This document shows, piece by piece, positions 1 to 64,000 of a stretch of DNA of 64,000 nt. Every line of letters starts with the position of its first letter. Position 1 is the stretch's first letter. The stretch spans positions 6,847,017-6,911,016 of the forward strand of contig SCHM01000004.1 in NCBI GenBank assembly GCA_004123355.1. Reading direction: 5' to 3'. This stretch comes from Amphirosellinia nigrospora. Lineage: Eukaryota > Ascomycota > Sordariomycetes > Xylariales > Xylariaceae. The notes beneath the pieces were generated by a model, which was not told the origin of the DNA, ran no database searches, and worked only from the letters and a program-made list of their open reading frames with translations. Position numbers and translations under genes: made by a program.

Positions 1-1269
1 TTTACTATAAAAATAGTCTTTAAAGCTATATTTAATAAAATAATAAAAGCTAAAATTATTGCTAACTATAATAAAAACTTTAAGTATTACTATATTATAC
101 GCGCTATTTATAAAGATAATAAAGTTATTAATAGAATATTTTTACGCTTTAATTATTATTTATAATTATTAAAAATTTGCTTTATAATATAAATAAAAAA
201 ACAAGTATAAATTATATATTTTTAATAAGCAAATATATAAGTTTATATAAATAGCTTATAATAATAAATATTATTTTAGTATATAATATATATTAAAAGA
301 ATTAAAACTATATACTATTTATTTAAAAACGTATAAAATAATAGTTTATATTAAATATTATAATATAAAACGTACGCTAGTTATAAAAAACTTTATAATA
401 ATTATTAGCTTATTTATTTTAAAAATGCTAAGCTTATAAAATTATTTCGTTTAATTTTATTATTAGTTGTTTTTAAAGTTTTTTTAGCAAATATACTTTA
501 ATAAATTAAAAGTTATTAATTATAATATATTAATATTATAATATATATTACTTTAAAAAAACTTTGTTTATTTTAAGCAATAAAAAATATATTATAGAAA
601 ATTAGGTATATATTATATAGCTACTATTAAATAATTAAAGATTATTTATTAATATTATATTAAATTAAAATTATAAATTTATTTCGGATTTTTAAAGAAG
701 TTTATAAAAAATATAAAAAGCTAGGCTTTTTATAACTATTATTTATTATTTTTAAAAAAATAGTTTTTTTAAACAAAAAAATTAAACTATAGAAATTATT
801 AATATTATAACTTTAAGCACTTTAAAAATAATTAAATTAACTTGTTTTTATTTTTATAGTAAAATTTTAATAATATTTATTTAGATTTTATTAAATTTTT
901 GCCCTATAAATAGCTATTTAATTTCTGATTTTTTAAACCTAATAAATATATTAATAAAAGTTAATATTATTAAATATAAGATTTATATTTTATATATAAG
1001 TATTTATATAAAAATACTAAGTTAGCTATAGATTTTATTTTATTAAAAGTTAAATATATTATAATTAAAAAATAAACTAATAGAATTTAAAAAAAGAAAT
1101 AAAATATATTTATAATTATTATAGTTATTATTTTTTAAGTAAGCTTTTAAAAAGTTTTTTTAATAACGTATTAGTTTTTAAAAAGTTAAAAGTTAAATTA
1201 AACATTTTGTTTATAAATAGATTTTTTTAAAACTTTTAAAATATACCTGTTAGTTTTTAAAAAGTTAAA

Positions 1270-1350
1270 AGCTTATTTTTTTTAAATAAAATAATAAGGA
1301 TTTTTTTTACCGATAAATTTTTTTTTTAGTTTAATTTTTAATAATAATTT
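1270..1350 (-). repeat. Possible inverted partial copy of a dispersed repeat
   Basis: Read on the minus strand, the stretch around CCGATAAA resembles the ATCGATAAAAAAACC core found at about 9050 and 40640 on the plus strand, with flanking A/T runs in the same order. The match is short and AT-rich, so it is only suggestive of an inverted copy of the same element end. Confidence 0.25.
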
Positions 1351-4300
1351 AATTTTAAAAAAAAGTAATTTTTTCGAAATAAAAACTATTTTATAATATT
1401 AATTAAACTATAGTTATATTAGCTTTTAATACTTAGTAAAATAAAAAGCTATAGTTATAAAATAACTAATAAAAATTGGAGTAATAATTAAAAAACTTTA
1501 AAGATTTAATTAAAAAATACTAGTTTTAAGCAAATAGTAAACTTAAAATCGAAAAAAAAGAAAAAAAAGCTATAGCTACTATAGCTTAGCCCGGCAAATA
1601 ACCCTATAGTTATCCTTAAAAAGTAAACTTTACTACGGAAATAGTTAAGTTAAAGTAATAGATTTTATATTAATAAATATTTTAATATTATATATTAGCT
1701 TAGTTATAGTGCTAAAGTTATTAAAGGCAATAATAGTTTTTTTTAGGGCTAGCACTTATTATATTTTAATAAAAGGGGTGACTCCTATAAGGGGTCCTTA
1801 TTATAAAGTGGAGCTTATTTTACTAATAAATAAAGTTTAGTCCTATAAATTAAATAAAAAAGCTAAAAATTAAATAAGTTTTTTACTTTTAGCAAAAGCT
1901 TTACTTAATATTTGCTTCTTTTTTAATTATTTAATATAGACTTAATATTATACTATTTTAGTAAAGCTTACTAATTACGTTTTAAATAACCGATTAATAT
2001 AAAATTATAATAGTTTTAAATTAAACCGGTTTAAAATAGTTTTTATTTTAATATTTAATTTAGTTTTAATATTTAAATAAATATTAGCTCCGATTTTATA
2101 TTTAAATATTAATATATTAAAAGTTTTTTTTCGATTTTAAAATTTATAAAAAACTTTTTTTTATTATTTTTATAGCTTTTATAGCTAATTAATAATTTAA
2201 ATATTATTTTATAACTATATTTTTTTTATTATAAGTTTTTATTTATAAAAACGTTTTATTTTATAAAAATTTTTTGTTTATTAGCTTTATAGTTATTATA
2301 TAAATATTAGTTTTTAGTTTTTTTTTTATTTATTTTTTTTTTAAAAGTTAGAATTTTTAGCTAAAAAATCGTTTATTAATTTTAAAAAATAAATTTTATT
2401 TTCGTTTAAAAAAAACGTTTAATCGCTTATTATTTGTTTTAGTTTTATAAAATAATATAAACTTAAAATTTAAAAGAATTTAGTTTATTAAATTATTATT
2501 TAGAAAATTTTTAATTATTATAAAATATTTTAAGTTTTTATAGTTTAATAAAATTAAAAACGTTTTTTTTAAAATTTTAAAGTTTAATATTTTATATTTT
2601 TAAATAATTTATTATTATTAATAGTTTTTTATTATATATTTATAATTAATTTTATAAATAAAAAGCTTTCGAAAAAAATAAACTATTAAGTAAAAAATTT
2701 TTACTTATTATATTAAAATAAATAACTTTTATAAACTACTTTTAAATAATTAGCTTTAATATAAAAAAGCTTTTAAACTTTTAAAAGCTATTTTTTTTAT
2801 TTTTTTTAATAAAAAAGGACTTTTTTTTTATAAATAAAATAAATAGTATAATAATATTTAAATATTTAAAAATAAACTACCGGTAAAAATTTATAAATTT
2901 TAAAAAGCTTTTTATATTTTTAAGCGATTTAAAAGCTTTTTATTTTTAAATAGCTTTTATTTTTTTAAAATTTATATATATTTTAACGCTTATTTTAATA
3001 ATAAACTTAAAATATTTAGTTTTTATATTTTAAATTTATATTTATTAATATTAAAATATAATTTTATAGCTTTTAAAATATTTAATATTTGTTTTATTTT
3101 TTTATATAATTTTTTTTAATCTATTAAACTATATTAAAACGTTATTTATATATATAAATATAAATATATTAAATATTAACATAAACTAAGTTTATATAGC
3201 GTTAAAATATAGCTAAAGTTTTTAATAGCCCGAAAAAAATAACTAGCTATTTAAAAAATCCGAACTAAATATAAAACGCCGTTTTTATTTATTTTTTTTT
3301 TTAATATAAAACTTATAAAAAGTAGTTTTTATGTTTAGCTTAATAAACTAATATATTTTTGATAAATTTATTAACGTTTTTTAATTAAAAAAAAAAATAT
3401 TATATCCGTTTATATTATAGCGTTAAATATTTAATAATTAATATAAAAACGTAATTTTTTTTAATTTTTTTATAAATAATATTAAAATTTTTTAATAAGC
3501 TATTAATATAAATATAGTTTTTATTAAATAGTTTTATAAATATTTTTTATAAATTAATAGCTTATTTTTCGATATATTATATAATAGCTTTTATAAAATT
3601 AAAGGTTTTTTTTTATTTTTTATACGATAAAAATTTTATAATTTGTTTTTTATAATATAAAAATAGTTTATTTTTTTTTTTTTTTAAATAGTTTTATTTA
3701 AAGTTTAAGCTTTTTTAATAATTATATTTTTATTTTCGTTATATTTTTTAATATAAGCGCTTTTATAATATTTGCTAATATAATTATAAATATTAACGCG
3801 TTTATTATTTTAAAACGTTTTAATTTTTTAATTTTTATTTTAAAAACTATTATATTAAGCTATTTAATTTTTTATATTTATTATAGCTATTAAGTTTTTA
3901 GTATATAATTTAACTTTTATATTTTAAAATAGCCGGTTTTTTTTATATTAATTATATATTTATAAACTATATATATTATTTTTAATTTTTTTATTTATAG
4001 TTTTTTTAAAATTAAATTATATTATAAATAGTTTATTATATATATTAATATTTATTATTAAAAACTATTTATATTAATTTTTACGTAAATTATTTTATTA
4101 ATAATTTTTTATTTTATTATTATTTTTTGTAGTTTTTTTAATATAATATTAATATATAATAAATATAAACGTTAAACTAATAAACTATTTATAATAGCTA
4201 TATATTTATAATTTTAATTTATTAATATTTTAATAATAATATTTTATTATAAATAAAATTTATAATAAAAAATATACTATTTATATATTATTTTAGTTTA

Positions 4301-5692
4301 GTTTTTAAGCTTATAAAAATTAAATTTTTATATATTTTTATTTATAACTAAAAGTAAAAATTATTTATTTTTAATTTTTTAAAGTTTATTAATAAGTTTT
4401 TAATATTTATTATTATATTTATAGCTTTTATTTTATTATTACGTTATATTAGCGCAAAAAAATATTTATTAATAAAATAGCCCGTTTTTTTATATTTAAA
4501 ATATTATTTATTAGCTTTTTGTTTATTTAGCTTAATATTTAATATTTAATAGGTTTAAAACTTATAATAAACTAAAATAACATTAATAGTTTTAACTTTT
4601 ATTATAATATATTATTTTTAATATTTATAATAAAAATAAAAATTAATAAATAAATAATAATTATTATTTTTTTTTTTATATTAGTTTTAACGTAATAGCT
4701 TTTAAAACAACTAATTATAGCTATAATTTTATTAACTTATTTATTATAGTTTTTAAAAAAAATATTTTAAAAAATTAAAATAAAAATAAGCTATTTATTT
4801 AATGTTTTTTTTAGTATAACTAGTTTAATTTTATTAATTTATAGCGTATTATTTATATTTATAAATATACGTTTTTATTCCGAAAAAAATTTAAAAAATA
4901 GTTTTTTATTTTATATAAATAAAAATAGCTTTAAAACAGTTTTTTATAAATAGTTAATATTAAAATAATAATTATAAAAAACTATATAAATTTTATAAAG
5001 TTATAAGTTTAAAAACGTTTATTAATAATAAAAAATAACGTAGCTATAATTTTAATAATATTTTTTAGCTATTTATTAATTTAGTAAAACTTATTATAGT
5101 TATTTTTTATAAATTTAATATTTCGGTCGAATTTTTACTTTATAATTATTTTTTACGTAAAAAATTTTATATAAATATTTACGAACTTATTTAGCTAAAA
5201 TAAAAATTTATATTTTAATTTATTAAAAAAATTAGTTTTTTTTATAAAATTTTTTATTTATAATTATTCCGCTATAAAAAATAATAATACTAGCGTTAAA
5301 TATTAAAATATAAAAATAAAAATAATATTATAATATATTTATTTATTTTTATAGCTATTATATATAATTTAATATTTAAATTTTATTAATTATTAAAAAT
5401 AGTTTAAATTTATTTAAAAATATTAATACTGCTTAATTAATAATAATTATTTATTTCTATAGCTTTTATCGGAAGCTATTTAATAAAGCTTAAATTATTT
5501 ATTTAAGCTTTAAATCGTTATAAAAAGTTTCGCAAAAACTTTTTTACTATTTATATATTTATTAATTTTTATTGCTATATAATTAACAAGCTATATATTC
5601 GCCGTTTAAAAATAAAATAATCGTAGTTAATATATATTATAGCTTTAAAGCTAAAAAATACTATTTATTAACTACAATAAAAAAAAAAAAAT

Positions 5693-5800
5693 CTATATAC
5701 GCTAGCGTATATAGAAAGGCTGCTATATAGTAGCTCCAGCTCAAGGCCGGAGCTATAACCCAGGTTATAGGCTTACCAGCCTGGCTAACCTATGACAGTC
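5693..5800. other. GC-retaining cluster of short hairpins
   Basis: A C/G-containing patch in otherwise RIP-mutated DNA. It starts with a perfect 22-bp palindrome (5693-5714, CTATATACGC and its complement). Three more hairpins follow: AGCTCC/GGAGCT (5732-5754), ATAACC/GGTTAT with a 2-base loop (5755-5768) and CCAG/CTGG (5776-5784). CpA and TpG are kept here (CCAGCTC, TATGACAG), unlike the surroundings. It may be the end of a later-inserted mobile element. No second end was identified. Confidence 0.5.
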
Positions 5801-6171
5801 CGTTATTATTAATAACTTTAATATTTAATACGTTTTTTTAATTTAAATTATAAAATTATTATTAAAAACAAAAATATAAAATAAATATAGTTATAAATAT
5901 TATTATTATAATCTTTTACTTAATAATTAGTTTAATAATCGGTTTTAAATTATTAATAATAATTAGCTTCGAATTTTTTTAGATTTATTATTATTAAAGC
6001 TAGCTTTTATTTAATAAAAAAGTTTATTATTTTTTAATTAATAAATAAGCTTATTATAATAAATAAGTTTATAATTGTTTTTTTTTTTATAAAAAAGTTT
6101 ATAGTAATTTTTTAATAAATAAGTCCGCTATTATTTTTTTTTAGTTTAATATAATATTAAAGTTAAAACTA

Positions 6172-6256
6172 TTTTTTAAATTAAAATTTTTTAAATTAAA
6201 ATTTTTTAAATTAAATTTTTTAAATTAAAATCTTTTAAATTAAAATCTTTTAAACT
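6172..6256. repeat. 15-bp minisatellite
   Basis: Five to six tandem copies of TTTTTTAAATTAAAA with small length changes and C/T variants (TCTTTTAAATTAAAA). It lies inside RIP-mutated DNA and has no coding meaning. Confidence 0.7.
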
Positions 6257-8220
6257 ATAATAATTTTTTAGTTTAAAGTTATTTATATAATATAGTTTTA
6301 TTTATAATTAATAATATTATAATTATTTAAAATAAAAAAAATAAACTAAATATAATAAAAAAAATTTAATATTTTATAATTATAAAGATTTATTAAACTT
6401 TATAAAATATTTATATTTATATAAATAAAATAATTAAAATTATTTTTAAAGCTTATAAATAGCTTTTAATTTTTAATAAATTTATTATAAATATTATAAG
6501 TTTTAATTATTTAAAATTTTAATTTTAGTTATTATTATTTTTATTAATATAATTTTTAATAATATAATTTTATTAATTATATTTAAAATATTTAAGGTTT
6601 TTTTTTATTATAATTTTTTTTAAAGTTAAATTTAAAATTTAATTTATATTTTTATTTTTATTATTATTTATATTATAATTTTTATTTTTATTAATGTTAT
6701 TATTATTAAACTTTTTTTTTATAGTTTTTTAATTTAGGCTTTTTTTAATATAGTTTTTAAAATTATTATTAAATTTATTAATTAGATTTTAAATATAACA
6801 TTTTTTATATTTTATAACTTTAATAAATATTATATTAAATTATTATTTTATTTTTTATTATATTTATAAATATTAGTTTATTAGTTTATATTTTTTTTAT
6901 TTTTTTTTCTTTATATTATTTTATATTTTAAAAAAATTTAAATATAAAAAATATTAAATTTTTTTATTATATTTATAATTAATAATATTATTTTATATAT
7001 TTTTTTAATATATTTAGCTTATTATATTATAAGTTTTATTAAAAATTTTTAATATATAAAACTTTTTTTCGATATTTTTAATTAAATTTAAAAAAGCTAA
7101 TTTTAACGTATTAATAATTGCTTATATTAATATTAGTTTTTATATAAACTAATAAAATTTTAAAATTATATTTAATAGTTTTTATAATAAAATATAAATT
7201 ATATTAATATATTAATTAGTTTTAAGCTTTTTTTAAATAGTTTATTTTATTAAGCTTTAGTTTAAATTTATATTATTTTAATTTAGTTTATTTATAAATA
7301 AAAGTTTTTTTAATTTTTTTATAATAAATAATATTTATATTTAATATAAATATTATTAACTTTTTTAAATTTAATAATAATAATAAATCTAATAAATTTA
7401 GGTTTAAATTTAAAATAAAAATAATTTTTTTTTTTTTTTTTTTTTACTTTTAAATTTTTTTTTAGTAAAATTACGTTTCGGTTTTTTTTATTAAAATCGA
7501 TCGATTTAAACTTTTTAAAAAATTTATTTATTTTTGCTATTTTATTCGAAAAACTTAATATTTTTTAATTATTATAATATTTTTTATTTTTAAATATTTT
7601 AAACTTAGTTTTATTAGCTAGATTAATTTAATTAACTAAATCGATTAAATTAACTAAAACTAACTTTTTATTTAATTTATTTAAATTTTTTAAGTTATTA
7701 ATAATTTTTAAATTTATTTTTTATAAACTTTATTTTATATTTATAATTAATAAATTATTTTTCGATTTTTTTTTTAAAATCTTTAATAATTTTATTATAT
7801 TTTTTTTTTATAGCTTGCTTTTAATATTTTAAAATTATATATTATTATTTTTAATATTATTAAACGTTAATTTATTAATTAATTATTTTATCGAATAAAT
7901 ATTAATATTTTATTATTTTAATTTTTAAATTTATAATAATTTTTTTGATTTTTTTTAGTTAGTATTTATTAACTAAATAACTAAATTAATAATTAAAAAT
8001 AGCTAAAATATACTAATTAAACGTTTTAAAAATTAATTAATCGTAAAAATACGTAAATTATTATATAAAAATAATATTAATATTAAAAAACAATATTAAA
8101 TTAATTAGTTTAATTAATAATTTATATTATTATATTTTTAGTTTTTTAATTATAAACTAAATAAGCTTTTTTTTTATTAAAATATTAAAAATTTGCTTAA
8201 ATAGCTATAATAGGTTAATA

Positions 8221-8380
8221 TTTCTTTTATCCCGCGTAAAAAAGGCTTTTTCTACGCATGCTGCGCCATATCTAGCGCATATACAAAGCCATATGCCATT
8301 ATACTACACAGCTACTTAAACACTAGTAATTACATAATCCATTACTAGGCTAATCAAGTACTAGATTTATATGCTAATAC
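8221..8380. other. Partly preserved non-coding patch
   Basis: CpA and TpG reappear here (ACGCATGCTGCGCC, ACACAGCTAC, TACATAATCC). A hairpin GCGTAAAAAAG / CTTTTTCTACGC lies at 8234-8257. No reading frame of note. It could be a short unique or low-copy sequence, or the tip of an element that escaped RIP. Confidence 0.5.
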
Positions 8381-9219
8381 TTATAATTATATTTAAAATT
8401 TAAAATAAGAATTTATATTTATTAAAAACTTTTTTAATTTTACTTGAATTAAAAATCGGTTTAATAATTTTAATATTATAGTTAATTTTTTTTATTTAAA
8501 ATAAAATTAATTATTTATTATAATATTTAACTTTTTAATTTTATTTTATAGCTTAAAATTATAATTTAATTATAAAATAATAATATAACTTTAATATATA
8601 TTATTATATTAATAAATAAATATATAAAAAATATTATATATTAACGTTTATATTTATAAATAAATTTATTATTATTATTAATTAAACGGCCGAATATTTT
8701 TATAATATAATTATATAATTATATAAAAAAACAAAATATTATAATTAATAAATTAAAATAAAATAATAAGTTTTATTATATATAATTTATTAAAAAAAAA
8801 ACTAATATAAATAATAATTATAACTTATTTATTAACTTAAATATATAGTTTTTAAAAACTTAAGCATTTTTACTTTTAAATTAAAAAGCTTTAATATTAA
8901 ATAAAAAATAAAAAACGTAAAATATAAAACTTTAAATATTAAATTATACATTAAATATAAAAAGTAAAAAAAAACTTTAAATAATAAAGTAGTTTTTAAT
9001 TAAAATAAAAAAATTTCTTATTTAAAATATAAAACTAAAAAAAAAAAAATTTTATCGATAAAAAAAACCTTTTTTTTACTTAATTATACTTTTTTTATAA
9101 AATTTAAACAATATAACCTATTTTAATTAAATAGCCCGCTTAAATAAAAAATATATTATCGCTATTAAGTTTAATTAAAATATTTCTAGTATAAAGTACT
9201 TAAAAAAAGTACTAACTAC
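8381..9219. repeat. RIP-mutated AT-rich DNA
   Basis: Same composition as the left block; no gene is visible. It contains the dispersed-repeat copy annotated at 9008-9120 and a short inverted pair AAGTACTT / AAAGTACT near 9194-9215. Confidence 0.85.
9008..9120 (+). repeat. Dispersed repeat, copy 1
   Basis: The order TTCTTATTTAAAATATAAAA, A-run, ATCGATAAAAAAAACC, T-run, ACTTAATTATAC, TTTTTTATAAAATTTAA recurs at about 40588-40690 in the same orientation, with C/T differences expected from RIP. It is probably the terminal part of a repeated element. The element boundaries are not clear. Confidence 0.55.
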
Positions 9220-9478
9220 TAGTTAAGCCCTGGCGCACTGCTATATATATTAAGTAACTAACCTGGTGATCTATCTAGTGATGTATAGCTAGATCACTAG
9301 TTGGTGCGTAATCCAACACCTTCTAGGACCTTCCAGGAGTTTCCAGGAGTCTGTGTGGCTTCTGTGGCTAAGTCCTGTGGCTGGCCCTAGGGTGGTCCGT
9401 GTGACACAAAGGTGGCACGTAAGTTATGATACAGGGAGCTAAAAGGTATACCCAGATTATGTAGAGCCAATCCAAACT
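9220..9478. other. Island edge, no gene seen
   Basis: Normal base composition returns at about 9225. The stretch has short imperfect repeats (CTATCTAGTGATGTATAGCTAGATCACTAG is cut into two facing halves around 9271-9300, and CCTTCTAGGACCTTCCAGGAG near 9320). It lies downstream of the minus-strand J-domain gene and probably holds its 3' flank. Confidence 0.5.
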
Positions 9479-9667
9479 CTAAATTGTACACGAGGTTCGT
9501 GTAGTCTGTATATGCTCATTAGCATTTGCTATAGCGGACTTGTAAGCGGCGCGGGCTGTCGAATTTTCGTTATTATTCGACGATAGAACAAGATGCTCCG
9601 CCGCTTTCCTGACACGGTCTCTGTTCCTTGTATTAATGGCGATCACGCGGTCGAAAAGAGACAACAT
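9479..9667 (-). pseudogene. Small ORF, possible frameshifted tail of the J-domain protein
   Basis: A 62-codon frame overlaps the end of the J-domain frame by 35 bases in another register. After a doubtful start it reads RDRVRKAAEHLVLSS, then a polar helical-looking tail ending TRTSCTI. Composition is like real coding sequence (charged, Ala/Asn-rich, no low complexity). I infer that it is either the original C-terminus of the adjacent J-domain protein, separated by an indel near 9640, or an unrelated chance frame. No domain is recognised. Confidence 0.3.
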
Positions 9668-10192
9668 CCGAGTAGTCGTAATACGACGACGAAGACCGCG
9701 ACCCCGGGGCTAAAGAACGGAATACAGACAACTGATGATTTAAATCGGCCTCTAAACGTTCGAGACGTCTGAGTGTGGAATTGCTAGTCTGGCTGGGATT
9801 AGCCCTTGTTTCTTGGGTGGTGCTTTGTGGTGGATTTTGCTTCTTCGACCTACTCGCTTTTTTGGGCTCACTAGCTTTACTGGGCTCGCTAGGTTTGCTG
9901 GAATTGCTGGTATCATTAGTTGAATACTTCCTTTTGCGGCGTTGCTGCTCATCGTAACCACGACGTTTAGTAGCGTTAGTCAGAATATCACGGGCTTCGA
10001 CAACTTTTACAAATCGCTCGTGGTTACGTTTTTCATGAGCTTTTTGCTCCGCAGTTGTCTCGACGCGGCCTCGAGGGATTGTTGTGATGTTGGCTTTATC
10101 CGGATGCAAAGTTTTGGATAAATCTCGAAACGCCTTCTAGATTATAGCCACATCGCATCCTTTGCAACGTTAAGCAGTTCGTAGAGATCCAT
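9633..10192 (-). pseudogene. J-domain (DnaJ/Hsp40-like) protein, decayed
   Basis: The gene starts at ATG 10192 with MDLYELLNVAKDA, the first helix of a J domain. After one change of frame it continues KAFRDLSKTLHPDKANI, with the HPD motif that stimulates Hsp70 ATPase, then RFVKVVEARDILTN and RRGYDE, the third and fourth helices. A Ser/Pro/Lys-rich linker (repeats of SKPSEPSKAS type) and a short possible coiled coil (LRRLERLEADLNHQL) follow. It is broken twice within about 20 bases near 10140-10155: a 1-base frame change after KDA, and a TAG just before KAFRD where a CAG would fit, the change RIP makes. No GT..AG intron fits the gap. An LTR retrotransposon begins 126 bp upstream of the start. 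J domain: confident. Pseudogene status: likely. Partner chaperone: unknown. Confidence 0.75.
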
Positions 10193-10318
10193 TGACGTCT
10201 TGAATTTTAGTCGTTGGTCTTTTCTCCCGTTTAAAGATTAAAGCGTTAAGCATACGTGTGCTTATATGCTTAGATATTGCCAAGCAGACAATTCTATTAT
10301 ATTAAACAAAAGAGTTGT

Positions 10319-10538
10319 TTTATAATTATTACGTATTTGTGGATATGATCTAGCATAAGAAATAAACCAGTATACTTTTTAAAAAGCTTAAGTAAAGTAT
10401 ATTTAAATAATTTAAAATAAAAGTTTTATATATTTAAATAAATATATTAAAATTTATATATAATAAACGATTATTCGGACTATAGTTAAAGCAAGCTTTA
10501 GTTTTTAAAGCTTACTATAAATTTATTTATTTATAATA
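10319..10538. repeat. LTR, left copy
   Basis: Pairs with 17349-17569. The outer (left) third keeps TpG and CpA (TTTGTGGATATGATCTAGCA), where the partner reads A or T. The inner part is heavily RIP-mutated (AAGCTTTAGTTTTTAAAGC against GAGCCCTAGTCCTTAGGGC in the partner). Confidence 0.85.
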
Positions 10539-11689
10539 TATTTTTTAGTTTTAAAGCTATTTAAAGCTTTAAAGCTATAGATTAATTATATAATAAAAAG
10601 AATATTAATAATGTTTTTATTAATTTATTATAATATAAGCTTTAGTTATAAATGCTAGTATAAATGTTTTAAATATTTTAAAAGCGTATATTTTATAATA
10701 CTTTACTTTTTTAACTTGTTTTATTAGTTATTAAAGCGCTAATAAAAGTTATAATATTATATTTGTTTGCTTATTTAGTAAGTAATAGGGCTATAAGCTA
10801 ATGCTTGCGTAAAAAGCGCGTAAGTTTATATTATTTATTATTTTTAAACTTTTTTTACTTTTTTTTTTTTTTTTTTTTTAGCCCGCGATTATTTTATTTT
10901 TATAAATAAAATAAAATTAACCTATTGTTTTAGTAATATATATAACGTATATTTATATATTAGTATAAAAATAATTATAAAATTTTTTTTTTATAAATAA
11001 ATTTTTTTTTAAAAACGTAACGTTATTTTAGCGCTTAGGTTAATAATTAAAAGTTATTAATTATTATTTTATAAGCTAATTTTAAATAAAACTAATATTA
11101 TTATTATTATATTTGCTGCTGTTAATATTAACGCTAGTTTAAGCTTGTTTTCGGATAATTTATATAATTTTTATTATTTTGTTTAACTATTAAAAAAACT
11201 ATTAATTTATGTTTAATATTGCTGCTATTATAAACGTTATTATTATTGTTGCTTAACGTGCTATTAATACTAATAATAATAATTTATTATTATTTTTTCT
11301 TTTTGTTAATAATAATCCTAACGAGCTAGTAATGCTGCGCTATATATGCGCTATTTGTTGCTATTTTAATTGCGTTAGCTGTTGCGCTGTTTTATATATA
11401 ACGTATTTTGTTTTAGCTTTTGCGGGCAGCTTTTCGGGCGCTTATTATAATATAACGCGCGGTATAAAATACTATAAATATATTTCCGGGCATATTTATT
11501 ATATTTTATAAATTTTTATATAAACTATTAAAAGTTTATTAAAATTTATTAATATAATTATAATATAATAAATTATATATTATATTATTAATAATATATT
11601 TAATAGCTATTTTTAAAATAAATAATAATAATATTATTATAAATTTAAGCTTTATTAAATATTAATTTAATATTTTATATTAATATAAA

Positions 11690-11880
11690 CTATTAGCGAA
11701 AAAGCGTCCGTGGTTTTTACGCCGCTATTTAGATCGTTTAAACGATTTTTGTTGCTAAATTTGCTGGCGCGTTCGCTTTTGCTGCTATTACTATTGTTGT
11801 TTTTACCCCCGCTTTATAAGCTTCTTTTGCCCCGGCCTGCAAGCTTCTCCGGTTTTTAATATTGATTAAAAGTAAATCCG
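11690..11880 (-). other. Least-mutated patch of the element interior (Gag-like?)
   Basis: On the minus strand this stretch retains many C and G. One frame is open for 38 codons (KNRRSLQAGAKEAYKAG, then Ala/Lys-rich). Another reads as Gln/Lys/Arg-rich sequence in which TAA and TAG sit among CAA and CAG codons, as RIP would produce. A basic, Gln-rich product would suit Gag, but no zinc knuckle is visible. I cannot decide between the frames. Confidence 0.3.
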
Positions 11881-14800
11881 AACTATTATTTAAAATTTAA
11901 TAAATTTATTATAGTTTAATTTAAATAAATATAAGCTTAGCTAAAGTATAGCTTTATAATTTTTAAAATTATATAATTATTTTTTAAAACTTTAGCTAAA
12001 CAATAAAATAACTTTTATATATTAATTAGCTTATTTAATTATTATAAACTAAATAATATATTTTATAAATTAATAAGCGTATAAAAATATTCGAACTATA
12101 TTTATAATAAGTTTTTAATAAGCTTATTAGCTAATATTTAATTTATAGCTAAATATATAACTTTAAAAAACTTTTATAGTATTTTTATTTAATTTATATA
12201 TTTTATATTTATATAGCGTAGCTAAATATTAATTTGTTTGTTTTTTTTATAATTAAATAAATTGTTTAAGTATTATTTAAATAAATTGTTTATTTTTAAT
12301 AAAGCTTTAGTTATATATTTTAAAAAGTTTTTTTTATATTATAGTTTTTATTTTTATTAGGCTTATAATATTAATTTCGGTTTTAATAGTTAAAATAAAT
12401 ATTATATTTTATTAAATAGTTTTTTAAACGATTATTTTGCTAAATAAAAAAATAATATATTATAAAATAATTTTTATGTTTTTTTATTATTGTTAAATAA
12501 AACGTTTTTTACTATAAAAAATGCTTAAACGTTTTGTTTATATTGCTTATAAATAATATTTAAATATTTTATATAATATAAATATTTAATTATTTAATTA
12601 GTTATAGCTAAATAATTTAAGCTTAAATTAATAAAATATTTAAATAATTAAATAGTTATAAAACTATATTTAGCCGGATTATAATAATAATATATAAAAT
12701 AAACTTTATATGCTTTTAAAATATTTTAATTTAAGCTTTAATAGTTTATTTTAAAATTTTTTTAGCTTTTTAAATAATAAAAGGATTATTAAAATCTAGC
12801 TATTATTATTTAGCCCGTAATATTATACGATTTTTTTAATATATTAATTATAAAATAATATAAACGTTTTAGTTTTATAGTTTTTAATTATTTTTATTTT
12901 TAAAAACTAGTATATATTTTTTATTTTTTAAGTTTATATACTTTTTTAATTTTATTAATTATTTTTTAGCTTTTTTTTTATGCTTTTTATAATATAGTAT
13001 TAAAAAATCGTTTATATAAATATTATAGATATTTTATAATTTTTTAAATAGAATAAATAAAGCTTTTTAATAATAAAATTAAACTAAAGCTTTTTAAAAT
13101 GTTTAAATATTATATTATAATAATAATAAATTTTTAAGTTATATAGCGCTTTATAAGCAGCGCTATTATATTTTTTATTTAAGCTATTAAATAATTTATA
13201 TATTATAAGCGTTTTTTTTTTTTTAAAAACGTTTAAAAACGCGCTAATAATATCGAACTATTTTATTTTTAAATCGAACTATATAGCTATAACTATTATA
13301 ATTTTAAACATTTTAGTTATAAACGTAGTAGTATATATTAACTAAAGCGTATTTTTGTACTAAAGATTTTTTTAAGCTATTAAACGTGTTTTATATATGT
13401 TTAAATATTTTTTTTCGTTAAATTTATATATAAATATTTATTTTAAAAGTAATAAGTTATATTTAGTTTTATAGTATAATATAAGTTTTATTATTTTAAG
13501 CCGTTAAAAGTTGGCGATTTTTTTAGAGGTATTGTTTTTAAATCGATTTTTTAATAAATGTTTAACTAAATTTTTTTATATTTTTAAAAGTAGCTTAAAA
13601 AGATTGTTTTTATAGATTTTAGGCTATTAAAGTATAGCTTTAAAACATTTTATTTTGTTTTAATATATTGTTGCTATATTATTATATATAGTATTTTATT
13701 TTTGGTTTTTTTATATATTATTTTTAGCTAATTAAATATAAAGGTTAATAGAAAATTAAACTAATTATAATTATTAAAATAATAATCTTTTAATTTTTAT
13801 AAATCTATTTAATAAAAGCAATAAAAATTACGTTATTATTTTTATTTTTATTTTTATATAAAGATTTTATTAGTTTTTAAGTTTAGAGCTAAATACTTGC
13901 CTATTACTATATAATTTTCGGCTAGGTTTTTTTGTATATTTTTGGTTACTTTTAGCTTTATTAAGTGTATTTTATAGGAAGATTAAAGATTATTGTTTAT
14001 TAGTTTAGTTATACTTAGGGTTGTTTTTATATTTATAAAATTACTTTTTAGCGTATTAATTAATTTAAACTATTCTTTTGCTTTAATAAGTTATTATTTT
14101 AAGTTAAATATTTATCGAAAAATTAAAAGTCCTAGCGTTTAATTTTTATAAATTTTTAAATATTTTTTAATTTATTTTTAAGCTATTTAAATAATTTTAC
14201 TTTTAACTTATATTTTTTTAGTTAGTTTTTAAGCAATAAATCTATAGTTATAAAATTATTTCTAGTTTTATTAAAAATATTAACGCTTTTTTTAAAGTAT
14301 ATTAGTTATATTATTTTTTATATATTAATTATATTTAGTAGATTTTTTAGTATAAATTCTTTTATAATAATTTGCTATAATAATTCTTAATTAATTTTAA
14401 AAGCTAGTTTTTTTTGTTTTTTATTATAGAAAATCTCTTTATTAAACATAATATTATATATAATAATTACCTTACTTAATTAAAAATCTATACTTAGTAT
14501 AAATTAAAAGTTATTTAACTTATTAAATATTTAATATAAGCATATAAATTAACTTTATATGTTTGTTTATATTTATTTATAAACTTATTTTTTTTATTAA
14601 ATATGTTTATAGCTATATATTTAAATTATGTTTTAATTTAGCCGTAGATTTATTATTTAGCTAATTATTATTTTTAATATATATTACCGGAAATAATATT
14701 AAAATTAGTTAAAAAATACTTTAATAAAAAAATAAAAATTATAAGCTTTAGAAAAGTTTTTATTATATAGCTATAAAGCTTTATAAACTATTTTTAGCTA

Positions 14801-17348
14801 AAGTTTTTTAAGTAGTTTTGCTTTTTAAAACATTTTTAAAGCTTTTAATATAATCTTTTAGCCTATTTTTTTTTTTTCCGCCTATAGGTTTTTTATATAG
14901 CTTAAGGGTATTTTAATATTAATATTATAATTATTTTTTAATACTAAAATTAATAAAACTTTTATTAACGATTATTATAATTTTTTTATTATTATATTTT
15001 ATATATAAAAAGCTTATATTAGCGTATTATTTAGCGTTTAAACTAGTATAATATAATAAATATTATTATTTTAGTTTTTATATTAAATAAAAATATAAAT
15101 TATATTTATTATATTTATTTTTAATTTTAAGTAGCTAAAATATTTTATTGTACTTTTTAGAATAATTGAATAAATTTTAATTAATTTTTTAAAATAGCCG
15201 CGCTACGCGCTATTTTTAAAGTTTACGCGAAATAACGCTTTTTGCGTACGCTTTAGCGTATATTTCGCAATTTATTTTTTTTATTTTTTTAATTTTAATA
15301 TTTTTAGCTATATAAACTAAAGCTTTTAATAACTTTAGTTTTAAATATTTTAATTTTAAGTATTATAACTTTTTAATATTTTTATAAAGCTTTATTAAAG
15401 TTTTTAAAATATATATTAAAAAAGTTTTAAATAATAATAATTATTTTAGTAAATTTATAGTAATTTTTTTAAATATATTATTAATTATTAATAGTTTATT
15501 TAAATAAATAAAAATAAAGCTATATTTAAAAAAACTAAGTTATACTTTTTAATAAAAGATTTTACTATAATATTTTATTAAATATTTTTAAAATAAAAAA
15601 ATAGTTATGCTTATAATATTAAATCTTTATGTTTTTAAGTTAAGCTTTTAAAACTATATTTATATAGAACTTTTTTATTAATGCTATGTTTTTAAGCGTT
15701 AAATTTTTTATATTGTTTTTTTAGCGCTAAAGAATATATTTTTAATAATCTTTTTATTTTTGTTAAAAATAAAAAAAACGTAATACTTACGTTTATAAAG
15801 TCTTTTTTTAAAAAAAGTATTAATAAACTTTATACTAAAAGATTTTTATTATTAACTAAATATATAACGTTATAATTATTTAATACTATGCTTTTAAAAA
15901 ATATATAATAAATATATTTTAATATATATAATTTTTAAGTTAATTAAAGAATTTTTTATAAAAGCTTTATTAATTATAATATAAACTAGGTTAAATTTTA
16001 GCTATTTATTATTATTTAATTTTTTATAAATAAAGCGTTTATTTATATAGTTTTAGACTTTTTAGTTTTTTTTTTTAATTTTAACGCGTAGCTTTTTTTA
16101 GCGCTTATAGCTTTATTTAGTTTTAATTTTAAAAATCTTATTAAAAAAAATATTTTAATTTTAAAATTTGTAAAACCTATAACTGCTTTTTAAAAACGCT
16201 TATACTTTTATAAAATTTATTTATAAATACTATTAATATTTAAAATATAAAAATAAAAATATTTATTTAATTTATTTTTATTAGTAAATTTATTTCGGCT
16301 TTTTTATAAGTTTTTAATTAATTATTTAATTTTTTTTTTAGCGTTATAAAAATCTTACCGCTATTATATTTGCTATATATAATTTTTTAGTAAACTAAAG
16401 TTTAAAAAACTTATTAAACTATTTTATAATTATTATAGGTTTTTTAAGCTATTTATTTTTATAAACCTTATAAACTTTTAGCGTATTTAATTAAGAGCTA
16501 TTTTTATTTTAATAGCTTTTAAAAAGTTTTTCGCTACAAATATTTTATAAACTTTAAATAAATTTAATACTTATACTTATAAATATACTTTATATTATTT
16601 AATATATTATTTTTTTAGTTTAATTTTTTTAAAAATAGCTTGCTTAAATGCTTTTTTATAGGTTTATTATATATAAAACTAATAAACTAATTTATAAATA
16701 TTAAAAAGTTTTTAATAGTTTTTATAAAAGCTTATAAATTAATTATTTTATATATAATTAGCTAAATAATTATTAAATTAATATATTTAATAATATAATT
16801 TTTTATATTTATATAAATAAAATGTTATATTTATTAGTTTAGCTAAACTATGCGGCTAAAACTATAAAAAAGTTTTTAAGCTAATTTTAATATTTATAAA
16901 TAATTTTTATATTGTTTATAAAAACTAGTAGTTTCGGCTTAATAAATATTTTAGCTATAAAAATATATTTAGCTAAGCTTTATAAACTATTTAATATTTT
17001 TTTTTATTATTTATTAAGTTCGATTATTATAACTTTTTTTATAAAAGCTTTAAATATATATCCCGGCTAATAAGTTAAGTTTAGTCCGTTCGGGTTAATT
17101 AGTTTTTATATTTTATAAATTTTTACGTAAAATTATAGCTTAATAATTTATATAAAATAGTTTATAAATATTTAAAAAACATATTTTTAATAATAATTTT
17201 TTTAATTAATATTTTCGATTAATTAAATAATATTTAAAATAATCGCGTTATAATTTAATAAAGTTTATAAAAATAAAATAAAATTTTAAAAGTTCGTTTT
17301 AATAACTTTTGCTTTAAAAAAATAAAACATTAGTTTTAACGAACCGGG

Positions 17349-17569
17349 CTTATAACTATTATATATTTATAAATACAATTTAACATAAAAAATAAACTAG
17401 TATACTTTTTAAAAAAGCTTAAATAAAATATATTTAAATAATTTAAATAAAAGTTCTATATATTAAAATAAATATATTAAAATCTTATATATAATAAACG
17501 ATCATTCGGACTATAGTTAAAGCGAGCCCTAGTCCTTAGGGCTCACCATAGACCCACTTATCCGTGATA
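17349..17569. repeat. LTR, right copy
   Basis: Pairs with 10319-10538. Here the outer (right) end from about 17515 onward is preserved (GCGAGCCCTAGTCCTTAGGG, CTCACCATAGACCCACTTAT) while the inner end is RIP-mutated, the mirror image of the left LTR. The similarity stops at GTGATA. Confidence 0.85.
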
Positions 17570-17792
17570 GTAATTTAATAAAAGTCTTAAAAAAATGCCA
17601 TGAAATTTTAATCTCTTTTTTCCCCTTTAATACAACATTAAACTATATATAAGATACGCTTTGTTATAAAGTTACGCCACATTACCCCAGCCATATTACC
17701 CCAGCCACTTTAAGAACAAAGAGATCTTCTATATATAGCTTAGTTATAACTATAGAAGTGGTTTAGAGACCTTCGCGCAACAACAAGTATAA
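17570..17792. promoter_or_regulatory. 5' flank of the CorA-like gene
   Basis: Unique-looking sequence between the retrotransposon and the first ATG. If the LTR element is removed it becomes the region between two divergent genes: J-domain to the left (minus) and CorA-like to the right (plus). It contains the tandem 14-bp motif annotated at 17673-17712. No clear TATA box or other site can be assigned. Confidence 0.4.
17673..17712 (+). repeat. Twofold 14-bp repeat, possible pogo-like transposon end
   Basis: TA then CG, then CCACATTACCCCAG (17677-17690), CCATATTACCCCAG (17691-17704) and CCACTTTAAG. The plan TA, ACG-like start, two tandem CCA..CAG units, then CCACTT is the same as at the ends of the palindromic elements at 45549 and 54974, with a different unit. 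It could be a single end of a related element. No matching opposite end was found. Confidence 0.4.
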
Positions 17793-19135
17793 ATGACCTA
17801 CCCATACTACGAGGTCCCTGACACGCTTATATGGCAAGATCTTGAGCGGGATCTCAATAACCATATATAGGTAGCCAATGACGACCAATTTTGTGACACC
17901 TGTAGCCTGGAAAGAAATATTGGACGTGAATTTATAGTTCCTTCGATGGCCAATAGAAAGAAAAAAGTGCTTTCGCTTTTAACGAAAAGTTTACCACTAA
18001 ATAAAACCAAGGTTTTCTGGTCGATTAATCTTTTACTAGCGTTCGTGCAGCTCAAATAAGAAATTCCTTTGCCCGTAGTCCAGAAACCCAGGAAAGGACG
18101 AAATCCAGTCTGTATCGAACCTGGAAGAGCTATGCAGTATTATGGAAGGCGGAGCGTCAACATTACTGTAAGACAGTTTCAACATTTGCCAAATCATACC
18201 CTGATTTGCTGATTATACTGCCTAAAATCCCCAGTCAGTATACTTCATGGAGTAGAATAGATATTACAATCGAAGGTTTTCCGTAGTACGTAACTTCGCT
18301 GGCGTCACACCCTCTTTTCTACATTTAGTAATTGGGGTGGGTGCGAAATTCTTGTCGAAGGATGAGGATTTTATGTCTTGCTACAGCAGGTCATCATGCG
18401 AAGAGGGTGATTCACGTTGGGGTAATTATTCCCATTTAAAATTATCCTTAGATTACAACTTATTCATTTAATATTTTCAACCATATGCTATAACATGCGT
18501 TATTTCGAATTACACGGCCGGGGTTTGGAAGATCCGTGGACTTGTTGCCAGTCAGCTATTCACCATAGCCTTACGGTTTCCGGACGGTCAACCTGGGTCG
18601 TTATCCAGCCCCCCGATTTCACACCAACGGCACCTCCATCACTTGAGGGGAAAGCTCCACCATGCCCGCGATATTCTCATTAACATTAGAAACACATGCA
18701 GCGCTGTTGCTGAGCATGAGCTGTTTATAATTAGTGCAGGAGCAAAACATCTGCTTAGCCGTTCATAATGAGTTCCAGCGCGCTTTGCGCAACATTTTAC
18801 GTGAAACAGAAAATGATATTGAGACATCGGACAAACTTCTTTGTACATCGCAGGACTTGAAGTCGATAGTGAGTTCTGATACATTAATTCATGCCCCTAA
18901 ACTCGAATTGTTCCCTGAATCTGACTGAATCGATATATAGTACAGCAATATACTCACCTTTCATAGCCAAGAGTTGCAGCACGATACTAGCTTAAAGCTC
19001 GCATATTTAGCAGAGGATGATGTGGCAGGAGACAGAGACATGGCGGTCTCAGCCGACCTCACTTCTAAGGATTCGCGATCGATGCGCATTGCCACAACCA
19101 TAGCCATGTTCTATCTTCTAGTGAATTTAGTATTG
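17793..19135 (+). pseudogene. CorA-like fungal membrane protein, 5' part (interrupted)
   Basis: The product can be followed across three or more frames: MTYPYYEVPDTLIWQDLERD at the start (then a TAG where CAG would fit), SLYRTWKSYAVLWKAER and SWSRIDITIEGF in the second, VGAKFLSKDEDFMSCYSR in the third, then RYFELHGRGLEDPWTC with QSAIHHSLTV and STWVVIQPP. Near the end come DLTSKDSRSMRIATTIAM and FYLLVNLVL, the start of the first of two C-terminal membrane helices. This order (middle motif with DPW..RQ-like/HHS and WVxIQPP, then SRSMRIAT next to the membrane) is known from a large Pezizomycotina family with a CorA-type magnesium-transporter-like C-terminus. At least four frame changes and several stops make it a pseudogene. 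A retrotransposon follows directly at 19137, and the last exon lies at 24911-25159. Confidence 0.75.
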
Positions 19136-19136
19136 G
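19131..19136. repeat. Target-site duplication, left (TATTGG)
   Basis: TATTGG immediately precedes the left LTR, and the same six bases follow the right LTR at 24811-24816. Five bases (ATTGG) is the usual length for LTR elements, and the sixth match may be chance. Confidence 0.8.
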
Positions 19137-19344
19137 TATACGTGCTTATCAACCTATATTAAGTAACTTACGGGGCTTTCACTATTGCGGTTTGGGCTAT
19201 ATAGATCAGGTCTTAATATACTAGGTTGGTTAATTAAATAAAGGGCTAAATCTAGTTTTTATAATAGGCTAAATATTTATAGCTATAAAGTAAAGCTAGC
19301 TTGTAATGCTTGCTAAAGCTTTATTAGTTATTACTTTAAAACTA
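19137..19344. repeat. LTR, left copy (208 bp)
   Basis: Outer half preserved (GTGCTTATCAACCTATATTA, TTGCGGTTTGGGC). Inner half RIP-mutated (TGCTTGCTAAAGCTTTATTA for TGCCCGCCAGGGCTCTGCTA in the partner). The differences from the partner are essentially all transitions. Confidence 0.9.
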
Positions 19345-22300
19345 TAACTACTTTTTTTTTTAAATAACTGTTTTTAGTTATTTATTTTAACTAATAATTT
19401 TTATAATAAAACTATTTATAATTTAGCTATTTTTATTGCTTTTAAGCGCTTCCGATTGTTTTTTAGTATTATTTAACTAACATACTATAAGTTCCGTATA
19501 AAATAGCTATTATTATATGCAAGAAATAAATTAGTTCTATTATATATTTAATAGTTAAATTCTATTAAGGCTTTATAGCTTATATATTATTATAATAATA
19601 ATTCGCTATAGCTTATAGTCCGTTATAAAAAAGTTCTGTTTATGTTATATTAGCGTATTTATAATATTTATTTTTAAATACGTAAGTTTAAATTAATTTT
19701 TTTTTTTTTATAAATAAATTTTAATCTAATTTTTAAAAGCTTTTAAACTATTAAAATAGTTTTTTATTATATTTTATAGTTTTTATTAAGCTTTACTAAA
19801 ATTCGACTTTTTTTTTCGGTTAAATTTTTATATATTTAAAAATTTTAATAAATAATTATTATTAAAAAAGTTAAATATTAAATAAAAAAAATAATTATTA
19901 TAGCTATTTAGTTTTAATATTTAATTATAAATATTTATAGCTGTTTATAATAAAATAGCTATGTTAAAATATTTATATATTAAATTTTTTTATAATATAA
20001 TTCGTTTAAAGTTTTTGTTTGTTTTTTTTATTTTATTATTATTTTTAAATTTTCTAATATAATAAGCTTAACTATAAATCTTTTACTTTAGTACTACTAA
20101 ATTACTTTATTATTTACGAATATACTTTTATTATTATTAATTTATTTTTCGAGTACCCGAAAATTTTCCCGATTTTAATAATTAATAATATTATATTTAA
20201 AAATAATATATCGGTTATTATAACTACTTTATTTATATTATAACGTATTTTATATATATTAATATTTTTAGTTATACTATAAATATATAGTTTATTATTT
20301 AATACGTTAGTAATAATAATAATATTATAAATTATAAGTTTAACAATATTATTAATAGTAGTTTTATTAATTAATATTGTTTATATTTATTATAGCTTAT
20401 TATATTATTAGCGTAATTTTTAAATATTAATATTATTTATTAATTTTATATATTAAAATATTAATTATAGCGTATTTTTTAATATATATAATTTTAACTT
20501 TTTATAATAATTTTAATTTTTAAGAATCTTTAGGAGCGCTACTGCTTAATATGCTATTTTTATAAAATATAAAAGGTTTTTAAGGGTTTATTAATACCGG
20601 GCTATTTTATATAGTTTTTTTTTATATATAATAAAATGTTTAAATATTTATTAAACTTTTAAATTAATAATAATTCGCTATTAAACTTTAAAAACTTAAA
20701 TATAGCTTATAAGTTTATATAGTTTAACTATTATAATAGTTTAACTAACTATTTTTTTTATTTAGTAATATTTACGTTTTAAAGTTATATTTTATTATAA
20801 AAAAATAGTTTTAAAAAGTTTTAATAGCTAATTAGCTAATACGTTTAATTTACTTATATAATATATAATTTATATATTATAGTACTTAATAATATTTAAA
20901 AATCGAATTATTCGTACTAATTATTTTAATTTGCTTTTTATTATAAATAATAACTTATAATTAGTACGGATAATTATTTTTTTTTTTTACTTAATATTTT
21001 AATATTATAATACTAATATAATAGCTAAAAGTTTTTATTTTTATACTAAATAACACGTTTAATAATTACTTAGCTTTTTAAAAATACTATTAAATAAAAT
21101 ATTATTTTTTTTATAAAAATATAGCTATATTAAGCATACTTTAATATATAATTAACTAAAATTTATATTTATTATAAAAAAACTTTTAATTAAATATTTT
21201 AATTATTAATATTATAGTTATTACTTTTTAATTGTTTGCTAAGCTTTTAAGTTTTATATTTAATATAATTAGTTAATTTTTTGGTTTTTTATTAATGCTA
21301 TAAATAATGCCGCAATTAATAAAATTTATTAATTAAATATTTAAAATAACTTGCTATATTTATAAATCCGTATATTTTAATAGTTATTTTAAATATTAGC
21401 TTATTTTTTATTGCAGTTATTTTTGCTAAGTTTATTTTAATTTTTTTTTAAAATATATAAAATTTTAAAAATATATTTTAATTAATAAATATTAAAATTT
21501 TTAAAATTAATTATTATATTATACTACACTAGTCGTTCGAATAATATATAATACTATTAATATAGTTTTTTTTTATTTTTTTTTAAATATAAATATTATT
21601 TAATAAGCTTATTAGCTATTTTTTAAAAAGCTTTACGATTTTTTTTATTAAGGTTTAAAAAATAATTAATACGTTATAAAGTCCGAAAAATATAATTATT
21701 ATATATATCCCGAAAATATTAAATATTATTTTTTTACAATAAAAGCTATATATTTTTATATATTAATATTTATTTTTAAAATCTATAAAAATATACTACT
21801 TATAACCTATAGCTTTTTATATTTAATCCGCGGTATTTAGTAATAAATAGGCTTGTTTTTCGTAACTTTATTTAGTTTTTTATAATTATAGCAAAATCGC
21901 TATATAATATTTTTTAGTTATTAAAATTAAGCTTAATAGTTTTACTAGGTTATTTTTTAAAGTTAATAATACTGGCGCGCCTTATTTTATACCTTTTTTA
22001 ATATAAATATTTAAATATATTTAATAAATTTTTTATAGCTTTTTTTATATAAAGCTATATTTATAAAATAATAATTTTATTAATAAGCTATTTTTAATAT
22101 TAATATAATATTTATATATATTATAATATTAATACGTTATTTAGCTAAATTAAATAGGCTAAAAAATCGTTTTATTAGTTTTATTTATTTGTTTACTATT
22201 TAAAGGTTTTTAGCGTATTTTTATATTAAATTATTTTGTTTTTTTATTTTTTTTATATTATAAATTATTTTTATAGCTATATTAGCTAATAATTATTTTA

Positions 22301-24602
22301 AAAGTTTAAATAAAAATACTCCGTTAAATTTCGTTAGTTTAATTATTTTAGTATTTTTATATAGCCGAAAACGCTACTTTATTTATAAAAAATATGCTTT
22401 TTTAAAGTTACGTTATTAAAAAACGTACAGTTTAATATAACGTTTTTAATTACGGTTTAAAGTTTTATAATACTTTTATTATTATAAATTATATATAATT
22501 TCGTAGTTTTTTATAACTATTAATTTAATTTTTCCGATACTATATATAATTTTATTTTATAATTTATAAAGCTAAAACTTCGAAGCTAATAATTACAAAA
22601 TATAATAGCTTATATAATTATAGTCCTAAAATATTATAAATATATTACTATTATTTAGTTAAGCTTAAAAAAATTATATTAATCGTTATAACTATATTTT
22701 AACTTATTTTTTTTAAAATTATTTTATTACTTTTATTTAATTTAACTATATAACAAAGTTATTTTAAGCTTTATTAAATAAATTTTCTAATTCTTAATTA
22801 ATCCGGTCGTTTTTTAAGCGCTTTATAGCATTTTGTTCGAGTTTTTTAAAGTTTTTATTATTTTTTTATAAAATATACTTATTTTATAGCTTATTTTTAA
22901 AAAACTTATATTTAATTCTAAATTTTTAAACCTATTAACTAAATTATTATAATATAATATACTTTTAATTATAATAAATTAACCGGACTAACTTTATAGT
23001 TTTATTATTTTAAACTATTATATTTTCTTATAATAATCCTTAGCCTAGTAGCTAAGCTTATTTAATTAAAACATATATTATCCGCTACTTTCACTACATA
23101 CCCGTTATTATAGGTTTATTATTCCGTATTATTACCGTTAACTTCAGTAATATAGCTAACTTTCTGGCTATTAGTATAAAAGTTTAAAATAATTAATATT
23201 AGCGCTTTTAGGATTATTTTTATATTATCGACTAGCTAAATCTAGCTTATAGTAAGTTTATTTACTATATTTCTAATAATATTATAATTATAATAAAATA
23301 TTATATATTTTAAAATTATATAGTTATTTTAAAAATATTATAAATTTTTAGTTTTATTAAAATTATAATAATTATTCTTAATATTTATACTATTTTTTTA
23401 TAATTTAGCCTATATTCTATTCTTTATTAAAACGTTTTATATTAAACTAAATATTTAAAATATATATAATAAGCTTATTAATTATAACGTTATATATTTA
23501 TTAAATATTTCGAATATTTTTTAGCAGTTAATAAAAAGCTTTTTATAGTTTTTAAAAATAGCTTATATATACTTTGTTTTAAGCTAATAATAGTTCTATA
23601 AATATTATTAAAAAGCTATATAATATATTATAAATATTTAGTATTTAAATTATTATTTTTAAAAAATCAATCTAAATAGCTACTATATTATTATTTCTAA
23701 TAAATAACGTTATTTATTAAAATTATTTGCTAATTTAAATATAACTTTTTTAATTTATAATTCGTAAAATATTAAAACTATATTAGTTATACTTAAATTT
23801 AGCGTATTTATTTAATATAATATAATTAGCTCGAATTAAACATAAATTAAATAATATAATTACTTTATTTTTATTTTTATATTTGTTTAGTTTAATAGCG
23901 TTTTTACTAAGAATATATTAAAAAAAATAGCTTAAACTTGTTGTTTTATCGGTTTAAATAAAATTTAAGCTTTTATATTTTTATAAGTTTAATAAAAAAT
24001 CTTTTAATTATTTTTAATTAGTTATACTAGTTAATTATCGCATATTATTTATTTATTTTTTAATACCTATAAATATATATAAAAAGTTTACTATAATATT
24101 TATTAATATATTTATTAAAGCTAATAATATTAAAGTTATTATTAGTTTTATTATTATATTTATTAATATAATTATAGTATTACTACTTTAGTTTTATAAA
24201 CTTAGTTTTTAAAAACTTTTTTTATTTTTATTAATATAGCTTCGAATTATAAGTTTATTTTCGTTTTTAATTAGTCGATTCGTTTAATTATATTAATTAT
24301 TAACGCGTTAATATAAATATTATAGCTTATTATATTTATAGCTAATAAAACGCTTATTAAGTTATTTAACGTTAAGCTATTTATATCCGTATAAAACTGC
24401 TATTTTTGCTTCGAAATAAGCTCTCGTAAAATCCGCTATATATAAGACAATATTATAAGGTTTATTTTTTAAAATAAATTTTAACAAAATATTTTTAGTA
24501 TAATTATAAAGTTAAATTTTTATAAGTTAATCGGCTATAAGGTTATTTATAATCGCGCAATTAGTTTTAAATAAAAGCTATAAAACTACGTAAATAGCTA
24601 TT

Positions 24603-24810
24603 TATATATATTTATTAACCTATATTAAATAACCTACGGGGCTTTTATTATTGTAGTTTAAGCTATATAAATCAGGTCTTAATATACTAAGTTAGTTAAT
24701 TAAATAAAAAGCTAAGTCTAGTTTCTATAATGGGCTAAATACTTATAGCTGTGGGGTGGGGCTGGCTTGCAGTGCCCGCCAGGGCTCTGCTAGTCGCCAC
24801 CCTGGAGCCA
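24603..24810. repeat. LTR, right copy (208 bp)
   Basis: Mirror image of the left copy. The inner half is RIP-mutated, and the outer 65 bp from about 24745 are intact and GC-rich (GTGGGGTGGGGCTGGCTTGC onward to GGAGCCA). RIP therefore fades out inside this repeat. Confidence 0.9.
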
Positions 24811-24816
24811 TATTGG
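24811..24816. repeat. Target-site duplication, right (TATTGG)
   Basis: Second copy of the six bases at 19131-19136. The final G is also the first base of the intron donor GTGCGT. Confidence 0.8.
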
Positions 24817-24910
24817 TGCGTCTCTCTAATGAGTTTGCAAACTTCTAGTTCTCCTGCCTACCTCGCCGCTTACTTAAACGGTTAACTAATCGTTACTATA
24901 TTCATGTTAG
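24816..24910 (+). other. Intron of the CorA-like gene (95 nt)
   Basis: GTGCGT donor, TTAACTAAT branch-like motif at about 24881-24889, TTAG acceptor. Removing it together with the retrotransposon joins ..VNLVL to SLLSTTLVWYG in frame. That continuous run fits the family at the end of the first membrane helix. Confidence 0.72.
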
Positions 24911-25159
24911 TCATTACTCAGTACCACACTTGTCTGGTACGGGACGGCTGTAGATGTAGCCGAAAATGACAACTCAATAATCCATGTTCGCAGGGAGGCC
25001 TGGATCGCCATTGTTGCGGCTATTCTGCTTGCTGTTAGAACTATATGGTGGTCGTGGTGGTGGAACGGGAGGGAACAAAGAAAACAAAGTAAAAATACTG
25101 TTCAGGGGCTATCTACCCATAGAGCGAGGATTGACCAGAAGCTACAGAAGTTAATATGA
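24911..25159 (+). pseudogene. CorA-like fungal membrane protein, last exon
   Basis: This exon continues the gene that stops at 19135. It reads SLLSTTLVWYGTAVDVAE, then IIHVRREAWIAIVAAILLAV, then WWSWWWNGREQRKQ, and ends with a TGA at 25157. The second hydrophobic helix followed by a Trp cluster and a basic tail is the usual end of this family. The exon itself is intact. It has lost its 5' partner through the 5.7-kb insertion, unless the element were spliced out as part of an enlarged intron. That is unlikely because the element separates the exon from the intact donor. Confidence 0.75.
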
Positions 25160-25214
25160 TGAAAGTTCTTTTTGGTCTTATAAAATACCGTGTAGCGCCG
25201 AGCAAGTTGTTACT

Positions 25215-25250
25215 AAAATAGAAAGCTTTGCCGGCGAAGCTTTCTATTTT
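25215..25250. repeat. 36-bp near-perfect palindrome
   Basis: AAAATAGAAAGCTTTGCC faces GGCGAAGCTTTCTATTTT with a single mismatch and no loop. It lies 56 bp after the stop of the CorA-like gene and could act as a cruciform or a transcript hairpin. Confidence 0.85.
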
Positions 25251-25314
25251 AAATACGTTGTAAATCGAAGTATTTTTAGCATTTCGATTTAAATAACAAG
25301 AATATTCCTAGCTT

Positions 25315-25426
25315 TTAAACCTCCTATTCCTTAGATCTCCTACTTTTTAAACCTTTTATTCTTTAAACTTTTTATTTTTTAGACCTTTTACTCTTTAAAC
25401 CTCTTATTCTTTAGACTTTTACCTTT
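25315..25426. repeat. 16-bp minisatellite, seven copies
   Basis: Seven units of TTAAACCTCTTATTCT type in perfect 16-bp register, alternating TTAAAC and TTAGAC/TTAGAT starts. Pyrimidine-rich on the plus strand. Confidence 0.85.
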
Positions 25427-25434
25427 TACGTAAA

Positions 25435-25545
25435 TTCATACCTTTAGAGGGGCTCCGCCCGGGAGGGTTAGACCTCTAGGAACTCGGCCGCTATTTTTTA
25501 CGGTCCGGCCCTCGCCCTAGCCGGCCCTTTCATAACGCGTATCTT
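25435..25545. other. GC-rich cluster between AT-rich stretches
   Basis: TAGAGG (25445-25450) and CCTCTA (25472-25477) can pair around GGCTCCGCCCGGGAGGG. After that come CTCGGCCGC and CCGGCCCTCGCCCTAGCCGG, which can also fold. There is no reading frame. The origin is unknown. Confidence 0.5.
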
Positions 25546-25973
25546 TAACCGTGTTAATAAGTGCTAGTTTTATATTCGTATTTAAATATAGTAGTTGTTA
25601 GCAACTATATTTATTATTTTAGTATATAAGCTATATAGTTTATTTAAGTACGAATATGTTATAATTAATATTTCGATTTAAATTTTAATTAATAATAGCT
25701 TTATAAAATTTATATAAGCTAATTAAAATATTATAAAAAAACTGATATTTTTAAAGGTTACCGTTAAAACTTTTTAATCTTTATTTTTTCTATTTAATTG
25801 TCGTTATTAATATATATTTAGAAAGGTAAAGCTTTCTAATAATTATTTTCGATCACCTTCTACAGACATTGTCGAGTCAACAGAGTTTCGGCTAGCTCCG
25901 CAGTGACTACACAGTCCGCTTTAGCTCTCGTTATCGGCCGCAATTTGGTTTGATGTTAGTTCGATGCCTAAGT

Positions 25974-28816
25974 CTAAACTAGCACAACTGTCTGAACTTT
26001 GCTGCTATCTTCGCCAATTACATGCTGATACATCCCAAGGCGTTCGAAAGTCAGGTTATCAGCACCATCTACCCGGCGGAGCAGCAAGCAAGCCTTGCTA
26101 GGAAGTTCCGCATCTCACTAAGAGTCGCCATCTCAAGATACCAAATGCTAGCTAGGTCATTTTCTGGAGCGTCGTTATTTGAAGCAAGATCTAGAGATAC
26201 GTGTGGTGTTGTGCGTAAAGACCCATTGACGCTCATCATATAATTCTTGTCATCCTTTAATCTTCCGAGCCGTCCTTGAAGTTTGATGCTTCCCTTAACA
26301 TCAGTCTGAGCAAGATCCGATTGCACATCAAAGGAGATCACTTTAGCTGTCCAGTGAATGGCCACTTCTGCTTCACCTACATTATTCGAGATTCGAAGCT
26401 CAGAATCTGGCAACATGGAGGCCCAGCTCCACATTGGGAAGTTACGGACTCTTCCCTTCGGTGATGGCATTTCGACGAACCAAACTAAGCTCGCTAGGGC
26501 GTAGTCACCTTTCAAGATGCCGCCGATAAACTCGCTTCCTGAGGTCTTTTGAATTACCTGTCCTAGCCCTTAAATGGCAGTAATCCGATCTGACGGTTTC
26601 GTAACCAGTCGATTCCCGTAAGTTCCCAAAAGCCTGCAATATGCAGCGAAGTGTTCGTCTGCAAAAAGAGTTTTGAAATCAGAAGCTTCTCGGTTTGTCG
26701 AGGAATTCGTGCTCAACGTCTGGAGATTTCATGTGATGTGGAAGTAATTCTTGGCCCTTATATTGCCTGGGAATTGTATAGCTCCTCGGCGGCCATCCGG
26801 ATCATGTTCGGAAGCAGTGGCATCTAGGCATTCCCAAAGAACTACACCGTTGCCGTAGTAAAGGATTCTCTTGCTAAGAACTTGTTTCTGTAGTGTCCAG
26901 GCTCCAGACTCGATCGGGCTTCCCATTACCCCATGAACGGAAAGTTTGCATCAGGATAGACAGCCAGATAAGACAGGGGACGGGTCGGACGGACGACCGA
27001 AAGATCTGAATCTCTAGTGGGTAATATCTCCTTTATACGATCCCGTTTAGGAAGCCGCATATGTATTTGTTGAGGGTTGAAGAACCCGTCTGGGTGAGAG
27101 CGAAAGAGCCCGTCGTGAGAACTATTGCAACCGAGGTTGTAATTGTTAAAGCAGCATTTGCATAGACCTCAGTCATCTTGACCGCTTCGCGCAGCCAATC
27201 ATCGTGGTCGTCTTGAATGATACAAAGTGCATCGATCCATAAATACTTGAAACCCATGCCACGGGCGACATGGATGGCATCAATCAGTGTACGTGGTAGC
27301 TCATGAGGGTGAATCGCCTTATAATACTGTTGCAGGTTTTTCGTTGTCGTCTTATGTGCATCAGACAATGTCCCAACAGTAGGATAAAGCACAATAGCTA
27401 TGATTTTGCCCTTTGCTCTCAAACAGGAATGGATCGCGGGCATCGTCTCCAACATCTACAACGCGAGTAGGGAGTGTAGTCAAAGCATTGACTCGGCCAC
27501 AGATTTCGTGGCTCGTGACGCAGTTTTCCAACCATGCTTTAGCAACTTGAAAAGAGCTTAAAGACGAAGTTCCATTCTCATACTCGTCAATCAACGGCGA
27601 CATTTTAATTGTCCTCTCTGCGTTTCATTAGCCTTCGGAGTTCTAGATTGCAAATTTACTTCGGAGTTTATATCGTAACGCACCATTAAGATAACCGACC
27701 CCCAGCTCAGCCGCAAGGTCCCTACAGTAACATGGATTTTGTTAGGGATATGTAGATGCAGATATACATGACGCGTGGGGAGATGTTGGTACTTGGATAG
27801 CGCATCTGCAATGTGAGGGCTATGGTTTTTGACCACGTTCAATGCTCGCAGAAACACGCGACACAAGCGACAACCTAATTTGGCTGATGACTCCAGGTCA
27901 TCCAAAATTTGATGGTGTCTAAAGCAATTTTTGAGTGTTTGATTTGCGCCCTCATTTACACATCTGCATGACTCATAAGTACTTAGCGTCTGATATTCCA
28001 AGCACAGGGTACAGAGACTATCCTCGGCAGGCTCGATATTGAGTCTTTGCGCGGTCGAGGAGACGGCGTTGAAAAAATTGTGAATAAGCTTGTCCGAACC
28101 AAGTTTCCGCTTTCCGCTAGGCTCAGTGGCCATATACTGGGTTACATTGCAAGTTACGAGCACGAACGCAAAGAACCGGTGACAATGCCGAGGTGGAAAC
28201 CAGTCGGAATGTGATGCGGCGTGCAAAAGGTCATGTGCTGCTGCTTCATCCTTGTCTCGATCATGATTCTCCAGTTCCTTGACAGGAGAGAATGATGCTC
28301 CCAGTTCAACAAGAGTATCCATGATACTGACTTGGCGATCGATCAGCGAGAGGTCGAGAGGTAGCCAGCCGTTCGTAGATTTGTTGACATCGGCGCCAGC
28401 CCGAGCCAAGATCCGAACCATCCGAGCATCGCCATTTCTGAGCGCCTCATGTATAGGTAAAACATACTCGTCCTTATTTGCGAGATTGTCATAGTCCCCG
28501 ATCTCGTGACCAGCGGTTCGTGCTCCGCTGAACATGTTAGGGTCCGCACCACGGGCGAGAAGCAACTCGACGACTTTATAATACCCGAGACGGATAGCTT
28601 CCTGAAGCGGCGTCCGTCCTAGGGAATTGAGAAAATGAATATCTGCACCATGGTCAAGAAGATATGTGATCGCATCTTGTTGTTCAGTAGCTATCATTCG
28701 ATGTAGCGGCGTGTTCCAGTGTGGCCAAGCGGTCACTCGCACGGAAACTTGGGATGCTCATTTGAATGTGTCGGTTCATTGCCCTTTTTGTTGCGAATTG
28801 TGTTTAGCAGCCGCAT
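25974..28816 (-). pseudogene. Ankyrin-repeat / HET-domain protein, decayed
   Basis: HET domains trigger cell death in fungal vegetative (heterokaryon) incompatibility. A likely ATG is at 28816, with a frame change before the long frame at 28742. That frame carries about four ankyrin repeats (NTPLHRMIATEQQDA, GRTPLQEAIRLGYYKVVELL, LPIHEALRNGDARMVRIL, GWLPLDLSL). After them comes the Cys pattern usual before HET (LCTLC, then SAKLGCRLCRVFLRAL). The HET domain itself follows in other frames: YCALSYCW, GFKYLWIDALCIIQDD, YANAALTITTS, then GAWTLQKQVLSKRILYYG, MWSWASM and NLTFERLGMY at the end. At least seven lesions break it, including a frame change right after YCALSYCW (about 27372) and an in-frame TAA at 26570-26572. 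The motifs are still well kept, so decay is recent. Not expected to make a working protein. Confidence 0.85.
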
Positions 28817-29493
28817 TTGAACGAATCCTTGCCAACAGCGACGTGTCCTTCCACACGAGACGAACTTGCGTGCTCAACCATAGATTTTTTACTCGTGATA
28901 GGGCCCAGTGACGGGTAGTAAATAGTAAAATTTGACGCCGGGTAGGTTGCGGATGGGTTCAACTACCGAAAGGTGCATGGGTATAAACGAAAGTAACAAT
29001 ACTTCCACCAAGAATAACGCCCTTGTGGTCGAATAACATACAGCGGGGCTTACGATGCAGAGACGGCAGACCAGGTGACACCAGCATTCTTCTTTTGCAA
29101 CTACGAGTTCGCGATCACAGGGGTAAAACCCGGATCAATTAGATGAGATCTAGAGGCTCTCCCTACAGGTCATCCATGGGCGTAGCAAAGGTAGGTCAAA
29201 TGCTTCCGTATATACGCCTATCATTCAAAATTATGGCCGAATTGGCTTGACTATAGATTACAGGCGAGATAGAAAAACACAGCTGAGGCCGACGTGAAAA
29301 GAAGAGTAGCATGGTGAATGAACATACAACATAAGACAAACATAACTCAAGATGATGACAGCGATATAAAACAATATGTATTTACGTCCCTGTCAAACTT
29401 CAGGGCCCTATTCTTATAGCTTAGTCTCGAGATCTCATGATCTCCACTACGTAATTTTCGCGCTGAAACTACGACGTTCTTGTGAAGAGTTGT
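28817..29493. other. Intergenic, no gene seen
   Basis: Normal composition between the 5' end of the HET pseudogene and the 3' end of the flippase gene, both on the minus strand. It should include the HET promoter and the flippase 3' untranslated region. No repeat, tRNA or further frame is recognised. Confidence 0.6.
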
Positions 29494-32400
29494 TTATGCC
29501 TCCTCAGGCGGCTGATTAGCCCGGTTTCCCGAGACGGAAGCCCGGGTCTCCTCGACGTTGTACTCCCCAGTAATCCTTTCCACGTCATCCTGCCCCTCAA
29601 TCTCCTGCCATAGGTTCCTATCCGTGGGGAAGAATACCCTCTGCAACGCCGTGACACCCACATTGACGCCTAAAACGATGATTATGCCAGCGATAGCGAC
29701 GACCCACCAAGCAAGGCTCTTCCCAAACTCGCCCGTAAACTCGTGGTAGACGCGGTATTTCTCGCCCCGCGAATATTTAAGAGGTAGGGCGTCGATAACG
29801 AGGAGGAAGAAAAACCAGAGCGATATTGATAAAGCGAAGGCAGCTAGTGGTATCCATGTCTTGTGGTGCATCTCAAGTATGCTATAGGTTGAACGATATT
29901 AGATGAAGTTTACAAGTTACCGAACTGAGGTAGCACTTACAGGATCTTGACGTTGATTAAGACGATTGCAATAGTCAGACCTAAGGACCCAATTGGGAAG
30001 AGAGAGTTATCATGCGATGGGCCATGAAATTGTCCATTTTCAGGGAAGCCGGTGAGGTTATACTGAAATTCGGCCCATATAATGACAAATATCGTGATCG
30101 TGTCGACAGTACCTGACAACAGCCAGGCAATGCATTTCTTCAGGTTGATGCCTTCGTCTCGCTGGCCAAATGAGTATAGCTCAGGAACTGCGAGGAGGGT
30201 CTCGGGCGATAAGTCCTGTTCACAGAGCCCGAGAAAGAAGACGGGCAAGGATGTAAAGATAGCGTTATAAGCTGTTAGACACCACTGTTGATAAAGCGAC
30301 GTCCCGCTATAGCCCGTAAACCCTTGAAATTGAGCTTGAACGATATAGAAAACCCATTCTTTCCAAAACGTAGAGAGAATGTATTTGCTTGTTCTCAAAC
30401 TAGGTCATGTTAGCAGGCATATCCATCATATGAGAGTACATGAGTGGAAGTGTTGGGTTATTACTCACTACAACCAATGACCATGAACAAGTAAGAGTCG
30501 TTGGAGAAATCGGAACTGTGCAATGGCATAATCCGCTACTCGGGCAGCCTGAAGACCTTCCCGGCCGGATATACCAATACCCACATGAGAGGCCTGGATC
30601 ATGGCAATATCGTTGGCTCCGTCGCCGATTGCCAGAGTGACGCAAGAGGGATCCGTGTCACGGATACCTTTAACCAGGTTCGCTTTCTGGCTGGGCGAAG
30701 CACGGCAACAAATTACCGAATCAATACGAACGGCAAGCTCAAAGAACATACTACTCAAAACTTGGCTCTTTTCCACAAGACTTAGAGTATGGCCATCAAT
30801 GACGAGAACTGAATGTGAGACCAGATCTTGCTCGACGTCAGAAAATATCCTTCTCATCGTTGCCTGCGGGTCGTCAGTCGTTGCGTCAAGCATGTAGATC
30901 TCGGAGAAGGATTTCGCCAAGTTGGCCGAGCGTGCGATATTAATGGCGGTCTCCCGTTTATCGCCGGTTAACATCCACACCTTGATATTGGCCCGTCGTA
31001 GTTTATCAATGGTCTCGGGGACTCCGGCTTGGAGTTTGTCCTCAATCGCACTCGCGCCGGCGAGCTCAAAGTCTTTTTCGATGGATTCCGCAGCGCTCTC
31101 GATACGTTCTTGGCGGTCAAGGAGGCTGGTAGTCGCATCCTTGAAGGCAGCGTTCCAGGCTTCATACTCCCGATCGCTTATGTACCTATATCCGTATAAT
31201 AAAATACGCAGGCCTTCCGTAGCATACCGATCAATGTGCTTGAAACTCTTCTCAAAGACTCTCGCTTCATCGGCAGCGACGGACTCATCAATAACGCCGT
31301 CATGATTCTCCTCACTATCGTCACTAGAAAGATCCGTCGGCTCGGTACGCAAAGTGCGTGTTTCGTCATCCTCTTGCCTACTTGCTCTGCTTAATCTCCT
31401 TAGGTCTTTTGAGTTTCGTGCACTCTGCGCCCGAAAGAAGCTTGAGCGCCGCCCATGGCTTGTTCGAGGTGTGGCCATACTTCTGCGCTGCATAGCTCTT
31501 TCGGCTTCCATGCTGTGGCGTTCGCGAGCTTTTCGGTCGACTTCGCCCGCTGTCTTTGCTGCCAGTTCGGACAGTCTAAGACGGCTCATGATCACATTGT
31601 CAGCACCTTTACAAATCACGCAAATCCTTCCATCAGGCATTCGCACGACAATCGACATTCGCTTTCGGTTGCTACTGAATTCGATTACTTTCAAGATTTC
31701 GTAGGTTTCTATGACCGATTCGCCAGATTCGTCCGGTACGCTGAGCTTAATTGACTGGGCAGGACGATCAATCAGAAGGTAGCCCAAGTCTTGCGCCGCT
31801 TGTACCAGGGCAACTTCATCCGGAGATGCGGCCTGAAACGTAATCTCGCCATCCTCGGATATCTCGGGAAGGCAGGTGTGGCAAAGAGCAATACACAGCA
31901 GAAATTGCCCGGCTTGCTTAGAGAATGCTGTGTTGGGATATTCTCGGATATAGTCTAGCATCGATTCGGTCCCTGATCCCAGGCGCGAAGTTGATGCTCC
32001 CTTAGAAATGGTCTCCAAGTGTATTTTCGCAGCAATGTTGATATTTTCGCTAGAAGTATCTGCATTCTTAAGACTCGTGGGAGCAGTCTTCTCCTTGTTT
32101 TGGAACAGCTCGCTTTGGAGGCTTCCTACACTCATATTCATAGTGTGAAGCCAGCTCGTCCCCCCAACTGTAAGCTTTCGAAATTGCATATTGTTTTCGG
32201 TCAAAGTACCAGTCTTGTCCGAGAATACGTAACTCACTTGGCCCAGATCCTCGAGAATAGTATTAGTATTAATGGAGATGGGCGTGTCTGTCTCAGCATC
32301 ATACATCTCGATGTCATTCATCAGATAGGCCTGAAAGACCTTGACGAACTCGATAACGATGTACAAGGATAGCGGAATGAGCGCGTTCAGCAGAATAAGG

Positions 32401-33622
32401 GTTCCAATGATGATAGCTGGGGCAGATACGGGTGCCAGGGACAGGAACGGATTCTTCCTCTCATATCGCCGCTGCCAGAGGACATAGCCTCCACTGATGC
32501 CTGCTGTAATTGAAAGCAAAATAATCACCATGGCTATGACAATACGGTTGAGGAATCTATTGATCCTCGGCGATTTGGTGTGCACATATTGATTCGCATT
32601 CATGCGGATTTTACATTCCTCGCCTGTGTTGACGACGATCCCGATCGTCTCTATAGTGTTTCGTATCGTGGAACCCCGAAACACCACTTCGTTCAAGGTC
32701 AGCGGCGACGTTTCGCCATCGACAGTGATGCGACCTTCGAAGTCGTAGAGGTTGGCGTTTGGATCTTCGCAGACAAGCTCCCCCAAGCATTTCTCCAGCT
32801 TTGAGGTAGTATCACAGCGGTTTGCAACAAGGGTGGGTGGCTGCTTGCTTTTCAGGTTTGTCTCGCCGTCTAGCGCCATCGTATCGATATAGGCTACAGA
32901 GTTGGCTCCGGTCGCGTGAAGGAGCACAATGTCGGCGGGAACCCTTTCGTTCCTCTCTAATCGAACGATGTCGCCTACCCTTAGGTCTCGCCACTTAATC
33001 CGAGACCATCTATTTTCATCTCCCTTCCGTGATTTAGGCTCAGTCGCTATGATTCCCGCACCCTCCTGTGTTTGATTCCCCTCCCTGGTATTTCTATCCA
33101 AAAGCTCTAGGGGGTGACGATTGATCCGCTATCCAGAGTTCCGCCGGGCTCGAGTACTGAAACACACGCCTGATTGTCTTCCCTGTCTAACAGATATCGA
33201 CGGTAATCGTCCCATCCCTCTTTTGCCATGATAAGCGCAATAAACGCAAGTAAAGGGCCGAGGGTTGTGAACTTTCCAGTCGGGCTCCAATCACGAATTT
33301 GTTGAAGAATGCCTATTACCAAGAAATAAAAATTCGCAAGCCTCCCGAACTGGAAGACTAACTGTTTTGGTAGGAATGACAGAAGAGTATATCGATTAGA
33401 GCGAATAGAGTTCGATGTGTAGTTGATGCCGCTTCGTTCGTCTATGAGAGGCTCGTTCCGGACGGCCCCGCCATTTAGGGGTATGTGTCGACCATCTTTA
33501 CTCGGAGGGAGAGGCTTTTGGCGTAGGCCCTCGATAATCCACTTCTGGTAATAGTGCTCGCCAGACTCCTCCGCCCTCGCTTGCCATCTCCTCGCTCGTG
33601 CCAGGCTGCCATCAATTCGCAT
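29494..33622 (-). CDS. P4-type ATPase, phospholipid flippase (Dnf3/DnfD type)
   Basis: P4-ATPases move phospholipids from the outer to the inner leaflet of Golgi, endosomal or plasma membranes. All catalytic signatures are present in order: DGET in the actuator domain, phosphorylation site VFSDKTGTLTENN (about residue 470), PLSLYIVIEFVK in membrane helix 4, ASPDEVALVQAA and VICKGADNVI in the nucleotide domain, WMLTGDKRETAINIA, AIGDGANDIAMIQASHVGIG, and a C-terminal membrane half. LPPSKDGRHIPL, EGWDDYRRYLLDRE and RQERIESAAESIEKDFE resemble Dnf3 rather than Dnf1/Drs2/Neo1. The Arg/Ser-rich insert (QRRSMATPRTSHGRRSSF) is a likely regulatory loop. The segments are 33622-33110, about 33109-30469, 30396-29941 and 29881-29494, with two introns. 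One indel in a C run at 33110-33114 breaks the frame; the rest is open (about 1,330 residues). It may be a sequencing error or a fresh mutation. In-frame coding-like sequence continues upstream to 33826, so the true start may be further 5'. Confidence 0.9.
29882..29940 (-). other. Flippase intron (59 nt)
   Basis: GTAAGT donor at 29940 and CTATAG acceptor ending at 29882. Splicing joins INVKIL to ILEMHHKTW in frame within a membrane helix. Confidence 0.85.
30397..30468 (-). other. Flippase intron (72 nt)
   Basis: GTGAGT donor, TGCTAAC branch site, CTAG acceptor. Splicing joins LLLVHGHW to LRTSKYILSTFWKE, the expected continuation in P4-ATPases. Confidence 0.9.
33110..33114 (-). other. Frame-breaking homopolymer in the flippase gene
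   Basis: Five C on the minus strand. The upstream frame ends ..SIVTP then TAG. The downstream frame is reached as PLELLDRNTREG by one base. Six C (or three) would restore continuity, and no splice signals are present. Confidence 0.75.
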
Positions 33623-34368
33623 GCGGGACCAATCTAGGAGTCCGATCGGCTCGTCTTCGTTCGTTTTCTCGAGGTCCTTGGCTGGCTTGCGCCGCCTATT
33701 AATCGCGTTTCCATAACCGTCCCATGTCCTATCTCCATGTCGGCCAGGGAAATGCGCCGTTGCAGCATCGGCAGAAGCGCCCTCGAGGCACTCATCGAAT
33801 AGGTCCGGAGCCCCCTCCAGAGGGAGCTAGGCAATTTCCGAGGAAGAGGCCAGCCAGAGATGGTACATTCGACCGCCTTGCCCGAATGTCGTGCGCTAAT
33901 GTCGCAATTATAATTCACACGACCGCGGTCGGCCCAGAAGCGCGGTCATTTGCTCATACCAACGTTGCGAAATGACGCTAGCAGATGGAAAGTCTTGCTT
34001 TCCGGGGTGGGCGCAATTCTCTTAGGTCTTGAGAGCGAAATAGCATTAGGTAATGCAACGAGGCGTAAACGGTAGGGCGTAACAAAGAACACGGGATTCG
34101 GGACCCCATGCTTCGCCGCAATCTTGGTCATCTGGATCGGGGGACGATCAAAGCCCAGAAGGGGATCGGTGATTCTCTCACGCTCACGCCCAGAACGCCC
34201 AGAACGCCCAGCCCTATTTGCCAGTCAGCCATAGCGGATGGCCAAGACAAAAGTCACTCGCGCCGGCAGGCTTGGCCGGGCGCCAGCAAAGTAAGTGCTG
34301 TACTGTACTCTGTAGAAGTCGTAGCGGAGGCTATGCAGCTCCCTACAACGCGCACCTACTATAATTAG
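33623..34368 (-). promoter_or_regulatory. 5' region of the flippase gene with a possible N-terminal extension
   Basis: Upstream of MRIDG the same frame stays open to a TAG at 33827-33829 and looks coding: RRRKPAKDLEKTNEDEPIG then LLDWSRM joins MRIDGSL. No ATG lies in that stretch. Either translation begins at an ATG at 33868 and the TAG is a mutated CAG, or the TAG is an intron acceptor and a 5' exon is further upstream. A 61-codon frame at 33946-34131 is a candidate for that exon. Beyond it, the start region holds CGCCCAGAA repeats. Confidence 0.5.
34187..34211. repeat. 9-bp repeat CGCCCAGAA, nearly three copies
   Basis: Two full copies and one partial copy in tandem in the likely promoter region of the flippase gene. 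Confidence 0.8.
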
Positions 34369-34800
34369 GTTAGTGGAATATCACCACGCTATGATTGTGG
34401 CTGCTTTGTCAAGCCATGTTGAAAGTCGACAGCACACAGCAAGTTGACAAAAGCATGTGATTGATTATGGCAACAGTACTACCAAGTAGGTAGCATAACA
34501 TGATCGGCCTCAGGATGTACAGTACTCGGTACTCGTACTCGCCAAGAACCAATAGGAATTATAACCGTATAGCGACAATTGCGTCATTCGTCAAGCACCC
34601 AGCTTTGAGCTAGTGCTGACAATTAGCATCGACTTCGCATCGGCGCAAGATCGTTTAATCTAACGCAGACCAACGTCATAAAAAGAACCATGCCAGCTAG
34701 TAAATGCGAAATAGCACAAAAGGAAAAGCAAAAGAAGAGGAAGAAGAGGGAAGAAGAGGAAATGAAACGATTTCATGCAATTCCTTAGAATAAACATATA

Positions 34801-34850
34801 CCTAACACTAGGTACCTTAAGTACCTAAGGTAAGTTAGCCTAGGTACACT
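34801..34850. repeat. AGGTACCT-word cluster
   Basis: CTAGGTACCTTAAGTACCT, AAGGTAAGTTAGCC and TAGGTACA follow each other, forming an almost self-complementary stretch. Similar words recur at 35089-35150 and 36221-36295. Such words are common in intergenic DNA of Sordariomycetes; their role is unknown. Confidence 0.6.
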
Positions 34851-36835
34851 ACCACAAGTAGGATAGCGGAACAGCCGGAAACCAAGCCAAGCCTCAGGGC
34901 TAGAACGCCGTCAGCTTCTACAGCAGGTACAGCGGCCCATTCGGGCTATAAAGTGGCAAAAAGGCTTCGGGACTGATCAACAGCTATTTTCCTACTTGAA
35001 TTCATATGGCAGCCTCGTGAGTAACAGTGCTCCTTCTTTCCTAGTTCTAGAGTGGAGCTAAAGAATTATCATCCTGGTGACCTGTAGGTACCTATAGAAA
35101 GGTACCTGGATTAGGTATGCCGAGGTACCTTAAGTAGGTGCTTAGGTAACGCTAGACACGCGAGGGTACAGGGTCTCACAGTGGAAGGGTCACCACCGAC
35201 GGAGCACCTGAGACAGCCAGGTATAACATACAGCGGAACAACAAATAAGATGGCGTCGCACTGCAGTGCACACAGGTACCGTACTAAGACATGCTGTACT
35301 TAATAAACAGTTGAACGACTATTCGTAAAATCTTTGATGTTCAAACGAGTTTAGACGTTTAAACTTCAATAAACTGTTAATCAATTGTCGATTGATAAAT
35401 AATTATCGTTGTATTTTTGTTTGAAGTCTCGTAGTTTAGAAAGAACAAATATGTACCGGAGTATACGGCCAAGCTTTACTAGGGGCGCTATGGTACTTTA
35501 GGCACGTAAGCTAGCAACATCCACTCGCGAAATCGCGGACACGATGCAGTAATAGATAATGATGATGATAATTCGCCCTCATATCTTCGAGATGCAAGCA
35601 TCATGGTCGTTCAATCGTTATTAATACGACGAAAAGATCCGAGAATTAAGAACAAGTTCATCCCTTCCCTGAGTAATAAAGCTAAAAAGCAATGAGTATG
35701 GGCTCATGTTTATCCGGACGCAGTTTTAGCAAGTCTTTGAATCAATATCAACCATAAGATATGTTAATTTTACAGCTATCAAAAATCAAAAAGTACACTA
35801 TCTCGAAAACTTGAGTTCTCTAGCTGACTAGATGGCAACTAAAGTTGTGCGGGTGGCACTTAGAAAAAACAAACTAACGGGTTCAGGGGTGAACTTATTG
35901 CGGTGGGCAATATACACTTGTTGTTGTATCCTCGTGGAGGCTATCTGACTATGTGTAGAGACTCTTTGCCTACGTCTCTGTGCCCATGACGCCTACCTTG
36001 CTTTTTAACACTTAGCTCAACGCACGGTAATTATTTGTCATCATTCTTAAAGGGATTTATTGTACTGGTTCTGATCACACATTTTCCCGCGTCAACACCT
36101 TCATGCGAGCTACCTATACGGTACGGTACCTCCAAGGGCTACAGGCAGCTATATAGATAGACCCAAGTCCCGTTACCAAGCTCAGCAAGGCAGTACTAGC
36201 GATTCACGAAGTGGCGATAGCACCTAGGCCTAGGTATTGCCTAAGCGGAGTGACTAACACCCCGTCTATCTGAGTGATTAAACCTAGGTAGTCGTTGTAT
36301 AAGTAGCCGCGAGGTTACAGCCCAGGGGCTCAGAACACAGGGGCTAATTCAGTACCAGGTATGAAAAGTCTGTGAAGCGACACGACATAACCCTAACGAT
36401 TCTATAATTATATCTGCAGAACTTAACTTAGAAAGTAACACTATTGTTTCAAGCTATAATCTTATATAAGTGAAGACCAGTAGGCTTAAGACCAGTCATA
36501 GCTAAGTATATGTTATCTTGTTGTCGAATTATGCAATATTAGTAAATAAAATTGGTCACATAAAAGGATATAAGTACTTTATAGTGAAGTAATGCCCGTG
36601 TATAGTACCCTGAGAAATCTAGTACCGAAGTACCTAATAATTAAAACCATAATCCCTCCTTATATAAATCTTCCTTATATAAATAAGCAAAGCTGCAATC
36701 CATAAACAAGGATTGAATACCAAGCGTCCACTTAATCATGAGGAGAAAGTCAACCAAATATGTAGCGCTAGGTTTAATTATATGCTAGGTACGCTACGTT
36801 AATTAAAGGGTTGGATTCTTTTTCTTCCTTTTTGA

Positions 36836-36869
36836 GGGGGAGGGGGGGGGGCGGGGGCGGGTTGGTGGG
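36836..36869 (+). other. G-run, G-quadruplex candidate
   Basis: Runs of 5, 10, 5, 3 and 3 G are separated by 1 to 5 bases. This meets the usual four-tract G-quadruplex pattern on the plus strand. It lies about 0.9 kb upstream of the gene at 37733. Confidence 0.75.
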
Positions 36870-36985
36870 TATTTCTTGAATTATGTGAAGCTGTTCTAAA
36901 TCCGAGAAATGTAGGAACTCGTCATACTTTAGTTGTGTACTACTAGTTCATGGAGGCATTAAGTCAGCCCAGCAATGTGGCACCC

Positions 36986-37168
36986 CTATTCGCCAGAAAT
37001 ACGCAGCCACTCAGATATCGTAGAACGAGTAGTAGTCGATGGTTGGGTCCATAACGAATTCGGGACGAGCAGTGACTCAGTCCGGTACAGTTCTACAGAA
37101 GTGAACCAATCTGAGACATTCCTACAAAAGGGATTAGTCGCAGATAGGTAAGGCCTGGGATGCCTCAA
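36986..37168 (-). pseudogene. Short coding-like fragment, unrecognised
   Basis: A 60-codon frame on the minus strand contains VSDWFTSVELYRTESLLVPN and SLWTQPSTTTRSTISEWL, which read like real protein. It has no clear start context and no continuation was found in other frames. It may be a gene remnant or a chance frame. Confidence 0.25.
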
Positions 37169-37553
37169 TGTGACAATAGTCTACACAATATCCTTAACCC
37201 CATTTCACCAGTTAACGATCAATTCCGAAAGTCCTGCATGCACGACCTAACACATAGGTTGTTGGAAGCCTCGGTAAATTTCCCGCCGCTTTGTTTCATT
37301 CAAGTCTAGGTATTTAAAGAAAAGTAGGAAGAGCACATATACATGTCGACGTAAAGAGTCGTACTTCTGGAATATCGGGCCGACGGAACCATAGTTTGAA
37401 ATACACTACCATGTCAAACGGTTTAAACATCAAACTATGAACATTTCCCTTTTTACGCAGTCGTACCTCCTTGACTAAAGACGAAACCACTCGTAATATT
37501 CGTACAACTCCGTCAGCATTGTAATCAGTTCATCAAATAAAACCTGCCTCACA

Positions 37554-37736
37554 TTGGACGCGATGCAGGCCTCCTCTGGGCCTTTTTATAAAATGTACGA
37601 TCGCTGGCTATCTTATAGTCCAGTGTCGTTTTCTCAAGTTTATCATTACATCCGCCAGTTGGCCGATCATCTACCCGTGCACACCAGCAAGGATCTAAAC
37701 TGTTTATTGAAACCCCCTTCTAATCAGCCAAAATGA
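37554..37736 (+). other. Upstream ORF overlapping the start of the membrane-protein gene
   Basis: A 60-codon frame begins at an ATG in the leader of the downstream gene. Its stop overlaps the downstream start as ATGA (37733-37736). The peptide shows no domain. If transcribed together it could reduce or couple initiation at 37733; it may also be chance. Confidence 0.3.
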
Positions 37737-38623
37737 CCAATTTTGGGCCACTTCCGACTGATTTCACCCTCGCCCCAAACTGCGCAAACGACCTGAATGG
37801 CATATATGTGTTCCACACTGTGGAGGACCAGCAATTCTACACTCATTACTTACTCCGAGGTCCATTAGACCAAACTGCTTGCTATCCGGGTAGTTATACT
37901 GCCAACACGGAACAGTACTACTCACCAGGGCGGTGTCCTGCTGGATTTACCGCTCCGTGTCGGTCAACGAATCGGGCTGGTACCGTTGAAGAGACTGTAT
38001 TAACATGTTGCCCTACGTATGTATTTACTCGATTTTACGGACAGCGTAAATTCGTCCACAACAACGAGTGTGCACTATCTCAAGTATAGAGAGAAGGTAA
38101 AATATTAAATCGTAATTAACAACTTGTCAGTCAGGAGAATTACGAATGTCAAACAAGCATCAGCCACTCATGGGAGACAACACAAGGATGCGTGTCCAAG
38201 GTGGACATAACAGGCACCTTGGTTGCGAGCGACGTATCCGACCAAGTCACATCACCGGTGACAATGACGCTCAGCGAAGGTGACGCTATCAATGCGTATT
38301 CTATTCAAGTGCGCTATCAGTCCACCGATTTTCTAAGCTTTTCTTCCTCAGTAAGTCCCGAAACCCGGAATTTCACAATGTCTATTGTCCAAATTATCGT
38401 TCCAAGCAAAATTCTCACAGCAGATCGAATATTGACGCCTATTTGTTTAGTCAACACATTCTCCGACCAACGCGCCACATGGCCCGAATGGGAACGCAAA
38501 GGGGTTATCGCAAGCATCAGCATCGGCATCTTGGCAGGGCTTCTTATCACCGTCAGCGCAGTAGTTATGCTAGTACGCCGGCGTTATCGACAGCGACAAC
38601 GTATATATTCGTTGCTAAAATAG
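37733..38623 (+). CDS. Small cysteine-containing single-pass membrane protein
   Basis: Two exons, 37733-38016 and 38131-38623, give a 258-residue product without a break. There is no N-terminal signal peptide (MTNFGPLPTDFTLAPNC). The first 95 residues carry the pattern GPLDQTACYPGSY, YYSPGRCPAGFTAPC and VLTCCP. The second exon continues QENYECQTSISHSWETTQGC and AYSIQVRYQSTDF. One membrane helix (GVIASISIGILAGLLITVSA) is followed by a short basic tail (VRRRYRQRQR). The FGPL..C, PLDQT.C, SPG.CP.GF..AC, TCCP, and the late W/R-Y-QSTDF motif are familiar from a widespread but uncharacterised fungal family that ends in one membrane segment. Function unknown; a cell-surface role is a guess. The usual Ser/Thr-rich stretch before the membrane is short here. 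The gene looks intact, unlike its neighbours. Confidence 0.78.
38017..38130 (+). other. Intron of the membrane-protein gene (114 nt)
   Basis: GTATGT donor, TTAAC branch-like motif at 38116-38120, TTGTCAG acceptor. Splicing joins TCCP to TQENYECQ in frame. Reading through instead ends in a stop at 38087. A shorter intron starting GTATAG at 38084 would also keep frame, but has a poorer donor and leaves an extra piece unlike the family. Confidence 0.75.
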
Positions 38624-38864
38624 AAGGTATATAAGCGTACTATTTAGCTACTTGACTATATAATAGAGTAGGTGGGATGATTTGTTTATATATACGATGG
38701 ATACTTTGTGCCTTTATATAATACTTGTAGTAACTTTTTAACTTAGTATTATTTTAGTATTTTTGCTTAAAGAAATATTATAAGTTTAAGTAATTTATTT
38801 TTTTTATTAATTAATTAACTAAAGATTTATATTATAAGTTATAAATTTATAAAAATAAAAGATT

Positions 38865-38915
38865 TTTATAGTTTTATGTTTATAGTTTTATGTTTATAGT
38901 TTTTATAGTTTTATG
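38865..38915. repeat. 14-bp tandem repeat
   Basis: TTTATAGTTTTATG occurs two full times and then twice with a deleted or shortened unit. Confidence 0.7.
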
Positions 38916-39748
38916 CTAGTTAGCTATATTAATTATAATTAAGTTATTTATTTATTAGTTAAATATTTTAAAAATTTATTGTTTTTTTTATTAACGTTAT
39001 TATTAAATATAAGCGTAGTTTTTAATATTTAGCGTAATTTTTTTTTTGCTTTAAGTAATAAAAAAATAGTAATTTTTATAATTATTAAATTAAATAGTTT
39101 ATAAAGTTATTAAAATTATATATATAAGTTTTTATACTAAAGCCTTTAATTTAAAGGTAAAAATGCTTAAGTTTTTAAAAATATATATTAAGTTAATAAG
39201 TAAATTATAATTGTTAGTTATATTAGTTTGCTTTTTTTAATAAGTTATATAGTAAAACTTGCTATTTTATTTAATTTATTAACCGTAATATTTATTTTTT
39301 TATATACTATATAATTATATTATAAAATATTTAGCTGTTTAATTAATAATAATAAATTTGCTTATAAATATAAACGTTAATATATAATATTTTATATATT
39401 TATTTTATTAAATAATAATATATTAAAGTTTATTATTATTTTTTATAAATTATAATTTAAGCTATAAAATAAAATTAAAAAATTAAATATTATAGCGAAT
39501 AATTAATTTTATTTAAGTAAAAAAAACTTATTAATATTAAAATTTTTAAAATAATTTTTAACTTAAATAAATTAAAAAAATTCTCGAATAAATTAAATTA
39601 TTATTTTAAATTTTATAATTATAAGTTATTTTAATTTTAAATATAACTATAAATTATTTTTAATTTAAATTTTATAATATTTTTATATATAACGTTATAA
39701 AGTATATAATTTTATATTTTTTATAGATTTTATTTTTAAAAAAAGTTT

Positions 39749-39984
39749 AAGCTTATTAATAAGTTTAAAAAAAACTTTATAAATTAGCTAAAACGTTTAA
39801 AAAAAAAAACTTTTCGAAAAAAACCTAAGCTTATTAATAAATCCGAAAAAAATTTTATAAATTAGCTAAAATATTTAAAAAAAAAAAACTTTTCGAAAAA
39901 AACTTAAACTTATTAATAAGTCCGAAAAAACTTTATAAGCTAGTTAAAACGTTTAAAAAAAAAAAACTCAAAAACTTAAAAAAC
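39749..39984. repeat. 78-bp tandem repeat, three copies
   Basis: Units begin at 39749, 39827 and about 39906 (period 78-79). Each has AAGCTTATTAATAAGT, ACTTTATAAATTAGCTAAAA, an A run and, in the first two, ACTTTTCGAAAAAAA. The copies differ mainly by C/T and G/A changes. Confidence 0.85.
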
Positions 39985-40587
39985 GCGTTTATTATAATTA
40001 ATTTAAAGCTTTAAAGTTTTAAAAATTTAAAAACTACGTTTAAAATATTATAATAAAAAATAAAAAATAAATAAAAAAATATAAATAAATATTTTATAAA
40101 AAATACTACTATATTTATTACGTTAATATATAGCTAATTTTATAATAATTATAGTTTTTTAAAAATAATTTAATAAAAGTTATATTTAAATAAAATTTAT
40201 AATAATAATATTAATTTATAACTTAAAAATAATAAATATTTAAATTAATATTAAATTAAAAAAACAAAAAAATAAAATAACTATAAATATAATTAAATAA
40301 ATAATATTAAATAATATATATTTAATATAATATATAATTATTAAATAATTAAGTTTAATAAAATATATAATTATTAAATAATTAAATTTAATATAAAATT
40401 AAATTTAATATAATTTATAAAAAAAAAAATTAAAAATAAAATTTTATAATTTATTATATATTATTATTTTTAATATAAATATTTAATTTTAAATTATTTT
40501 ATTAAATTATAATTATTTATATAATAAAATAAATATTAAAAACTAAATATATATAATAGTAAATAAAAATAAAAAAGTTTTTAATTC

Positions 40588-40690
40588 GGGTAAAAGAATT
40601 TTTTATTTAAAATATAAAAAACAAAAAATTTTTTTATCGATAAAAAAACCTTTTTTTTATTTAATTATACCTCTTTTATAAAACTTAAGT
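40588..40690 (+). repeat. Dispersed repeat, copy 2
   Basis: Same order of blocks as 9008-9120: TTTTTATTTAAAATATAAAA, ATCGATAAAAAAACC, ATTTAATTATAC, CTTTTATAAAACTTAA. It ends just before the LTR-like repeat at 40703. Confidence 0.55.
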
Positions 40691-40702
40691 ATTAAATAGG
40701 CC

Positions 40703-40824
40703 GTTAGCCCAATAATAGCTATTAGCAGCTAATAAAGCTAGCTATAACTAAATATATTTAAACAAGATAAACAAGTGCTACGTATTTTTAATAAAATAAC
40801 TTTTTTTTTTGCTTTTTTTTTTTA
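40703..40824. repeat. LTR-like repeat, left copy
   Basis: Shares AATAATAGCTATT, ATATTTAAACAAGATAAACA and AGTGCTACGTA followed by TAAAATAAC and a T run with 48004-48128. Differences are mostly transitions plus small indels. Confidence 0.7.
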
Positions 40825-43800
40825 GTAATAAAAATAAAACATTAAAAGAAAGAAATTTTTTACAAGCAATAAATATGCTTAAAAATTAAATCTTAATAGC
40901 TTTATAAAAAATATTTTATATAATATTAATATTATTATATTTGTTTTATTTATTAATTATTTATTTAATTAAAATAAATAAAGCTTAAAGTAGTTATTTA
41001 TAGGCGTTTTATTTAGAAACGCTTTTTAAAACTTAATTTTTAAAAATATTATTTAAACTTAAATAGTTTGCTAATAAAGCTTTTAATTTTATTTAAAAAT
41101 AATTATTTTAATAATTAATTAATCGTTTAGCTTTTATAAATATAGTAAACTAGCGCGGATAATATTTAATTTTAGTTTATATAAATATTTTAATAGTATT
41201 AAATTATTATTTAAATAGCTTTAATAATTTATTTATAATTTAAAAAAGTTAAATATATTTAAAAAATATTGCTTTTATTTAAAGTTATTTATATTTTAAT
41301 ATTTTATATTAAAAAAGCCGCTATTTTTATAAATTTAGATATTAAACTATAAAAAATTATAAAAAAAAGTGCTAATAATATTGTTATAATAAAAAATTTA
41401 CTAAAACTATAATAATTTTTTAAAAACTAATATTTAAACCGTTTAATAAATAGTAAAATCTATAAAACTAAAAATTTAATATATATTAATTAAAAAAATT
41501 TTTTTTTTTATTTAATATTATAACCGTATTTAAAAAGCTATAAAATAAATAAAAATCTAAAATATACCTAGAACTAATATTATATTAAACAATAAAGCTA
41601 TAGCCGGATTTTTAGTAGAAAATATTTTTTTACGAATAATTATTTCCGGATTCGTTAATAGTTTTAAAAATTATAATTTACGTTAAAAAGTTTATATAAA
41701 AACTATTAATAATTAAAACGTTAAAAAAATATTTTAAAGTTATTTAAAACGTTTTAAAAATAATTATAATAAAGCTAAAAATAAAAACTAAATATATAAA
41801 ATAATAAAAAATAAAAACGATTTATAAAATTTTATATAAAACTTTAAATATTTTTATTAAATAAGCTATTAAAAATATCGATAACTTTTTTATATCGAAA
41901 TAAATAATTTAATTACTTTTGCTAATTATTAGATTTTTATTTCCGACCGTTTTTAATTTATTTTGTTTAAAATTGCCTTTTAGTCGATTATTATAACGTA
42001 ATATATTTTATATAAAGCAAATATACTAAAAAAATTAGCGGACTAATTAGCTATTAAATATTATAATTATTACTAAATAAAGATATTTAAAGATTATTTT
42101 ATATATATTAATTAATTAAATAAAAATTAACAAAATATTATATAATAGCAATAATAATAATAGTTATAGTAATAGTTATATAATAAAAAAGTATAAAAAT
42201 ATAGCTTATATAACCGAAAAAGTTATTAAAAATATAATAAACTATTTTTAAAATAATTTTTATTATAAAGTTATTAAATTATTTTTTAGTTAATAGTTTT
42301 AAAACTTAAAAAAATAAAAAAATTTATTTTTGCTATAATAAAAAAGGATATATATAGCCGTATATATATTAAAACAAAATAAATAATTATATAAATAAAA
42401 ATAAACTTATTTAAAAACGAAAATATTATTAGTATATAAGTTTATATTTATAAAGCTTTATTTTTAAAAAGTTTATTTAAATTAGCTTAATTATATTATA
42501 TATGTTTATTAAAAAAGTAAAAAAAAATATTTATTTTATAAAGAATATTTAATATATATAAAACGTTTAATATTTATAATAGTTTAGTTATAATAAAATT
42601 TTTTAAATATTAGCTATTTATTATATAAAAATAATAAATAATAATATAACTTTAAAATAAAATTTATAAAACTTTATAGCTATATTTTAAACTATATTTA
42701 ATATTATATAAAATTACTATTATTAAAATATAAACTTTAAATAGTTTTAGTTATAATTTAAAAATAATAAAATAATTAAACGTATATTTAAACGCGTAAA
42801 TATATAACTTAACGTATTATTATAGCTATTAAAAATTAAAAGCCGGAAAAAAAAAAATATAATAAACTATAAAACTTTTTTATAATAAACTAAATATTTA
42901 TATTTTTTATAAACTTTTTTTAATTAACTTAGATTTTATTTATAATTTTAAATATTTATTAATATAAATTAAAAAAAAAGCTAAAAATACAGCTAAAAAA
43001 TATACTAAAATAAAAACTATAATTTTTATAACAAAATATTAATTATTATATTATTAACGCGTATAAAATAACTTTAGTTATTAATTTACCGTTAAAAAAA
43101 AAGTTATAATAAATATTATAAAAAAAAACTTTAATTAAATAAATTAAAAAAATAATATTAATTTTATTTATTTTAATATTATTAAAAACTTTAGTATTTT
43201 AATCTATTAATTATTTATTATAAAAATAAATTATTATTTTATTAAATTTAAATAAAAAACCGTAAAATTAATAATTCGTAATATTTAATATAATAATTAT
43301 AAATATTATTTGTTTTATATAAGCAATAATATAATTATAAAAAATAAAAAAAATATTTTTTTGCTATTAAAATTGTATAGTTTTAAAACGTTATAATATT
43401 ATTTAATATTAAAGTTTTTTTTTATTATAAAAAACTTTAGCGCTAAAAAAAAGCTAATAATATTAAAAAAGCGGTAATATTATTAAAAATATTTATAAAC
43501 TAACTTTTTTATATAAAAAAATACTAATATTATAAAAAAATATATAAAAAATATATTAAAATTTAATATAAAAATAATAATAATAAAAAATTATATAAAT
43601 ATAAAATATTTTAAACGTAAGTTATTAAATTAAATTATTAGCTTTAATTTAGCTAAGTTATTAAATCGGCTAATATAAAAATATTATTTATTTTTTAGAT
43701 TATATTTATTAAAAATATATATACCGCGTTTAAATATAAACGCGTTTAAAAAAACAAATATATAAATATTTTATAATTTATTAATTATATTAGCTTTTAA

Positions 43801-45548
43801 TATATTATATTTAACTAGTTTATTATATTAAAAAAAAATAGTTATATAACGTATAGAAAAAAAACTAAAAATTAAATTTTTTACCGATCGAAAAATAACG
43901 TATCGACTAATTATATTAAAAAAAAAATGCTTAATAAAATAATATAAATAATAATTATTTATAAAACTACGGTTTAATTTTAGTATTAAAATAAATAAAA
44001 TATTATATATATTTAATATATATAAAAATTATAGCGTAATAAATATTAAAAATATAATAAAGCTAACTAACTTTTTTATATAAAATAAAGCTAAAAAAAA
44101 ATAAAACTATAAAATAAATTAACTAAACAATTTTAATTATATTTAAATTATATTAGTTAAATATTTTAACTAAATAATATATTAATATAAATATATTTAA
44201 ATTTATTATTATAACTAATAAAGGTTTTTTAAACTAAATAGCTATATTAGTTTTAGTTAATAAAAATAAAAAACGCTATAATATAAAAATTATAAAAAAA
44301 GCTTTAATTACGTTAAATTATAATAAAATAAAAAAATCTTTTAAATATTAGCTTTTTTTTATTTTAAATATATATAAAAAACTAAGCATTTTATAATTAG
44401 CTTATATTATAAGTTTAACTTAAAATATAAATATTAATTAAATTATAATATATTTAATTATTATTATATATATTAATATTTAAAATATTTAGTTTTTTTA
44501 GCTATAGTTTATAAAAATACTATAAATATTTAGTTAGTTATATATTTTATATTAGAAATAATAAAAATTATATTTAAATTTATATTTAATTTTTAACCCG
44601 AACTATTTTTATAGCTTTAAAAGTTTCGGATGTTTTTTTTTACGCTATAAAATATATTAATAACATATTTAGCTTATATAAAATAATAAAAAAACTTAAA
44701 ATAAATTAAATATTATTTTTTGCTGAAATATTATAGTTAAAATTAAAACTATTATTTAAAAAATATTTATTAAATATAACGAAATAAAAGCTTTAAGAAT
44801 AATTTATAAAATATATAATAAAATAATAATTAAAAAAAGTAAAGCTAAACGTTTTTAAAGCTAGCTAGTATTAAAAAATTAAATAAAAATAAAAAAGTTT
44901 ATAAAAGCTATAAGCTTTATTTATAAATAAATAAAAAATTGTTTTAAAATAGTTCGATTTTTAATATATTTTTAAAAAAATATATTATAATAATAAAAGC
45001 TTTAACAATATTCGTTTTTAAATTATTAAGCTTATTAATAGTTATTATTATAAAAATATATAATTATATTATAAATTAATTTATTAAAATATATTTTAAT
45101 ACGTTTACTTATAAAAAAAAATATTATATTTATAGTACTAAAAAAAAATATTTAAGCTTATATTATATAATAGTTTTTTATTTATTTTAATATAAAAAAA
45201 TTAGTATTTATAAAAAAAACTATATATTATTATAAAATTTTACTAGAAATATAAAAAATATTTTAGGTTTAAAAATACGTTTATTATTTATATAAATTAT
45301 AAACTATTTATTTTTTTTTAATATTGCCGAACGTTAAAAATATTTATATAAAATAAGCAAATAAACTATAGCTTTTTAACGTTTATATTATTTATATTAT
45401 AAGTTTAAAAAAATATAGTAGCGGATATATTATTACGTACTATATTTTTTTTAAATAATTATTTAAATAATTTATTATATTAAAAAATATTAATAAAAAT
45501 TTAAAAAAATAAATTTAAAAAAATAAAATAAACAAATATTAGCGAATA

Positions 45549-46357
45549 ACGTACCATATAACCATCCTGGCCACACAACCATCCTGGCCACTTAGGCTTA
45601 ACATTTTATTAAAATTATAATAATTTTACGGAACTAAGCTTAATCGGGAAATAATTTATAGGTTTAATATATAACTATATTTAGTATATAAATATAATTT
45701 TTTTAATTTTTTACGCTAGCTTAATAAGGTTATAAACCCCGGTTTTTAAAGTAAGCTAAAAATAAAGCTAAAATAAAATCCTAGTTAGTATTAGCGTATA
45801 ATTTTACTAAAATTTTAAAAAAATTAAAATTAGATTTATTATGTTTTTTATACTATATATATTTTTTTCGAATTTTCTAAACTAGGTTTAGTATTTCTTT
45901 TTATTTTTTTAAAGTATAAAAAAATGTAAAAAATTAAATAAAAAAATTAAAAAAAATTAAAAAATAATAAAAAAATAATAAAATTTTACACTTTAAAAAA
46001 TAAAAAAAAATACTAAGCCTAGCTTAAAAAATTCGAGAAAAATATATATAATATAAAAAAACATAATAAATCTAATTTTAATTTTTTTAAAATTTTAGTA
46101 AAATTATACGCTAGTACTAACTAGGATTTTATTTTAGCTTTATTTTTAGCTTACTTTAAAAACCGGGGTTTATAACCTTATTAAGCTAGCGTAAAAAATT
46201 AAAAAAATTATATTTATATACTATAATATAATTATATATTAAACTTATAAATTATTTCCCGATTAAGCTTAGTTCTATAAAGTTATTATAATTTTAGTAA
46301 AATGTTAAGCTTAAGTAGCTAGGATAGTTGTGTGGCTAGGATGGTTGTGTGGTACGT
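45549..46357. mobile_element. Palindromic (fold-back) pogo/Tc1-like element, copy 1 (809 bp)
   Basis: Flanked by TA (45547-45548, 46358-46359). The left arm of about 375 bp is repeated in reverse complement as the right arm, around a spacer of about 60 bp of A/T near 45953. Each end starts ACGTACC and has two tandem units of CCACACAACCATCCTGG type before CCACTTAGGCTT or its equivalent. TA duplication and repeated subterminal motifs are typical of pogo/Fot-type DNA transposons. It has no transposase and must be non-autonomous. The ends keep CpA although the host DNA is RIP-mutated. Confidence 0.85.
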
Positions 46358-47967
46358 TATTATTAAATATATAACTTATAAAAAAAAAAGCGTTTATTAA
46401 TAAACTATATAAAAAACATATTATAGCGTTTAAACTAGTAAAACTATAAAATTAGTTAAATAATTTTAAAAAAAAAATATAAAGTTTAATATAATATATT
46501 ATTTAATAACGCTAATAATATTAATTTTATTTTAGATTTATTATTATATTATTTTAATAATAATTTAATATTAAATAATATATTAAAAAATAAGTTTATT
46601 TATTTTTTTAATATTTAAACATATAAAAGTATTTATATAGGTTTAAAAAACTTAATAACAAAAAAAAAACTAAAGTATATAATATTAATATATAAAACTA
46701 AAAACTTTAAAATATAAAGCGGTTAGCTAAAATATTATTTTAAAAACTATTAAAAATAATATTTCGTATAAAAAAAATATTAAATATATTATAATAAATA
46801 TATATTTATTAAGTTATTATTATATTTTAATTATTTTAAAAAAAATAAACTAATTAGTATATTAATTTATTATAGCTATAAATATTATTAAATATATATT
46901 AAAATATTTATAGTATGCTTATTTTAACTTTAAAAAAATAATAACGTTTAATTTATTTATTATTATTTACGAACTATTTTAAATTATAATAATAAATTTT
47001 ATTAAACTATTTTTAGTATTTATATAAAAAATCAATATATTTATTATATAATAAATTATTTTAGTTAGTATAGCTAGTATTATTTTACGATCGATTATAT
47101 AGCTAAAATAATATTCGCTAAAACGAAGCGTTAAATTAATAAAACAAGTATTTTATTATTAATATTATATGCCGATTTAAAAAGCGCTTTTGTTTTATAA
47201 AACTTTTAAAATCGTATAAAAAACAAAAAAATAAAAATAATTAATATTTTATTAATTTATATTAAAATATTAAACTAGTAAAAATATTTAATAAAATAAT
47301 ATAAATAATGCTTAATAAAATAATAGTTTATTTTATAGCTTAAATAATAATTTAAATATAAAAATAATAAATCGTAAATATAAAAATTTTATTATTAATA
47401 AAATATTTAAACTTTAAATATATAAAAACTATTAAATATAGCTTAGCTAAATTATTATATAAATATTATTTATAAAAAATATTCGAACAAATATATTTAT
47501 TATTTAATATTATCGAGCTAAAACTGCTTTAGCTATAAATAAGTTTAAATTATTAAGTAAAAATTATAAATAAATTTAGCTATATAACGTATCGGATAAT
47601 TTTAATATTAATTAAAAAAATTAAATAAATATATAAAAACGTTTAAGCAAAAAGCAAACTTTTTATAATTATAAATTATAGTTTAAAGTTAAAAACTTAG
47701 TTTTTATATATTAAAACAAAAAATAACCGAATTAAGACTTAAATAAAAAAGCTATTCTAAATTATTATATTATAAAAAAAAAAATTATATACTAAAAATT
47801 TAAATAAATTAAAAGTTATAAAAGAACTAAGTTTTATAAAAATTTATTAAAATTATTTATATTAAAAATAGTTATTTATAAACAAAAAATAATAAAAATA
47901 TATATTATTTTTAAATAATCTATATATAAACTTAAATAAATTTAAATAACTTAAATAATTTAAAAGA

Positions 47968-47983
47968 AGCGCGGGGGCGCGCT
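47968..47983. other. GC-only hairpin
   Basis: AGCGCG GGGG CGCGCT, a 6-bp stem with a 4-base loop, stands out in AT-rich DNA. It sits 20 bp before the right LTR-like repeat, where a polypurine tract would lie in an LTR element; whether it is that tract is open. Confidence 0.6.
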
Positions 47984-48003
47984 AGTGTTTGTTGCTAGAG
48001 AGA

Positions 48004-48128
48004 GTTAACCTAGTAATAATAGCTATAGTAGCTAGTAGAACTAGCTGCAGCTAAACATATTTAAACAAGATAAATAAGTGCTACGTACCTTTAATAGAAT
48101 AACTATTTTTTTTTGCTCCTTTTTTTTA
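48004..48128. repeat. LTR-like repeat, right copy
   Basis: Pairs with 40703-40824. This copy is less mutated (AACTAGCTGCAGCTAAACAT where the left copy has AGCTAGCTATAACTAAATAT). Confidence 0.7.
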
Positions 48129-50901
48129 TATTATATAATTTTAGTAATGTTTTTTTAGTAATTTAATTTTTAAATTTACGTAATTTATTTTTATTTAATA
48201 AGTTTTCGCGAAATTTTTAAGGTATTTTTTTTTTTAAAGTTTTTTTATATATTTTTAGATTATTAAATTATAAAAATTATTAAGCTTAATTACTAAGGAT
48301 TATTTTTAATTTTAATATTTTTTTAAATTTTCGAATATATTTTTAAAAAACGGTTTTATTAATCCGTTTATTATTATATTTTTTATACGAATTTATTTTA
48401 GTTATATTATTTTTATTCGATTTATTTATAAATAAAATATGTTTAAATATTTATATATTTATTTTTATTATATTATATTAGGTTTTTTATAAATATAATA
48501 AAACTTTAGTTATTATTATAAATAATTATTATATAAAGTTTTTTTAATATTTTTATTGCTTTTTTATTTTTTTTATAACTAGCGTTTAGTTTATTATATA
48601 ATTATAAAAGCTATATTATTTTTTTAGCTATATTAGTTATATTTTAATATTTAGTTTTTATATATTAATAATATTATAGTTTATTATAATTTTAATAATT
48701 AGTTAATTATATTATTATTAAAGTTAAAAATATATTTTAAAGTTAATTTTTATATATTTAGATTTTTTTTTTAGTTTATATTAGTTTAGTTTATTAAAAG
48801 CTATAGTAGTTTTTAAAAAATAAAATAGTAATTTTTTATATTTAATAAATATTTAAAAATTTGTTTAATTGTTTTTTTATAAATAAATATAAAGTTTAAA
48901 GCATAATAACTAATTATTAATATTATATATATAATATTTAATTAAGTCTTTATTATTAAATATATTAATAATTTTATATTAGATTAATATTTATATTTTT
49001 ATTTTTTAAGTATATTTATTTTAGCTTAGCTTTTTATAGCTTTTTATTATTATAAAAGTATTTATTAGTTTATAGTTTTTTAATCTATATTATATAAATA
49101 TTTATTAATTATTTTTATTAATTAAGTAGTATATAATTTTATTTGTTTTATTATATTATATATAATGTTTAAATAATACTAATATAAGCTTAAGTTTATT
49201 ATTTAAAATTTTTTGTTTAAGGTTGCTTTAACGTTATTAATTTTTAGTTTATTTTTTTTTATTATAAATAAATCGTTAATATAAACTATAATAAAAATTC
49301 CCGTTTTATTGTTTATAAATATATTATAATTAACGTTAATTAGTTTATAATTTAATATAATAAAAAACTTAAATAATATTTTAAACTAAATTTTTAAAGC
49401 TTACTTTAAGCTATATAAAGCTTTTTTTAGCTTATAAACTTATTTTATACTATTTTTAAATTATATAATTATTTAATATAATATTTTTTTTTTTTTTTTA
49501 TAAAAAAATATTATTTTATATTTATTTGTTTATTTTTAAATTTTAAACCGCTATTATAACAAATAAAATTTTATAGCTTATTAGCTTAATAATTAAAACG
49601 AACGTTTTAAATAATCGACGCTTTTAATTTATTTAAATTTTTAAAATATTTAACTTTATAATAAATAATTTTATATTAAGCTATATAAGTTTATATATTA
49701 TTTTTTTTTTAATATGTATATTTATAATATATATTATTAATGTTTAAGTTTTATTTTAACTAAAATTTAAATTTAACTTTTATTTTTTTTAATTATTTTT
49801 TTATTTAAGTTTTTTAATATTTTTTTACCGTAAAAAGTTAATTTTATTATTTTATAACTTTAATATAATTATTAAAATTAATATAGTATATAGTGCTTAA
49901 ACTAAATTAAAAGTAAAAGTTAAAAGCTTTTAAATAAATATTTAAGTTTAAGTTTACTAAAGATTTATTAATAATTTTAAGGTTTAAAAGTTTTTTAATA
50001 AATAATATAACTTTATTTAAAAAGTATAATAAAAGTTTATAGTTAGATTTATTATAATATTTTAGCTAAAAATAATATATTTTAGCGTTTTTATTTTATT
50101 AATAAAATATAAGTTTTTTTATTTTTATAACTTTATTAGCTATATTATCTGTTTAAATATTAATAGAAACTATTTATAGTATATTAAATAGTTATAAAAT
50201 TTTATTAATTATTATACGTTTTATTTAGTATTAAAATATATATTTTATTTTATAGTTTTAATAACTTTATTATTATTAGTTATTATTTTATAAATAAAAT
50301 TATTATTATATCCGATTAAAATCTTTAAATTAACTTAAAATCTAGTTTTTTTTATTTAATGCTTAAAAGTAAATATTATAGTTTAATATTAAATGTTTTA
50401 ATATAAAAATATTAAGTTTTTAATTATAGGTTTTTTAAAAAATATAATATTAAATATATTATATAAGCTTTTATTATATAATAGTTAATAATTATTATAA
50501 CTTTAAGCTAATATTTTAAATTAATAGCGTTTTTATTATTATAAATAAAAGTTTTTTATATAATATTAAAACTTTTAGCTATATTATTTTTATATTGTTT
50601 TATTAATATTATTTAATATTTTTTTTATATAGTTTATTTATTAGCGTTTTTTAAAATAAATTTATTTGCTTTATTTATATATATAATATAGTATTTTTAT
50701 TTTTATAGTTTAAAATTAGCTAAGTTATTAATAAATTTATTAATATATATTTATATATTAGTTTTATTTTTTATAAGCTTTAATAAGTTTAGCTTATTAT
50801 ATATATTTAAATAAACTAATATTTTTTTTTATAGCTTTTAATTAAAAAAGTTTATAAATATTAATAAATATAATTTTTTAAGTATTTTTTTAAGTAGTTT
50901 T

Positions 50902-51100
50902 TTAATAAGCTTTTAAAAGGTTTATATTATTAATAGCTTCTTTATATAAAGCGTAAAAAAAGCTACTTAATAATACTTATATTTAAATAAACAACTAATA
51001 TATTATTAGTTAAAAAATTTATTATTAGATTTATTATAAATCTAATAATAAATTCTTTTTTTTAATTAAGTTTTATTTTATAACTTATAATATTTTTTTT
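50902..51100 (+). repeat. Inverted repeat, left member
   Basis: In reverse complement it matches 60680-60885 over about 200 bp with mostly C/T differences. It contains a perfect 39-bp palindrome at 51016-51054 (AATTTATTATTAGATTTAT, one base, then its complement). Confidence 0.75.
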
Positions 51101-54100
51101 AAAGTAGTATTTATTATATAGTTCTATTATAAATATTAAACTATATTAAAAACTATTTATTTTTAAATTTTTCGAAGTTAAAAATATTAATTTTTCCGGC
51201 GGTAATTAACGCGTAATTTATATATTTATTAATTAAAGCAAATATTACGCTTTAGCGTTAATTTATTTTATATTTTTATTTTTATATTTTTTGCGAAGCT
51301 TTTAAATAAACTAATTATTTAGCTTTAAAAAAAGCTTAATAAAGTATTTTTATATTTTAATATATTAGTTTTTATAGCGTAGCTAAAATTATTATAAAGT
51401 TATAAACGTTATAAATTTTTATTAATTAATCGTTTTAAATATTTTAGTTTTATTATAAAGTTTTTAAACGTTTTAGTTTATTATTAAAGTTTATAAATTA
51501 TTAATTTTATTATTAAAATATAGTTATAAATTATATATATTTTATTTTATTTTATTTACGTATAATTTATTTTATTTTTAAGTTATTATTTATAACGTTA
51601 TATAAAATAATAAATTATAAAACTAATATAATAATAGTTTTTTTTACGTATTTAGTTATTTATTAAATTAAACGTTAAATTTATTATCGGAAAATTTTTA
51701 TTTAAAGTTATTTTTTTTAATTTTTAATATAATAATTATTAAAATAAATATTATTATTATTAGTATAAGCTTTATTAAAAATATTTATAAATTATTTAAT
51801 AATATAATTTAAAAAGTTAAAATAAATAAAAAAACAAAGTTAGCGCAGAAATAATTAAAGCTAAAATTAATATTAATAAAGCTCGATTAGCGATAATAAA
51901 TTAAAAACTTATAAAGTTTTCGTTTAAAAGATTAAACTAATATTTAAAATTTAATATAAAAACTATAAATATATTTTTAAAATAATAATAAAATAATAAT
52001 TTTAAATAAAATCGAATTAAATTAAATATAAAAAAGCTATAAAAAATATTAAATAAATTAATAATAAATTTAATTTAATTGTATAAATAAATTAAAATTT
52101 TAGTATTTTATAAAGTTTTAAAAAAATCGATATTATATTTTTATTAATATTTATTTTTAATTATATTAAACTAACGAGCTTTTTATAGTATAGCGATTAA
52201 TTTTAATAATATAGCTATAAATAAAAAAAATAATAATAATATTTCCGTTTTTATTTTCGAATATAATAAATATAGTAATAATACTTTTGTTTTTATTTTT
52301 TTTGTTGTTTTAAAAGCAATATAAAAATATAAAAATATATTTTTTAATTAAAACAAATAATAATAATAATAATAGCAATAAAAATAGCAATAATAACATA
52401 AATAATTTTAATAATAATTTAAATTTATTAAGTAATAAAGCTAGTTTTAGTAGTTATAGTTATAACGATAAATATTATTATTATAAAATTTTTTTTAATT
52501 ATATTTATAATAAAAATATTTATAAAATTAAATAAAAATATTAAAGTTTTAAACTTTAATTAAAATAACTTAAAAAATAAAAAAATTATTATAAATAAAA
52601 AAAATATTATTATATAAATATATATATTTTTTAATATATAAACTATATATAAGTTTAATAATATAGAATTATTAAATAATAGTTAAATTTTAAAGCTATT
52701 TAATTATTTTTTATAAGTTTTATTTTTTTATAATAAAATAATAAAGTTAAGCTTATTAATTGTTATATTTAATAGAAAATAAGCTTAAGCTCGGTATTTA
52801 AAAAGCTAAAAAACGTTTAAAATATACTTTAAATACGCTATAAAAAAGTTTTTCGAAAATAATTTTTTTTATTTAATATAACATAAAATAAAAATATATT
52901 TATTTAATTTAAATATAAGCTATAATATACTTATAAAATAAAATTTTAGCGCGAAATAATTTTAATTAATAAATATTATAAAAAATATTTATAATTAATA
53001 AGCTAAAATAATCGTTAATTATATTTATTTATTAAAAAAAAAATATATTAAATAAATATAAAAAAAATCGATAAAACGCGCTATAAATTAAAATAAAAAA
53101 TAAAGCATAAATTTTTTAACGTTAAATTTTTCTACGATTATTCGAAAATAATAATAAAAACTTTTAAAATTTATATTTAAATATAATAATTATAAATATT
53201 TTAATTATTATCGATTAAAAAGCAAATATTAATTTTATTATAAATATTAATATTATTTTAATAGTAAACGTAATAAATAATATAATAATAATTATAATTA
53301 TATTATAGCTATTATAGTAAAAATAATAAAAAAGTACGTATAAATAAAAAATATAATAATAAAAATAAAAATATAATAATAATTATAATAGTAGTTAAAA
53401 CTATAGTTATAACCGTAACTATAGCTATAATTATAGCTATAATTATAATAGCGATTATAAATATTATTATAATAATAAATATAATAGTTATTATAATATA
53501 TATTAAACTAATAATATATATTTAAATAAAAAAAATCTAAATATAATATTAATAGAAAATATTATAGTAATAATATTTTTATTATATATTTAGTTTAGTT
53601 TTATTTATTATAAATATTATAAAAATATAAATTATTTAATATTTTTTTATATATAAAATATAAGCTATATATTTATTAAAATATATAGCATATATTAATT
53701 TTTATTTATCGCTTTTAAGCGATATATATACGAATATTATATTTAAATATTATTTTTACGAAATAAAGTTTTTTTAATATTTAAGCTAGTATAAATCGGC
53801 TAAAAAAAATATAATTAAAAATAAAATATTTCTAACGATAATTATTATATAAAATAAATTAAATAAAATCTTTAAATTAAAAATATTTATATTTAAAGCA
53901 TTAAATATAAATATATAATAAAATTTTACGTTTAAACTATATATATTTTATTTTTATATATAGTTTTATTAATTAATTAAAACATAAAAATATATTAATT
54001 TATATATAAATAAAACTATAATCGGTATAAATATTTTAATATATTAAATTATATAATAAAAAATATAAAAGCTAAATAATTACCGTTAAAAATAAACGCG

Positions 54101-54973
54101 TAAAATAATATATTAAACTAAATTTAAGTTTTTTATTCGAAAAATTAATAATAAATAGTTTAAAATTATAAAATATAAAAAAAAAATTAAGTTATAAATA
54201 AAAAGCTATATTAATATACTAATTAATAATTATTTTTTTTATTTTTATAAAACTATTATTAATTATTTTAAAAATATTATTATTTTTTATAATTTTAATA
54301 ATTTTATTATTAATTTTAAAGTTTTAGTTTATAATTTATATATATAAAAAATTATATATATATTATAACTATTATAACTAATAAAAACGCGTATTTATAA
54401 ACTAAATATAAACTATTATTTATTAACTATAATTTTATTTTATAATAATATATAAAAATATAAATATTATAATAAATATAAAAACTTTTAAAATTATTTT
54501 AATTATTAATATTATAAATATTTTAATTAAAATAAATAAAATATTAAACTAAAATAAATTTATAAAAATTATTTAATATATATATTAGCTTATAAAAATT
54601 AGCTATAAAACTTTAGCTATTATAATAATTATTTTATAATATTATTAGCTAAAATAGTTAGCTCGGGATTTTTAGCTACTTTAAATTTTTTATTATTATA
54701 AATATTAAATTTAATATAATATTAATTATATAGCTTATAACTAATATAATATTAATAAAACTAATATTTATAAATAAATTAATAAGTTTTATAGTTTTTT
54801 TATAATAACGTTTAATAAAACTAGCAATTATATTACTAGCTTAATATAAAAACGGTATTTTTACTTTTAGCTATTAATACTATTAATATTTAGCTTTTAA
54901 ATATTTTTTTTATTAACGTAGTATATAATTTTATTATAAATATTAAAATTATATTATTATTAAAAAAACTATA

Positions 54974-55763
54974 ACGTACCACACAACCATCCTGGCCACA
55001 CAACTATCCTGGCCACTTAGGCTTGGCATTTTACTAAAATTATAACTTTACAGAACTAAGCTTAATCGGGAAATAATTTATAGGTTTAATATATAACTAT
55101 ATTTAGTATAAATATAATTTTTTTAATTTTTTACGCTAGCTTAATAAGGTTATAAACCCCGGTTTTTAAAATAAGCTAAAAATAAAACTAAAATAAATCC
55201 TAGTTAGTACTAGCGTAATTTTACTAAAATTTTAAAAAATTAAAATTAGATTTATTATGTTTTTTTATACTATATATATTTCTTTCGAATTTTTAAGCTA
55301 GGTTTAGTATTTTTTTTATTTTTTAAAGTATAAAATTTTATTATTTTTTTATTATTTTTTAATTTTTTTTAATTTTTTTATTTAATTTTTATATTTTTTT
55401 ATACTTTAAAAATAAAAAGAAATACTAAACCTAGCTTAAAAATTCGAAAAAAATATATATAGTATAAAAACATAATAAATCTAATTTTAATTTTTTTAAA
55501 ATTTTAGTAAAATTATACGCTAGTACTAACTAGGATTTTATTTTAGCTTTATTTTTAGCTTACTTTAAAAACCGGGGTTTATAACCTTATTAAGCTAGCG
55601 TAAAAAATTAAAAAAATTATATTTATTACTAATATAGTTATATATTAAACCTATAAATTATTTCCCGATTAAGCTTAGTTCCGTAAAGTTATTATAATTT
55701 TAATAAAATGCCAAGCCTAAGTAGCTAGGATGGTTGTGTGGCTAGGATGGTTGTATAGTACGT
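54974..55763. mobile_element. Palindromic (fold-back) pogo/Tc1-like element, copy 2 (790 bp)
   Basis: Same family as 45549-46357, again flanked by TA (54972-54973, 55764-55765). The left end reads ACGTACCACACAACCATCCT then GGCCACACAACTATCC. The right end carries the complement with a few changes (GTATAGTACGT). The two arms share blocks such as ACGCTAGCTTAATAAGG and AAACCCCGGTTTTTAAA and meet at an A/T spacer near 55350. Copies 1 and 2 differ by small indels and scattered transitions. Confidence 0.85.
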
Positions 55764-58700
55764 TATATATTAATATTAAAAAAGCTTTTTAAGCTTAAGC
55801 TTTTAAAAATATATTTTATTTTAAATATTAAAAAATTTATAAATTTTTTTAAAAATATAATTAATAATAATATTTATATTTATATTAAAAAAGCTTTTAA
55901 AATAGCTAAGTTTATTAAAATTATTAAAACTTATAATATTTAAATAAATAAAATAAAATCGATATTTTTAAAATAAAATAATTTAAAATTTTTTTTATTA
56001 ATAATTAATAAAAAATAAAATTAAATATAAAAGTTTATTTTTTAATTAAAAAATATAAAAGTTTTTAATAAAACTTATAATAAATTTTATAAAATAAATT
56101 ATATAACTTAAATAAATAAAACTATATTTTCGCGTATTTTATATTTATTATTTAAAAAAAAGTTTATAACGTAAATAAAAACTAAATAGTTATTAATTTA
56201 TAATAGTTTAATAAAATTGCTATTTTAATAGTTATTTTTTTTTTTATAAAATAAAATAATTAAAAGTTTTTATAAAAAAACTTACGTTATTTATATTAAT
56301 ATAATTAATTTTTTTATTAATTTTTAGTTTATTTTAATTATAAAAATAAATTTATTATTATTAGTTTTTATAATATAAAATAATTTAATATTATTATAAA
56401 ATATATAAATTTTTTAATTATATTTAAAAATATATAAATAAATTTTTTTGTTTTTATTTTTATTTTTATTATTATTTTATCGATAATTATTATTTTTTTA
56501 ATATATTTAAAAATATATATAATATTTAAATATTATTTTTAGTTTTAATTAAAAATATTATTATATTATTAAAAAATTTTTTTATTAATTATTTTTTTAT
56601 TAAACTTTTTAGATTTTATATTAATATTTTAAAAATATTTATTATTATTAAATATATATAAACGTTTAAATAGTTTATATTTTTTAAAACTTTTAAGCTT
56701 TTAAGTAATATTTCGGCGTAAATAAATTTTTTTATAATTTTTTTTTTATTATATATAATTAGCCAAACTTTATAAAAATATAAAATAGTTTTATTAGTTA
56801 AAAATTATTAAAAAAAAAATAATAAATAATAACTTAAATTATTATAAATATTATATATAAACTATATATTATAATTTTATATTAGCTAAAATAGTTTTTT
56901 TAATATTATTTAAAACGTTATTTATTTTAAAACTATATTTTATTATTATAATTTAAATTATATTTTATATTTATAAATCGATAAATATTTCGAATAAAGT
57001 TTTAATATTATAGTTTTTTATATTAACTAAGTTTTAAACAAAAACTAAGCAAATTTATACTTTTTATATAAATATAATTAATTATATATTTAAATCGATA
57101 TTTATTATAAATTAAAACTAAATATAGTTTTTTTAAATAAAAAATAACGTATTTTATATAAACTATAAAAAGCTTTATACGATAATTTATTTAAATAAAT
57201 ATTATATAATAATTTTAATAAATTATTTAGCTATAAAAAATATTATTAATTAAACTTTATTAAATATTTTTATTACTAATAAAATAAATAATCGATTTAT
57301 TAATTTATTTATTTATTTATTATAATATAGTTTTTAAATTTTTTATTTATTAAAATATTTTAATTATATTTTAAATATATTAAATCGATTTATTATAATA
57401 TAAATATTATTAATTTAAAAAATAAATTAAAACGATTATAAAAATTTATAATATTAAATTTTATATAAAATATAGTAGAATATATTACGGAATAATAATA
57501 AATAATATATTTAAACGCGATTTTAAACTAAAATATAAAGTAAACTTTTATTATAAAAAATCTTAAACGAATTTTATTAAAATTAATTTTATAAGCTATA
57601 TAATAATAAAAACGCTATTATTTTTAAAGCTAAATATTTTTTTTTTTCGTAAATAGTTTAATTTATAATAAATATAAAAAGTTAAGCGATTTTACGTTTT
57701 ATATATAATATAAATAAATATATATATATTATATATAATAAAAAATATTATTTTAAACTTAATTAAATAATAAAAGCTTTAAAATTATATTTAATTTATA
57801 AAAATTATAATACGTTAAAAATATTATAAATATTATTTAAAATATAATACTAACTATAATAATAAAAAACTAATAAATAATTTATATTTAATTAAACTTA
57901 AAAATACGCTATTAATATAAATAATTATAATTAATTTTATTTTATTATTATTTTTAGTTAAATTATAAAATATTTTATAGTAGTTAAAAAGCTTCGATAT
58001 ATATAATTATATAATAATAGTTTTTATTATATATTTAAACGGACGTTTATAATTTTTAGTAATATAAAATATATTATTAAAAATTAAATAATAGTTTTAA
58101 TTAAATAATTATTTTTAAATAATTAAAATATTTTTAAAAAAAGTTATTTTTAATTATAATTATAAGTTTATTTTTAATTTTTAAAAAAATATATAAAAAG
58201 TATTAAATATTAAATTATTAATAACTATTATATATTATTTATAAAAAATAGTTTATCCGAACAAAAAACTAAACGATTTAAATATATTTTTATTTATATA
58301 TATTTTAAGTTAAACTAGCTTAATATATTTTTATTTTATAATAGAACTTTAATTTTATATTTTTATAAGCTATATAATTTATTCTGTATAAATAATTATT
58401 TAGGTTTAAGTTTTTTAGCTTTTTTAATATATTTATAGGCTAAATAAATATATATAATTTTAAAAACATAAAGTTTTTATATAATTATTTATAATAAAAT
58501 ATTAAATTAGCTAAATTTTATTATTATTATAATAAAAAATATTTTAATATAATATTAAATATTAAAATTTAAACTAAATAATAAAGTTTTTTTTGTTTAT
58601 ATAATAGTTATTATTTATTTAGCGAGTTTTTTAAAAATATTCGTAATAATATACTAAATTTTAAATTATTAAATATAAAATCGGCGATTTAGTTTATAAA

Positions 58701-60679
58701 TTAAATTTTTTAAATATTACTATATATACTTTATTATTTTATTATATAGTTATAACTATATAAAAATAATAAAACTTTTTTAAACGAATAATTTTTATTA
58801 AAACTTATTAAAGCTAATTAATATTTTAATAATAATAATAATAAAAGTAATATTTACGAAATAAAAGTTATATTTAAATATTACTTTAATTAAAAAAAAC
58901 AATTTTAATTATTTAATTAAATAAAAAAATAAAGTTATAAATATAACTATTAATATTTAGCGTATTATTTTTAATATTTAAAAAATTTATCGATAAATAT
59001 TAGTTTAAATATAGCTTTTTCTCTACGTTATTAAAAAAAAAAAAAAAATCTTCTATAAGATTATTATTTATATTTAAACTTATATTTAAAACAACAAAAA
59101 TAAAAAATAAGCGCTTTTATAATAAGCTATATAAAATAATTATTAAAGCTTTAGTTTTAGTACTAATATTAATTTTTAACGTTTTTAACGTTAACGTTTT
59201 TTGCCGAAGCTTTAAGTTATAACTATTAATAAATAAAATAATAAAAAAAATAAAACAAGCGAAAATATTATTTAATACTATAAATAATCTTTAAAATATT
59301 CGATTAAACGGATAAAAATTTAATAAAAAATAGTTATTTTATTTTTAAAATAAATAATTTATTAAAACTAAATAACTATTAAAAATTTTTTAATAGCGCG
59401 CGAACTAATAAATAAAATTAAAACGATTTAAAAAACTACGTTAAAATCGGGCTAAAATATATATTTTTAATAGCTACTTTATAGTTTATTTTATTTGCAG
59501 TTTTAGAAAAAATTTAAAGCTTAAGTTTAAGTTTTTTAAAATATAATAAAAACTAAAATATTATAACTAACTAATATAATTTAAACTATAAAAACTAAAA
59601 AAGCCCGTATAAAGCAATTATATTAATTATTTAAACTTAACGTTATAATTATAATAGCTAGAACTAATATTATAAAAAAAAAAAAAAAAAAAACTAATAA
59701 TTACTTTGCTTATAAATAAAAAATCTATTTTTATAAAAAAGCTTAAATACTTATATATTAAAAAATCAAACATATAAAGTTAAAATATTAAGATTTATAT
59801 TTAAAGTTAAAAAAAAATAAGCAAAAAAAAAAAAAATATAGTAAAAAAATAATAAACATAAAAAAAAAAAGCTTTATTAATAATATATTTAAAACTAGAA
59901 AATAATAATAATAATTTAAAAAATATTATTTAAATCGTTAATTTAAACTGCTATAAATATTATTATAAAAAACTTTAATAATTATTTTATTTAATAATAA
60001 TATTATTTATTTATATAGCTTTAATATTTTAATTTAAAAAACTTTAAACTTATTATTTAATTATTTTTTATTATAGTTAAAACTAATAGCTTTTAAAAAC
60101 TTATAAAATATTATTTTTTATAATAAGTTTAAATATTAAATTTAAGCTACGTTTAATATATTATATAAAATAAAAAAAACTAATTAACTATAAAAAGCTT
60201 ATTTTAAAAGAAATTATTATTATAAATATTAAAAAAATAAAAATACTATATAAAAACAAAAAATCTAATTAAAAAATATATTATAAAAAATAACTATATT
60301 AAATTATTTTTATTAACGTTTATATATTAAATTAAAAATTAACTTTATTTTAGTTATTTAACTTTTAATAAAAAAGCTTTAATATTTTTAATAAAAAAAT
60401 AATATTATATTTAATTTTTTTTCTAAAAAATATTATAATTTAAATAATATAATTTAAAAACTTATTTATATTAAAAATAACCTAACTAGCGCTACTAGCT
60501 TTAATATATATATAATAAATTTACTTATAAAGCTATAATATAAACGAATAAACTATTTTAGCAAAAAATTATTATTAAAATTAAAAAAAATTATATAAAA
60601 AATAAATAATATTTAAAACTATTATATTTACGAACTTTATATTTTTAAATAAATACGCGAAAAATTATATAAAAAAAAA

Positions 60680-60885
60680 TAAAAAGAATATTATAGGTTA
60701 TAAAGTAAAGCTTAATTAAAAGAAAAAAATCTATTATTAAATCCACGCAATAGATTTAATAATAGATTTTTTAACTAGTAATATACTAGCTATTTATTTA
60801 GATATAAGTATTATTAAGTAGTTTTTTTTATGTTTTGCGTAAAAAAGCTACTAGTAATATAAACTTTTTAAAAGTTTTATTAAAA
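60680..60885 (-). repeat. Inverted repeat, right member
   Basis: Reverse-complement partner of 50902-51100. Its hairpin at 60727-60769 has a 17-bp stem (AAATCTATTATTAAATC) and a 9-base loop containing CACGCAATA. Similarity runs on both sides of the hairpin and fades without a sharp edge. Confidence 0.75.
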
Positions 60886-61702
60886 TATTAAAGTATAAAA
60901 AAGTTTTTATTAACTTTAGTAGATTTATTTAAGCTATATTATAATTATAATTTTTTATATATATATAAATTATAAGTTTAATATATAATTTAAGCTATTT
61001 TTTATTAATATATATTTTTTATTAAAAAGTTTTTTATTTTATTTTTAATATTAAAATATTTGCTTTTTTTTTTAATAATTTATTTAAAGTAAATTTATAA
61101 GCATTATAAGCTTTTAATAGTTATTATATTAAAATATTATTTATAATAGTTTTTTAACTTTTTAGTTTTATAAAAGATTTAATTTTTATAGCGTTTATAT
61201 TAATTTAAATATTTTAATAATATTAACGTTTATTACGCTAAAATTATTTATTAGTTATAATTAAATTGTTATTTTTTATTTAATAAATATATTAGTAATA
61301 TATAAACTAAATAATAAAAAAAATTATTATAAATTTAAAAAATTAATAGTTATAAAAGATTTAATTTTAATAGCTATAAATCTTTAAAATATTAGTTTTT
61401 TTTTAAAACTCGAACTATTAAAAAAACTAATTTTTTATTAGTTTTTTAAAGTTTATAATAGCTAGTTTTAATATTTTAATTTAAAAACTAAAAATTTTTT
61501 AGCTATTAAACGTAAATAATAATTTATATTATTAAAATTAAGCTAATAATTATTACGATTAGTATTTTTATAAATAAAGCTTTTAGTTAAGGTTTTATTT
61601 ATATATTAATCGAAAAATATTAAGCTAGATTAAGATCTAGCGGCTAATTTTATATATAAGATTTTATGTATATATAGTAGGGCTAATTATATAACTTTAG
61701 GT

Positions 61703-61718
61703 AGGTTTTATAAAACCT
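61703..61718. repeat. 16-bp perfect palindrome
   Basis: AGGTTTTATAAAACCT, within the better-preserved patch at 61620-61740. No second copy was seen. Confidence 0.7.
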
Positions 61719-64000
61719 ATTATATTTACTATATTTATTTAGTTAACTACTTATAATTATTCCTTTTAAAAAAATCTTGTTATAAAATTTAAATCGAACT
61801 TATATTTGCTAAAAAGTTACTATTTAATAAAAAAAAAATTATTTCAAGTTTTTACCCTTAAATTACTATACTATAAGCTTTTATTTATAGCCGCGTTTTA
61901 GGGCTTTTTTATAATTTAATAAATAGTGTTTTTTAATACTATTTTATTTACGTTTAATTTTTTATATTTTTTTTTCGCGAACGATATAATATTAGTTTTT
62001 TGCGAACTTTTAAAGTATTATTTTAAGTAATTTTTTTAAATTTATTTTTTTTTACAGCTTTTAGCTATTTTTTAGTTTTTTTAATAGTTTTATTAATTTA
62101 AGGTTATTTTATAAAATTTAAACAATAGTTTAAATAAGTTTTTAAAATTATTTATAAAGTATTATTTTTATTAAAATTTTATTTTTTTAATTTATTTAAT
62201 ATTAAAAAGTTTTTTATAATAAAGTTATAATATTTATATTTGTTTTATTTTTTATTTAGGTTTTTTTTATCGAGATTATTATTTCGTTTTTAAGCTATTT
62301 AGTAGCTTAGTTTAATAATAAATTATTTAAGTATTTTATAATTAATTAGCGTAATATAAATTAAAAATATATTAGTTCGGAAATATTTTTAATTAAAATA
62401 TTGCTGGTTTTATTTTTTAATAATTTTATAATATTAACGTATTAATAAATAATTTAATTTATTTAAAAATTAATTAATTATTTATAACTAACGTTTTTTT
62501 ATAATAAATATTTAGTTTTTAACTTTAAAGTTTAGTTTTTTTAATAATAGTTTTTTTTTTAAATCGTTTTTTTTTATTTATTTTAAAATTTATTATATAG
62601 TTTTAATATATTTTTTTATTTTTATTAATTTTTATACTTTTTTTTAAATAATATATTTTTTAATTAATATATTAGTTATATTTATTATATAGTTAAGCTA
62701 GTTATAATAATTAAATATAAAAAATTTAAATAATATTTATAAAATTATAATTTTATAAATTTATATAATAAAAAGCCGCTATAAAATTTATAATAAATAA
62801 AGCTATTTTTAATTATTTTAATAATAGTTATAAAAAAACGTAATTTTAGTTTAAATATTTTATAATAATTTTAGCTTAGTTTATTAATTTATAATATTTT
62901 AAAAATAATAGTTTTATATAATGCTAAAGATTTTCGCTAGTTTATTAATAAAAACTAATATAAACTAAAGCTTTTTATTAAAATTAATTTTTTTAATAAT
63001 TTAAAAATCCGAAAAAGTTTTTATAATATAAATAAATAGTTTAAACTATTATTATTATTTTTATAAAATATTAATTATAATAGTTTATTAGTTAGTTAAT
63101 TATTATAAATATAAACTTTTTTTTATTTTATTAGTTATTATTTTTTAAAATTTATTATTAAATATTAAAAAAGTTTTAAAAAAATTAGCATAAGCTATAA
63201 TAATTTAAATATTTTATTATAAAGCATTTAGCAAGCTTATATTTTAAGTAGTTTTTATATATTAATTATAATTTTTATTAGTTTTAGCTATTAATATTAT
63301 AATATAAATTTATAGTTTTTTTATTTAAAATAAACAATTATAATATAATATATATTTTTTTAAAATATAAATAATAAATTATTTATTTTAAGTATTATAA
63401 ATCGTTTTTTATAAATAATTAAATTTTTATTTAAAATTTAATTTTTGCTTAAGCTAGTACGGGCTTTTTTTTAATAAACTTTTAAATTTAAAAACTATTA
63501 GTTTATTATAATATTTTATTTATTAAAAAATTTAGCGGCTAAAATATTAATTATAGCTTTATTTTAAGTTTATATATAATAGCTATATATTAATATATTT
63601 TTTCGGGTTAAAAAGTAAATAGTAACGTTTTTTTTACCCGGAAAAATGCTAAATTTATTAACTAATTAAAATATAGTTATATATTTTTAGTTTTTTATTT
63701 TATTTTTTATATTTATAAATTTTTTTATTTTTTATAAAAGTTAGCTATAACGTTTTTAGATTTAAAGTATATAATAATAAAATTATAATTAGCTATTAGT
63801 TTTATTTATTTAATTTATTATAAGTTTAATCGTTATTTAGTACTAAAATATTTAAAAGCTTTATAATTAATAATAACTATAAAAAGCTAACTAGTTTAAT
63901 TGCTAATTTTAGCTTTTAATATTTAACGCTTTTATTATTATTAGTATTTTTTATTATAAATTTTATAGTTTAGTTTAACGTTATATAATATTTTAAAAAA

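Follow-up and report, generated by a model that had tools for sequence, protein, structure and literature searches.

A retrotransposon that stands on an exon-intron border raises the question of where exactly its ends lie, what kind of gene it entered and what is left of that gene's product. The case described here lies in a window of 64,000 nucleotides (the whole stretch of DNA analysed; contig C6, positions 6847017-6911016), within a genome of 48.1 Mb in 11 contigs. A gene patch near 26-38 kb of the window has AT-rich blocks (about 5-25% G+C) on either side, and the low-G+C repeats, the RIP-type dinucleotide indices and the introns suggest a filamentous ascomycete in which RIP is active. Amid the RIP blocks, an islet of higher G+C (9636-10109, minus strand) gives a weak DnaJ match of 20 bits, below the cut-off of 27.8.

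To place the ends of the element, we aligned the genome places retrieved by the left LTR of the window copy (36 of the 44 found) and by its right LTR (37 of 43). The 8 and 6 places dropped by eye were tandem neighbours, fragments or places present in the other set, and the copy numbers are lower bounds, since only 40 of 91 candidates were scored in the left-LTR search and 40 of 94 in the right-LTR search. The aligned left-LTR set starts with TG in 18 places and with TA in the other 18. In the two bases that follow the right-LTR end of the preliminary description, the right-LTR set reads CA in 31 places and TA in 6. At least four of these 37 places (L091, L095, L098 and L100) are left LTRs, with internal sequence next to them, and the terminal CA stands at the equal position in them too; some of the other places may be solo LTRs. 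The family LTR is thus TG...CA, and it measures 210 bp in the window copy, where both LTR termini read TA.

Because the family copies end two bases later, the LTRs reported at first as 208 bp, in an element of 5,674 bp, become 210 bp and 5,676 bp, and the target-site duplication becomes TTGG. The element occupies 19137-24812 on the minus strand, with the left LTR at 19137-19346 and the right LTR at 24603-24812. The duplication lies at 19133-19136 (TTG from the exon, G from the donor) and at 24813-24816, read on the plus strand. The letters TATTGG do stand on both sides, as first reported, but a duplication of 6 bp is ruled out by the family border: the right-hand TA is the LTR terminus, and its match to the TA of the exon is due to chance. 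A single RIP-mutated copy can therefore mislead by two bases about the LTR borders and make a duplication seem longer than it is.

The length of 4 bp is consistent across the family. In 26 left/right LTR pairs, including that of the window, with 4.9-13.5 kb between LTR starts, the 4-bp flanks match at all four positions in 17, at three in 8 and at two in 1. Ten of the 36 left places had no partner within 15 kb and are outside these pairs. When 12 stretches of 1-1.2 kb were inspected by position, 3 of these 10 left LTRs and 1 of 2 right LTRs proved to have a partner; among the four further pairs the flanks agree 4/4 in three and 3/4 in one. The copy L104, a fifth further pair, has TTAA on both sides (4/4). 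The LTR sets were retrieved with the LTRs of the window copy itself, which biases them toward copies mutated alike. In seven copies (L058, L059, L075, L078, L085, L089 and L096) a TAGGTACCTA-like sequence adjoins the right LTR, which may reflect a preferred target or a host repeat common to these sites.

The internal region (19347-24602, minus strand) is RIP-mutated and of Ty3/gypsy type, with 13.5% G+C, and no stop-to-stop frame of the window copy is longer than 88 codons. Elsewhere in the genome, some copies still have long open frames. The less mutated L104 carries, on its minus strand, frames for a CCHC knuckle (gag), RT with RNase H, and integrase, three in all and in the order of Ty3/gypsy elements. 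Of its integrase matches, the core (28.2 bits) falls below the Pfam cut-off of 32.6, and the zinc-binding domain is above its cut-off. The internal region of the window copy aligns plus/plus with L104 along its length, at 61% identity. Given the strand of gag-pol in L104, this alignment places the window element antisense to the host gene, so that its left LTR is the 3' LTR and its right LTR the 5' LTR, and rules out an insertion in sense.

As in the Ty3/gypsy elements (Metaviridae) of filamentous ascomycetes, we find a CCHC gag, the order RT-RNase H-integrase, TG...CA LTRs and a short duplication. Integrase after RT-RNase H is read from L104, the window copy itself being too mutated, and the direct TG...CA LTRs are a family-wide feature that in the window copy reads TA..TA. 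The duplication of 4 bp is inside the range of 4-6 bp known for Ty3/gypsy elements. The family differs in its short LTRs (210 bp) and in the 4-bp duplication itself, 5 bp being commoner among Ty3/gypsy elements.

The two LTRs of the window copy differ in 50 of 208 compared columns, and all 50 differences are C/T or G/A, as expected for the C-to-T and G-to-A transitions of RIP. Against the LTR of L104 they differ in 49 and 33 aligned columns with zero transversions, under a scoring that favoured transitions. The RIP-type dinucleotide indices are present in the element and absent from the upstream flank, which looks unmutated (TA/AT 0.71, (CA+TG)/(AC+GT) 1.43). The right host flank (24811-25170) is intermediate, with TA/AT 1.25, (CA+TG)/(AC+GT) 0.94 and 44% G+C; customary cut-offs for these indices would class it as RIP-like, and slight RIP is possible there. 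Some 60 bp past the stop codon of the gene, a second AT-rich, RIP-like patch (25220-25850, 27% G+C) contains, by eye, a short inverted repeat (AGAAAGCTT..AAGCTTTCT) and degenerate short tandem units. Since the LTR differences are the work of RIP, the divergence between the LTRs is no clock and gives no date for the insertion. The family resembles crapaud of Podospora anserina in the RIP decay of full copies, and the part of the crapaud study available to us also notes that RIP can change the G of the terminal TG to A (PMC10787394).

The corrected borders leave the empty site as first proposed, TTAGTATTGGTGCGTC: the joined sequence ..GTGAATTTAGTATTGG+TGCGTCTC.. is identical under a duplication of 4 bp or of 6 bp. 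The upstream exon (18941-19135, plus strand) ends, as described, in ..TTAGTATTG, within the first predicted membrane helix (..FYLLVNLVL). The original intron of 95 nt (24816-24910, plus strand) runs from GTGCGT to TTCATGTTAG, and the last exon (24911-25159, plus strand; 82 codons and a stop) begins with SLLSTTLVWYG... and contains a second hydrophobic stretch, EAWIAIVAAILLAVRTIWW. It continues the frame of the exon ending at 19135, giving NLVL|SLLST in phase 0, so the preliminary intron and reading frame hold. The duplication had been said to span the exon end and the donor; it does straddle the border, consisting of three bases from the exon end and one from the donor start. Searched as DNA, each flank matched only itself in the genome; a second copy would have been a candidate empty site. 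With four exon-intron borders in about 1.2 kb of modelled gene, a random 4-bp duplication would straddle one in about 1% of cases; among the dozens of copies of this family, one such landing is nothing unusual. The insertion is genuine, an ordinary transposable-element insertion of a well-known kind, recorded here to the exact base.

The state of the gene upstream bears on what the insertion could have changed. Within the upstream coding part there is an in-frame TAA (18728-18730, plus strand), followed by a probable intron of 72 nt (18869-18940, plus strand; GTGAGT...CTGAC...TATAG, phase 0 on both sides), whose removal also takes out two more stops. Further upstream, translation gives possible pieces of the gene in two other frames (18271-18690, plus strand), which may resemble fungal CorA-like proteins. 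A phmmer comparison of these upstream pieces with 18 CorA-like loci of the genome gave nothing convincing among the matches listed, and a genome search with a piece of 44 amino acids found only itself. The frame changes and the TAA suggest that this copy of the gene is probably broken elsewhere too, so it does not follow that the element put a functional gene out of action.

The gene may, then, already have been a pseudogene when the element arrived, in which case the position at the junction had no consequence. The likely pieces in different frames and the TAA at 18728-18730 agree with this, as does the confinement of the gene remnant between AT-rich blocks. Nevertheless, the exons on either side of the element have open frames, and the signals of the intron are preserved. 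The other breaks follow from a gene model that no homologue here supports, and one genome cannot show the order of events. We consider an earlier loss nearly, though not quite, as probable as its opposite.

The two flanks could also belong to different genes, the 95-nt intron and the exon behind it matching by chance, and this bears on the identity of the gene. We built a CorA-like helix profile from 11 loci of the same genome found via PF01544, 7 of which are above the Pfam cut-off. The first hydrophobic stretch aligns without gaps to this profile, and the joined exons score 11.3 bits, which is low, against 7.9 bits for the unspliced exon. The best of 1000 shuffles of the joined protein reached 5.9 bits, but shuffling breaks hydrophobic runs and is lenient. 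The better control, 1002 reading-frame pieces of the window, gave as its best score the 7.9 bits of the unspliced exon itself and 5.4 bits as the next. Furthermore, a paralogue excluded from the profile, L021 (39.8 bits against it; Pfam CorA match 22.6 bits, below the cut-off of 27), has an intron of 69 nt between ..FLPPTFVA and TFFGM, in phase 0, which the profile alignment puts at the homologous codon boundary. The survey for such introns covered 15 printed loci and L019 among the 18 CorA hits, with L011 and L020 left out. L021 is the only one of the 15 printed loci with a clear intron at this boundary, the other loci being without gene models, and L019 has no clear intron there. That joining lifts the score from 7.9 to 11.3 bits, above all 1000 shuffles, and that L021 has an intron at the matching boundary and phase make separate genes very unlikely, even with no Pfam family above cut-off and a weak profile score.

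The same evidence bears on the CorA-like name given to the gene at first. Joining the exons brings the protein closer to the helix profile, but the score is weak and the joined protein has no match to Pfam CorA (PF01544), its best match being NicO at 16.8 bits (cut-off 27.7). In CorA proteins a GMN motif follows the first helix; in the joined frame GMN is absent and STT stands there. A protein search of the genome with the C-terminal part of the joined protein found only itself and no paralogue, and phmmer of this part against 1497 pieces of the 18 CorA-like loci gave a best E value of 1.3. The gene has the two C-terminal hydrophobic stretches in common with CorA-like fungal membrane proteins, and differs from them by lacking GMN and a Pfam CorA match. 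The family name is thus weakly supported by sequence comparison, and we use it here as a provisional label.

The preliminary description held that the element separated the exon from its donor. The natural donor was indeed moved, and now lies 5.68 kb from its exon, but a GT was recreated exactly at the old exon end (TTG|GTATAC; 19136-19141, plus strand) by the last base of the duplication and the first T of the LTR, with the rest of the donor context lost. Used with the old acceptor, it would define an intron of 5,775 bases; read through without splicing, the frame adds eight codons (VYVLINLY) and stops at 19160. Splicing from the new GT (19136) to the acceptor at 24910, which would make the element effectively part of a 5.8-kb intron, is highly improbable, for although GT directly follows the old exon end and the acceptor and downstream frame are intact, the donor reads GTATAC in place of the natural GTGCGT, introns that long are rare in filamentous fungi, and an in-frame TAA and frame changes lie upstream. 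With the donor 5.68 kb away, so long an intron needed and the unspliced frame closed, the gene most likely has no full product now.

Taken together, we consider it very likely that a Ty3/gypsy element inserted antisense into a CorA-like gene at a TTGG target shared by exon and donor and was later mutated by RIP, the full product of the gene being most likely lost. A Ty3/gypsy-type element, present at dozens of places in the genome, would have integrated antisense into a gene for a CorA-like membrane protein. The local sequence and the family-wide length of the duplication show that its integrase cut at TTGG with a stagger of 4 bp. RIP later turned the repeat AT-rich, with the outer parts of the LTRs retaining most of their G and C. 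Further breaks in this copy of the gene are probable, and they may have preceded or followed the insertion.

The retention of G and C in the outer parts of the LTRs is a pattern of the family as retrieved. In the right LTR of the window copy the outer third is almost without mutation and the inner third is mutated. Among the 26 pairs, in sets retrieved with the LTRs of the window, which favours such copies, 50 of 52 LTRs keep more G/C in their outer third (70 bases) than in their inner one. Retention at G/C columns is 82% over the outermost 26 bases of left LTRs against 42% over the innermost, and 97% against 34% in right LTRs. The four pairs completed by position show an excess of the outer part in 7 of 8 LTRs; counting only the LTRs that were located by position, it is 3 of 4.

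That RIP acts less near the edges of repeats is our guess at the mechanism. In its specific form, RIP would set in about 70-100 bp from the border of a dispersed repeat and work inward from this margin, leaving the outer side of an LTR spared and its inner side mutated, a proposal that we rate at a little below an even chance. If true, LTR divergence would gauge location with respect to the edge of the repeat instead of age, and the signals for integration at the termini and for splicing would persist at insertion borders. We found no description of outer-part sparing by RIP in a surface-level search, partly with narrow phrases, of the literature on RIP and repeat edges, and it is a difference from crapaud, for which the available part of the Podospora anserina study describes none (PMC10787394). 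If upheld by unbiased sampling, the sparing would be a measurable property of RIP that can be checked in any RIP-active fungus.

Downstream of the disrupted gene, the minus strand of the window carries further features. A HET-domain fragment (27036-27455; PF06985, 1.5e-19) lies near ankyrin repeats (27594-28742), and four reading-frame pieces at 29494-33622, parted by introns or breaks, correspond to a P4-type phospholipid-translocating ATPase, with its N- and C-terminal domains.
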